Origin: Pseudonocardia sp.
Lineage (GTDB): Bacteria > Actinomycetota > Actinomycetes > Mycobacteriales > Pseudonocardiaceae
Length of the DNA stretch: 40,340 nucleotides
Direction of reading: 5' to 3'
NCBI GenBank assembly: GCA_025869365.1
Contig: JAOZVV010000119.1
Location: 1 to 40,340, forward strand
The stretch's first letter is position 1; every line of letters begins with the position of its first letter. The translations under genes and the position numbers were made by a program. The notes beneath the pieces are model-generated. The model was not told the origin of the DNA. It saw nothing but the letters and a program-made list of their open reading frames with translations, and ran no database searches. Below are positions 1 to 40,340 of this stretch, piece by piece.

Positions 1-1
1 C

Positions 2-73
2 CTCGCATCCTGCCCCCTGACCCGCTCACTCGCCTTCACCGAGGAGCAGCTGGAGAGGTTCTCGCACGTCTGA
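2..73 (+). CDS. C-terminal fragment of an unidentified protein
   Basis: One frame is open from the window edge to a TGA at 71-73 and ends in the residues SLAFTEEQLERFSHV. Codon use is GC-rich at third positions, as in the neighbouring genes, and the frame converges on the transporter gene that ends at 153. Only about 23 residues are visible, so no family can be assigned. The 22-bp repeat array begins 15 bases after this stop codon. Confidence 0.45.
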   Translation, partial: LASCPLTRSLAFTEEQLERFSHV

Positions 74-88
74 GGCGCACGTGACCGA

Positions 89-148
89 CGGCCCCGCGAG
101 TCGCGATCTGCGGCCCCGCGAGTCGCGATCTGCGGCCCCGCGAGTCGG
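89..148 (+). repeat. 22-bp tandem repeat array, left copy
   Basis: Two identical 22-bp units lie at 89-110 and 111-132, followed by a partial third from 133. Each carries the core GCGAGTCGCGAT. The array fills most of the gap between two convergent genes. The same unit with the same period occurs in inverse orientation at 1575-1696. Units are contiguous with no spacers, so this is not a CRISPR. The core can fold on itself (TCGCGA), so a transcript end or protein-binding role is possible but not shown. Confidence 0.85.
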
Positions 149-152
149 GGGA

Positions 153-1463
153 TCAGGTCGTGCGGAGCGGGCGCCCGGCCGTCTCCTTCACCAGCAGCAC
201 CGCGGGCAGCGACACGAGGGCCAGCAGCATCACGTAGAAGGCGCCGACCATGCTGCTGCCCGTCACACCGCCGAGCCAGGTGAGCAGGTAGGGCGCGGAG
301 CCGCCGAAGAGGGCGACGGAGAGGTTGTAGGTGATGCCGTGCCCGCTCACCCGGACCCTCGTCGGGAACATCTCGGTCAGGGTCGAGTTGGTCACGGCCG
401 CGTAGGCGCCGGCCAGGAAGCCGAAGATCGCCAGCCCGCACACGATCAGCCCGAAGGACCCCGAGGTGATCAGCAGGAAACTCGGGTAGGAGAGCAGGAG
501 CAGCCCGACGCCGCTGCCCAGCAGCACCGGCCGCCGGCCGATCCGATCCGACCACCACGCTCCGCCGATCTCGGCCACGAGACAGACCGCCAGCGCGATC
601 ACCGAGGGTGCGAACGCCTGGAACCCGGTCAGCGCGAGGCTCTTCGTCGCGAAGCTCGGCAGGTAGCCGACGATCATGTAGAACGACGAGGCGTTCACCG
701 CGATCAGGCAGAACGCCTTGACCAGCAGGTTCCACTGGGCCCGCCCGCGCAGCGCCGCCGCGACGGGGTTGCTCTCCCGGGACCGCTCCTCGCGCAGGGC
801 GACGAAGTGCGGGGTCTCGTCGAGCCGGCGACGGATGTAGAGGCCGATGATCCCCATCGGCAGCGCGACGAGCAGCGGGAGCCGCCAGCCCCAGGACTGC
901 ATGTCCGCGGTCGAGAGCGTCAGCAGCAGGATGCCGGGGAACAGGCTACCCAGCAGCGTCCCCACCACGGAGCCGACGGAGATCATCCCGACATACAACC
1001 CGCGCCTGTGCACGGGTGAGTGCTCGGCGATGAACGACACCGCACCGGAGATCTCGCCGCCCGCCGAGAAGCCCTGCAGGAAGCGCAGCACGATCAGCAG
1101 GACCGGCGCGGCGACCCCGATCGCGGTGTATCCCGGCAGGACGCCCATCAGCGTCGTCGCGACGGACATGAGCAGGACTGTCAGCGCGAGCGTGCGCTTG
1201 CGGCCGATGCGGTCCCCGATCGCGCCCCAGACGAAGCCGCCGAGCGGCCGCGCGAAGAAGGCGACGGCGAACACCGCGAGCGTGGACAGCAGGGCGGTCG
1301 ACGGATCGGCCGCCGGGAAGAAGACCGCCGCCAGCGTGGTCGCCAGCACGGCGTAGACGGAGAACTCGTAGAACTCCACGAACGAGCCGACGACGCCGCC
1401 GAGCAGGGTCCGGCGGACGGCTCGAGTGGTGGACCCGTCCACCTCGGGCACGGTTCTGGTCAC
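153..1463 (-). CDS. MFS transporter of the metabolite:H+ symporter (MHS) type
   Basis: This 436-residue integral membrane protein has about 12 hydrophobic segments. The loop after the second segment carries GDRIGRKRTL, the MFS signature, and a second copy (SDRIGRRP) begins the C-terminal half. The LRFLQGFSAGGE stretch is typical of the MHS branch (KgtP, ProP and aromatic or dicarboxylate uptake). It starts with GTG at 1463 behind a GGGAG ribosome site, and a TTGACA promoter lies upstream. As the last gene of the leftward P450 set it probably imports the substrate or an acidic breakdown product. The substrate cannot be read from sequence. The gene is bracketed by the two 22-bp repeat arrays. 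Confidence 0.9.
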   Translation of the reverse strand: MTRTVPEVDGSTTRAVRRTLLGGVVGSFVEFYEFSVYAVLATTLAAVFFPAADPSTALLSTLAVFAVAFFARPLGGFVWGAIGDRIGRKRTLALTVLLMSVATTLMGVLPGYTAIGVAAPVLLIVLRFLQGFSAGGEISGAVSFIAEHSPVHRRGLYVGMISVGSVVGTLLGSLFPGILLLTLSTADMQSWGWRLPLLVALPMGIIGLYIRRRLDETPHFVALREERSRESNPVAAALRGRAQWNLLVKAFCLIAVNASSFYMIVGYLPSFATKSLALTGFQAFAPSVIALAVCLVAEIGGAWWSDRIGRRPVLLGSGVGLLLLSYPSFLLITSGSFGLIVCGLAIFGFLAGAYAAVTNSTLTEMFPTRVRVSGHGITYNLSVALFGGSAPYLLTWLGGVTGSSMVGAFYVMLLALVSLPAVLLVKETAGRPLRTT

Positions 1464-1512
1464 GGCAGGGCTCCCGGCGACGTCGCATTACTGACGGGGG
1501 CACCCGTCGGGG

Positions 1513-1544
1513 CGACGCTAGGAATCTGACGACGCTCCTGTCAA
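1513..1544 (-). promoter_or_regulatory. Promoter of the transporter gene, overlapping the shared CTAGCGTCG motif
   Basis: On the minus strand TTGACA (1544-1539) is followed after 18 bases by TAGCGT (1520-1515), a good actinobacterial -35/-10 pair about 50 bases before the GTG start. The -10 lies inside CTAGCGTCG (1521-1513), which with CTGACGACG at 1526-1534 forms an imperfect inverted repeat. The same half-site recurs at the other promoters of this island. Confidence 0.6.
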
Positions 1545-1574
1545 CGCATGCCGCCGCGTGCAACGCCACACCGT

Positions 1575-1696
1575 GACTCGCGCAACTCCCCATCGCGACT
1601 CGCGCGGCCCCACACCCCGACTCGCGCGGGCCAGCATCGCGACTCGCGCGGGCCCGCATCGCGACTCGCGCGGGCCCGCATCGCGACTCGCGGGCG
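1575..1696 (-). repeat. 22-bp tandem repeat array, right copy (six units, inverted relative to the left copy)
   Basis: GACTCGCG occurs at 1575, 1597, 1619, 1641, 1663 and 1685, exactly 22 bases apart. The units nearest the ferredoxin gene are almost identical and those nearest the transporter are diverged. Read on the minus strand the unit carries GCGAGTCGCGAT, the same core as the array at 89-148. The array starts about 20 bases after the ferredoxin stop codon, so both arrays read in the sense direction of the gene that ends just before them. Confidence 0.9.
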
Positions 1697-1714
1697 TGGG
1701 CGTGTGCCGGCCGG

Positions 1715-1939
1715 TCAGAAGATGTCGATCTCCTTGCCGGAGTCCGCGTCGTGGATCCGCAGGGCGCCGGAGGGGCAGGTACGGGCGAGCTCGAGCTGCG
1801 CGGTGTCCGACGGCTGCGCGGCGTCCGGGACGAGCTCGGCGATGTCCTCGTCGTCGAAGCGGAAGAGGTCCGGCGCGTCGGCGACGCACTTGCCCGAGCT
1901 GATGCAGACCTCGGGGTCCACGGAGATCCGGTAGGTCAT
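1715..1939 (-). CDS. [3Fe-4S] ferredoxin, P450 redox partner
   Basis: This is a 74-residue soluble ferredoxin. Cys12 and Cys18 are separated by five residues and Cys55 sits in a TCPSGAL motif. That is the pattern of the single-cluster 3Fe-4S ferredoxins (Fer4_13/Fer4_15 type) that pass electrons to actinobacterial P450s. Its ATG overlaps the P450 stop codon by four bases (ATGA at 1936-1939), so the two are translationally coupled and the ferredoxin very probably serves that enzyme. No ferredoxin reductase gene is in the window, so the reductase must be encoded elsewhere. Confidence 0.93.
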   Translation of the reverse strand: MTYRISVDPEVCISSGKCVADAPDLFRFDDEDIAELVPDAAQPSDTAQLELARTCPSGALRIHDADSGKEIDIF

Positions 1940-3132
1940 CGGTTTCCTCCCAGCAGGACGGGGTAGCTGCCCCAGTAGGGGCGGGCGGTGGCGGCGTCGC
2001 GTTGCGGCGGGTTCGCCGGGTCCCGCCGCACACCGGCGGCGAACATCTGCCCGACCGCCCCCGTGACCAGGCCGTAGAGGTGTGAGTCCGGATCCGTGTC
2101 CGGCCGCGCGACGACGCCCGCGGCGAGGTCCTGCCCGATGCAGACGTGCATCCCGGCGGCGAAGCTCAGCCCGAAGGGCGCGACCCCGGGCGGCAGCACC
2201 CGGTCCGGGTCGAACTCCGCGGCGTCCGGCCCGAACAGGGTGACGTCCCGGTTGACGGCCTGCAGGTCGATGACGACGGTGGCGCCCTCCGGGATCTCGA
2301 TGCCCGACCGCAGGCGGACGGGCGCGAGCGCGCGCCGCCGACCGGTGGGGCTCGACGGGTTGAGCCGGACGGTCTCGTGGATGCACCGCTGCACGAACAG
2401 CGGATCGTCCGCCCGCCGCTCCTGCCCGGGCCGGGCCTCGAACCAGCCGAGCATGTGGTCGATGGCGCGGACGAACGCCGTCGCGCTGGTGTGGCCACCC
2501 GCGAGCAGGAAGAACGCCACCTCGCGGCGCACGACGTGGTGCGGCAACTGCAGCTTGTCCTGGTTCTGCAACAGCGTGGAGAGCACGTCGCGCGGCTGCT
2601 CGTCCGCCGGGAGGGCGCGGCGACGGGCGATCGACGGGGCGAGGAACTCGGTGTCCCAGTCCTCGAGAGCCTGCGCGACGGCCGCGGCCTGGGCCACCTT
2701 GTCGCCGGTGGAGTGCGCGAGGGTGGCGCCCTCGATGAACCGCATCATGTAGGCGTACAACCGGGCCGTCTCCTCGGCCGTGCCCTCCGGCCGGTCGACG
2801 CCGGCGGTGAGCGCCGCGAGGTTGAGCATCAGCTCGTGCCCGAGATGGACCAGGTCCACCCCGCCCGCCTCGATGTAGGGCGCGAGCGTGCGGGCGGTGA
2901 CCCCGGGGAACAGGTCCCGCTCGTAGCGTTCGAACACGTCCCGGCGGAACAGCGTGTTCTCCACCCGCCGGCGGTCCCGGTGCTCGGCACCGTGCAGGTT
3001 GACCAGGACGTCCGCCATCACGACCTCGCCCTCGTCGTAGAGGGACTGGCGGAGGTCCCGGCTGCGGTAGGCGTCCTTGGCGTCGGCGAACGAGGTCAGC
3101 GTGACGATCTCGGAACCCACTGCTGCGGTCAT
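1936..3132 (-). CDS. Cytochrome P450 (first paralogue)
   Basis: A 398-residue soluble bacterial P450. Visible landmarks are the HGAEH segment (about 47-51), an I-helix AGGHT at 211-215, the ExxR pair E253/R256 and the haem loop FAAGMHVCIG with Cys331 as the thiolate ligand. The acidic residue that normally precedes the I-helix threonine is histidine, as in some CYP51 enzymes. It starts with ATG behind GAGGAG and has its own promoter overlapping the end of the gene upstream. It is clearly related along its whole length to the P450 at 6924-8135. The substrate is unknown. The neighbours suggest hydroxylation or epoxidation in an alicyclic or terpenoid pathway. Confidence 0.95.
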   Translation of the reverse strand: MTAAVGSEIVTLTSFADAKDAYRSRDLRQSLYDEGEVVMADVLVNLHGAEHRDRRRVENTLFRRDVFERYERDLFPGVTARTLAPYIEAGGVDLVHLGHELMLNLAALTAGVDRPEGTAEETARLYAYMMRFIEGATLAHSTGDKVAQAAAVAQALEDWDTEFLAPSIARRRALPADEQPRDVLSTLLQNQDKLQLPHHVVRREVAFFLLAGGHTSATAFVRAIDHMLGWFEARPGQERRADDPLFVQRCIHETVRLNPSSPTGRRRALAPVRLRSGIEIPEGATVVIDLQAVNRDVTLFGPDAAEFDPDRVLPPGVAPFGLSFAAGMHVCIGQDLAAGVVARPDTDPDSHLYGLVTGAVGQMFAAGVRRDPANPPQRDAATARPYWGSYPVLLGGNR

Positions 3133-3168
3133 GACCCACTCCTCGGACGCCGTCGGCCTGCTTCCGGA

Positions 3169-3196
3169 AATCTAGTCGTTAGCTCCCTGACGTCAA
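3169..3196 (-). promoter_or_regulatory. Promoter of the P450-ferredoxin pair
   Basis: On the minus strand TTGACG (3196-3191) and TAGATT (3174-3169) are 16 bases apart, about 37 bases before the P450 ATG. The spacer contains CTAACGACT (3182-3174), a variant of the island's CTARCGWCG half-site. The -35 element overlaps the stop codon of the upstream oxidoreductase gene. Confidence 0.55.
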
Positions 3197-4209
3197 CCAC
3201 ACAGCTCGATCGCCTCCGCGATCCGCAGCGCGGCGAGCCCGTCGGCGAAGGTCGGGATCTCGGCCGTCCGCCCGGCGGCGAGGTGCCGGATCAGCCGGGT
3301 GAACGGCTCGGTCGCGGCGCCGTCCGGGGCGACCAGCTCACGCGGGCCGTCGTCCCCGGCCCGCGCGCCGGACAGGCGCACCGGGAAGTGCCCGGTGTGC
3401 CCCGCGGCCTCGGCCAGCAGCATCCCCTCCGAGCCGTGCACCACCATCCGCCACCCCGCGCCGAAGCGCGCCACCCAGGAGCTGTGCACCGAGCAGACCG
3501 CGCCGTCCGGCGTGCGCGCGGTCCACGCCGCGGAGTCCACGCTGTCCGCGGGCAGGTGCCCGCCCCACAGCGGCTCCCGCCGCGCGGCGGACCCCCGCAC
3601 GTCGGTGAGCTCGCCGAACAGCCAGCGCAGCAGGTCCGCGGTGTGCAGCCCGTGCACCCGCAGCGAGCTGGCCCCGTGCTCGGCCGCGGCGCACCAGCCC
3701 GACGACCGGATCGCGGCGTCGGTGGTGAAGGTCGGGTAGAACGCCGTCACCGAGATGTTGTCCACCCGCCCGACGAAGCCGTCGCCGACCAGCCGGTGCA
3801 GCTCCTGCAGCCCCGGCCAGAAGCGGGACTGCATGTCCACCAGGCCGCTCCGTCCCGCGGCGGCCGCGGCGTCGATCAGCGCGATCCCGTCCGCCACCGA
3901 CGGCGCGAGCGGCGCCTCGCACAGCACGTCCTTGCCCCCGGCGAACGCCGCCTCGGCCATCGGCCGGTGCAGGCTGGGCCGGGTGGCGACGTCGACGAGG
4001 TCCACGTCCGGGTCCGCGCACAGCGCCTCGTACCCGACGTGGGCGTGCGGGACGCCGAACTTCTCCGCGATCGCGTCCGCGGTGTCCCGGTGGGCGGTCG
4101 CCACCGCGACCAGCTCGACGACGCCCTCCTCGGCCAGCGCCCGGTAGACGGGCAGGTGGGTGCCCGCCGCGTAGTTGACCCCGACGACCCCGACGCGCAG
4201 GGCACTCAC
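3193..4209 (-). CDS. Gfo/Idh/MocA-family oxidoreductase lacking canonical catalytic residues
   Basis: The 338-residue protein opens with a Rossmann fold (RVGVVGVNYAAG, residues 5-16) and continues into the C-terminal alpha/beta domain of NAD(P)-dependent sugar or diol dehydrogenases (LHTADLLRWLFGE, about 188-200). The family's EKP motif reads EAP (98-100), so the usual lysine is alanine. The Asp of the DxGxH motif is Val185 while His189 remains. It may therefore use different chemistry or act on an unusual substrate. It starts with GTG at 4209, overlapping the previous stop by four bases. Oxidation of a hydroxylated ring is a reasonable guess from context. Confidence 0.85.
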   Translation of the reverse strand: MSALRVGVVGVNYAAGTHLPVYRALAEEGVVELVAVATAHRDTADAIAEKFGVPHAHVGYEALCADPDVDLVDVATRPSLHRPMAEAAFAGGKDVLCEAPLAPSVADGIALIDAAAAAGRSGLVDMQSRFWPGLQELHRLVGDGFVGRVDNISVTAFYPTFTTDAAIRSSGWCAAAEHGASSLRVHGLHTADLLRWLFGELTDVRGSAARREPLWGGHLPADSVDSAAWTARTPDGAVCSVHSSWVARFGAGWRMVVHGSEGMLLAEAAGHTGHFPVRLSGARAGDDGPRELVAPDGAATEPFTRLIRHLAAGRTAEIPTFADGLAALRIAEAIELCG

Positions 4210-5222
4210 GCCGGTACCGCGCTCGCGTCGAGCTTGGGCAGGACCTCCGTGCCGAAGAGCTCCATCGCCTCCAGCACGGCGGCGTTGTCCGGGCCCGTCG
4301 GGTACCGGAAGATCATCAGGAAGTCGTCCACCCCGGCGTCGGACCGGAACCGGCCGATCGTGTCCACGCACTCCTCCGGCGTCCCGAACACGAACCGGTC
4401 CTTGACGAACTCCTCGAGCGTGATGGCCGAGGACGACGTGACGCCGGGCAGGTCCGTGATGGCGCCGTAGTCGAAGAGGGTGCGGGCCATCGCGAGCGCG
4501 GTGTCCCCGAACTTCTCCAGCGCGGCCTCGCGGGAGCGGTACGGCCAGCAGAACCGGATCGACGTGACGTGCGGCGTGCGTCCCCCGGCCTCGGCGGCGG
4601 CCCGGTAGTCCGCCGCCATCCCGGCCATCGTCGGCAGGGACATCAGGGCGTTGGTGATCCATCCGTCGGCGAGCCGGCCGGCGCGGCGCAGGCCGCCGGG
4701 GGTCCAGGCCGCGAGGTGCAGCGGCACGCCCTCGGCCCGCACGGGCCGCGGGATCACCGAGACGTCGTCGAAGGAGTAGATCTCGTCCGCGAAGGAGAAC
4801 CGCTCCTGGGTGTGCGCCGCCCGCAGGATCCGGACGGTCTCGTCGAAACGCTGCGCGCGGTCCTCCCAGCTCACCCCGACCGTCGAGTAGTCGACGGGCA
4901 TGTACCCGACCCCGAGGCCGAGCCACGCGCGGCCCCCGGAGAGCTGGTCGAGCATGGCGGAGTCCTGAGCGAGCTCCACCGGGTTGTACAGCGGCGCGAT
5001 GGCGATGGCGGTGCCGACCTTCACCCGGCGGGTCCGCGCGGCGATCGCGTACGCCAGGTGCAGCGGGGAGCCGAAGTACTCGTCGGAGTACTTGTGCTCG
5101 GTGGTCAGCGCGGCCGAGAAGCCGAGCCGGTCGGCGGCCTCGGCCTGCTCGAGGATCTCGCCCAGCACCGTGTGCGGGTCGCCGGTGACCAGGCCTTGGG
5201 TGAACAGCACTCCGACGGACAT
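4206..5222 (-). CDS. LLM-class (luciferase-like) flavin/F420-dependent oxidoreductase
   Basis: This 338-residue single-domain TIM-barrel protein has the family's landmarks: TTEHKYSDEYFGSPL (about 40-54), the GTAIAIAPLYNPVELAQD strand, LSGGRAWLGLGVGY, and a C-terminal GTPEECVDTIGRF segment. Relatives either oxygenate small molecules with reduced FMN or use coenzyme F420. Limonene 1,2-monooxygenase of Rhodococcus belongs to this superfamily, which is of interest given the epoxide hydrolase nearby. It starts with ATG behind GGAGGAG. FMN and F420 cannot be told apart by eye. Confidence 0.9.
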   Translation of the reverse strand: MSVGVLFTQGLVTGDPHTVLGEILEQAEAADRLGFSAALTTEHKYSDEYFGSPLHLAYAIAARTRRVKVGTAIAIAPLYNPVELAQDSAMLDQLSGGRAWLGLGVGYMPVDYSTVGVSWEDRAQRFDETVRILRAAHTQERFSFADEIYSFDDVSVIPRPVRAEGVPLHLAAWTPGGLRRAGRLADGWITNALMSLPTMAGMAADYRAAAEAGGRTPHVTSIRFCWPYRSREAALEKFGDTALAMARTLFDYGAITDLPGVTSSSAITLEEFVKDRFVFGTPEECVDTIGRFRSDAGVDDFLMIFRYPTGPDNAAVLEAMELFGTEVLPKLDASAVPA

Positions 5223-5284
5223 CGGTGTCTCCTCCGGGAAAGGGTGGCAGACCAGGCTGTGGTCCGCCGGATCGTAGGCCCCGG

Positions 5285-6748
5285 TCAGGGGGCGTGGGAG
5301 CCGGGTGCGTCGAGATGCACCAGGGCGATCTTCGTGTCGAGCATCGAGGGCATCCCGGCGTGCAGGACGGTGCCGTGGTCCCCCTCGTCGTGCACGCCGC
5401 GGGCCGCGGCGCGGCCGGCGACCCGGCCGAGGGTGAAGCCGCCGCAGATGTGGACGCCGCCGAGGTCGGAGACCGGGTTGAGCCCACCGACGCAGTCCCC
5501 GGCGGCGAACAGTCCGCCGATCGGGCTCCCGAACACGTCGACGACCTGCATGTCGGTGGTGACGCGGAAGCCGCCGCAGCAGAAGTTGACGCCCTCGACC
5601 ATCGGGACGGCCGTGAAGGGCGCGGTGGCGCAGCGCCGCCGCCCCGGCGGGAGGACGACCCGGCCGAACTCCGGGTCCACCTCGGCCCCGGTCCCCAGGA
5701 ACGCGTTCCAGCCCGCGACCGTGCGCTCCAGCGCCTCCCCCGGGACCCCGATCGCGGCCGCCAGCTCGGTGAGGGTGGCCGCCTGCACCAGCGGCTCGGG
5801 CATCTGCCCGATCAGGCCGGCCTTCTCCCGTGCGACCTCGTCGTCGACGACGTACCAGGCGCGCCTGCCCGGTTGCGCGTGCAGCTGCTCCACCCGGTCC
5901 TCGTAGGGCCCGGCCTCGTCGTGGAACCGCTCCCCCGCCCCGTTGACCGCGATCGCGTCCTCCACCACCGACGACGACACGATCACCAGCGGCGGGACGA
6001 ACGTCATGTTGATCAGGTCGCCGCCGACGGCCTGGCCCATCAGGTGCCCGTCCCCGCGGCAGGTGTCGACGCCGAGGTAGGGCGCCCGGGCGACGAACTC
6101 GGGCTGGTAGCGGCGGCGCAGCTCGGGGTTGGACTGGTATCCGCCGGTCGCGAGGACCACCCCGCGCCGGGCGTGCAGGGCGTGGCGCTGCCCGTCCGCC
6201 GGTCCGTGGGCCAGCACCCCGGTGATCCGGCCGTCCTCGCTCACCAACCGGTCCGCGACCGTCCCGAAGAGGGTGGTGACGTTCGGCAGCGCGAAGTCCG
6301 GCGCGAACGCGCGGCCCAGCATCCAGCTGTCCTCGACCGCGGCCATCCGGTCCACGGTGTGCTGTCTCGGCCGTGGGATGAACCGGGAGAAGCGCACCCC
6401 GCGCCCGGTGAGGATCCGGTAGGTCTCCGCGCTCTCCCGGGCGTAGAGCCGGACGAGCTCCTCGTCCCACTCCACACCGAACCGCTCCTCGGCCTGGGCG
6501 ACCATCGCCCGCGCGTCCGCGACGAAGGTCTCCTCGTCGTCCTCGATGCCCTGCTCGCGCTGCATCTGCGAGTCGACGAAGGCCAGGTAGCCGGTGGACC
6601 AGACCGCGTTGCCGCCGATGTGCTCCATCGCCTCCACCGCGATCACCTCGGCGCCCTGCGCGGCCGCCGCGGCGACGGCGGCCATCCCGGCGGGGCCGGT
6701 GCCGAGCACGACGACGTCCGCGGTGAGAGTCCGGACCGGATCGGCCAC
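5285..6748 (-). CDS. FAD-dependent dehydrogenase of the fumarate reductase/3-ketosteroid dehydrogenase type
   Basis: A 487-residue flavoprotein. The N-terminal dinucleotide fold is VVVLGTGPAGMAA (about 12-24). The substrate/FAD domain carries GDGHLMGQAVGG and ERFHDEAGPYED, and the end has GLFAAGDCVGGL and GGFTLGRVAGR, all hallmarks of the FAD_binding_2 family. Members insert or reduce C=C bonds next to a carbonyl. I chose the GTG at 6748 because GAGGAGG sits five bases upstream. An ATG 19 codons earlier is in frame but lacks a ribosome site. As first gene of the leftward set it may dehydrogenate a cyclic ketone. The precise reaction is inferred. Confidence 0.88.
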   Translation of the reverse strand: MADPVRTLTADVVVLGTGPAGMAAVAAAAAQGAEVIAVEAMEHIGGNAVWSTGYLAFVDSQMQREQGIEDDEETFVADARAMVAQAEERFGVEWDEELVRLYARESAETYRILTGRGVRFSRFIPRPRQHTVDRMAAVEDSWMLGRAFAPDFALPNVTTLFGTVADRLVSEDGRITGVLAHGPADGQRHALHARRGVVLATGGYQSNPELRRRYQPEFVARAPYLGVDTCRGDGHLMGQAVGGDLINMTFVPPLVIVSSSVVEDAIAVNGAGERFHDEAGPYEDRVEQLHAQPGRRAWYVVDDEVAREKAGLIGQMPEPLVQAATLTELAAAIGVPGEALERTVAGWNAFLGTGAEVDPEFGRVVLPPGRRRCATAPFTAVPMVEGVNFCCGGFRVTTDMQVVDVFGSPIGGLFAAGDCVGGLNPVSDLGGVHICGGFTLGRVAGRAAARGVHDEGDHGTVLHAGMPSMLDTKIALVHLDAPGSHAP

Positions 6749-6800
6749 GCAGTCCTCCTCGGTGGGCTGGAGCACGAGACTCTCGTGCGGCCCGTACGGC

Positions 6801-6878
6801 GTCAACCCCCTAACGACGCCGCCCGCGCGCCCGCTCGACGCCTGGACGGAGCGCAGCGGCCGTTGCTAGCGTCGCTAG
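6801..6878. promoter_or_regulatory. Divergent control region with a perfect palindrome CTAGCGTCGCTAG
   Basis: The gap separates the leftward FAD dehydrogenase from the rightward second P450. For the rightward gene TGGACG (6843-6848) and TAGCGT (6867-6872) are 18 bases apart, and the -10 lies within CTAGCGTCGCTAG (6866-6878), a perfect odd palindrome. On the leftward side TTGACG (6805-6800 on the minus strand) lies next to CTAACGACG (6810-6818). These half-sites match those at 1513, 3174 and 8582. Confidence 0.6.
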
Positions 6879-6923
6879 GAAGATCACGACGCATCCAGAC
6901 CGGACACGCAGCGAGGCGGGCCA

Positions 6924-8135
6924 ATGCAGACGATCACTCTCGACGGGTACGCGGAGGTCCGCGACGCCTACCGCCAACACGATCTCGAACAGGCCCTCTA
7001 CGACGCGGGCGGCGTCGTGATGGCGGACTGCCTGCTCGTGCTGCACGGCGGGGAGCACCGGCGACGGCGACGGGTGGAGAACCGGCTGTTCCGCCGCGGC
7101 ACGTTCCGGTACTGGGAGCGGACGTTCCTGCACGACGTCGTCCGGGACACGCTCGCCCCGTTCCACGCCGCCGGCCGGGCGGACCTGCTGGAGATCGGCT
7201 ACCGCACGATCATGAACCTGACCGCGATGGTCGCCGGGGTGGACCAGCCGACGGGCTCGGTCGAGGAGACCGACGCGCTCTACCGGTTCGCGAAGAAGTT
7301 CTCCGAGGGCGCCACGCTGGTGCACACCACCCGGGACCCGGAGGTCGTCCGGGCCGAGGTCCAGGACGCCCTCGACGACTTCGACCGGATCTTCCTGCAG
7401 CCCTCGGTCGCCCGGCGCCGTGCCCTCCTGGCCCGTCTCGACGCCGGGGAGATCACCGAGGACGACCTCCCCCGCGACGTCCTGACGGCCCTGCTCCGCA
7501 ACCGGGACGAGCTCGGTGTCGACGACGATGTCCTGCGCCGCGAATGCGCCTTCTACCTGCAGGCGGGCTCGCACAGCACCGCGGACGCGTTCAGCCACGC
7601 CGCGGACGACTTCTTCACCTGGGCCCGGAGCGACCCGGCGGCCGCGGAGAAGGCGCGGCACGATCGGGCGCTGCTGCAGCGCTGCGTGTACGAGACGCTG
7701 CGGCTGCACCCCGCGAGCCCGGTGGCCCAGCGCCGCGCCCTCGCCCCGATCACCCTGCGGGGCGGCACCGAGATCCCCGAGGGCTCGTTCGTGGTCCTGG
7801 ACATCGCGGGGGCGAACCGGGACGGGCGGATCTTCGACCGGCCGGAGGTCTACGACCCGTTCCGCGAGGTCCCCGCGGACGTCCCGCGCTGGGGCCACGC
7901 CTTCGGCGGCGGGATGCACGCCTGCATCGGAACGGAGCTCGCGGGCGGGGTGCCCACACCGGACCGGCCGTCGCCGGAGCAGGCCCACGAGCAGGTGCTC
8001 GGCACCGTCACCCTGATGCTCGACGCGCTGCTGGCCGCGGGGGCCCACCCGGATCCGGATGCCCCGCCGCAGCGGGACCCGGACTCGGCGCGGGACCACT
8101 TCGCGTCCTACCCCGTGCTGTTCGGCGCGCCGTGA
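6924..8135 (+). CDS. Cytochrome P450 (second paralogue)
   Basis: A 403-residue P450 closely related to the one at 1936-3132. Landmarks are HGGEH (41-45), an I-helix AGSHS at 214-218, E257/R260 of the ExxR motif and the haem loop FGGGMHACIG with Cys334. The canonical acid-threonine pair of the I-helix is replaced by His-Ser, which is unusual and may change oxygen activation. It is the first gene of the rightward set. Its stop overlaps the next gene's GTG by four bases, which couples it to an epoxide hydrolase, so alkene epoxidation is a plausible reaction. No ferredoxin follows it. It probably shares the one at 1715. Confidence 0.95.
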   Translation: MQTITLDGYAEVRDAYRQHDLEQALYDAGGVVMADCLLVLHGGEHRRRRRVENRLFRRGTFRYWERTFLHDVVRDTLAPFHAAGRADLLEIGYRTIMNLTAMVAGVDQPTGSVEETDALYRFAKKFSEGATLVHTTRDPEVVRAEVQDALDDFDRIFLQPSVARRRALLARLDAGEITEDDLPRDVLTALLRNRDELGVDDDVLRRECAFYLQAGSHSTADAFSHAADDFFTWARSDPAAAEKARHDRALLQRCVYETLRLHPASPVAQRRALAPITLRGGTEIPEGSFVVLDIAGANRDGRIFDRPEVYDPFREVPADVPRWGHAFGGGMHACIGTELAGGVPTPDRPSPEQAHEQVLGTVTLMLDALLAAGAHPDPDAPPQRDPDSARDHFASYPVLFGAP

Positions 8136-8530
8136 TCGGCGACGGAACCCCGGTCGAGCGCACGGTCCGCCGGTTCCTCGACGCCGTCGAGGACGCGGAC
8201 CCGGACACCGCCGCGGCCTGCTTCACCGCGGAGGGGACCTACGCGAACATGCCGCACCCGGCCGTCGTCGGGCCGGCGGGCGTGCGCGCCCTCCTGGCCC
8301 CGATCCTGACCAGGGCGGAGTACGTGCACTGGGAGATCGTGACGGCGTGCTTCGCCGGGCACCGTGGGTGGCTGGAACGGGTGGACCGGTTCCGCATCGA
8401 CGGCCGCGAGTACGCGATCGAGTGCAACGGCGTGGTCGAGGTCGACGAGGAGCGCGAGCTGATCACGGCCTTCCGGGACTACGTGGACCTCGGGGCGTGG
8501 CGGGCCCGGCTGGGCGACGTGCTCGCGTGA
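8132..8530 (+). CDS. Limonene-1,2-epoxide hydrolase family enzyme
   Basis: A 132-residue protein of the cystatin-like/SnoaL fold. The five active-site residues of Rhodococcus limonene-1,2-epoxide hydrolase (Y53, N55, R99, D101, D132) have counterparts Y37, N39, R83, D85 and D116, all at a constant offset of 16, and the local motifs fit (TYANMP, ERVDRF, FRDYVD). The enzyme opens an epoxide with water to a vicinal diol in one concerted step. The GTG start at 8132 overlaps the P450 stop, so the pair looks like an epoxidise-then-hydrolyse unit. The actual substrate is not known. The offset relies on remembered residue numbers. Confidence 0.85.
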   Translation: MIGDGTPVERTVRRFLDAVEDADPDTAAACFTAEGTYANMPHPAVVGPAGVRALLAPILTRAEYVHWEIVTACFAGHRGWLERVDRFRIDGREYAIECNGVVEVDEERELITAFRDYVDLGAWRARLGDVLA

Positions 8531-8564
8531 CACCGCGCCGCCCGGCCGGCGCGACCGGCCCTCC

Positions 8565-8603
8565 TTGCATCGCTCCGAGAGCGACGTTAGGTTTCTAGCG
8601 TCG
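8565..8603 (+). promoter_or_regulatory. Promoter with a 9-4-9 near-perfect inverted repeat ahead of the molybdenum hydroxylase genes
   Basis: TTGCAT (8565-8570) and TAGGTT (8588-8593) are 17 bases apart. Overlapping the -10 and the expected start point are the arms CGACGTTAG (8582-8590) and CTAGCGTCG (8595-8603), complementary at 8 of 9 positions across a 4-base centre. This is the clearest copy of the island's shared motif and a likely operator. Confidence 0.65.
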
Positions 8604-8687
8604 GTTGCGCGGGACCGGCGGCACACCCCTGTGGCGCCACGGTCGTCCGGCAGCAGACCCGGCGAGTGAGACGAGGAGGTCCGGATC

Positions 8688-11012
8688 ATGGGATCGATGG
8701 TCGGCGCATCGGTGGTCCGCAAGGAGGACCCCGCACTGCTCACCGGACGCGGCAGGTTCGTCGACGACATCCGGCTGTCCGGCACGGTGCACATGGTCTT
8801 CGTGCGCAGCTTCGCCGCCCACGCCAGGATCGTCTCGATCGACACGGACGAGGCACGCACGCTGCCCGGGGTCCTCGGGGTGTGGACGAACGCTGACCTC
8901 GAGGGGCTGCCCGCGAGCCGTTCGGTGCCCGGCATGGAGCGGCCGTGCCTGGCGAAGGACAAGGTCCGCTTCGTCGGCGAGCCGGTGGCCGTCGTCGTCG
9001 CGACGGACCGCTACCTCGCCGCCGACGCCGCGGAGGCCGTCCTCGTCGAGTACGAGGACCTGCCCGTCATGGCCTCGATCGAGGCCGCCACCGCCGACGG
9101 CGCCGTCCCGATCATGGACGGCCTGCCGACGAACGTGGTGCTGGAGCAGCAGCTCAGCGCCACCGACGCCGAGGAGGAGCTGGCCGCGGCCCCTCACCGG
9201 CTCGCGCTCCGGCTGCGGAACCAGCGGTGTGCCGCCGTGCCGATGGAGCCCACGGTCTGCCTCGCGGACTGGCAGTCCTCCGGCTTGACGATCTGGGCCA
9301 CCAGCCAGACCCCGCACCACATGCGCAACGAGATCGCCCAGATGTTCGGGCTCTCGCAGCAGGAGGTCCGCTTCGTCGCGCCGGACGTCGGCGGCGGCTT
9401 CGGTGCCAAGGCGTCGTTCTACCCGGAGTTCCTGCTCACCGCGGAGCTCTCCCGTCGGCTGCGCAGGCCCGTCAAGTACGTGGAGACCCGCAGCGAGAAC
9501 ATGACGTCGATGGTCCACGGGCGGGCGCAGGACCACGAGGTCGAGGTCGGCTTCGACGACGACGGGACGCTCCTCGCCCTGCGCGTGCGGATCACGCAGG
9601 ACTGCGGCGGCTGGCCGGACACCACCGGCATCGGGCTGCCCACGCTCACCTCGTTCATGTCCGGCGGCTGCTACAAGATCCCGGTCATCGCACCGAGCTT
9701 CCGCTCCGTGGTCACCAACACCACACCGGTCGGTTCCTACCGCGGGGCCGGCCGTCCCGAGGCCTCGTACATGATCGAGCGGGTGGTCGACCGCGTCGCC
9801 GCCGAGCTGGGCCTGGACCCGCTCGACGTGCGGCGGCGCAACTTCGTCCAGCCCGGCGAGATGCCCTTCGCCACCCAGTTCGAGGGCATCGTCTACGACG
9901 AGGCGGACTTCCCCGGCGCGCTCGCGAAGCTGCTCGAGCACGTGGACTACGAGGCTCTGCGCAAGGAGCAGGCCGGACGCCGCGACGATCCCGACGCCCC
10001 GCTGCTGGGGATCGGGTTCTCGACGTTCGTCGAGATGGGGGGCTTCGGCCCGACGCCGCTGTTCGAGCAGTTCGGCTACGTCGGCGGCTGGGAGTCCGCC
10101 AACGTCCGGCTCAACGTCGACGGGTCCGCGGTCATCAAGGTCGGCACCAGCCCGCACGGCCAGGGCCACCAGACCGCGTTCGCCCAGATCGTCGCCGACC
10201 AGCTCTCCGTCCCGTTCGAGCGCATCACCCTGGTCCACGGGGACACGGCCACCGTGCAGGAGGGCATCGGGACGATGGGCAGCCGCGGGGTGCCCGTCGG
10301 CGGCTCGGCGGTGTTCAAGGCCGCGAACAAGGTGCGGGACAAGGCGATCCGGATCGCCGCCCACATGCTGGAGGCGGACGAGAAGGACATCGAGCTCGCC
10401 GACGGCCGGTTCTCCGTCCGCGGCGCCCCGGACCAGGGCGTGAGCATGGCCGAGGTCGCCGTGCGCGCCTTCAAGCCCCACCTGCTCCCGGACGGCTTCG
10501 ACCTCGGCCTCGACGAGACCGCGTTCCACGAGCCGTCGAACCTCTCCTACCCGTCCGGCGCGCACTGCTGCGTGGTCGAGATCGACCGGGGCACCGGGAA
10601 GGTCGCGGTCGCCCGCTACGTCGCCGTCGACGACTGCGGGACCGTGATCAACCCGCTGATGGCGAGGGGCCAGATCCACGGCGGCGTCGCACAGGGCATC
10701 GCCCAGGCCCTGCTCGAGGAGGTCACCTACGGCGAGGACGGCCAGCCCGGCTCCGGCACGCTCGTCGACTACACCCTGCCGTCTGCGCTGGACCTCCCCA
10801 CCTACGAGACGGACCACCTGGTCACCAGGACCAGCTTCAACCCGCTCGGCGCCAAGGGACTCGGCGAGTCCGGGGCCACCGCGGCCCCCCAGGCCGTCGT
10901 CAACGCCGTGGTGGACGCCATGGCCCACCTGGGCGTCCGCACCATCGACATGCCCTGCACCCCGCAGAAGGTCTGGCGGGTCCTGCAGGCCGCAACCCGG
11001 AACGGGAGCTGA
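8688..11012 (+). CDS. Molybdopterin-dependent hydroxylase large subunit (xanthine dehydrogenase/CoxL type, form II)
   Basis: This 774-residue catalytic subunit belongs to the xanthine oxidase family of molybdenum hydroxylases, which insert water-derived oxygen into a C-H bond or oxidise aldehydes. Key parts are DVGGGFGAK (233-241), SYRGAGR at 350-356 and the catalytic glutamate E727 in GLGESG. The SYRGAGR loop is the form II type, not the AYxCSFR loop of true CO dehydrogenase, so CO is not the substrate. It starts with ATG behind GAGGAGG. The small subunit follows after four bases, but no FAD-binding medium subunit is present. Confidence 0.93.
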
Positions 11013-11016
11013 CCCG

Positions 11017-11526
11017 ATGTCCCACCACAAGGTCCGGATCTCCGTCAACGGCACCGCCGGCGAGGACGAGATCGAGTCCCGCCAGCTGCTCGTGCACTAC
11101 CTTCGCGAGACGCGCGGGCTCACCGGCACCCACGTCGGGTGCGACACCTCGAACTGCGGTGCCTGCACGGTGATGCTGGACGGGAAGACCGTGAAGTCCT
11201 GCACGGTGCTCACCGTCGCGGCCGACGGCGGGGACGTGCTCACCGTCGAGGGGCTCGACGAGCAGGGCGAGATGTCCCCGGTGCAGAAGGGTTTCCAGGC
11301 CTGCCACGGCCTGCAGTGCGGCTACTGCACCCCCGGAATGGTCATGGCCGCCACCGGGCTGCTGCTGGAGCAGGAGAACCCGGACGACGCCGCGATCCGG
11401 GAGGGCATCGAGGGCAACCTCTGCCGCTGCACGGGCTACGACATGATCGTCGACTCGGTGCGCTGGGCGGCGGAGCACGGCGGCCCCGGAACGGCCGCCC
11501 GCGCACACGCGAACGGAAGGAACTGA
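11017..11526 (+). CDS. Molybdenum hydroxylase small subunit with two [2Fe-2S] clusters
   Basis: The 169-residue iron-sulfur subunit has the plant-type cluster ligands Cys42, Cys47, Cys50 and Cys62, then the helical-domain cluster ligands Cys101, Cys104, Cys136 and Cys138 (CGYC and CRC motifs). It relays electrons from the molybdenum centre of the large subunit. In most systems they pass to an FAD subunit, which is missing here, as in the two-subunit isoquinoline-1-oxidoreductase type that donates to a cytochrome or another carrier. It is tightly linked to the genes on both sides. Confidence 0.94.
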
Positions 11527-11530
11527 ACAC

Positions 11531-12373
11531 ATGGCCGCCGTACTGCGAGGGCTCGAGGGCAAGAACGTCCTGATCACCGGTGCCGCGAAGGGGCAGGGCT
11601 TCAGCCACGCCAAGGCCTTCGCCGACGCCGGCGCGGACATCGCCGCGCTGGACATCACCGAACCGATCACGGACATCTATCCCCTGGCCACGGCCCAGAT
11701 GCTGGACGACACGGTCAAGGCGATCGAGGACCTGGACCGCCGGGTCATCCCGCTGCCGTGCGACATCCGGGACGAGAGCCAGGTCGAGGCGTCCGTCGCC
11801 AAGGCCCTGGACTTCTTCGACGGCCGCATCGACATCCTGGTCTGCAACGCCGGTGTCGCGGCGCTGGACAGCATCCAGGGCATGCGCGGGAACGTCCTCG
11901 ACGCGGTGATCGACACGATCGTCAAGGGCCACATGTACGTGGCCAAGTACGTGGTGCCGAACATGATCGGCCGGCGCTCGGGCAAGATCGTCAACATCTC
12001 GTCCGGCGTGACCGGCGCGGGGCACGCCCAGCTCTCGCACTACGTCGCGGCCAAACACGCGATCCAGGGCCTGACCTCGGCGTGGGCCTACGAGCTGGCC
12101 GAGTTCGACATCAACGTGAACTGCATCGCCCCGGCCACGATCAAGCCGGGCGAGGGACAGGGCTCCGGAATGGTGCTGGGCCTCGCGGGCGAGGTCGACA
12201 TGACCCCCGAGGACGCCTACGAGATGTTCTCCGCCGCGGGCAACATGCCCGGCCCCAAGTGGCGTACGGAGATGCAGGACATCACCGACGCCGTGCTGTT
12301 CCTGGCCTCGGACAACGCCGACCAGATCACCGGCCACATCCTGCGCGTCGACGCGGGCCAGGGGGCGAAGTAG
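11531..12373 (+). CDS. Mycofactocin-type SDR, carveol-dehydrogenase-like
   Basis: This 280-residue short-chain dehydrogenase has TGAAKGQG at 16-23, Ser158, Tyr171 and Lys175 as the catalytic set, and D41 after the second strand. The insertion DITEPITDIYPLATAQMLDD (41-60) is diagnostic of the mycofactocin-coupled subfamily (TIGR03971), which holds carveol dehydrogenase LimC. These enzymes keep NAD(H) bound and are thought to re-oxidise it through mycofactocin. It lies five bases after the iron-sulfur subunit with a GGAAGGA ribosome site. It probably oxidises a secondary alcohol made by the P450 or epoxide hydrolase. No mycofactocin biosynthesis gene is in the window. Confidence 0.88.
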   Translation: MAAVLRGLEGKNVLITGAAKGQGFSHAKAFADAGADIAALDITEPITDIYPLATAQMLDDTVKAIEDLDRRVIPLPCDIRDESQVEASVAKALDFFDGRIDILVCNAGVAALDSIQGMRGNVLDAVIDTIVKGHMYVAKYVVPNMIGRRSGKIVNISSGVTGAGHAQLSHYVAAKHAIQGLTSAWAYELAEFDINVNCIAPATIKPGEGQGSGMVLGLAGEVDMTPEDAYEMFSAAGNMPGPKWRTEMQDITDAVLFLASDNADQITGHILRVDAGQGAK

Positions 12374-12389
12374 CCCCGGCCGACACTGA

Positions 12390-13373
12390 TCACGCCCCGG
12401 TCCGGCGGAACAGGAAGATCCCGTACGCCGGATCGGGCTCGGTCCACTCGGCCTGCGCGGTGAACCCCTTCGCCCCGACGTCGGCGACGAACCGGTCGCG
12501 GTCGAACTTCGCCGAGAAGCCGACGTTGATCGAGTCGCCGGCCGCCAGGGTGAGCGTCAGGCCGAGCCCCGGGATCGCGGCCGTGCACGCCTGCGTCGCG
12601 TAGAGGTGCCCCTCGACGACCTCGTCCCGGTGCTCGTAGTGGGCGTTCGGGACGAAGTCCTCGAGCCGCAGCCGCGACCCGAAGCGGCGGTCGAGGTGCG
12701 TGAGGTGGTTGAGCCGGAAGTCCGCGAACGCGGTGTGGCCGGGCGGGTCGTTGTAGCAGGTCACGAGCTCGCCACCGGGCTTGACCAGGTCGATGGAGAC
12801 GAGGAACCCGTCACCGGGGCGCAGCGCCGCGGCGATGTCGCCCAGCAACGCGTCCCGCTCGGCGGGGGTGGTGTTGCCCAGGTTGCTGCCGAGGAACGCG
12901 ACGACCAGCGGGCCGTCCGGCGAGCGCCGCAGCCAGTCGAGGCCGGCCTCGTAGCGCCCCCACAGGCCGATGACGTCCAGGCTCGGCACCGCCTCGCCGA
13001 GGGTCGCGGCACTGAGCTCCAGCATCTCCCGGCTGACGTCGATCGGCAGGTAGGTGGTGGGGCGCAACGCCGCGCAGGCGTCGAGCAGCAGGCGGGTCTT
13101 CTTCGCGCTCCCGCTGCCCATCTCGGCGAGCCTGCCGCAGCCCAGCGCCTCGGCGATCTCGGCGGCGTGCCGTTCGAGCAGCGAGCGTTCGACCCGGGTG
13201 AGGTAGTAGGTGGGCAGCCCGGTGATCTCCTCGAAGTACCGTGAGCCCGCCTCGTCGTAGCCGAACCACGGCGGGATCCGCGGGACCTCCTCGCGCAGGC
13301 ACGCCGCGACGGCCTCGCGGTCGTCCCAGAAGGCGCCCTCGCCCTCGACGGCGAGGATCCGCGAGGAGCTCAC
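12390..13373 (-). CDS. EgtD-family amino-acid N-methyltransferase with altered substrate pocket
   Basis: The 327-residue protein matches the SAM-dependent histidine N-alpha-trimethyltransferase family (Methyltransf_33): GLPTYYLTR (52-60), EMGSGSAKKTRLLL (84-97), FLGSNLGN (160-167) and the end loop FSAKF (286-290). Counterparts of the EgtD amino-acid-binding residues N166, Y206 and S284 are kept (N167, Y208, S287). The two residues that read the imidazole ring, M252 and E282, align with Gly255 and Gly285. A larger or aromatic amino acid, or a peptide terminus, is therefore a better guess than histidine. GTG at 13373 overlaps the previous stop. No egtB, egtC or egtE lies nearby. Confidence 0.85.
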   Translation of the reverse strand: MSSSRILAVEGEGAFWDDREAVAACLREEVPRIPPWFGYDEAGSRYFEEITGLPTYYLTRVERSLLERHAAEIAEALGCGRLAEMGSGSAKKTRLLLDACAALRPTTYLPIDVSREMLELSAATLGEAVPSLDVIGLWGRYEAGLDWLRRSPDGPLVVAFLGSNLGNTTPAERDALLGDIAAALRPGDGFLVSIDLVKPGGELVTCYNDPPGHTAFADFRLNHLTHLDRRFGSRLRLEDFVPNAHYEHRDEVVEGHLYATQACTAAIPGLGLTLTLAAGDSINVGFSAKFDRDRFVADVGAKGFTAQAEWTEPDPAYGIFLFRRTGA

Positions 13374-14389
13374 GCCCCGCTACCGGCCGGTGGGCGGCGC
13401 AGGCTGCTCTCCCCCGCGCCCCAGCAGCGGAGCAGGTGCTCGCCGAGCCGGTCCCCCAGCATGAGGCTCGCCCGGATCCCGAACACCACGTCGGCGGCGA
13501 GCTCCGGTTCCGCATCGAGCATCGGGCCCAGGACGCCGCGGCGGATGATCTGCTCGTGGACGGCGTCGGCCTCGACGTGCTCGTCGTAGAACCGGATCGC
13601 GGCAGGACCGCAGCCGAGCCGGCGCATCGCCCGCACCAGCCGTTCCGATCCGGGGGACGACGTCAGCTCGACCATCGCGAACTGACCGACGAGCGCGCCG
13701 CGCAGGCTGCGGTGCAGCCCGCACAGCGACATGAGGTTGACCTCGGCCAGGGTCGCCCCCGGTACCGAGTCCAGGTAGGAGCCGTAGGCGGCGGAGAGCC
13801 CGAGCTCGCGCATCATGTCCGCGAACAGCAGGGCGTGCATCCGGTCCGGGTCGCCCGCGCCGTACTCGTCGTGCTCGACGGTGACCAGCGCCGCCTTGGC
13901 CGCGCCCGCCAGCCGCGGGATGACCCAGGCCTGCGGGTCGGCCTCCTTGAGGTGGTAGATCGAGCGGTGGGTGACGTACTCGCGGAGCTGCCACAGCTCG
14001 CCGTCGCGGCGCAGGTGGTGGGACACGCCGCCGACGTCCGGGCCCACCGGCTCGACGAGCAGGGCGTCGACCTCGGCGGCCACGTCGTCCCCCGGCTCGA
14101 CGTCCCGGCGCAGGGCGGCCAGGAACACCCGCTCCAGCTCACGGCGCAGCCGTAGCAGGTCCGGGTCCCACTCCAGCTCGTCCTCGACCCCGGCGAAGCC
14201 GCGGTAGTGCAGCTCGTAGCAGCAGTACAACGCGAGCTGGAGATCCTCGCCGTACGGATCCGCGGAAGCCGCGTCCGGGGCGGCGACCGGTTCGCCGCGC
14301 AGCGCGGCGAGGACCGCGGAGGACAGGGGGCCCCGGGGCCCGGGCAGCGGCGCGGCCTCCACGGGGCGCACGGGCGCGGTGCCGATCAC
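13370..14389 (-). CDS. Haem-oxygenase-fold iron-containing redox enzyme (HDO-like, pfam14518 type)
   Basis: A 339-residue, mostly helical protein of the iron-containing redox enzyme family. Family landmarks are CCYELHYRGF (about 56-65), REYVTHRSIYHLKEADPQAW (136-155), VEHDEYG (171-177) and DEHVEADAVHE (269-279). Candidate metal ligands are E59, E137, H146, E172, H173, H271, D275 and H278. The superfamily includes diiron oxygenases that N-oxygenate or fragment amino acids and fatty acids (SznF, BesC, UndA). The GTG at 14389 overlaps the CDGSH gene stop and its own stop overlaps the EgtD-like start, so it is fixed inside this operon. The substrate is unknown. Ligand assignment is by eye. Confidence 0.82.
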   Translation of the reverse strand: MIGTAPVRPVEAAPLPGPRGPLSSAVLAALRGEPVAAPDAASADPYGEDLQLALYCCYELHYRGFAGVEDELEWDPDLLRLRRELERVFLAALRRDVEPGDDVAAEVDALLVEPVGPDVGGVSHHLRRDGELWQLREYVTHRSIYHLKEADPQAWVIPRLAGAAKAALVTVEHDEYGAGDPDRMHALLFADMMRELGLSAAYGSYLDSVPGATLAEVNLMSLCGLHRSLRGALVGQFAMVELTSSPGSERLVRAMRRLGCGPAAIRFYDEHVEADAVHEQIIRRGVLGPMLDAEPELAADVVFGIRASLMLGDRLGEHLLRCWGAGESSLRRPPAGSGA

Positions 14390-14604
14390 CGCTCGTCCTC
14401 TCCGCCCGCACCGACGCGGACCCTGCGCCGGTGGCTGGTGTCGCAGAAGGGGTAACGGCGGCTGCGCCGGCAGGCACACAGCGCCGTGACCGGCCGGTCC
14501 GACGTCACCCGGGTGCCGTCGGGCAGGACGAGCTCGACCGGCCCCGAGACCAGGAGCGGACCCTCCTCGGTCAGCACGACCTGGCGGCGGGGATCAGCCG
14601 GCAC
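14386..14604 (-). CDS. CDGSH-type [2Fe-2S] protein
   Basis: The 72-residue protein carries one CDGSH-like binding site, CACRRSRRYPFCDTSH (43-58): three cysteines and a histidine in the order of mitoNEET-type clusters, with the usual CDG reading CDT. Such proteins bind a labile 2Fe-2S cluster and act in electron or cluster transfer. Its first 11 bases overlap the methyltransferase gene and its last 4 overlap the iron-enzyme gene. By position it is the likely electron donor to the iron enzyme, which is an inference. Confidence 0.9.
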   Translation of the reverse strand: MPADPRRQVVLTEEGPLLVSGPVELVLPDGTRVTSDRPVTALCACRRSRRYPFCDTSHRRRVRVGAGGEDER

Positions 14605-15265
14605 GGCGGGCGCCGATCACGACGAGGTCCTCCTCGGTCTCCCCCGGCTCGATCAGGCCGCGGGCCTCCAGCATCGCCGCGCGGGCCCGCATCACCGGCC
14701 CGAACGGGATCCGCGCCCGGTCCACGACCTCCGCCACGAGCCCGTGCCGGGCGAGGCGCTGCACCGTGGCCTCCGCCCCGCACACCGCGGAGTGGATCAC
14801 CAGCAGGCGGCCGTCGTCGGTGAGGTGGGACTCGGCGCCGTCGCAGATCCGGTCGAGCAGGGTCCGGCCGTCCAGGCCCGCGTCCCAGCACCGGGCGATG
14901 CCGTAGCGGGGCAGGGTGGCGGTCTCGGCGGGCACGTACGGCGGGTTGGCGACGATCAGCCCGAACCGGCGGCCGTCGACCGGGCGGTACAGGTCACCGC
15001 GCCGCACCGACACGCGGGCGCCGTGCATCCGGGTGTTCAGCCACGTCGCCGCCACGGAGCGCCGGGAGAGGTCGACCGCGGTGACCGAGGCCGCACCGGC
15101 CCGGGCCGCGGCGAGGGCGAGTGCACCGGAGCCGGTGCCGAGGTCCAGCACGTCACGGCCGGCGGCGTGGCCGGTGCGCGCCAGCACGCCCGCCATCACG
15201 GCGGTGTCGCCCTGGGCCCGGTACACCCCGGGCGGGGAGAGCAGGTACATCTGTGCGATCGTCAC
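14594..15265 (-). CDS. HemK2/MTQ2-type class I methyltransferase
   Basis: The 223-residue protein has the SAM-binding motif DVLDLGTGSG (38-47), VTAVDLS (61-67) and the catalytic NPPY at 107-110. NPPY marks N-methyltransferases acting on glutamine side chains or amino groups in nucleobases. The SPPGVYRAQGDT start (10-21) is like HemK2/MTQ2 proteins. I chose the GTG at 15265, which has GAAGGAA upstream. An ATG nine codons earlier (15292) has no ribosome site. It is the promoter-proximal gene of the four-gene operon. Whether it modifies a protein or a small molecule is open. Confidence 0.85.
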   Translation of the reverse strand: MTIAQMYLLSPPGVYRAQGDTAVMAGVLARTGHAAGRDVLDLGTGSGALALAAARAGAASVTAVDLSRRSVAATWLNTRMHGARVSVRRGDLYRPVDGRRFGLIVANPPYVPAETATLPRYGIARCWDAGLDGRTLLDRICDGAESHLTDDGRLLVIHSAVCGAEATVQRLARHGLVAEVVDRARIPFGPVMRARAAMLEARGLIEPGETEEDLVVIGARRAG

Positions 15266-15383
15266 CGGGCTGTTCCTTCGTCCGTCCGACATGAGGGCGG
15301 CGTTCTGCACCCGTACGGGCGCTACCACCACCGCGTCCGCGCCAAACCCGGCACCGCGTCCGCGCCGGACCCGGCCCCGCCCG

Positions 15384-16667
15384 TCACCGGCCGCCGTCGG
15401 GGACGGGCTCGTCCGCGGTGGCGCGGCCCTCGCGGCGCCGGGTGCGGTCGAGCCGGTTCATGATCGGCGTCGCCGTGATGCCGTGCCCGACGACGGACAC
15501 GACGACCACCAGCCCCGCCGTCGCCCAGACCAGGTCCGCCGCCTCGAACGGCACCTGGGACGTGGCGTACGCGAGATAGTAGAACGAGCCGATCCCACGG
15601 ATGCCGAAGAACGCGATCGCCGTCCGCTCCCCACCCGTCGCCCGCCCACCGCGCAGCGCGAGCCCGGCCGCCAGCGGCCGGACCACGAGGATCACCGCGA
15701 CGGCCACGGCCACGGCGGGCCAGGTCAGCGGCCCGAGGAGGCCGCGGACCACCGCGCCGCCGAACAGCACGAGCAGCAGCACGGTCAGCAGCCGCTCGAT
15801 CTGTTCGACGAAGTCGTGCAGCACCTGGTGGTAGTCGTTGCCGCGCTCGGTGGCCCGGATCGACCGGGCGCAGAGGAACACGGCGAGGAAGCCGTAGCCC
15901 CCGGCGACCTCGGTCAGGCCGTAGGCGAGGAACGTCGCGGCGAGGGCGACGAAGCCCTCCGCGTGCGAGGCGAGGCGCAGCGGGTCGGCCCGGCTCCGGA
16001 AGAACAGGAACCCGAGTGCGCGGCCGACCAGCACGCCTCCCGCGACGCCCACGGCGAGTTTGACGAGGACGTCGGAGATCACCCATTCGCCGATCCAGCC
16101 GGCCGGATCGGCGCCGACCGCCGCCATCGCGATCGCCGCGTAGACGAACGGGAACGCGAGGGCGTCGTTGAGCCCGGCCTCCGAGGTGAGCGCGAACCGG
16201 ACCTCGTCCTCGCCCTCGGCGTGCCCGCCCGGCTCGCCGACCTGGACGTCCGAGGCCAGGACGGGGTCCGTGGGGGCCAGCGAGGACCCCAGCAGCAGCG
16301 CGGCCGCGGGGACGAGACCGGCCCACCACCAGCCCAGCAGCGCGGTCGCGGCGATGGTGAGCGGCATCGCGATGCCCAGCAGCCGCCACGTCGAGGACCA
16401 GGAGCGGCGGCCGATGGGCCGGTCGAGCTTGAGCCCGGCGCCCATCAGCGCGACGATCACCCCGATCTCCGTGAGGTGCTCGGCGATCGCGGGGTTGCTC
16501 AGCGGATCGGGGTCCGGCAGGTCCGGGACCAGGGCGAACACGGCCATGCCGAGCCCGAGGAAGACGATCGGCAGCGAGAGCGGGCGGCCCGCCAGGATGC
16601 GGGGCAGCAGCCCGGCGAGCAGGGCCCCGACCCCGACGAGGCCGTAGGTCAGGTCGAGCAGGTCCAC
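15384..16667 (-). CDS. CPA1-family cation:proton antiporter (NhaP-like)
   Basis: A 427-residue membrane protein with 11-12 hydrophobic segments and a short charged tail. LAPTDPVLASDVQVG (about 130-145) and TSEAGLNDALAFPF (about 161-174) carry the conserved Asp and the Asn-Asp pair of the ion site in CPA1 exchangers. It likely swaps Na+ or K+ for H+ across the inner membrane. It starts with GTG. The conserved GIRGIGSFYYLAYA segment near the end is also typical. It lies leftward beside the methyltransferase operon with a gap of about 120 bases, so a functional link to that operon is not implied. Confidence 0.93.
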   Translation of the reverse strand: MDLLDLTYGLVGVGALLAGLLPRILAGRPLSLPIVFLGLGMAVFALVPDLPDPDPLSNPAIAEHLTEIGVIVALMGAGLKLDRPIGRRSWSSTWRLLGIAMPLTIAATALLGWWWAGLVPAAALLLGSSLAPTDPVLASDVQVGEPGGHAEGEDEVRFALTSEAGLNDALAFPFVYAAIAMAAVGADPAGWIGEWVISDVLVKLAVGVAGGVLVGRALGFLFFRSRADPLRLASHAEGFVALAATFLAYGLTEVAGGYGFLAVFLCARSIRATERGNDYHQVLHDFVEQIERLLTVLLLVLFGGAVVRGLLGPLTWPAVAVAVAVILVVRPLAAGLALRGGRATGGERTAIAFFGIRGIGSFYYLAYATSQVPFEAADLVWATAGLVVVVSVVGHGITATPIMNRLDRTRRREGRATADEPVPDGGR

Positions 16668-16745
16668 CGTCGTCCCGTCCCTGTCGTTCGCCGCGGTCCG
16701 TGGGCGCGGGTCGTCGTCACCGTTGGGCCGGACGTCGCAACGCGG

Positions 16746-16907
16746 TCACGCGAGGACCGGGTCCCCGGGCGCCGTGACGCCGGCGGACACCTGCTCGGCG
16801 GCGGGATCGGGAGCCGGACGCACGACGGCCTCCGCCGCGGCACGCCGAGCGGACTCGGAGACGGGGCGGTGGCCGAGCATGTCTCGGTAGTTGTCCGGGG
16901 CGGGCAT
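16746..16907 (-). CDS. Small protein of unknown function (53 residues)
   Basis: A short frame starts with ATG at 16907 behind a strong CAGGAGG site six bases upstream and ends at 16746, about 80 bases before the antiporter start in the same direction. The product is hydrophilic, beginning [15 protein letters not shown] and rich in Ala, Pro and charged residues, with no membrane segment or cysteine. It could be cotranscribed with the antiporter. I do not recognise a family. The ribosome site and GC-rich third positions are the support. Confidence 0.6.
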
Positions 16908-17049
16908 CGGGGTCCTCCTGGGGGTCGGCGCCGGCCGGCGCGAGTCCAGGTACCCGGACGGGCAGCCGTCAACCGCCCCTCCCCGCCGAGCTCCGGGCGC
17001 GGCCCGCACCGCCCGAGGCGGCCGGGCGCGGGCGCGTACGTCCGATCAC

Positions 17050-17100
17050 TACGCACATCTGCGTATGGGCCCCACCTGGGGATGGGGTCACGCTCGTGAC
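17050..17100. promoter_or_regulatory. Two perfect inverted repeats upstream of the metalloprotease gene
   Basis: TACGCA (17050-17055) and TGCGTA (17060-17065) form a 6-4-6 inverted repeat. GTCACG (17087-17092) and CGTGAC (17095-17100) form a 6-2-6 one. Both lie in the 93 bases before the ATG at 17143 and between divergent genes. They look like operator sites, though no -35/-10 pair is obvious beside them. Confidence 0.45.
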
Positions 17101-17142
17101 ACCGAGACCCTGCCGTGCCGACACCGCTGCCGAGGAGCTGTC

Positions 17143-18582
17143 ATGACGTCCTCTCCGAACTCCCACCGATGCGACCACCCCGCCGGCGCTCCGTGTCCCG
17201 TCCCGCCGTCGCCCGGCCTGTTGACCGAGGTGTACGCCCGCTACACCGAGCTGCGGGCCGCCGGCCTGGTGCCGGACTCGATGACCTTCGGGGACTACTT
17301 CGCCGTCTGGAGCTCGGAGCGGCGCGGGGAGAACCTCGTCGGGCTCGACGACGGGGCCACCCGGGCGCGGGAGCGCGGCGGGCCGGAGCTGATCGACCGC
17401 CCGCCCGTGCAGCTGAGCGGGGCCATCCGGACCGTGGTGCTGCTGGTGGACTTCGACGACCGGCCGCACGGCACCCGGACCCCCGCGTTCTACGAGCAGA
17501 TGTTCTTCGGGACCGACGGCGCCTTCCCGAGCGGCAGCATGCGCGAGTACTACCACCGGGTCAGCCGGTTCGACGAGGCCCCGCCCCGCGGGATCGACGT
17601 CCAGGGCGAGGTGCACGGCTGGTTCCGGATGCCGCGGCCCTCGTCCTTCTACACCGACGGCCGGTCCGGCATGGGCCCGACGCCCGCGCGCAGCGCGCGG
17701 GGGATGGCGGCCGACGCCGTGGCGGTCGCCCTCGCGAACGGCGTGGACTTCAGCGGGACGGACGTCCTCGGCGAGGGTCGGGTCACCGCGCTCGTGATCA
17801 TCCACTCCGGACGGGGAGCGGAGCAGACCGGTCGCGACGACGACTTCTGGAGCCTGAAGTGGGTCATCACCCCCGGCCTCGACGTCGGCGGGGGGCTGCA
17901 GGCCTCGACGTTCCTGACGGTGCCGGAGGACTGCGCGATGGGGGTGTGCGCGCACGAGTGGGGCCACCTCGTCCCGCGCTGGGCGGACTACTACGACACC
18001 GGGGACACCCCCCGGCTCAGGTCCAACGGCCTGGGCACCTACTGCCTGATGGCCGCCGGCAGCTGGGCGGACGACGGCATCACCCCGGCGTTCCCGAACG
18101 GCATGCTGCGGATGTTCCACGGCTGGGTCGAGGTCGAGTCCGTCACGAAGAGCCGCAAGGGGATCGCGCTGACCCCCGCCGCCGAGGGCGGCGGCATCGT
18201 CGTCGTCCAGAACCCGGCGCTGATGACCGAGCAGCAGTACATCCTTGTCGAGTACCGCCGCCGGCGCGGGCAGGACGCCTTCCTCCCGGACGAGGGGGTG
18301 GCCGTCTACGTCGTCGACGAGGCGCTGCCCGACGTCGACGACGAGACCCGGCTGGCGATCGAGCTCGTCCAGGCGGACGACGAGCGCGACCTGGCGAAGG
18401 TCTTCGGGCTCGGCAACCGCGGCGACGCCGACGACCTCTACCCGCTCGGCGGCAAGCGCACGCTGGGCAAGTCCAGCGCGCCCGCGCTGCTGCTGCCGGA
18501 CGGCACCTGGCCCGGCGTCACGATCGACGTCAAGGGCTCCGCCGGGGACGACCGGATGACCATCGACGTGACGATCGCGTGA
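17143..18582 (+). CDS. M6-like (immune inhibitor A type) zinc metalloprotease without a signal peptide
   Basis: This 479-residue protein has the zinc site HEWGH (271-275), embedded in [20 protein letters not shown] like the HExxH-plus-downstream-Asp region of M6 peptidases. An upstream [13 protein letters not shown] segment (about 127-139) also fits this family. M6 enzymes are normally secreted, but the N-terminus here ([19 protein letters not shown]) has no hydrophobic signal core, so it is either cytoplasmic or exported in another way. A GAGGAG site precedes the ATG. A beta-rich C-terminal part (from about 360) follows the catalytic domain. The substrate is unknown. Confidence 0.8.
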
Positions 18583-18701
18583 CCGGCCGCGACCGGGCAG
18601 GACGGCGCTCCACGACCGGCACGGTGACCGCGGTCGACCGGCTCGGCACCGTCCTGCCCGACGACCCCGACGGTGGCGGTCCCCCTGCCCGCGTGAGGGA
18701 A

Positions 18702-18722
18702 CACCCCGCCCCCGGCGGGTGT
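18702..18722 (+). terminator. Possible terminator hairpin after the metalloprotease gene
   Basis: CACCCCGCC followed by CCC and GGCGGGTG can pair with one bulged base, about 120 bases after the protease stop. There is no U-tract, as is common in actinobacteria. Support is weak. Confidence 0.3.
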
Positions 18723-18763
18723 GAACCCCGCCCGGCGCGGGGGCCCGCACCATCGATTCGGTC

Positions 18764-20008
18764 ATGGGGGACGTCCACCCTCGGCACGGTCCGTCCGAAC
18801 CGGATCGCGGCATCCGCCGGGCTCCCGTGGCGGCGACGAACGGGGGCCCCTTGTCCGTCACCATCTCGATCGACCCGCCGACGACCGATCCGCCGACGAC
18901 CGACCCGGCGCTGCGACGCGAGCTCGACCGGTGGTCGGCGGCGCCGGCCGACGGCCTGCGCCTCGCCCGCCTCGTGACCTGCCAGGTGCGCCGCCACGGC
19001 AAGCACCGGTTGGGCGTCCCGCTCCTGGCCGCGCTCGCCGGGATCCGGGACCGCCACGGGGACGCGGACACGTTCCTCGCCGCGTTCCTGGACTCCGTCC
19101 TGGACCGCCACGAGGACCGCTTCCGGAACCAGACCTACCTCGCCCTCCCGCTGCTCGGCCTGATCCTCGCCGACCGGTCGTCGGGGCTGGACCCGCACCG
19201 GCTGTCCGCGCTGCTCGTCGCGGATCTCCTCGCGCACGAGGCCCCGGTCGCCGGGACGGAGCCGGGCGAGGCGGACGTGCGCCGCAAGCGCATCCGGCAT
19301 GCGACGACCCTGCTCGCCGCCGTCTCCCCGGCCCACCTCGGGGACCCGCCCGCGCCGCCGCCGACGCCTGCCGGTGCCTGGCTCGCCCTCACCGTGCTGC
19401 CGGTCTCGGTCGTGCACGACGAGTACTTCTTCCTCCGCTGCCTGCAGATCCACGAGCTGGTCTTCACCGTCCTCACCGAGGGGCTCCGGGACGCGACCCG
19501 GGCCGTGCGCTGCCGCCGGGTGGGCGACGCCGTGGCCCACGTCCGGCGCGCCCGCACCGTGTTCCACCGAGCGGCCCTGCTCTTCCGGATCGTCGCCACG
19601 ATGCGGCCGGCGCAGTTCCACGACTTCCGCCGGTTCACCGACGGGGCCAGCGCGATCCAGTCCGAGGCCTACAAGCGGTTCGAGATCGCCTGCGGTGACC
19701 CGGCCGCGGAGCGGATCGCGTCCGAGGCGTTCTCGAACGTCCCGGTCGTCCTGGCGGAGGCCCGGCACGGCGACAGCCTGGCGCGGGCCACCGCGGACCT
19801 CCGCCGCGACGGCGGGGCCGCGGGACCCGACCTCGACCGCCTGACGGCCGAGGTCGAGCTGGTGGAGACCGCGCACCACCGGTGGCGGACGACGCACCAC
19901 CGGCTGGCGGTCCGCATGCTCGGCGACGCCCCCGGGTCCGGGCACACCGCCGGCGTCCCGTACCTGCGGCAGTGCCTGGGCAACCGGCTGTTCACCCCGG
20001 CCGGGTGA
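18764..20008 (+). CDS. Tryptophan-2,3-dioxygenase-superfamily haem protein with non-canonical distal site
   Basis: The 414-residue protein has a TDO-like C-terminal half. VVHDEYFFLRCLQIHELVF (217-234 region) matches the TDO helix HDExxFxxxHQxxELW, FHDFRRFTDGASAIQS (285-300) matches the FR...SGFQS helix, and WRTTHHRLAVRMLG...GVPYL (374-401) matches the haem-ligand helix with His378. The catalytic distal His (H55 in Xanthomonas TDO) aligns with Leu227, and the substrate loop GTGGS reads GSGHT. About 200 extra N-terminal residues of unknown fold precede this core. It should bind haem but is unlikely to be a plain tryptophan dioxygenase. The start is uncertain: a TTG at 18851 behind GGGGG is an alternative to the ATG at 18764. 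Confidence 0.7.
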   Translation: MGDVHPRHGPSEPDRGIRRAPVAATNGGPLSVTISIDPPTTDPPTTDPALRRELDRWSAAPADGLRLARLVTCQVRRHGKHRLGVPLLAALAGIRDRHGDADTFLAAFLDSVLDRHEDRFRNQTYLALPLLGLILADRSSGLDPHRLSALLVADLLAHEAPVAGTEPGEADVRRKRIRHATTLLAAVSPAHLGDPPAPPPTPAGAWLALTVLPVSVVHDEYFFLRCLQIHELVFTVLTEGLRDATRAVRCRRVGDAVAHVRRARTVFHRAALLFRIVATMRPAQFHDFRRFTDGASAIQSEAYKRFEIACGDPAAERIASEAFSNVPVVLAEARHGDSLARATADLRRDGGAAGPDLDRLTAEVELVETAHHRWRTTHHRLAVRMLGDAPGSGHTAGVPYLRQCLGNRLFTPAG

Positions 20009-20017
20009 GGTCGGGCA

Positions 20018-21424
20018 TCAGCCCGCGGCCCGGTCCGCCTGCCGCCGGGCGGGGACCGGCGGCAGGCCGAGGTGGTCCCGCAGCGTGGTCCCGGTGTACG
20101 CGGTGCGGTAGACCCCGCGCTCCTGGAGTTCCGGGACGAGCTTGTCCACGATGTCGTCGAGACCGTCCTGCGTGAGGTACGGCGAGACGTTGAACCCGTC
20201 GACCGCGCCGGCCCGGACGAAGCGGGCGAACCGGTCCGCCAGACCGGAGGGGGTCCCGGCGTGGCCGCGCTGGGGCCCGAGGGCGATCACCGTCTCCCGC
20301 AGGGTGAGCCCGCCCGCCTCGGCGGTGTCCCGCCAGTGCCGCACGATCGACCGGGGATCGGTCCAGCGGCGGCTGCCCATCTCCCCGGTCGGCTCGACGA
20401 CGACGGGCTCCTCGGCGGGCAGCGGGCCGTCGGCGTCGCGGTCGGACAGGTCGAACCCCCAGATCTGGCTCGCGATCGCCAGCGCGGTCGCGGGGGTGAC
20501 CTGCCGGCGACGGACCCAGGTCAGCTTCTCCTGCGCCTCGGCCTCGGTGTCCCCGATGACGATCTCGGTGCCGGGCAGGATCCGCAGCGCGTCCTCGGCC
20601 CGGCCGACGGCCCGCAGGCGCGCCCGGATGTCCGTGGCGAAGGCGAGGGCGCCGTCGAAGTCGCTGCCGTGCGCGGAGAAGATGACGTCCGCGTTGCGGG
20701 CGGCGAAGTCCCGGCCCTCGGCCGAGTCCCCCGCCTGGAAGATCACCGGATGGCCCTGGGCGCTGCGCGGCAGGGTCGGGGTGAGGGTGACGTCGAACTG
20801 GCTCGTGCGCGCCCGGACCTCCGCGACGGCGTCCGGGTGGGCCCACGCGGCGGCGTCCGTCGACGTGGCGACGGCGTCGTCCGCCCAGGAGTCCCAGATC
20901 GCCCGGGCCAGGTTCAGGAACTGCTCCGCCCGGACGTAGCGGTCCGCGTGGTCGAGGTAGCCGCCGCGCCGGAAGTTCTCCCCGGTCCAGGCGTTGTCCG
21001 TGGTCACCACGTTCCAGCCCGCCCGGCCCTCGGACAGGACGTCCAGGCCCGCGAGCCGGCGGGCGAGGTCCGCGGGCTCGTTGTAGGTCGTGTTCTGGGT
21101 GGCGACCAGGCCGATGCGGCGGGTCAGCCCGGCCAGCGCGGCGAGCTGGGTGACGGCGTCCGGCCGGCCCGCGACGTCCAGGTCGTGGATGCCGCCGCCG
21201 GACTCGCGCAGCCGCAGGCCCTCACCCAGGAAGAACGCGTCGAACAGGCCGCGTTCGGCCGTGGCGATCATCCGGCGGAACGAGGAGAACTCGATCTGCG
21301 AGCCGCTCTGCGGCTCCGACCAGATCGTCCAGTGGTTGACGCCCTGGAAGAACACCCCGAGATGCAGCTGCGCGTCGGGGAAGCGCACCTCGGAATCGTC
21401 GACGGAACCATCGAGGACGGTCAT
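20018..21424 (-). CDS. NtaA/SnaA/DszA-family FMNH2-dependent monooxygenase
   Basis: A 468-residue luciferase-like protein with the long insertions of the NtaA/SnaA/DszA branch: LHLGVFFQGVNHWTIW (about 21-36), the ATQNTTYNEPADLARR segment, LSEGRAGWNVVTTDNAW, and the HPVIFQAGDSAEGRDFAAR loop. These two-component enzymes use FMNH2 from a separate reductase to oxygenate nitrilotriacetate, sulfones or similar small molecules. ATG at 21424 overlaps the stop of the upstream luciferase-like gene. No flavin reductase is nearby. Given the sulfur-controlled operon 3 kb away, an organosulfur or amine substrate is possible but unproven. It converges on the TDO-like gene with 9 bases between. Confidence 0.92.
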   Translation of the reverse strand: MTVLDGSVDDSEVRFPDAQLHLGVFFQGVNHWTIWSEPQSGSQIEFSSFRRMIATAERGLFDAFFLGEGLRLRESGGGIHDLDVAGRPDAVTQLAALAGLTRRIGLVATQNTTYNEPADLARRLAGLDVLSEGRAGWNVVTTDNAWTGENFRRGGYLDHADRYVRAEQFLNLARAIWDSWADDAVATSTDAAAWAHPDAVAEVRARTSQFDVTLTPTLPRSAQGHPVIFQAGDSAEGRDFAARNADVIFSAHGSDFDGALAFATDIRARLRAVGRAEDALRILPGTEIVIGDTEAEAQEKLTWVRRRQVTPATALAIASQIWGFDLSDRDADGPLPAEEPVVVEPTGEMGSRRWTDPRSIVRHWRDTAEAGGLTLRETVIALGPQRGHAGTPSGLADRFARFVRAGAVDGFNVSPYLTQDGLDDIVDKLVPELQERGVYRTAYTGTTLRDHLGLPPVPARRQADRAAG

Positions 21425-22494
21425 GCGGGCTCCTCCCGGGGTGCGGCGAAGCGGCTGACCGGTCGGGCCAGGCCGAAGGTGGCGCGCAGCGACGACCCCG
21501 CCTTCGGGCGGGTGGCGAGGCCGGCGCGGAACAGGGCGGGCAGCACGCGCGCGGAGAGCACGGGCAGGTCCTCGTCCAGGACCGCGGGGCGGATCCGGAC
21601 CCCGTCGACGACCCCGCGGAGCTCCCGGAGCAGGGTCACCAGGCCTTCGGGGCTCCCGACGTGGCGCAGCCGGGCGGTGGCCGCCCAGGGGCCGAGCGCG
21701 TCCAGCCGGGCGCCCGCGGTCAGGTCCGGGGTGTCCAGCGCGACCTCGATCTCGGCGATCCGGACCGGCGCGGTGGTCCCGACGGACCCGACGGCCGCGA
21801 CGTCCGGCCCGTCGATCAGCTCGACGTCCGCGAGGTCGGCGGGCAGCAGGCCGGCGGGGGCGAGCACCACGACCTGGCCCTGCGGCGGGCGCGGCACGAT
21901 CGCCGGCCCCTTCACCGAGTACGTCTCCCCCTCGAAGTCCACGTAGTGCAGCTTGTCGCGGTCCAGGTAGCGGCCGGTCTCGACGTCCCGGACCGCCGCG
22001 TCGTCCTCCCAGGAGTCCCACAGGTCCCGGGCGAGGAGGACCGCGTCCCGCGCCTCGCGGCGCAGCGCGAGGAGCCCGGACACCACGGGCCGGCCGAGCG
22101 CGGCCGCGACCTGCGGTTCGGGCGAGGTCGCGACGACCCAGCCGGCGCGGCCGGCGGCGGCGAAGTCCAGCGACGCGATCTGGGACGACACGTGGAACGG
22201 CTCGCTGTAGGTCGTCGACACGACCGGGGCGAGGCCGAGGACGTCGGTGTGGCCCGCGGCGAAGGCGGCCCGCTCGACCGCCCCGATCCGCCCGGCCGGG
22301 CCGGTCCCCCCGGGCGGGAGCGGCGCGTCGTCGAAGGTCGCGAGGGTGAAGCCCGCGTTCTCCGCGGCCTGCGCCACCGCGCGGACGCGCGCCGGGGTGA
22401 GCAGCGCCGACGGCGGATGGTCCGCCCGGCGCCAGGCCTGCGGGTGGGCGCCCTCGCCGTCGAGCTCGACGGCGAGGATCAACGGTGTCGGCAT
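21421..22494 (-). CDS. Diverged LLM-class monooxygenase-like protein
   Basis: This 357-residue relative of the downstream NtaA-type enzyme is shorter and more diverged. AAENAGFTLATFDDAP, STTYSEPFHVSSQIASLDFAAAGRAGW (cut here into its two halves, STTYSEPFHVSSQ and IASLDFAAAGRAGW) and LWDSWEDDAAVRD keep the family pattern. The region that in relatives forms the flavin phosphate site (FQAG) reads LAPAG. It starts with ATG at 22494 behind GAAGGGG and overlaps the next gene by four bases. It could be a partner subunit, as LuxB is to LuxA, or an enzyme in its own right. Confidence 0.8.
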   Translation of the reverse strand: MPTPLILAVELDGEGAHPQAWRRADHPPSALLTPARVRAVAQAAENAGFTLATFDDAPLPPGGTGPAGRIGAVERAAFAAGHTDVLGLAPVVSTTYSEPFHVSSQIASLDFAAAGRAGWVVATSPEPQVAAALGRPVVSGLLALRREARDAVLLARDLWDSWEDDAAVRDVETGRYLDRDKLHYVDFEGETYSVKGPAIVPRPPQGQVVVLAPAGLLPADLADVELIDGPDVAAVGSVGTTAPVRIAEIEVALDTPDLTAGARLDALGPWAATARLRHVGSPEGLVTLLRELRGVVDGVRIRPAVLDEDLPVLSARVLPALFRAGLATRPKAGSSLRATFGLARPVSRFAAPREEPA

Positions 22495-22537
22495 CGGGGC
22501 CCCTTCGGGTCGTGCGGTCGTGGGTCCGGCCGGCACG

Positions 22538-23770
22538 TCAGCGGGAGCCGACCAGCGGCGACCGGCTGATCCGGTCCGTCGCCAGCTCCGCCAGGACGCG
22601 TCCGATGGCGGGGGCGAACTTGAAGCCGTGCCCGGAGAACCCGGCCCCGACCACCAGCGGCCCCTCGCGTTCCAGGACGAACGCGGAGTCCTCCGTGGAG
22701 GTGTACGTACAGCTGACCGGCTCCGCCGCGCCCGGGTCGAGCCCGGGCAGGTACGCCTCGACGTAGTCCCGCACCTGCTGCAGGTGGGCCGGATCGCAGG
22801 GCAGCGTCACCTCCGGGTCCCGGGCGGGGCCGACGCCGTGGAAGCCGAGCTTGACGCGGTCGTCCGACGCCGCCAGCCCGTAGACCCCACCCGGCCAGCC
22901 GGCCGCGGGTCCTGTGTGGTGGATGAAGGTGGGCCAGCGCGACACGTCCGGGCCACCAGGCCGGGCCGGGAGGTGCGCGGGCTGCTCCTGCGTGACGCGC
23001 AGGGGCGGGAGGGGTACGGCGTCGCGCAGCAGACCGTGGGTCCACGCCCCGGCGGTGACGACCGCGCGGCGCGCCCGCACGGGACCGCCGGAGGTGTCCA
23101 CCTCCACGAGGTCGACGCCGCGCACCGTGACGGCGTTCGCGCGGGTCGCGTACCGGATGCGGGCCCCGTGCCCCACCGCGGCCGCCGCGAGGGAGGCGAC
23201 CGCGTGGTCCGCGTGCAGCCGCCCGGAGCGGTCCGGCTGGTGCAGGACCGGACCGTCGAACACCATGCCGGGCCAGCGCGCGGCGGCCTCCCGGGCGTCC
23301 AGCCAGTGATGGGCGATGCCGTGGGCGGCGAGGCTCGCCGCCAGCTCGGCGGTGCGCGCCGGATCACCGTGGTCGATCCCGCCGGTGATCCGCAGGAGCT
23401 CGGCCCCGGTCTCCCGCTCGAGCTCCCGCCACAGCGGCAGGGCCTCCGCCGCGAGGCGCACATGGGAGTCCGACGCGTAGGTCTGCCGGTAGATGCGCGA
23501 CGTGCCGTGCGAGGCCCCGCGGTCGTGGCCCGGGCGGAACCGTTCGAGCAGCACCACCTCGTGCCCGGTGCGGGCGAGGTGCCAGGCCGTCGCCACCCCC
23601 ATCACCCCACCACCGACGATCACGACGTCGACGATCCCGTCCGCCGCGCGGCGCCGCGCCGGCGAGCGCCGGGCGGACGAACGCCGGATCGACGAACGCC
23701 GGATCGACGAACGCTGAACAGACGAACGCTGGGAGGGCAGGGCTGTGCTGTGTTCCCGGGGCGTGGCCAC
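22538..23770 (-). CDS. SolA/sarcosine-oxidase-type flavoprotein amine oxidase with a repeat-bearing N-terminal extension
   Basis: A 410-residue FAD oxidase of the sarcosine/N-methyltryptophan oxidase family. DVVIVGGGVMGVATAWHLA is the FAD fold, and Cys354 in SCTYTSTEDSAF sits where family members attach FAD covalently. GAGFSGHGFKFAPAIG closes the domain. Substrates are N-methylated amino acids, giving formaldehyde, H2O2 and the free amine. The GTG at 23770 has GGGAG upstream, so about 45 residues precede the usual start, including four RSSxR-like repeats from a 15-bp tandem repeat. No start codon with a ribosome site lies closer to the fold. It leads the two monooxygenase genes. Confidence 0.88.
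   Translation of the reverse strand: MATPREHSTALPSQRSSVQRSSIRRSSIRRSSARRSPARRRAADGIVDVVIVGGGVMGVATAWHLARTGHEVVLLERFRPGHDRGASHGTSRIYRQTYASDSHVRLAAEALPLWRELERETGAELLRITGGIDHGDPARTAELAASLAAHGIAHHWLDAREAAARWPGMVFDGPVLHQPDRSGRLHADHAVASLAAAAVGHGARIRYATRANAVTVRGVDLVEVDTSGGPVRARRAVVTAGAWTHGLLRDAVPLPPLRVTQEQPAHLPARPGGPDVSRWPTFIHHTGPAAGWPGGVYGLAASDDRVKLGFHGVGPARDPEVTLPCDPAHLQQVRDYVEAYLPGLDPGAAEPVSCTYTSTEDSAFVLEREGPLVVGAGFSGHGFKFAPAIGRVLAELATDRISRSPLVGSR
23671..23730. repeat. 15-bp tandem repeat, four units, within the oxidase 5' end
   Basis: Four 15-base units end in GACGAACGC with C or T. The two central ones (23686-23700 and 23701-23715) differ by one base. On the minus strand they encode a repeating five-residue pattern of the type SIRRS. 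A sixth-sense partial unit (GGCGAGCGCC) precedes them. Such arrays vary in copy number by slippage without breaking the frame. Confidence 0.85.
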
Positions 23771-24037
23771 GCGTCTCCCATCGGTCCCGGCGGTAGCACC
23801 CGGCACCGATCACTCGGCACGGGTTGCTGCGGCGTCGTCGAGCCAGGTCTCTCGGCCGCTCTGGATGGACGCCCACGACTCAACCCGCCGCCCGTCCGTG
23901 TTGTCAAGAGCATGAACGTGCAAGTGTCCGCTCGCACACCGCCCTCGGGAAAACGGGAAGGAAATGGTTCGGAATCCCACTCGGATGTCCGGACAAATGA
24001 GCGGAACATTCCCGGTTCCGTGGCCGAACCCGGGTCG
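23771..24037. promoter_or_regulatory. Divergent intergenic region between oxidase and SAM-IV leader
   Basis: This gap is less GC-rich than its surroundings, notably 23895-24010. On the minus strand TTGACA lies at 23907-23902, a candidate -35 for the oxidase set, but no convincing -10 is visible. No gene is supported within it. Confidence 0.35.
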
Positions 24038-24066
24038 TTGACAATTCAGGATCGAGCGACATGGCG
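24038..24066 (+). promoter_or_regulatory. Probable promoter of the sulfur operon
   Basis: A consensus TTGACA at 24038-24043 stands 17 bases before ATGGCG, a poor -10, immediately upstream of the riboswitch. The -35 and the position support it. The -10 does not. Confidence 0.45.
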
Positions 24067-24076
24067 TCGGCCGCGA

Positions 24077-24160
24077 AGATCATGAGTGACAGCGACAAGC
24101 CCCGGCTCTCCGGCCGGCGACCCTCGCTCCGCGGGGGGTGCTCCAGGTGAGGACCGGACC
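24077..24160 (+). promoter_or_regulatory. SAM-IV riboswitch
   Basis: The stretch reads like the actinobacterial SAM-IV aptamer: GATCATGAGTGACAGCGAC at 24078-24096, CAAGCCCCGGCTCTCCGG, then CCGGCGACCCTCGC and the GGTGCTCCAGGTGAGGACC closing part ending near 24155. These match the order of conserved elements (GAGUGxCAGCGxCAAGCCCCGGC, GCAACCCUC, GGGUGC, GGUGA). SAM-IV aptamers bind S-adenosylmethionine and usually repress methionine and cysteine genes. Here the controlled genes are a GNAT and cystathionine beta-synthase. A hairpin CGGCACG/CGTGCCG at 24164-24180 follows directly. Boundaries are approximate. Confidence 0.88.
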
Positions 24161-24222
24161 CGCCGGCACGGCTCGTGCCGCCGGGTAAGCGCGAAGGCCC
24201 GACGGGCAGGACGGTGACGGCG

Positions 24223-24333
24223 ATGTGCGCGGGTGCGTGGGTGATGCGATGGCGGCGACACGGACGTTCCACCGCCTCCGCCCGCCGCCACGTCGACCTG
24301 CTCCGCGTCAGCAGCGCGCTCTGTCGCGCCTGA
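24223..24333 (+). CDS. Actinobacterial sulfur-type leader peptide
   Basis: A 36-codon frame encodes a basic peptide ending RRHVDLLRVSSALCRA. The HVDLLRVSSALCR end is the recurring signature of short leader peptides found before sulfur assimilation genes in actinobacteria, where translation over a Cys codon near the end is believed to sense cysteine supply. The Cys codon is the third codon from the stop, and another Cys is residue 2. ATG at 24223 has AGGA 11 bases upstream. ATG at 24244 is an alternative start. It lies between the riboswitch and the hairpin at 24349. Confidence 0.82.
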   Translation: MCAGAWVMRWRRHGRSTASARRHVDLLRVSSALCRA

Positions 24334-24348
24334 CGATCACCGGCTGAC

Positions 24349-24370
24349 CCGGACCGCCGACCCGGTCCGG
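24349..24370 (+). terminator. Hairpin after the leader peptide, possible attenuator
   Basis: CCGGACC (24349-24355) pairs perfectly with GGTCCGG (24364-24370) across an 8-base loop, 15 bases after the leader stop codon and about 80 bases before the GNAT start. Position fits an attenuation hairpin or antiterminator partner. No U-tract follows, so its action may be Rho-dependent or translational. Confidence 0.5.
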
Positions 24371-24450
24371 CCACGTCCCGCCCGGTCCCGTCGCGGTCTC
24401 CCCCGCCCCGGCGGCGTACCGGCGCGCCCACCACCGCTGGAGTCCCCACC

Positions 24451-25274
24451 GTGTCCCCCTCCGGGAGCCCGACGACGTCGCGGTCCGCACCCGAACCGTC
24501 GTCCGCCGCTCCGCCCCCGGCCGATCCGGCTCCGTCCGCGTACCGCCAGGACAACCTCGGGTTCCAGGCGCTCGGCACCAGCACCGCGCGGCGTTTCTCG
24601 GCCCTCACGCACATCTCGCCGAACGGCGCGGCCAGGTGCTCCGCCACCCGCGGGACATGTCCCCGTTCGTCAGCCGCCCGGACGGGCCGGACGACGCCGA
24701 CCGGCGCGATCTCGCGGACCTCTCCGGGCCGGGGGCGGTCGTCATGCTCTCCGGCCTCGCCGGGCCGCCGCCCGAGGGCTGGGAGATCGTGGCCGACGGG
24801 AGCGGCGTGCAGCTCGTCGACGCCGGGATCGCGCCCGCGCCGGACGCGGAGGCCGTGCGCCTGGGTCACCGGGACGTGCCCGAGATGCTCGCGCTGGTGG
24901 CCCGCACGAAGCCGGGCCCCTTCCTGCCCCGTACCGTCGATCTCGGCACCTATCTGGGCATCCGGCGCGGCGGCGAGCTCGTCGCGATGGCCGGCGAGCG
25001 CCTCCACCCGCCGGGGTGGACCGAGATCAGCGCGGTGTGCACGGACGCCGCTCACCGAGGGCAGGGCCTGGCGACCCGGCTCGTGCTCGCCGTCGCCGCC
25101 GGGATCCGGGATCGTGGGGAGGCGCCCTTCATGCACGCCTCCGCCACCAACACCAACGCCATCCGGCTCTACGAGTCCCTCGGCTTCCGGCTGCGGACCC
25201 ACACCCGCTTCCTGGGGGTCCGGGTCCCGGTCGACGCCCTCGCGGAGGGCCGAGAGCACCCCGTCACCACCTGA
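24451..25274 (+). pseudogene. GNAT acetyltransferase, apparently frameshifted
   Basis: From GTG 24451 (GGAG eight bases upstream) one frame has strongly GC-rich third positions and ends in DNLGFQALGTSTARRFSA...NGAAR. Near 24633 the coding signature moves to the -1 frame, which continues LRHPRDMSPFVS to the stop at 25274. FR47-like GNAT proteins run through a DNxxxxAL start, a GxAxRYPxDVxPF segment and then the acetyl-CoA domain seen here (VCTDAAHRGQGLATRLV and ATNTNAIRLYESLGF). One missing base around GCCAGGTGC would join the two parts. If read as it stands, only 212 residues from GTG 24636 could be made, with the N-terminal arm lost. A sequencing error and a true mutation are both possible. 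Confidence 0.72.
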
Positions 25275-25295
25275 ACTCCCGAGGGAGACACCACG

Positions 25296-26681
25296 ATGTC
25301 CGTGCACGACTCGCTGCTCGATCTGATCGGCGGCACCCCACTGGTCCGGCTGCGCCGCCTGACCGACGGCATCACCGCCCGGGTGCTGCTCAAGCTGGAG
25401 TACCTCAACCCCGGCGGATCGGTGAAGGACCGCGCGGCGGTGGCGATGGTCCTCGACGCCGAGCGGTCCGGGGCCCTGGCACCGGGCGGCACGATCGTCG
25501 AGGCCACGTCCGGGAACACCGGGATCGGGCTGGCCCAGGTCGCGGCGGTGCGGGGCTACCGGATCGTGGTCGTCGTCCCGGACACCATCGCGGTGGAGAA
25601 GACGGACATCCTGCGCGCCTACGGGGCGGACGTGGTCCGCACGAAGGCCGGCCTGCCCCGGGACCATCCGGACCACGTGTCCGAGCTGGCCGGACGGATC
25701 GCCGCGGAGACCCACGGCGGCTGGCTGGCCGACCAGTACGACAACGGCGCGAACCCGGCCGCCCACCGCGCCACCACCGGCCCGGAGATCTGGGCGGACA
25801 CCGGCGGGAGCGTCACCCACCTCGTCGCGAGCATCGGGACCGGGGGCACGATCACCGGGACCGGCGAGTACCTCACACAGGTCAGCGACGGGCGCGTGCA
25901 GGTGGTCGGCGCGGACCCCGTCACCTCGGTCTACAACGGCGGGGACGGCAGCCCGTTCTTCGTCGAGGCCGCGGGTCACTACCTGCACCCGGACACCCCG
26001 AAGGACGTCTGGCCGCTGTCCTACCACCCGGAGGTGGTGGACCACGTCGAGGCGGTGCCGGACCGCGAGTCCGTGACCACCGTCCGGCGCCTGGCCCGCG
26101 AGGAGGGCCTGCTCGTCGGCGGCTCGTCCGGGCTCGTCACGGCCGCGGCGCTGCGGGTGGCCCGTGGACTGGGACCCGAGCACACGGTCGTCGCGATCCT
26201 GCCGGACTCCGGCCGCGCCTACCTGTCGAAATACCACTCCCCGCAGTGGCTGCGGCGCTTCGGCTTCCTCGACGACGACCGTCCCGGCCTGCTCGGCGAC
26301 GCCGGGCTCGCCGGCCCCGTGCACACCGTCACCACCGAGACCTCGCTCGCGGACGCGGCGGCGCTGGCCGCCGGTGCCGCGCGGGGCCAGGCGATCGTCC
26401 CGGTCGTCCTCCCGCGGCGCGATCCCCGCTTCGCGACCGCGGTCTCGGAGATCCTGGGCGTGCTGCATCCGGCGTCCCTGGCGGCCGAGATCGCGCGGCA
26501 CGGTCCGCACACGCCCGTCGGCGGGATCGCCGGGCCGCCCCCGCTCGCGCTGGGAACCGGGGAGACGGTCGCGGAGGCCGCCGCGAGGCTCGACGACGAC
26601 CGCGCCGCGCACGCCGTCCTGGTCCGGGACGGCCGGCTGGCGGGCCTCGTCTCCCGGTCGGACCTCGCGCACCGGGGCTAG
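25296..26681 (+). CDS. cbs: Cystathionine beta-synthase (PLP-dependent, with C-terminal CBS region)
   Basis: A 461-residue enzyme. The PLP lysine is Lys44 in NPGGSVKDR. EATSGNTGIGLA binds the substrate carboxylate and GTGGTITGTGEYL binds the cofactor phosphate. The fold-II core ends near 330 and about 120 residues with CBS-domain character follow, matching the length of bacterial CBS rather than the ~310 of plain cysteine synthase. It joins serine and homocysteine to cystathionine, starting reverse transsulfuration. ATG has GGGAG upstream and lies 21 bases after the GNAT gene. Control by a SAM riboswitch fits, since the route drains methionine sulfur to cysteine. A cysteine synthase activity cannot be excluded. 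Confidence 0.9.
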   Translation: MSVHDSLLDLIGGTPLVRLRRLTDGITARVLLKLEYLNPGGSVKDRAAVAMVLDAERSGALAPGGTIVEATSGNTGIGLAQVAAVRGYRIVVVVPDTIAVEKTDILRAYGADVVRTKAGLPRDHPDHVSELAGRIAAETHGGWLADQYDNGANPAAHRATTGPEIWADTGGSVTHLVASIGTGGTITGTGEYLTQVSDGRVQVVGADPVTSVYNGGDGSPFFVEAAGHYLHPDTPKDVWPLSYHPEVVDHVEAVPDRESVTTVRRLAREEGLLVGGSSGLVTAAALRVARGLGPEHTVVAILPDSGRAYLSKYHSPQWLRRFGFLDDDRPGLLGDAGLAGPVHTVTTETSLADAAALAAGAARGQAIVPVVLPRRDPRFATAVSEILGVLHPASLAAEIARHGPHTPVGGIAGPPPLALGTGETVAEAAARLDDDRAAHAVLVRDGRLAGLVSRSDLAHRG

Positions 26682-26730
26682 CGGCACCGGCGAGGAACGC
26701 GGGCCTCGCGGCGGCCCGTCGGCGACGATC

Positions 26731-26759
26731 GACACAGAAGCCTGACCAGGTGGGATACT
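26731..26759 (+). promoter_or_regulatory. Promoter giving a leaderless transcript for the DUF2252 gene
   Basis: GACACA (26731-26736) and GATACT (26754-26759) are 17 bases apart. The expected start point seven bases beyond falls on or next to the A of the ATG at 26767, and no ribosome site precedes that ATG. Confidence 0.5.
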
Positions 26760-26766
26760 CCGGATC

Positions 26767-28539
26767 ATGACCTCTGTGACGGTCGACGGGGCCGCCCCGT
26801 CGCCGGACGGTGCGACGACGCGGTCCCCGCTCCTCCCGTTCCGCGCCCGGGACCTGCGCTCCCGCCGGGCCGAGGGCCGCGCGGCCCGCGGGCGCGCCCC
26901 CCGCCGGGGGTTCGGGTGGGGGGACACGGCCGGGCGTGACGCGCTGGCCGTCCTGCTGGCGCAGAACACGATCCGCGCCCAGGAGCTGCTGCCCGTCCGC
27001 AACGGCAGGATGGCGGCCACGCCGTGGACCTACTACCGCGGCGCCGCCGCCGTCATGGCGGCCGATCTCGGATCACGACCGCACAGCGGGCTCATCGTGC
27101 AGCTCTGCGGGGACGCCCACCTGCTCAACTTCGGGCTGTGGGCCACCCCGGAACGGAACCTGTCGTTCGACCTGCGGGACTTCGACGAGACGCTGCCCGG
27201 CCCGTTCGAGTGGGACGTCGCCCGGCTGGTGGCCAGCATCGTGGTCCTGGCCCGCACGTACGGGGTGTCCGCCGCCCGCGCGGAGGAGGCGGTCGCCGCC
27301 TGCCTGCGCACCTACCGGGAGCGGATGGCCGGCTACACCACCGCGGCGTGGCTGGACATCTGGTACGACCTGATCGCCGTCGACCGGTTCCTCGACGTCT
27401 TCACCGAACCCGACAAGATCCGGGCCGCGGCGCACATCGAGCGCAAGGCGCGCAAGCGGACCCACCACGGCGCCTTCCGCAGGTTCACCGAGCACCGCGA
27501 CGGGCATCTGCGGATCACCGAGGACCCGCCGGTCCGCGAACACCGCGACGACGGCCTCGCCGACGAGCTGTTCGCCACCTACCACGACTCCCTCCCGGAC
27601 GACCGGCGCCACCTGCTGGACCGCTTCACCCTCGTGGACACCGTCCGCCAGGTGGTCGGGGTCGGCAGCGTCGGGATGCGGGTGCACCTGCTCCTCCTGG
27701 AGGGCCGCGACCTCGCCGATCCGTTGTTCCTGCAGATCAAGCAGGCAGGCTCCTCGGTGTACGAGCCGTTCTGCGGGCCGAGCCGCTACGGCGATCACGG
27801 CCGCCGGGTCGTCGAGGGCAAGCGGCTGGTGCAGAGCGCCACGGACATCTTCGTCGGGTGGACCTCCGGGCGCGGCCACGACTACTACGTGCGCCAGTTC
27901 CGGGACATGAAGGTCATCGCCGACGGCGAGCTGATCGCCCCGCGGCTCGTGGAGTTCGCCACCGCCTGCGGCAAGGTGCTCGCCCGGTCCCACGCACGCA
28001 CCGGCGATCCCGTGGCGATCGCCGCCTACATCGGCAAGGGCCGGGCCTTCGACGAGGCCATGGGCGCCTTCGCGAACTCCTACGCCGACCGGACCGAGCG
28101 CGATCACCGGCAGCTGGTCGACGCGCTCGGGTCCGGACGGCTGCCGAGCGCCCCGGGTGGTGAGCGTGACCCGGCTCTGGGCCGGGATCCGGGCCCGGGC
28201 GGACCCCGGACGGGTCCGCGAGCACGTGGTCGACACCAACGACGGGATCATCGCCTCGGCGGGGATCGTCGAGGGGCTGATCGGCGCGGGGGCGAGCACC
28301 ACGATCCTGCACGTCGCCTCGCTGGCCGCGATGATCGGCGGCGGGCTCGCCATGGGCGGGATGCGCTACGCCGAAGCGGCCGACGAGCGCGACGCCCAGC
28401 AGGCGACGCTGGAGGCCGAGCGCCGGCGTCTCGACCTCACCCCGGCCGAGGAGGAGGTCGAGCTGGCCGAGCTGTACGAGGCCAAGGGCCTCTCGCCGCA
28501 GCTCGCCCGCGCCGTCGCCGCCGAGCTGAGCGCGCGTGA
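26767..28539 (+). CDS. DUF2252 protein whose stop codon is missing; reads into the next gene
   Basis: The first ~464 residues are a DUF2252 protein, related to kinase-fold phosphotransferases: LCGDAHLLNFGLW (113-125), FDLRDFDET (131-139), DPLFLQIKQAGSSVYE and the end AFANSYADRTERDHRQLVDALGSGRLPS. Function in this family is unknown. After about 28155 the frame continues 128 codons across the VIT gene with the Arg/Gly/Pro-rich translation of an antisense-like frame and loss of GC-rich third positions. A TGA at 28161-28163, which overlaps the VIT start as GTGA, would be the natural stop if one base had been lost near CCCCGGG (28151-28157). The true product is probably about 465 residues. Confidence 0.8.
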   Translation: MTSVTVDGAAPSPDGATTRSPLLPFRARDLRSRRAEGRAARGRAPRRGFGWGDTAGRDALAVLLAQNTIRAQELLPVRNGRMAATPWTYYRGAAAVMAADLGSRPHSGLIVQLCGDAHLLNFGLWATPERNLSFDLRDFDETLPGPFEWDVARLVASIVVLARTYGVSAARAEEAVAACLRTYRERMAGYTTAAWLDIWYDLIAVDRFLDVFTEPDKIRAAAHIERKARKRTHHGAFRRFTEHRDGHLRITEDPPVREHRDDGLADELFATYHDSLPDDRRHLLDRFTLVDTVRQVVGVGSVGMRVHLLLLEGRDLADPLFLQIKQAGSSVYEPFCGPSRYGDHGRRVVEGKRLVQSATDIFVGWTSGRGHDYYVRQFRDMKVIADGELIAPRLVEFATACGKVLARSHARTGDPVAIAAYIGKGRAFDEAMGAFANSYADRTERDHRQLVDALGSGRLPSAPGGERDPALGRDPGPGGPRTGPRARGRHQRRDHRLGGDRRGADRRGGEHHDPARRLAGRDDRRRARHGRDALRRSGRRARRPAGDAGGRAPASRPHPGRGGGRAGRAVRGQGPLAAARPRRRRRAERA

Positions 28540-28855
28540 CGCGCTGGCCGCGCACGCCGAGGCCGAGTACGGCATCTCCCTCCGCGAGCGCCCGGCCACC
28601 CCGTGGGTGACCGCGGTGACCGCGGGCCTGGCGTTCGTGCTCGGGGCGGGCGTCCCGCTGCTGGTGGTCCTGCTGGCCCCGCCGGCGTGGCGCGGCGCCG
28701 TGACGATCCTGGCTGTCGTCCTGGCGCTGTCCCTCACCGCGCTGGTGATCGCCGCCCTCGGCGGGACGAGGATCTCCCGCACGCTGTTCCGCACGGTCTC
28801 GATCGGCGTGGGCACGATGGTGCTGACCTATCTCGGGGGCTCGCTGTTCGGCTGA
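28157..28855 (+). CDS. VIT/CCC1-family membrane protein (probable Fe2+/Mn2+ transporter)
   Basis: A 232-residue protein of the VIT1/CCC1 family. VDTNDGIIASAGIVEGLIGAG (26-46, in two parts VDTNDGIIASAG and IVEGLIGAG) and MIGGGLAMGGMRYAEAADERD form the two metal-site helices. A charged linker with PAEEEVELAELYEAKGLS (96-113) is the metal-binding domain, and three hydrophobic helices end the protein (about 150-232). Members export or store Fe2+/Mn2+. GTG at 28157 or 28160 starts it, at the position where the DUF2252 gene should stop. The long overlap with that frame is probably an artefact of an indel. Confidence 0.9.
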   Translation: MVSVTRLWAGIRARADPGRVREHVVDTNDGIIASAGIVEGLIGAGASTTILHVASLAAMIGGGLAMGGMRYAEAADERDAQQATLEAERRRLDLTPAEEEVELAELYEAKGLSPQLARAVAAELSARDALAAHAEAEYGISLRERPATPWVTAVTAGLAFVLGAGVPLLVVLLAPPAWRGAVTILAVVLALSLTALVIAALGGTRISRTLFRTVSIGVGTMVLTYLGGSLFG

Positions 28856-28937
28856 GCCGGGTCTCCCTGATCGGGCCAGGACGCGGGAACGTCCCGGCCG
28901 ACGCCCACCCCTCCCGGAGGGCTGCCCCGCCCCGGCC

Positions 28938-28956
28938 CCCCGAGGATCCCTCGGGG
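28938..28956. terminator. Bidirectional terminator hairpin between convergent genes
   Basis: CCCCGAGG and CCTCGGGG are perfectly complementary 8-base arms with a 3-base loop, between the VIT stop (28855) and the stop of the leftward oxidoreductase (28973). Confidence 0.6.
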
Positions 28957-28972
28957 CACCGGCAGCGGAAGG

Positions 28973-29974
28973 TCAGCCGGTCGGGAGCCGGTCCGGCGTC
29001 GCGAGCGCCGGGAGCACCTCCTTCTCGACCAGCTCGAGGCTCTCCCAGGCGACGTCCGGGTCGATCCCGCCCTCGAGCGGGTTGAGCCGCAGCCCGCCGT
29101 TCGCCCGGATCATCTGCACGCACTCCTCCGGCGTCACGACCCGCGCGGCACCGGACGCCAGGAGCTCGTCCGGGTCCTCGACCTGCTTGAACGGCGTGAG
29201 GTCCTTGCGCCGGGCGTAGCCCGCGTACTCGTTGGCGTTGTGCAGGACGTGCCGGCCGACCTTCGCCCAGGCCGCCTCCGGGTCCCGGGCGACGTGCACG
29301 AACGACGCCTGGCGGAGCCCGTGGGTGGGTGCGGGCACCGGCTTCCCGAGGCGGGTCAGCTCCTCCGCGTAGACGTCCTGGAACAGCCCGGCCAGCGGCT
29401 CGAAGTCCACCCCCAGGACGGCGGCCCGGCGCGCCGCGCCCTCGGACGTGCCGGCGATCGCCAGCGGGGGTCCGCCGGGCTGGACCGGCCGGGGCAGCAC
29501 CCTGACCTGCTCACCCCGGAACTCGAACGGCTCCCCGGTCCAGGCCGCCCGCAGCGTCTCCACGATCTCGACCATCATCGACGGCCGTCTCTTCCAGTTC
29601 ACGCCGAAGGCGAGGAACTCCTCCTTGCGGTACCCCGCGCCGAGCGCGACGTAGAGCCGTCCGCCGGCCAGCTGATCGAGGACGGCCAGGTCCTCGGCGA
29701 GGTGGATCGGGTGCATCAGGGTGGCGAGGACGACGGAGAGCCGCAGCCGGATCCGCTCGGTCCGGGTGGCGATGCCGGCCGCCATGACGATCGGCGAGGG
29801 CAGGTATCCGTCGCTCGTGATGTGGTGCTCGCTGAGCATCACCTCGTCGAAGCCGACCCGGTCCGCCCAGGCGGACATCTCCACGGCAGCGGCGTAGAGC
29901 CGCGGGGCGGGCGTGCCCCAGTCCGGGGCACGCAGGTTGAACGCGACGGTCAGCGTCGGTGAGGACTGCGCCAT
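28973..29974 (-). CDS. LLM-class F420/flavin-dependent oxidoreductase
   Basis: A 333-residue luciferase-like TIM barrel: VMLSEHHITSDGYLPSP (about 47-63), TRTERIRLRLSVVLATLMHPIHLAED split over two strands (TERIRLRLSVVLATL and MHPIHLAED), AGGRLYVALGAGYRKEEF, and the end segment VTPEECVQMIRANGG. The EHH motif and the GAGYRKEEF loop are common in F420-dependent actinobacterial members. ATG at 29974 has AGGAG upstream, eight bases after the CoA-transferase stop, so it is the last gene of a three-gene set. It probably reduces or oxidises an intermediate of the CoA-thioester pathway. The cofactor is not certain. Confidence 0.9.
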   Translation of the reverse strand: MAQSSPTLTVAFNLRAPDWGTPAPRLYAAAVEMSAWADRVGFDEVMLSEHHITSDGYLPSPIVMAAGIATRTERIRLRLSVVLATLMHPIHLAEDLAVLDQLAGGRLYVALGAGYRKEEFLAFGVNWKRRPSMMVEIVETLRAAWTGEPFEFRGEQVRVLPRPVQPGGPPLAIAGTSEGAARRAAVLGVDFEPLAGLFQDVYAEELTRLGKPVPAPTHGLRQASFVHVARDPEAAWAKVGRHVLHNANEYAGYARRKDLTPFKQVEDPDELLASGAARVVTPEECVQMIRANGGLRLNPLEGGIDPDVAWESLELVEKEVLPALATPDRLPTG

Positions 29975-29982
29975 GGGGACTC

Positions 29983-31320
29983 CTACAGGTAGTGGTTGCC
30001 GATATGCCCGTCGCGGACCAGCTGCTCGTACTCCTCCGCGGAGACCCCGAGCACCTCCCGGTACACGTACGGGTTGTCCTGTCCGACGACGGGGGCCGCC
30101 CGCAGGATCTGCGGCGGCGTCTCGCCGAACGTGAAGTTCGCGCCGGGGTGGAAGTGCATCCCCGCCCGCTGGTGTTCCAGGAAGTGGAAGAACCCCCGCT
30201 CGTGCAGCTGCGGGTCCGATCCGGCGTCGGACTCGTCCATGACCGGGCCTGCGGGCACACCCGCGGCCTGCAGCGCGTGGAACGCCTCGAACTTGTCCTG
30301 CGTGCGGGTCCATGCGGCGATCGCGTCGTCGATCGCGTCGTGGGCGCGACGGCGCCCGGCGACGTCCGCGAACGCCGGATCCCGCAGCGCCTCCGGGTCC
30401 CCGACGGCCTCGCGGAACGCGGCCCACTCCTCGTCCGTCCGCACCGAGAGGGCGAGCCAGGCGTCCTCCCCCGTGCACGGGTAGACGCCCTGGGGGGCGA
30501 AGTCCGGCGAGCGGTTGCCCTCCCGGGCGGGGACGCGGTCGTTCATGACGGCGTCCATCACCAGGTCCCCGATGTGCACGATCATGTTCTCGACCTGGCT
30601 GACCTCCACCACGCAGCCCTCGCCGGTGCGGCGCCTGCGCAGCAACGCCATCATGAACGCGTTCGCCCCCGCGGGACCGCTCGACCCGTCCATGAAGATC
30701 GACCCGACCGTGGGCCCGTCCGGGTAGCCCTGGACCTCGAGGAAGCCGGCGAGCTCCTCGAAGTGCCAGCCGAAGCCCGTCGCGTTGGCGTCCGGGCCGG
30801 TGGAGCCCAGCGGGGGCATGCGCACGATGATCAGCCGGGGGTTGCGCCGGAGGAGCAGCTCGGGGGCGAGGCCGAGCCGCTCCAGCAGGCCCGCCGCGTT
30901 GTTCTCGACGAACCCGTCCGCGGTCTCGATCAGCCGCAGGAACAGCTCCTTGCCATCGGGGCGGGTGATGTCCATCGTCGCGTTGCGCTTGTTGCGCGAG
31001 TGGGAGTTGAACCAGCTCAGCCGGTTCCACGGGTCCTCACCCGGATCCGAGTCCGGGTAGTCCCGGCTCGCGGCGACCGCGCCGGCCTCGGTGCCGCGGG
31101 GCGGGTTGCGCGGGCCCCGGCTGGGCGTCGGGTAGTGCTGCAACGACTCGATCTTGATGACCTCGGCGCCCATGTCCGCCAGCAGCATGGTGGCGAACGC
31201 GCCCGCGAGGGCCGCCGTCATGTCGAGGATCCGCATGCCCTTCAGCGGTCCGAACTGCCCGATCCCGTCGGACGTCGTCGGCTCGTCCTGCACCCGTGAC
31301 TCGCTCGCGGGCTCGCTCAT
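29983..31320 (-). CDS. Type III (CaiB/BaiF) CoA-transferase, second gene of the pair
   Basis: The 445-residue protein has the family start GMRILDMTAALAGAFATMLLADMGAEVIKIE (in parts GMRILDMTAALAGA, FATMLLADMGAEVIKIE; about 28-58) and the RNKRNATMDITRPDGKELFLRL, LLLRRNPRLIIVRMPPLGSTGP and GEGCVVEVSQVENM segments. These enzymes move CoA between carboxylic acids through a glutamyl-aspartyl ping-pong. The start is longer than usual between the nucleotide-binding strand and NKR motif. It overlaps the preceding transferase gene by ATGA, so the two likely make a heteromer or act on successive acids. The acid acceptor is unknown. Confidence 0.9.
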   Translation of the reverse strand: MSEPASESRVQDEPTTSDGIGQFGPLKGMRILDMTAALAGAFATMLLADMGAEVIKIESLQHYPTPSRGPRNPPRGTEAGAVAASRDYPDSDPGEDPWNRLSWFNSHSRNKRNATMDITRPDGKELFLRLIETADGFVENNAAGLLERLGLAPELLLRRNPRLIIVRMPPLGSTGPDANATGFGWHFEELAGFLEVQGYPDGPTVGSIFMDGSSGPAGANAFMMALLRRRRTGEGCVVEVSQVENMIVHIGDLVMDAVMNDRVPAREGNRSPDFAPQGVYPCTGEDAWLALSVRTDEEWAAFREAVGDPEALRDPAFADVAGRRRAHDAIDDAIAAWTRTQDKFEAFHALQAAGVPAGPVMDESDAGSDPQLHERGFFHFLEHQRAGMHFHPGANFTFGETPPQILRAAPVVGQDNPYVYREVLGVSAEEYEQLVRDGHIGNHYL

Positions 31321-32570
31321 CGCACCGCACCCCGCTTCCGCAGCTCGGAGATCCGTTCCTCGTCCAGGCCCGCGGCCCGCAGCACCTCGTCGGTGTGCTC
31401 ACCGAGGCGCGGGGCGGGCGAGCGGAGCTCCCAGCCGCCGCCGTCGACCTTCACCGCGGCCCCGGTGTAGGGGACGGCGCCCATCGGCGAGTCCCCCTGC
31501 ACCCAGAACCCGCGGGCGACGAGATGCTCGTCGGTGAGCAGGGACCTCGGGTCGTTGACCACGACGACCGGCCATCCCGCGCGCTGCGCCTCGCGCATCG
31601 CCGCCCGGGCCTCCCGGGAGGCCGCCCAGGCCGCGATCGCGTCGTTGACCAGGCCCGGCTGTTCGATGACCACGCTCTCGCCGGACTCGGCGAACAGCGC
31701 CGAGAGCTGCTCGTCCCCCAGCACCCCGACCATCCGGGGCAGGTGGGTGGGCCACACGGCCCCGGTGGTGATCATCCGCCCGTCCTTGGTCGGATACCTG
31801 CCGCCGACGGCGATCCGGCCCGCGCCCACCTTCTGCTGGCGCTGGGTGACGTAGCCGGAGTACTGATAGGACAGCAGGTAGTACCGACGCCGGTCCAGGC
31901 TGCCGTTCTGCGTCTCGTAGGTCGCCACGTCGACGTGCTGGCCGACCCCGGTGCCGACGGCGTGCCAGAGGGCGCCGAGCGTGGCCGTCGCCGCCGTGGC
32001 GCCGCTCTGCATCTGCACGACGTTGCCGGCCATCTTGACCGGCTCGCGGTCCGGCACCCCGCTGGAGTTCATCGGCCCGCCCATCGCGAACGCCACGATC
32101 TCCGTCATCCGGTAGTCCCGGTAGGGCCCCGTCTGCCCGAACGGCGTCACCGAGGTGACCACGAGGCCGGGGTGCCCATCTCGCAGGGAGGCCGGATCGA
32201 GCCCCTCGGCGAGCGGCGCGCCCGGCCTCGAGGACTCGATCACGATGTCCGCCGACCCGACGAGCGCGCGGACGACGTCCGTCGCACCCGATACGGCGAA
32301 ATCGACGACGATTCCCTTCTTGTTGGTGTTGAGATGCAGGAATAGCCCACTTCGTTCGGGATCCGATTCGTCACCCGGGAAGGGACCCATCCGGCGTGTC
32401 TCGTCACCGTCCGGGGGCTCGACCTTCACCACGGACGCTCCGTGGTCCGCGAGGATCTTCGCGCAGAACGGACCGGCCACGCCCTGGCTCAGATCGACCA
32501 CCCGAACACCGTCGAGCGGCAACGCTGCCGCCGATCCGTTAGGTCTACTTGTCACTCGGTGATTGTCCAC
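31317..32570 (-). CDS. Type III (CaiB/BaiF) CoA-transferase, first gene of the pair
   Basis: This 417-residue protein has GVRVVDLSQGVAGPFCAKILADHGASVVKVEPP (parts GVRVVDLSQGVAG, PFCAKILADHGASVVKVE; about 21-53), NTNKKGIVVDF, VTSVTPFGQTGPYRDY and VGQHVDVATYETQNG, all standard for the family. It is the promoter-proximal gene of the set with the second transferase and the luciferase-like oxidoreductase. GTG at 32570 has no clear ribosome site, and GTG at 32555 is equally possible. The gene diverges from the GntR-type regulator, whose putative operator lies about 40 bases upstream, so it is a likely regulatory target. Confidence 0.9.
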   Translation of the reverse strand: MDNHRVTSRPNGSAAALPLDGVRVVDLSQGVAGPFCAKILADHGASVVKVEPPDGDETRRMGPFPGDESDPERSGLFLHLNTNKKGIVVDFAVSGATDVVRALVGSADIVIESSRPGAPLAEGLDPASLRDGHPGLVVTSVTPFGQTGPYRDYRMTEIVAFAMGGPMNSSGVPDREPVKMAGNVVQMQSGATAATATLGALWHAVGTGVGQHVDVATYETQNGSLDRRRYYLLSYQYSGYVTQRQQKVGAGRIAVGGRYPTKDGRMITTGAVWPTHLPRMVGVLGDEQLSALFAESGESVVIEQPGLVNDAIAAWAASREARAAMREAQRAGWPVVVVNDPRSLLTDEHLVARGFWVQGDSPMGAVPYTGAAVKVDGGGWELRSPAPRLGEHTDEVLRAAGLDEERISELRKRGAVR

Positions 32571-32594
32571 TCCAACTGCGAAGATGACCAGACC

Positions 32595-32623
32595 TTGACT
32601 GAAATAGTGTATCTAAATAGGCT
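32595..32623 (+). promoter_or_regulatory. Regulator promoter with operator-like AGTGTATCTA in the spacer
   Basis: TTGACT (32595-32600) and TAGGCT (32618-32623) are 17 bases apart, pointing toward the regulator gene. The spacer contains GAAATAGTGTATCTA (32601-32615), whose ten-base core AGTGTATCTA returns in inverse orientation at 34374-34383. The surrounding 60 bases are unusually AT-rich. On the minus strand the same element provides TAGATA, a possible -10 for the transferase genes. Nothing else was seen between 32624 and the regulator start except a TAGACT at 32816-32821. Confidence 0.6.
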
Positions 32624-32860
32624 CCTCGACCGGAGCCTCCGCACGCCATCGCGAGGCTCCACGGCCCCGCCCTCGCCGGCCCCGGCAGAGCACCGTCGGC
32701 GCCGCCGTCGGCCGCCCCGGACCGGGATCGGGGCCGACCGCGGGACGGCCCCGTTCCGCGCAATTCCCACTGGTCTTTCCGTGATGCTCCGCAGGTCCAC
32801 GAATTCTTCGCGGGTAGACTCGGTCGGCCAGCTCTCAGTCGTCGGGAAAGAGGTCGCCGT

Positions 32861-34399
32861 GTGCTCCTGCCGCACGACACCGCCCTGCCCGCCGCAGCCG
32901 GGCCCGGCGAGCGGCGGCGCGGGATGACCGGCGGCAACGACCGTCAGGTGGGCCCACGGCTGGTCGACGACGTCGCCCACCGGATCCGCCGGGACATCCT
33001 GTCCCGGGGCTGGCCGGTCGGGGAGATCGTCGGCACCGAGCCCGAGCTCGTCGAGCGGTACGGGGTCAGCCGGGCCGTGGTCCGGGAGGCGATCCGGCTC
33101 GTCGAGTACCTGGGCGTCGCCCGGATGAAGCCGGGGGCCGGCGGCGGCCTGCTGGTCACCGCCCCGGACGAGACGGCCGTGAGCACCGCGGCGATGGTGT
33201 TCTTCGCCTATCGCGGCGTGGGCGCGGACGAGGTGCTCGAGGCCCGCGCGATCATCGAGGAACGGGCCGCCGAGCTCGCCGCCCGCACCGCGCCGCAGGA
33301 GGAGCGCGACGCCCTGCTGCGCAGGCTCGCGGACCACACCGGCCGGCCGGGCAACGAGCCGTGGATCGAGATGCACGCCGTCCTCGCCGGCATGTCCGCG
33401 AACCCGGCGCTCGAGCTCCTCACGCGGATCCTGGTGCAGGTGACGGACTGGTACGCGGCGTCGGGCCGGCGCTCGCACGCCCAGGTGCAACGGGACCGGC
33501 GCACCGCCACCGAGGCCCACCGCCGCATCGCCGAGGCCGTCGCGGCGGGTGACGCGCCGGCCGCGGGAGCCGCCACCCGCGAGCACATCGAGCGGATCAC
33601 GACGAACCTGACCTCCCGGCGCGGCCGCCGGACGCTGACCTTCGGGGACATGTCCAGCGGGAAGGCCGCGGCGAAGCTCGCCAGTGTCATCGCCGCCGAG
33701 ATCCTCACCGACATCATCGACCAGGGCTGGGAGGTGGACCGGCACGTCGGCTCCGAGCTCACGCTCGCGGCCCGCTACGACGTGAGCCGCGCCGTGGTGC
33801 GCGAGGCGGTCCGCCTGCTGGAGTTCCACCAGGTCGTCCGCACCCGGCGCGGGCCGGGCGGCGGGCTGTTCGTCGCGATGCCGTCCGTCGACGCCGCGGC
33901 CGAGTCCCTGGCGATCCACCTGGACTACGAGGGCGTGGACACCACCGCGCTCTTCGAGGTCCGCTCCGCCCTCGAGCTGGCCATCGTGGAGCGGCTCGCC
34001 GCCGAGGCCGATCCGGGGTCGATCGGGGAGCTGCGCGAGGCGCTGCAGAGCCACCGCCGCGCGTCGGGGAAGCCGGGCCTGGCCATCCACGGATGGCACG
34101 GCCAGCTCGCGGAGCACGCGGGGAACCAGGCCGTCTGGTTCTTCCTGCTCGCGCTGATGCGCCTCACCGAGCAGCGCGGCAGGCAGCCGGACCCGGCGAT
34201 GCGCGAGTGGGTGGACCGGGAGCACGTCGAGATCATCGACGCGATCGGGGCGGGCGACGTCGCGCTCGCCCGACGCCTCATGCGCGATCATCTCGAACAG
34301 GTCCGACCGGTCGTCCGGCTCCTGGGGCCGACCGCCCAGCGGGCTCCCGGCGCGCCGGCGAAGTCCGCGCCAATAGATACACTCTTTTCCAATCGGTGA
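32861..34399 (+). CDS. Tandem-duplicated GntR/FadR-type (FCD) transcription regulator
   Basis: A 512-residue protein made of two complete GntR-FCD units. Winged helix 1 (about 31-97) has YGVSRAVVREAIRLVEYLG and winged helix 2 (about 267-331) has YDVSRAVVREAVRLLEFHQ. Each is followed by a helical FCD ligand domain (about 110-245 and 345-480). Ordinary family members carry one of each and dimerise, so here the dimer is probably built into one chain. GTG at 32861 has AAAGAGG five bases upstream. An ATG at 32924 is also in frame. FCD domains bind acyl-CoA or organic acids, and the neighbouring CoA pathway genes are the likely targets. The residues PIDTLF at the end overlap the second operator-like site. 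Confidence 0.9.
   Translation: MLLPHDTALPAAAGPGERRRGMTGGNDRQVGPRLVDDVAHRIRRDILSRGWPVGEIVGTEPELVERYGVSRAVVREAIRLVEYLGVARMKPGAGGGLLVTAPDETAVSTAAMVFFAYRGVGADEVLEARAIIEERAAELAARTAPQEERDALLRRLADHTGRPGNEPWIEMHAVLAGMSANPALELLTRILVQVTDWYAASGRRSHAQVQRDRRTATEAHRRIAEAVAAGDAPAAGAATREHIERITTNLTSRRGRRTLTFGDMSSGKAAAKLASVIAAEILTDIIDQGWEVDRHVGSELTLAARYDVSRAVVREAVRLLEFHQVVRTRRGPGGGLFVAMPSVDAAAESLAIHLDYEGVDTTALFEVRSALELAIVERLAAEADPGSIGELREALQSHRRASGKPGLAIHGWHGQLAEHAGNQAVWFFLLALMRLTEQRGRQPDPAMREWVDREHVEIIDAIGAGDVALARRLMRDHLEQVRPVVRLLGPTAQRAPGAPAKSAPIDTLFSNR
34374..34390. promoter_or_regulatory. Second operator-like site (inverse copy of the one at 32601)
   Basis: TAGATACACT at 34374-34383 followed by CTTTTCC is the inverse complement of the element at 32601-32615 (core identical over ten bases, flank GAAA kept). 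It sits over the last codons of the regulator gene, about 110 bases ahead of the next rightward gene. Confidence 0.5.
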
Positions 34400-34496
34400 A
34401 CCTCTGACGTGTGCAGAGTCCTCACTGTTGGTCATCCAGGCTATCGAATAGCATGGGACGGGTCAGGAGAATTCGGCGTCGTCGAGGAGGACAGCA

Positions 34497-34802
34497 ATGA
34501 GGACGAAACCCGGTCAGCGAGTCCGGAGCGTGACGTGCGACGGGCAGTTCGTGGTCGTCCGGCCCGCGGCCGACGACATCGAGCTGACCTGTGGCGGTGC
34601 CCCGGTGGCGGACCTGGGGAGCGAGCCCGCCACCGCGCCACTGGACCCCGGACGCGCCGGCGGCACCCTCCCCGGCAAGCGGTACGGCCATCCCGCGTCG
34701 GGGTTGGAGATCATGTGCACCAAGCCGGGCAAGGGCTCGCTCGCCGTGGGCACGGACGTGCTGGAGCCGGTGCTGGCGAAGCCGCTGCCCTCGTCGGACT
34801 GA
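34497..34802 (+). CDS. Conserved hypothetical protein (101 residues)
   Basis: ATG at 34497 lies seven bases after a GGAGGA ribosome site. The product starts MRTKPGQRVRSVTCDGQF and has DIELTCGGAPV and LEIMCTKPGKGSLAVG, ending AKPLPSSD. Three cysteines (14, 32, 74) could bind a metal but do not form a CxxC pair. I have a weak recollection of this as an unnamed actinobacterial protein near acyl-CoA genes, and no function is known to me. It follows the regulator in the same direction and ends at a strong terminator. Confidence 0.75.
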   Translation: MRTKPGQRVRSVTCDGQFVVVRPAADDIELTCGGAPVADLGSEPATAPLDPGRAGGTLPGKRYGHPASGLEIMCTKPGKGSLAVGTDVLEPVLAKPLPSSD

Positions 34803-34816
34803 GGGGCCGGACCGCA

Positions 34817-34847
34817 CGGGGCCTGCCAGGTGCACCGGCAGGCCCCG
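34817..34847. terminator. Strong bidirectional terminator
   Basis: CGGGGCCTGCC (34817-34827) pairs perfectly over 11 bases with its complement at 34837-34847 around a 9-base loop, in the 51-base gap between convergent stop codons at 34802 and 34854. Confidence 0.85.
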
Positions 34848-34853
34848 CCCGCA

Positions 34854-35663
34854 TCAGGTCCCGGTGAAGTTCGGCGAGCGCTTCTCCACGAACGCCGACG
34901 AGCCCTCCCGCACGTCGTTGGTCTTGAGGGTCAGCATGTCGTAGGCCATGGACGTCTCGAAGGCGCCGGCCATCAGCTGCTTGAGCATGACGTTCACGGA
35001 CAGCTTGGCGAACGCGATCGCCAACGGCGCGCCGTTGGCGAGGCGCTCCGCCATCTCGTCCACGAACTTGTCCAGCTCCTCGTCCGGGACGCAGTGGTTG
35101 ATCAGACCCATCTCGGCGGCCTTCGGGCCGTCGATCGGGTCCCCGAGCATGATGTACTCCTTCGCCCGGTGGAAGCCGATCAGCAGCGGCCACAGGGCCG
35201 CGCCGCCGTCCCCGGGAGCGATGCCGTTCTTCACGTGCGAGTCGCAGAACCGCGCGTTCTCCGACGCGATCACGATGTCCGCGCTGAGGCAGATGTTCAC
35301 CCCGAGCCCGTAGGCCGGGCCGCGGACCTTGGAGATGATCGGCGTCTCGCAGTCCAGCATCCGCCAGAACGAGTCCCGCGGGCCCTTCACCGACAGGCGC
35401 TTGGCCGTGTTCTTCTCCGGCCCGGAGCTCTGGGACAGGTTGCGCAGGTCGATGCCCGCGCAGAACGCGTCGCCGTGTCCGGAGAGGACGACGACGTAGA
35501 CGTCCTCGTCCTCGTCGACCTCGGTCCACAGCCGGTGCAGCTCGTTGATCATGGTGTGGTTCAGGGCGTTCTTGCGCCCCGGGTTGTTCAGCTCGGCGTG
35601 CAGGACGCGCCCCTGCTTGCGCAGGATGATCCCGGTGTAGGACTCGGGGTCGATCGTGGTCAC
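34854..35663 (-). CDS. Enoyl-CoA hydratase/isomerase family protein (distal copy)
   Basis: A 269-residue crotonase-fold protein. AFCAGIDLRNL (about 66-76) and RGPAYGLGVNICLSADIVIA (113-132) form the oxyanion hole. The catalytic-acid helix region reads NGIAPGDGGAALWP, with Asp in the place where hydratases have Glu, so an isomerase or a retro-aldol reaction is possible. GTG at 35663 has AAAGGA upstream. It is the last gene of the leftward set and is probably cytoplasmic, acting on an enoyl-CoA from the dehydrogenases. Confidence 0.88.
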   Translation of the reverse strand: MTTIDPESYTGIILRKQGRVLHAELNNPGRKNALNHTMINELHRLWTEVDEDEDVYVVVLSGHGDAFCAGIDLRNLSQSSGPEKNTAKRLSVKGPRDSFWRMLDCETPIISKVRGPAYGLGVNICLSADIVIASENARFCDSHVKNGIAPGDGGAALWPLLIGFHRAKEYIMLGDPIDGPKAAEMGLINHCVPDEELDKFVDEMAERLANGAPLAIAFAKLSVNVMLKQLMAGAFETSMAYDMLTLKTNDVREGSSAFVEKRSPNFTGT

Positions 35664-35694
35664 GGTGGGTCCTTTCCTCAGTACGTCGGTGAGC

Positions 35695-36528
35695 TCAGGC
35701 GACGGGCCGGACGGGCGGGTGGCCGATCGCGTGGGTGGTGGCGCCGAGCGTCGAGCGGACCGCCTCGGACACCTGGGCGACGGACCAGCCCGGCGGGTTC
35801 TCCACGACGGGCTCGGCGTACGCCGGCGGGCGGAGCAGGCTGAGCCGGGAGCCGTCGAAACGGACGACCTGGCCGTGCAGCCCGGCGGCCTCGTCGCCCA
35901 GCAGGTAGGCCACGACCGGGGCGATGTGCTCCGCCTCGGGCAGCGCCTCGGACCGGCCCATCCCGGAGCGGCCGAGCGGCGAGAGCCCGACGACGTGGAT
36001 CCCGCTGCCCGCCAGGTCGATCGCCCAGCCGTAGGTCAGCGAGGCGACCGCGCCCTTCGTCGCGCCGTAGAGGGCGAGACCGGGCATGCCGAGGTGACCG
36101 CCGGAGGTGACGTTGACGATCGCGCCGCCGCCCGCCCGGCGCATCGCCTCGATCGCGGCGATCCCCACGTTGAGCACCCCGACGACGTTGACGTCCACCA
36201 GGTGCCGGATGTCCTTCGCGCCGATGTCCCAGGGATCCCCGGAGACGATCACACCGGCGTTGTTCACCAGCCCGTCGATCCGGCCGTACTCGGCGACGCA
36301 GGCCGCGACGATCCCGGCGGCCGCGTCGAAGTCCACGACCGACGCGGGATGTGCCGACGCGGAGCCGCCCGCGTCCGTGATCTCCTGCGCGACGGCCTTC
36401 GCCCGTTCCGGATCGACGTCGTTGACCAGGATCGAGGCGCCCTCGGCCGCCGCGGCGAGCGCGTAGGCGCGGCCGAGGCCGTACCCGGCGCCGGTGACGA
36501 CGACGGCGCGTGAGTCGAGCGTTCCCAT
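35695..36528 (-). CDS. Short-chain dehydrogenase/reductase
   Basis: This 277-residue SDR has VVVTGAGYGLGRAYA (9-23), NDVD after the second strand, LVNNAGV (about 87-93), and the catalytic Ser in VTSGG followed by Tyr154 and Lys158 (YGATK). The Asp-containing NDVD loop favours NAD+. In this acyl-CoA set it probably oxidises a 3-hydroxyacyl-CoA or a ring alcohol, like the HSD17B4-type SDRs of steroid side-chain degradation. A C-terminal tail of about 45 residues after the usual end (from PAYAEPVVENPPG) is typical of that branch. It lies 31 bases before the hydratase gene. Confidence 0.87.
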   Translation of the reverse strand: MGTLDSRAVVVTGAGYGLGRAYALAAAAEGASILVNDVDPERAKAVAQEITDAGGSASAHPASVVDFDAAAGIVAACVAEYGRIDGLVNNAGVIVSGDPWDIGAKDIRHLVDVNVVGVLNVGIAAIEAMRRAGGGAIVNVTSGGHLGMPGLALYGATKGAVASLTYGWAIDLAGSGIHVVGLSPLGRSGMGRSEALPEAEHIAPVVAYLLGDEAAGLHGQVVRFDGSRLSLLRPPAYAEPVVENPPGWSVAQVSEAVRSTLGATTHAIGHPPVRPVA

Positions 36529-36556
36529 GGTGTGCCCTTCGTGCGACGGGTAGGGG

Positions 36557-37825
36557 TCAGCGGCGATCGGCGCGGCGGGCGAGCACGTCCCGGAAGGACA
36601 CCGCCCGGTCCACGGCGACCTCGCGCGGCATCCCGAGCAGGCGCTCGCTGACGATGTTGCGCTGCATCTCGTTCGTGCCGCCGGCGATCGCGATGGTGCG
36701 CGAGACGAGCCAGCGCACCGAGTGCGCGTCGATGTTGTCCCCGGCCTCGTCGTCCCAGACGACGCCGTCCTCGCCCGCGACGGCCAGGCCGATCTCCCCG
36801 CGCCGGGGTGCGTCGATGCCCATGCCCAGCTTGAGCAGCGATCCCCACTCCCCCTCGAACGCGCCCGTCCGGATCCCGGTCATGACGCGGTCGCTCACCT
36901 GGCGGGCGACCACCGCGGAGATGTGGGCCTCGGCGAGCAGCTGGCGGGAGACCGGGTCGCCCGACGTGCCCGCCGCCCGGCTGAGCGCGATGAGGTCGTC
37001 GATCCCGCTGCCCGTCGCGTCGCCCGCGTCCGCCTCGGCGCGGTAGCCCCGGCCGTGGCCGACGCCCGCCGTGGCGTTGCGCTCGTGGTAGAGCAGGGTG
37101 TGCGCGACGGCCCAGCCGTTGTTGAGCGGGCCGATGAGGTTGCCGTCCTGGAGCACCACCTCGTCCAGGAACTCCTGGAAGAAGTGCGGGTCGCCGCCGT
37201 CCGCGGAGACGATCGGCTCGATGCGGACCCCGGCGTGGTCCAGCGGCACCGCGAACATCGACAGCCCGCTGTACTTCGGCACGTCGAGGTCCGTGCGGGC
37301 CAGGCACATCCCGTAGTCCGCGTGGTTCGCCCCGGTGGTCCAGATCTTGGCCCCGTCGATCACCCAGTCGTCCCCGGACCGCGCGGCCCGGGTGAGCACG
37401 CCGGCCATGTCCGAGCCGCCCGAGGGTTCGGACAGCAGCTGCAGCCAGATCTCCTCCCCCCGCAGCATCCGCGGCAGGTGGCGCTCCTTGAGCTCGTCGG
37501 ACCCGTGGTCCAGCAGCGTCGGTGCCATCATCGCGACGGAGACGGCGAGCGGGGTCGGCATCCGGTAGCCGGCCGCCTCCTCGGCGAAGACGGTCTGGTG
37601 GTCCAGCGTCAGGCCGGCCCCGCCGTACCGTCGCGGGAACGCGATCCCGGCGAAGCCGCCGTCGAAGAGGATCGCCTGCAGCTCCTTGGCCTCCCGCATC
37701 GAGACCGGGCCGTCGCCCTCGGTGCGGCGCGGCATCGAGGCGGCGAGAAAGGTGCGGGCCCGGTCGCGGAAGACGTCGAGGCTCTCGAGCTGTCCCTCCG
37801 CCGGGCGTGGCGCGGTGGTCGTCAT
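36557..37825 (-). CDS. Acyl-CoA dehydrogenase, catalytic-type subunit
   Basis: A 422-residue FAD protein of the FadE family. QLLSEPSGGSDMAG (about 149-162) is the flavin/substrate loop, GAKIWTTGANHADYG follows, and the C-terminal IAGGTNEMQRNIVSERLLGMP contains the FAD-binding GGTxE motif. It introduces a trans-2,3 double bond into an acyl-CoA. ATG has GAGGAG upstream, and its gene follows the second, smaller dehydrogenase by 10 bases. Such pairs (FadE26-27, FadE28-29) form heterotetramers acting on bulky steroid or ring side chains, which suggests the same for these. Confidence 0.92.
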   Translation of the reverse strand: MTTTAPRPAEGQLESLDVFRDRARTFLAASMPRRTEGDGPVSMREAKELQAILFDGGFAGIAFPRRYGGAGLTLDHQTVFAEEAAGYRMPTPLAVSVAMMAPTLLDHGSDELKERHLPRMLRGEEIWLQLLSEPSGGSDMAGVLTRAARSGDDWVIDGAKIWTTGANHADYGMCLARTDLDVPKYSGLSMFAVPLDHAGVRIEPIVSADGGDPHFFQEFLDEVVLQDGNLIGPLNNGWAVAHTLLYHERNATAGVGHGRGYRAEADAGDATGSGIDDLIALSRAAGTSGDPVSRQLLAEAHISAVVARQVSDRVMTGIRTGAFEGEWGSLLKLGMGIDAPRRGEIGLAVAGEDGVVWDDEAGDNIDAHSVRWLVSRTIAIAGGTNEMQRNIVSERLLGMPREVAVDRAVSFRDVLARRADRR

Positions 37826-37835
37826 CGTGGTCTCC

Positions 37836-38936
37836 TCACACGCCCAGCCGGACGCAGATCTGCTCGCGGTACCGCTCGGGCGTGCCGAGGACGGCGCGGT
37901 TCACCGTGACCCGGCGCAGGTAGAGGTGGATGTCGTGTTCCCAGGTCACGCCGATGCCGCCGAGCAGCTGGACGCACTCCTGCACGAATGTCGGGGCGGT
38001 GTCCTTGACGTAGGCCGCGGCGATCCGCACGAGGCGTCCCGCCTCCGGGTTCGCGTCGTCGACGGCCCGGGCGGCCGCGTCCGTGGTGGCCTTGGCGGAC
38101 TCCAGGTGCAGCAGCATGTCCGCGACCCGGTGCTTCAGCGCCTGGTAGGAGGCGATGGCGCGGCCGAACGCGTAGCGGTCCCCCATGTAGGCGAAGGTGG
38201 TCTCGAACGCCCGGTCCATCGCGCCCACGGACTCGGCGGCCTGCAGCGTCAGCGCGACCTGCAGGGCCCGTTCGACGGCGTTCGCGCCGTCGATCAGGTG
38301 GGACCGCGGCACGCGGACGCCCTCGAACCGCACCCGCGCGAAGCGGCGCACCAGGTCCAGGCTCCGCCCGGGGACGACCGTGACGCCCGGGTGCGTGCGC
38401 GGGACCGCGACCTGCGCGATCCCGTCCCCGGTCCGGACGACGACGAGCAGCAGGTCCGCCGAGGCGGCGGCCTCGACGTGGGGGGCCGTCCCGTCGAGGA
38501 CGATCTCGCCCCCGTCGGCGCGGGCCTCCACCCGCAGGTCGTCGGGGAGCCCGGACGACGCCCAGGCCGCGGTGGCGTCCCCCTCCAGGAGGCCCGGCAG
38601 GTGCGCCTCCTTCAGCGCGGGGTCCCCCCCGGCGCTCAGTGCGGAGACGACGACGTTGGTGGGCAGGAACGGGCCGGGCGCGATCAGCCGCCCGCGCTCC
38701 TCCGCCACGATCACCGCGTCCCGCAGCGGCGCCCCGGACAGGCTGCCGCCGCCGTCCTCCTCACTCGCCAGCAGCGTGGTCCAGCCGAGCTCCGCCGCCT
38801 TCCGCCACCAGCCGGGGTCGAACCCGTGCTCCGTGCGGTGCAGCTCCCGGACGTGCTCCAGCGGGCTCTCCCGTTCGAGGAACCGGCGGGTGTTCTGCTG
38901 GAAGAACAGCCGGTCGTCGGCAAGCTCAAGATCCAT
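37836..38936 (-). CDS. Acyl-CoA dehydrogenase, smaller partner subunit
   Basis: The 366-residue protein keeps the overall FadE fold (RFLERESPLEHVRELH near the start; GDRYAFGRAIASYQALKHRVADM at about 258-280, given as GDRYAFGRAIAS and YQALKHRVADM; QLLGGIGVTWEHDIHLYLRR near the end). The EPxxGSD loop of its partner is absent, replaced by ASSGLPDDL. Smaller subunits of alpha2beta2 FadE enzymes look like this, where each FAD site is completed by both chains. It overlaps the preceding hydratase gene by 11 bases and leads into the larger subunit gene. Confidence 0.9.
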   Translation of the reverse strand: MDLELADDRLFFQQNTRRFLERESPLEHVRELHRTEHGFDPGWWRKAAELGWTTLLASEEDGGGSLSGAPLRDAVIVAEERGRLIAPGPFLPTNVVVSALSAGGDPALKEAHLPGLLEGDATAAWASSGLPDDLRVEARADGGEIVLDGTAPHVEAAASADLLLVVVRTGDGIAQVAVPRTHPGVTVVPGRSLDLVRRFARVRFEGVRVPRSHLIDGANAVERALQVALTLQAAESVGAMDRAFETTFAYMGDRYAFGRAIASYQALKHRVADMLLHLESAKATTDAAARAVDDANPEAGRLVRIAAAYVKDTAPTFVQECVQLLGGIGVTWEHDIHLYLRRVTVNRAVLGTPERYREQICVRLGV

Positions 38937-39786
38937 CGGGCTCCTCCAGCCAGCGGTTGAACGTCGGGGTCTCCTTGCGGAGCCAGGCGCGGGATCCCTC
39001 GACCGCGTCCCGGTGGAAGTCGCTGACCGCGGTGCGGACGGAGATGTCGTCCCCCGCCTGGTCCAGCGTCTGGAGCGGCGCGTTGTAGATCGCCCGCTTG
39101 AGCAGCCGCATCGCCACCTGCGGACCGGCGGCGAGCTCCGCCGCCAGCTCCCGGGCGCGCGCCGGCAGTGCCTCGTCGGCGACGACCTCGGTGGCCAGCC
39201 CGAGCCGGACCGCCTCCTCGCCGCGGACCATCTTCTTGCGCATCACGAAGTCCAGGGCGCCCTTGACGCCGAGGTGCTCGACCAGCAGCCAGTGCCCGCC
39301 CTCGTCCGGCTGGTAGCCCATCCGCAGCGTGGCGCTGCCGAGGGTCGCCGACTCGGCCGCGATCACGTAGTCGCAGGCCAGCGCCATGGTCAGGCCGATC
39401 TGGATGGCGTAGCCGTTGACCGCGGCGATCGTCAGCTTGTCCAGCCGGCGCAGCGTCCGGGCGAGCTCCTGGCTGTAGAGCCGCAGCTGGGCGGCGAGGT
39501 TGACCGGGGTCTTGTGGCCCCGGGCGACGTCCGGCACGAGGGTGGGGGTCTCGTCCTCGTCGGTGCCGCCCAGCCACATCCCGGCGCAGAACCCGCGGCC
39601 CGTCGCCGTGAGGATCACGACGCGCACGTCGTCGTCGAGCTGACAGGCGTTGAGGATCTCGATCAGGTCCCGGCGGGCCGGGATGGACAGCGCGTTGAGC
39701 CGGTCCGGGCGGCGCAGGGTGATCTCCGCGATGCCCTGCTCGACCGTCACGTCGAAGCCCTGGTACTTCCCCGCGAGCCCGCTCAT
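38926..39786 (-). CDS. Enoyl-CoA hydratase/isomerase family protein (proximal copy)
   Basis: This 286-residue crotonase-fold protein has FCAGMWLGG (about 66-74) and AVNGYAIQIGLTMALACDYV (about 120-139) for the oxyanion hole, and MGYQPDEGGHWLL with a Glu at the usual catalytic-helix region. The loop after FCAGM is enlarged by DEDETPTLVPDVARGHKTP, which should widen the pocket for a bulky acyl group. ATG at 39786 overlaps the previous stop (ATGA). It precedes the two dehydrogenase genes, and hydration of an unsaturated acyl-CoA is the likely reaction. Confidence 0.9.
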   Translation of the reverse strand: MSGLAGKYQGFDVTVEQGIAEITLRRPDRLNALSIPARRDLIEILNACQLDDDVRVVILTATGRGFCAGMWLGGTDEDETPTLVPDVARGHKTPVNLAAQLRLYSQELARTLRRLDKLTIAAVNGYAIQIGLTMALACDYVIAAESATLGSATLRMGYQPDEGGHWLLVEHLGVKGALDFVMRKKMVRGEEAVRLGLATEVVADEALPARARELAAELAAGPQVAMRLLKRAIYNAPLQTLDQAGDDISVRTAVSDFHRDAVEGSRAWLRKETPTFNRWLEEPDGS

Positions 39787-40050
39787 CGGGCGGCCAGGAA
39801 GGACTCGACGTGGGCGAACTCCGCCACCATCGTCGTGTGGTGGTCCTCGATCAGGTCCCGGACCTTCGGATCCGTGAACACGTAGAGGCTGCCGCGCCGC
39901 ACCCCCTCGACCGTCATCCGCGCCACCACCTCGGGTTCCAGGGCGGGTGAGATGTCGAAGGACGAGCTGGGGCTGTGGGTGGGCCGGGTGTCGTGCGCCG
40001 CGGCCGCGGCGGCCGAGCGGGTGCGGGCCGAGGCCGGGATCCGGGGGCGG
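39783..40050 (-). CDS. C-terminal part of a probable short-chain dehydrogenase
   Basis: Only the last ~89 codons are reliable: the segment PALEPEVVARMTVEGVRRG followed by SLYVFTDPKVRDLIEDHHTT and a stop at 39783. This resembles the ends of SDRs whose C-termini read (A)xEVAxMVxxAVRRGxxYVxTDP. The front is lost in the homopolymer region from 40051. Its stop overlaps the hydratase start, so it was the previous gene in the same operon. The SDR assignment rests on this short tail. Confidence 0.6.
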
Positions 40051-40340
40051 CCCCCCCCCCTTGTTCGGTTTGTCCTTGGGGGGGGGTTTTTGGGGGGGGG
40101 GGGTTTGGGTGTGTTTATGGCGTTGGGGGGGGGGGTGGAGCGAGCGAGGAGAGGAGAGGGGAGCAGAGGTGGGAAGGAGGCGGGGAGAGGGAGGGAGAGA
40201 GAGGGAGAGAGAGGGAGTGGAAAGCGAGGCAGTGGAGAAGCAGTGGAGCAGTGGAGCAGCAGTGGAGCAGCTGCGAGGCAGTGGAGAAGCAGCACTCTGA
40301 AGCACTCTAAAGCACTCTGAAGCAGTCTGAAGCAGTGGAG
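40051..40340. other. Low-complexity contig end, probable assembly or sequencing artefact
   Basis: From 40051 the sequence has a run of ten C, long runs of G and T to about 40137, then purine-only GAGAGG-type sequence to 40220 and short repeats of GCAGTGGAG and AGCACTCTGA to the end. Codon structure, GC balance and third-position bias of the rest of the window all stop here. Frames crossing it are not genes. Confidence 0.85.

Follow-up and report, generated by a model that had tools for sequence, protein, structure and literature searches.

A heme-oxygenase-like diiron enzyme tied to a CDGSH protein in actinobacteria: a putative N-oxygenation module with SigF-type promoters

Introduction

In the SznE/SznF pair of streptozotocin biosynthesis, N-methylation comes before N-oxygenation. 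SznF (PDB 6VZY) is a heme-oxygenase-like diiron enzyme (HDO), as is HrmI, the lysine N-oxygenase of hormaomycin. A review of HDOs reports known functions for about a dozen of them, different chemistry in enzymes with identical ligands, and a diiron cluster that is labile in many cases (PMC13108848). According to the same review, none of the HDOs so far studied requires a protein effector, MboB being the one redox partner named; CDGSH proteins are not mentioned in its text. In our literature search no paper was found that links any two of CDGSH, EgtD and iron-containing redox enzymes, any two of CDGSH, HemK and such enzymes, or CDGSH with an N-oxygenase, nor one that joins sigF, CDGSH and Mycobacterium. 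Likewise, the search yielded no described product for the set of genes analyzed here, in agreement with the initial annotation of this DNA.

Results and Discussion

Composition of the operon

The window, i.e., the whole stretch of 40,340 nucleotides of Pseudonocardia sp. that was analyzed, carries the following features, given in the order in which they are read:

15321..15347, minus strand: candidate SigF/SigB-type promoter (GTTT-N16-17, then GGGTA with one mismatch), ahead of the GTG start codon at 15265
14594..15265, minus strand: MTQ2/HemK2-like methyltransferase, first operon gene; HemK2/MTQ2-family class I enzyme with NPPY motif
14386..14604, minus strand: CDGSH-type [2Fe-2S] protein, motif CxCx2Sx3PxCDxSH
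13370..14389, minus strand: HDO, PF14518; seven SznF-type (3H/4C) ligand positions
12390..13373, minus strand: EgtD-like (PF10017) amino-acid N-methyltransferase paralogue, accessory gene

In the list of open reading frames, the overlaps amount to 11 bases (MTQ2-like/CDGSH), 4 bases (CDGSH/HDO; GTGA) and 4 bases (HDO/EgtD-like), which bears out the initial description of a translationally coupled operon of four minus-strand genes at 15265-12390 that overlap by 4-11 bases. The MTQ2-like gene is read from a GTG start at 15265 with GAAGGA upstream, while the longest frame opens at 15331.

Two flanking genes were rejected as module components. Of the 80 close loci (those ranking highest among at least 568 from genome contigs), one has a relative of the upstream Na+/H+ exchanger at 6.5 kb or less from HDO, and 11 have matches to the downstream SDR, which belongs to a large family, in varied places. 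This SDR (PF13561) follows plus-strand genes (8688-12373, SDR included) whose products look by eye like the large subunit of a molybdenum hydroxylase-like enzyme and its [2Fe-2S] counterpart; it lies end to end with the convergent EgtD-like gene, at a distance of 16 bases. A function in anti-phage defence was discarded as well: PADLOC gave a match (mad2 model) for the methyltransferase and for none of the other three proteins, which we read as a generic methyltransferase match.

The HDO resembles N-oxygenases

The HDO scores 206 bits against PF14518 and is the product of the only PF14518 gene found in the source genome. Aligned to SznF positions 189, 215, 225, 281, 311, 315 and 318, which we take to be the metal ligands of that enzyme, are E149, E175, H185, E241, H271, D275 and H278 (numbered by hand from the alignment), i.e., all seven SznF-type ligand positions are kept. 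They are conserved in 99-100 of 100 aligned HDO sequences. The nearest folds are those of the N-oxygenases HrmI, SznF and RohS, with UndA, BesC and PolF scoring well below, and the closest named relatives are Pseudonocardia proteins of at most 88% identity. Compared with SznE/SznF, the operon shows ~20% identity, has CDGSH as partner and a methyltransferase of the MTQ2 type, is associated with SigF-type promoters, and is not surrounded by a recognisable product cluster; moreover, SznF has a cupin domain whereas the operon HDO has none. Identity to HrmI is 20%, and the ligand set of the latter is given as 3H/3C in the review (PMC13108848), versus 3H/4C in the operon HDO. In five genomes (G034, G095, G142, G177, G186) the HDO matches are split or start near profile position 90, as if there were an insertion at this point.

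CDGSH and HDO are tightly associated

The CDGSH protein (64.5 bits against PF09360; 3Cys-1His motif C43, C45, C54, H58) is encoded by the only CDGSH gene found in the source genome, and in an alignment of 24 sequences the three cysteines are invariant and the histidine nearly so. Because CDGSH and HDO are represented by one gene each in this genome, overlap, and recur widely in this arrangement, their adjacency is far beyond chance. Their association was followed in a class-wide draw of 196 genomes, in which a separate PF09360 search served as control and was compared with the HDO places. Any HDO match was present in 118 of the 196 genomes (45 of 82 genera), and 109 strong HDO places were located in 106 genomes. 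CDGSH lies within 3.5 kb of HDO at 89 of the 109 strong places, and 89 of the 98 CDGSH places in HDO-bearing genomes adjoin HDO; one orthologous HDO clade is thus tightly tied to CDGSH. Both are also joined in one chain in 9 of the 120 clusters listed by a search that started from a fused protein, and share one open frame at each of the loci L023 and L128. The proposal of an iron oxygenase-type enzyme with a dedicated iron-sulfur partner is supported by the proximity at these places and by the fusions. In our judgement HDO and CDGSH almost certainly work together, a conclusion much surer than any on their chemistry, and the tie offers a testable handle on bacterial CDGSH function and on HDO reduction.

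Presence of CDGSH in 92 of 106 HDO genomes versus 30 of 90 others corresponds to a Fisher p of 6e-15, uncorrected for kinship. The 30 genomes with CDGSH and no strong HDO are all small (1.2-3.2 Mb; G004, G021, G038 and 27 others), so that genome size confounds the co-occurrence count, though not the adjacency, and CDGSH has another role there. Nor is CDGSH strictly required, because CDGSH is missing from 14 HDO-bearing genomes, of which 12 belong to one family (f17: G034, G049, G062, G085, G095, G105, G124, G133, G142, G160, G177, G186). Among the loci of this family, which include L180, L181, L187, L188, L191, L192 and L196, six share a protein of ~264 residues beside HDO (L196:5141-5932) that gave no Pfam match at 1e-5 and in four of the six loci weakly matches the MTQ2-like profile.

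A conserved core of three genes

Within 3 kb of HDO, the close loci (best 80 of at least 568) contain CDGSH in 76, an MTQ2-like gene in 71 and both in 69 cases; some misses reflect an HDO at a contig end, L023 is counted as lacking CDGSH though it is fused to HDO, and L007 and L008, whose layouts agree down to the single base, may be one strain. The EgtD-like gene aside, these 69 loci display six gene orders, some with one or two genes inverted, which means that the association outlived rearrangement. Class-wide, 100 of the 109 strong HDO places were fetched; CDGSH is near HDO in 84 and an MTQ2-like match of any strength above 20 bits in 56, the two occurring together in 51, and an EgtD-like gene is near in 2. 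When the thresholds are tightened, CDGSH is found in 37 of the 40 loci of the close clade, MTQ2 and the full trio in 34 each, and EgtD in 2; for the 60 loci of the distant clade the counts are 46 for CDGSH, none for MTQ2 (at least 150 bits) and 14 for weaker methyltransferase matches. The conserved core consists of three genes, and of two in the distant clade. All four genes occur together in 12 of the 80 close loci (best 80 of at least 568), a strict count that leaves out one locus with a CDGSH-HDO fusion. The view of the four genes as one conserved kit is not supported. The caveat that they might rarely be neighbors elsewhere is true of the EgtD-like gene and clearly untrue of the other three. 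Neighbor clustering around HDO with a crude home-made gene caller revealed no fourth constant partner. The neighborhood counts, like those of promoters below, draw on related genomes and are not independent. In the distant clade, other methyltransferases below family cut-offs lie beside HDO (L162:5261-5995, daptide-MTase-like; L174:7175-7816, PrmC-like), which suggests partner replacement.

Two methyltransferases, one of them accessory

As initially claimed, the operon encodes two methyltransferases. The MTQ2-like protein scores 93.8 bits against TIGR00537 (HemK2/MTQ2; cut-off 87), and NPPY is invariant in 23 of 23 aligned sequences. A role like that of PrmC (methylation of the release-factor GGQ glutamine) was rejected as unlikely for this enzyme since a separate PrmC above its family cut-off is encoded elsewhere in the source genome (contig C157, 211.7 bits).

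The second enzyme matches PF10017 with 280 bits. Its fold is that of EgtD (AF2 model pLDDT 90.7; nearest structure 4pim), and it shares with this histidine N-alpha-methyltransferase the equivalents of Y39, Y56, N166, Y206 and S284. Unlike EgtD, it has Gly at the positions of M252 and E282 and scores 243.1 bits against the TIGR03438 equivalog, below the cut-off of 290.9. By contrast, Met and Glu are present in the genome's canonical EgtD on contig C171 (PF10017, 379.6 bits), beside which lie frames read by eye as EgtC-like and EgtB-like. Of 23 EgtD-like sequences, 21 have Gly at position 282 and 20 have it at position 252, some rows being from the same contig. Both positions are altered in the engineered EgtD variant M252V,E282A, whose structure (PDB 4pip) has tryptophan bound. 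The loss of histidine-specificity residues, like the SznF-type ligand set and the SigF-type promoters, was not part of the initial annotation, whose statement that no ergothioneine gene besides the EgtD-like one is present holds within the window but not genome-wide. Given the score below the equivalog cut-off, the lost pocket residues and the canonical EgtD elsewhere, ergothioneine biosynthesis by the operon was rejected.

An EgtD-like match is near HDO in 14 of the close loci (best 80 of at least 568; 13 full-length, one partial). In 150 family genomes we found 10 EgtD-like genes of at least 463 bits in 9 genomes, some of them the same as those of close loci; the next match had 302 bits and the rest at most 261. 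Seven of the 10 genes adjoin the trio, two are at contig ends, and the tenth (L216) has no trio member within 10 kb around it. HDO is present in all 9 genomes and in 108 of the 150 overall. The EgtD-like gene is an accessory one, added in the lineage of this bacterium.

SigF-type promoters

The candidate promoter in the window, with its one mismatch to GGGTA, is weak alone (~0.03 expected per gene), and stronger matches lie upstream of related operons. Exact GTTT-N14-18-GGGTA sites precede HDO in 10 of 100, hemK in 4 of 63 and CDGSH in 3 of 87 loci, where by our arithmetic from the background rate ~0.8, 0.5 and 0.7 sites are expected, respectively. Sites with one mismatch were found upstream of hemK in 46 of 135, HDO in 31 of 181 and CDGSH in 18 of 164 cases, against the same ~0.03 per gene; this background was derived from 40 loci, weak methyltransferase matches are counted among the hemK rows, and two genes may share a single site. 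The operons of relatives are thus enriched in upstream SigF-type promoters, although by the one-mismatch counts most genes have no such site. A sigma-gene cluster, whose representative exceeds the SigB/F/G cut-off, is near HDO in 14 of 100 loci.

In Mycobacterium smegmatis, MSMEG_1771 (methylase), 1772 and 1773 are strongly down in a sigF mutant (log2 -4.1 to -6.4; Table 1 of PMC4694148), and promoters of MSMEG_1771 and 1773 are given in PMC5445863. Locus L143 has a methyltransferase, CDGSH and a convergent HDO, with promoters like those published, and MSMEG_1771-1773 similarly comprise a methylase and two adjacent conserved hypothetical genes with a SigF-type promoter layout. Going by layout and not by sequence, they are probably the M. 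smegmatis counterpart of the trio. The assignment is only probable because the flanks differ (P450 and UsfY are the published neighbors; flanks tested in L143 were Nramp and CsbD-like) and no copy of the published MSMEG promoter was found in the 297 genomes searched.

Proposed function and alternatives

Our best explanation, to which we give a little less than an even chance, is a diiron N-oxygenase that is induced by stress, has a CDGSH protein as its own partner and acts in combination with N-methylation. Gene coupling, ligand positions, fold class, fusions, the changed EgtD pocket residues and promoter enrichment are observed, whereas N-oxygenation, the direction of electron flow, the substrate, the order of steps and the analogy to SznE/SznF are inferred. 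The HDO with its SznF-type ligands would activate O2 and hydroxylate or further oxidize a nitrogen (amine, amide or guanidine) in a small molecule that probably derives from an amino acid. As dedicated partner, the CDGSH protein would most likely feed electrons singly to the diiron site. By analogy with the order of SznE and SznF, the NPPY-type MTQ2-like enzyme may N-methylate the same compound, and the EgtD paralogue without histidine contacts probably methylates an amino acid other than histidine at its alpha-amino group. It is tempting, if somewhat doubtful, to speculate that in larger-genome actinobacteria CDGSH (mitoNEET-type) proteins are chiefly dedicated electron donors to one unexplored SznF-type diiron N-oxygenase in the general stress response. 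If this is true, CDGSH would represent a new kind of HDO redox partner, bacterial CDGSH proteins would gain a defined role, and the module would make a stress-induced N-oxygenated, N-methylated metabolite common to many actinobacteria; the genes themselves may point to an undescribed stress metabolite. MboA/MboB, which forms an alkyne, likewise includes an HDO that depends on a redox partner in part of the reaction (PMC13108848). The review also contains two arguments against our explanation, in that the chemistry of HDOs is not readable from their ligands and those studied need no protein effector. Also against it stand the dispensability of CDGSH in f17, the lack of MTQ2 (at least 150 bits) in all 60 loci of the distant clade and the imperfect promoter match in the window.

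CDGSH proteins also act as iron-sulfur carriers or sensors. Gene coupling and fusions would fit equally if the CDGSH protein gave iron or a [2Fe-2S] cluster for assembly of a labile HDO diiron site, or sensed redox state, instead of providing electrons per turnover, and many HDO diiron clusters are labile according to the review (PMC13108848); yet a role in turnover accounts at least equally well for a domain that is almost always there and can be fused, and we regard this alternative as unlikely. Somewhat unlikely, too, is another HDO reaction (C-C cleavage, desaturation, rearrangement or oxidase activity) on an amino or fatty acid, for which the versatility of the superfamily and ligands that do not fix the chemistry (PMC13108848) can be invoked, but N-oxygenases are the nearest folds, well above UndA, BesC and PolF, and every SznF-type ligand position is kept.

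MTQ2 methylates protein glutamine. A protein-directed stress response, in which the MTQ2-like enzyme has this activity and HDO/CDGSH modifies or senses at the protein level, would agree with HemK2/MTQ2 membership above cut-off, the NPPY motif and the SigF-type promoters; with PrmC encoded elsewhere and no conserved target gene standing out near HDO in rough neighbor clustering, we consider it improbable. Quite improbable is the initial idea of a four-gene pathway to a single N-methylated, oxygenated amino acid or peptide end in which the EgtD-like enzyme is essential. Translational coupling in the window, the adjacency of 7 of 10 EgtD-like genes to the trio and the fact that the gene joined the trio both upstream and downstream speak in its favor. 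Against it stand the counts of the EgtD-like gene, 14 in the 80 close loci (best 80 of at least 568) and 2 in the 100 class-wide ones, and L216, where the surrounding stretch has no trio member.

Elsewhere, an EgtD-like protein of intermediate score (L217:6001-6930) has Ala/Asp/Ala at 252/282/284 and perhaps uses another substrate. In a genome of the same genus (G245; L224:4922-7273), the matches to the methyltransferase, to HDO and to the EgtD-like gene are all broken up into several frames, reflecting either a decayed operon or sequencing errors.
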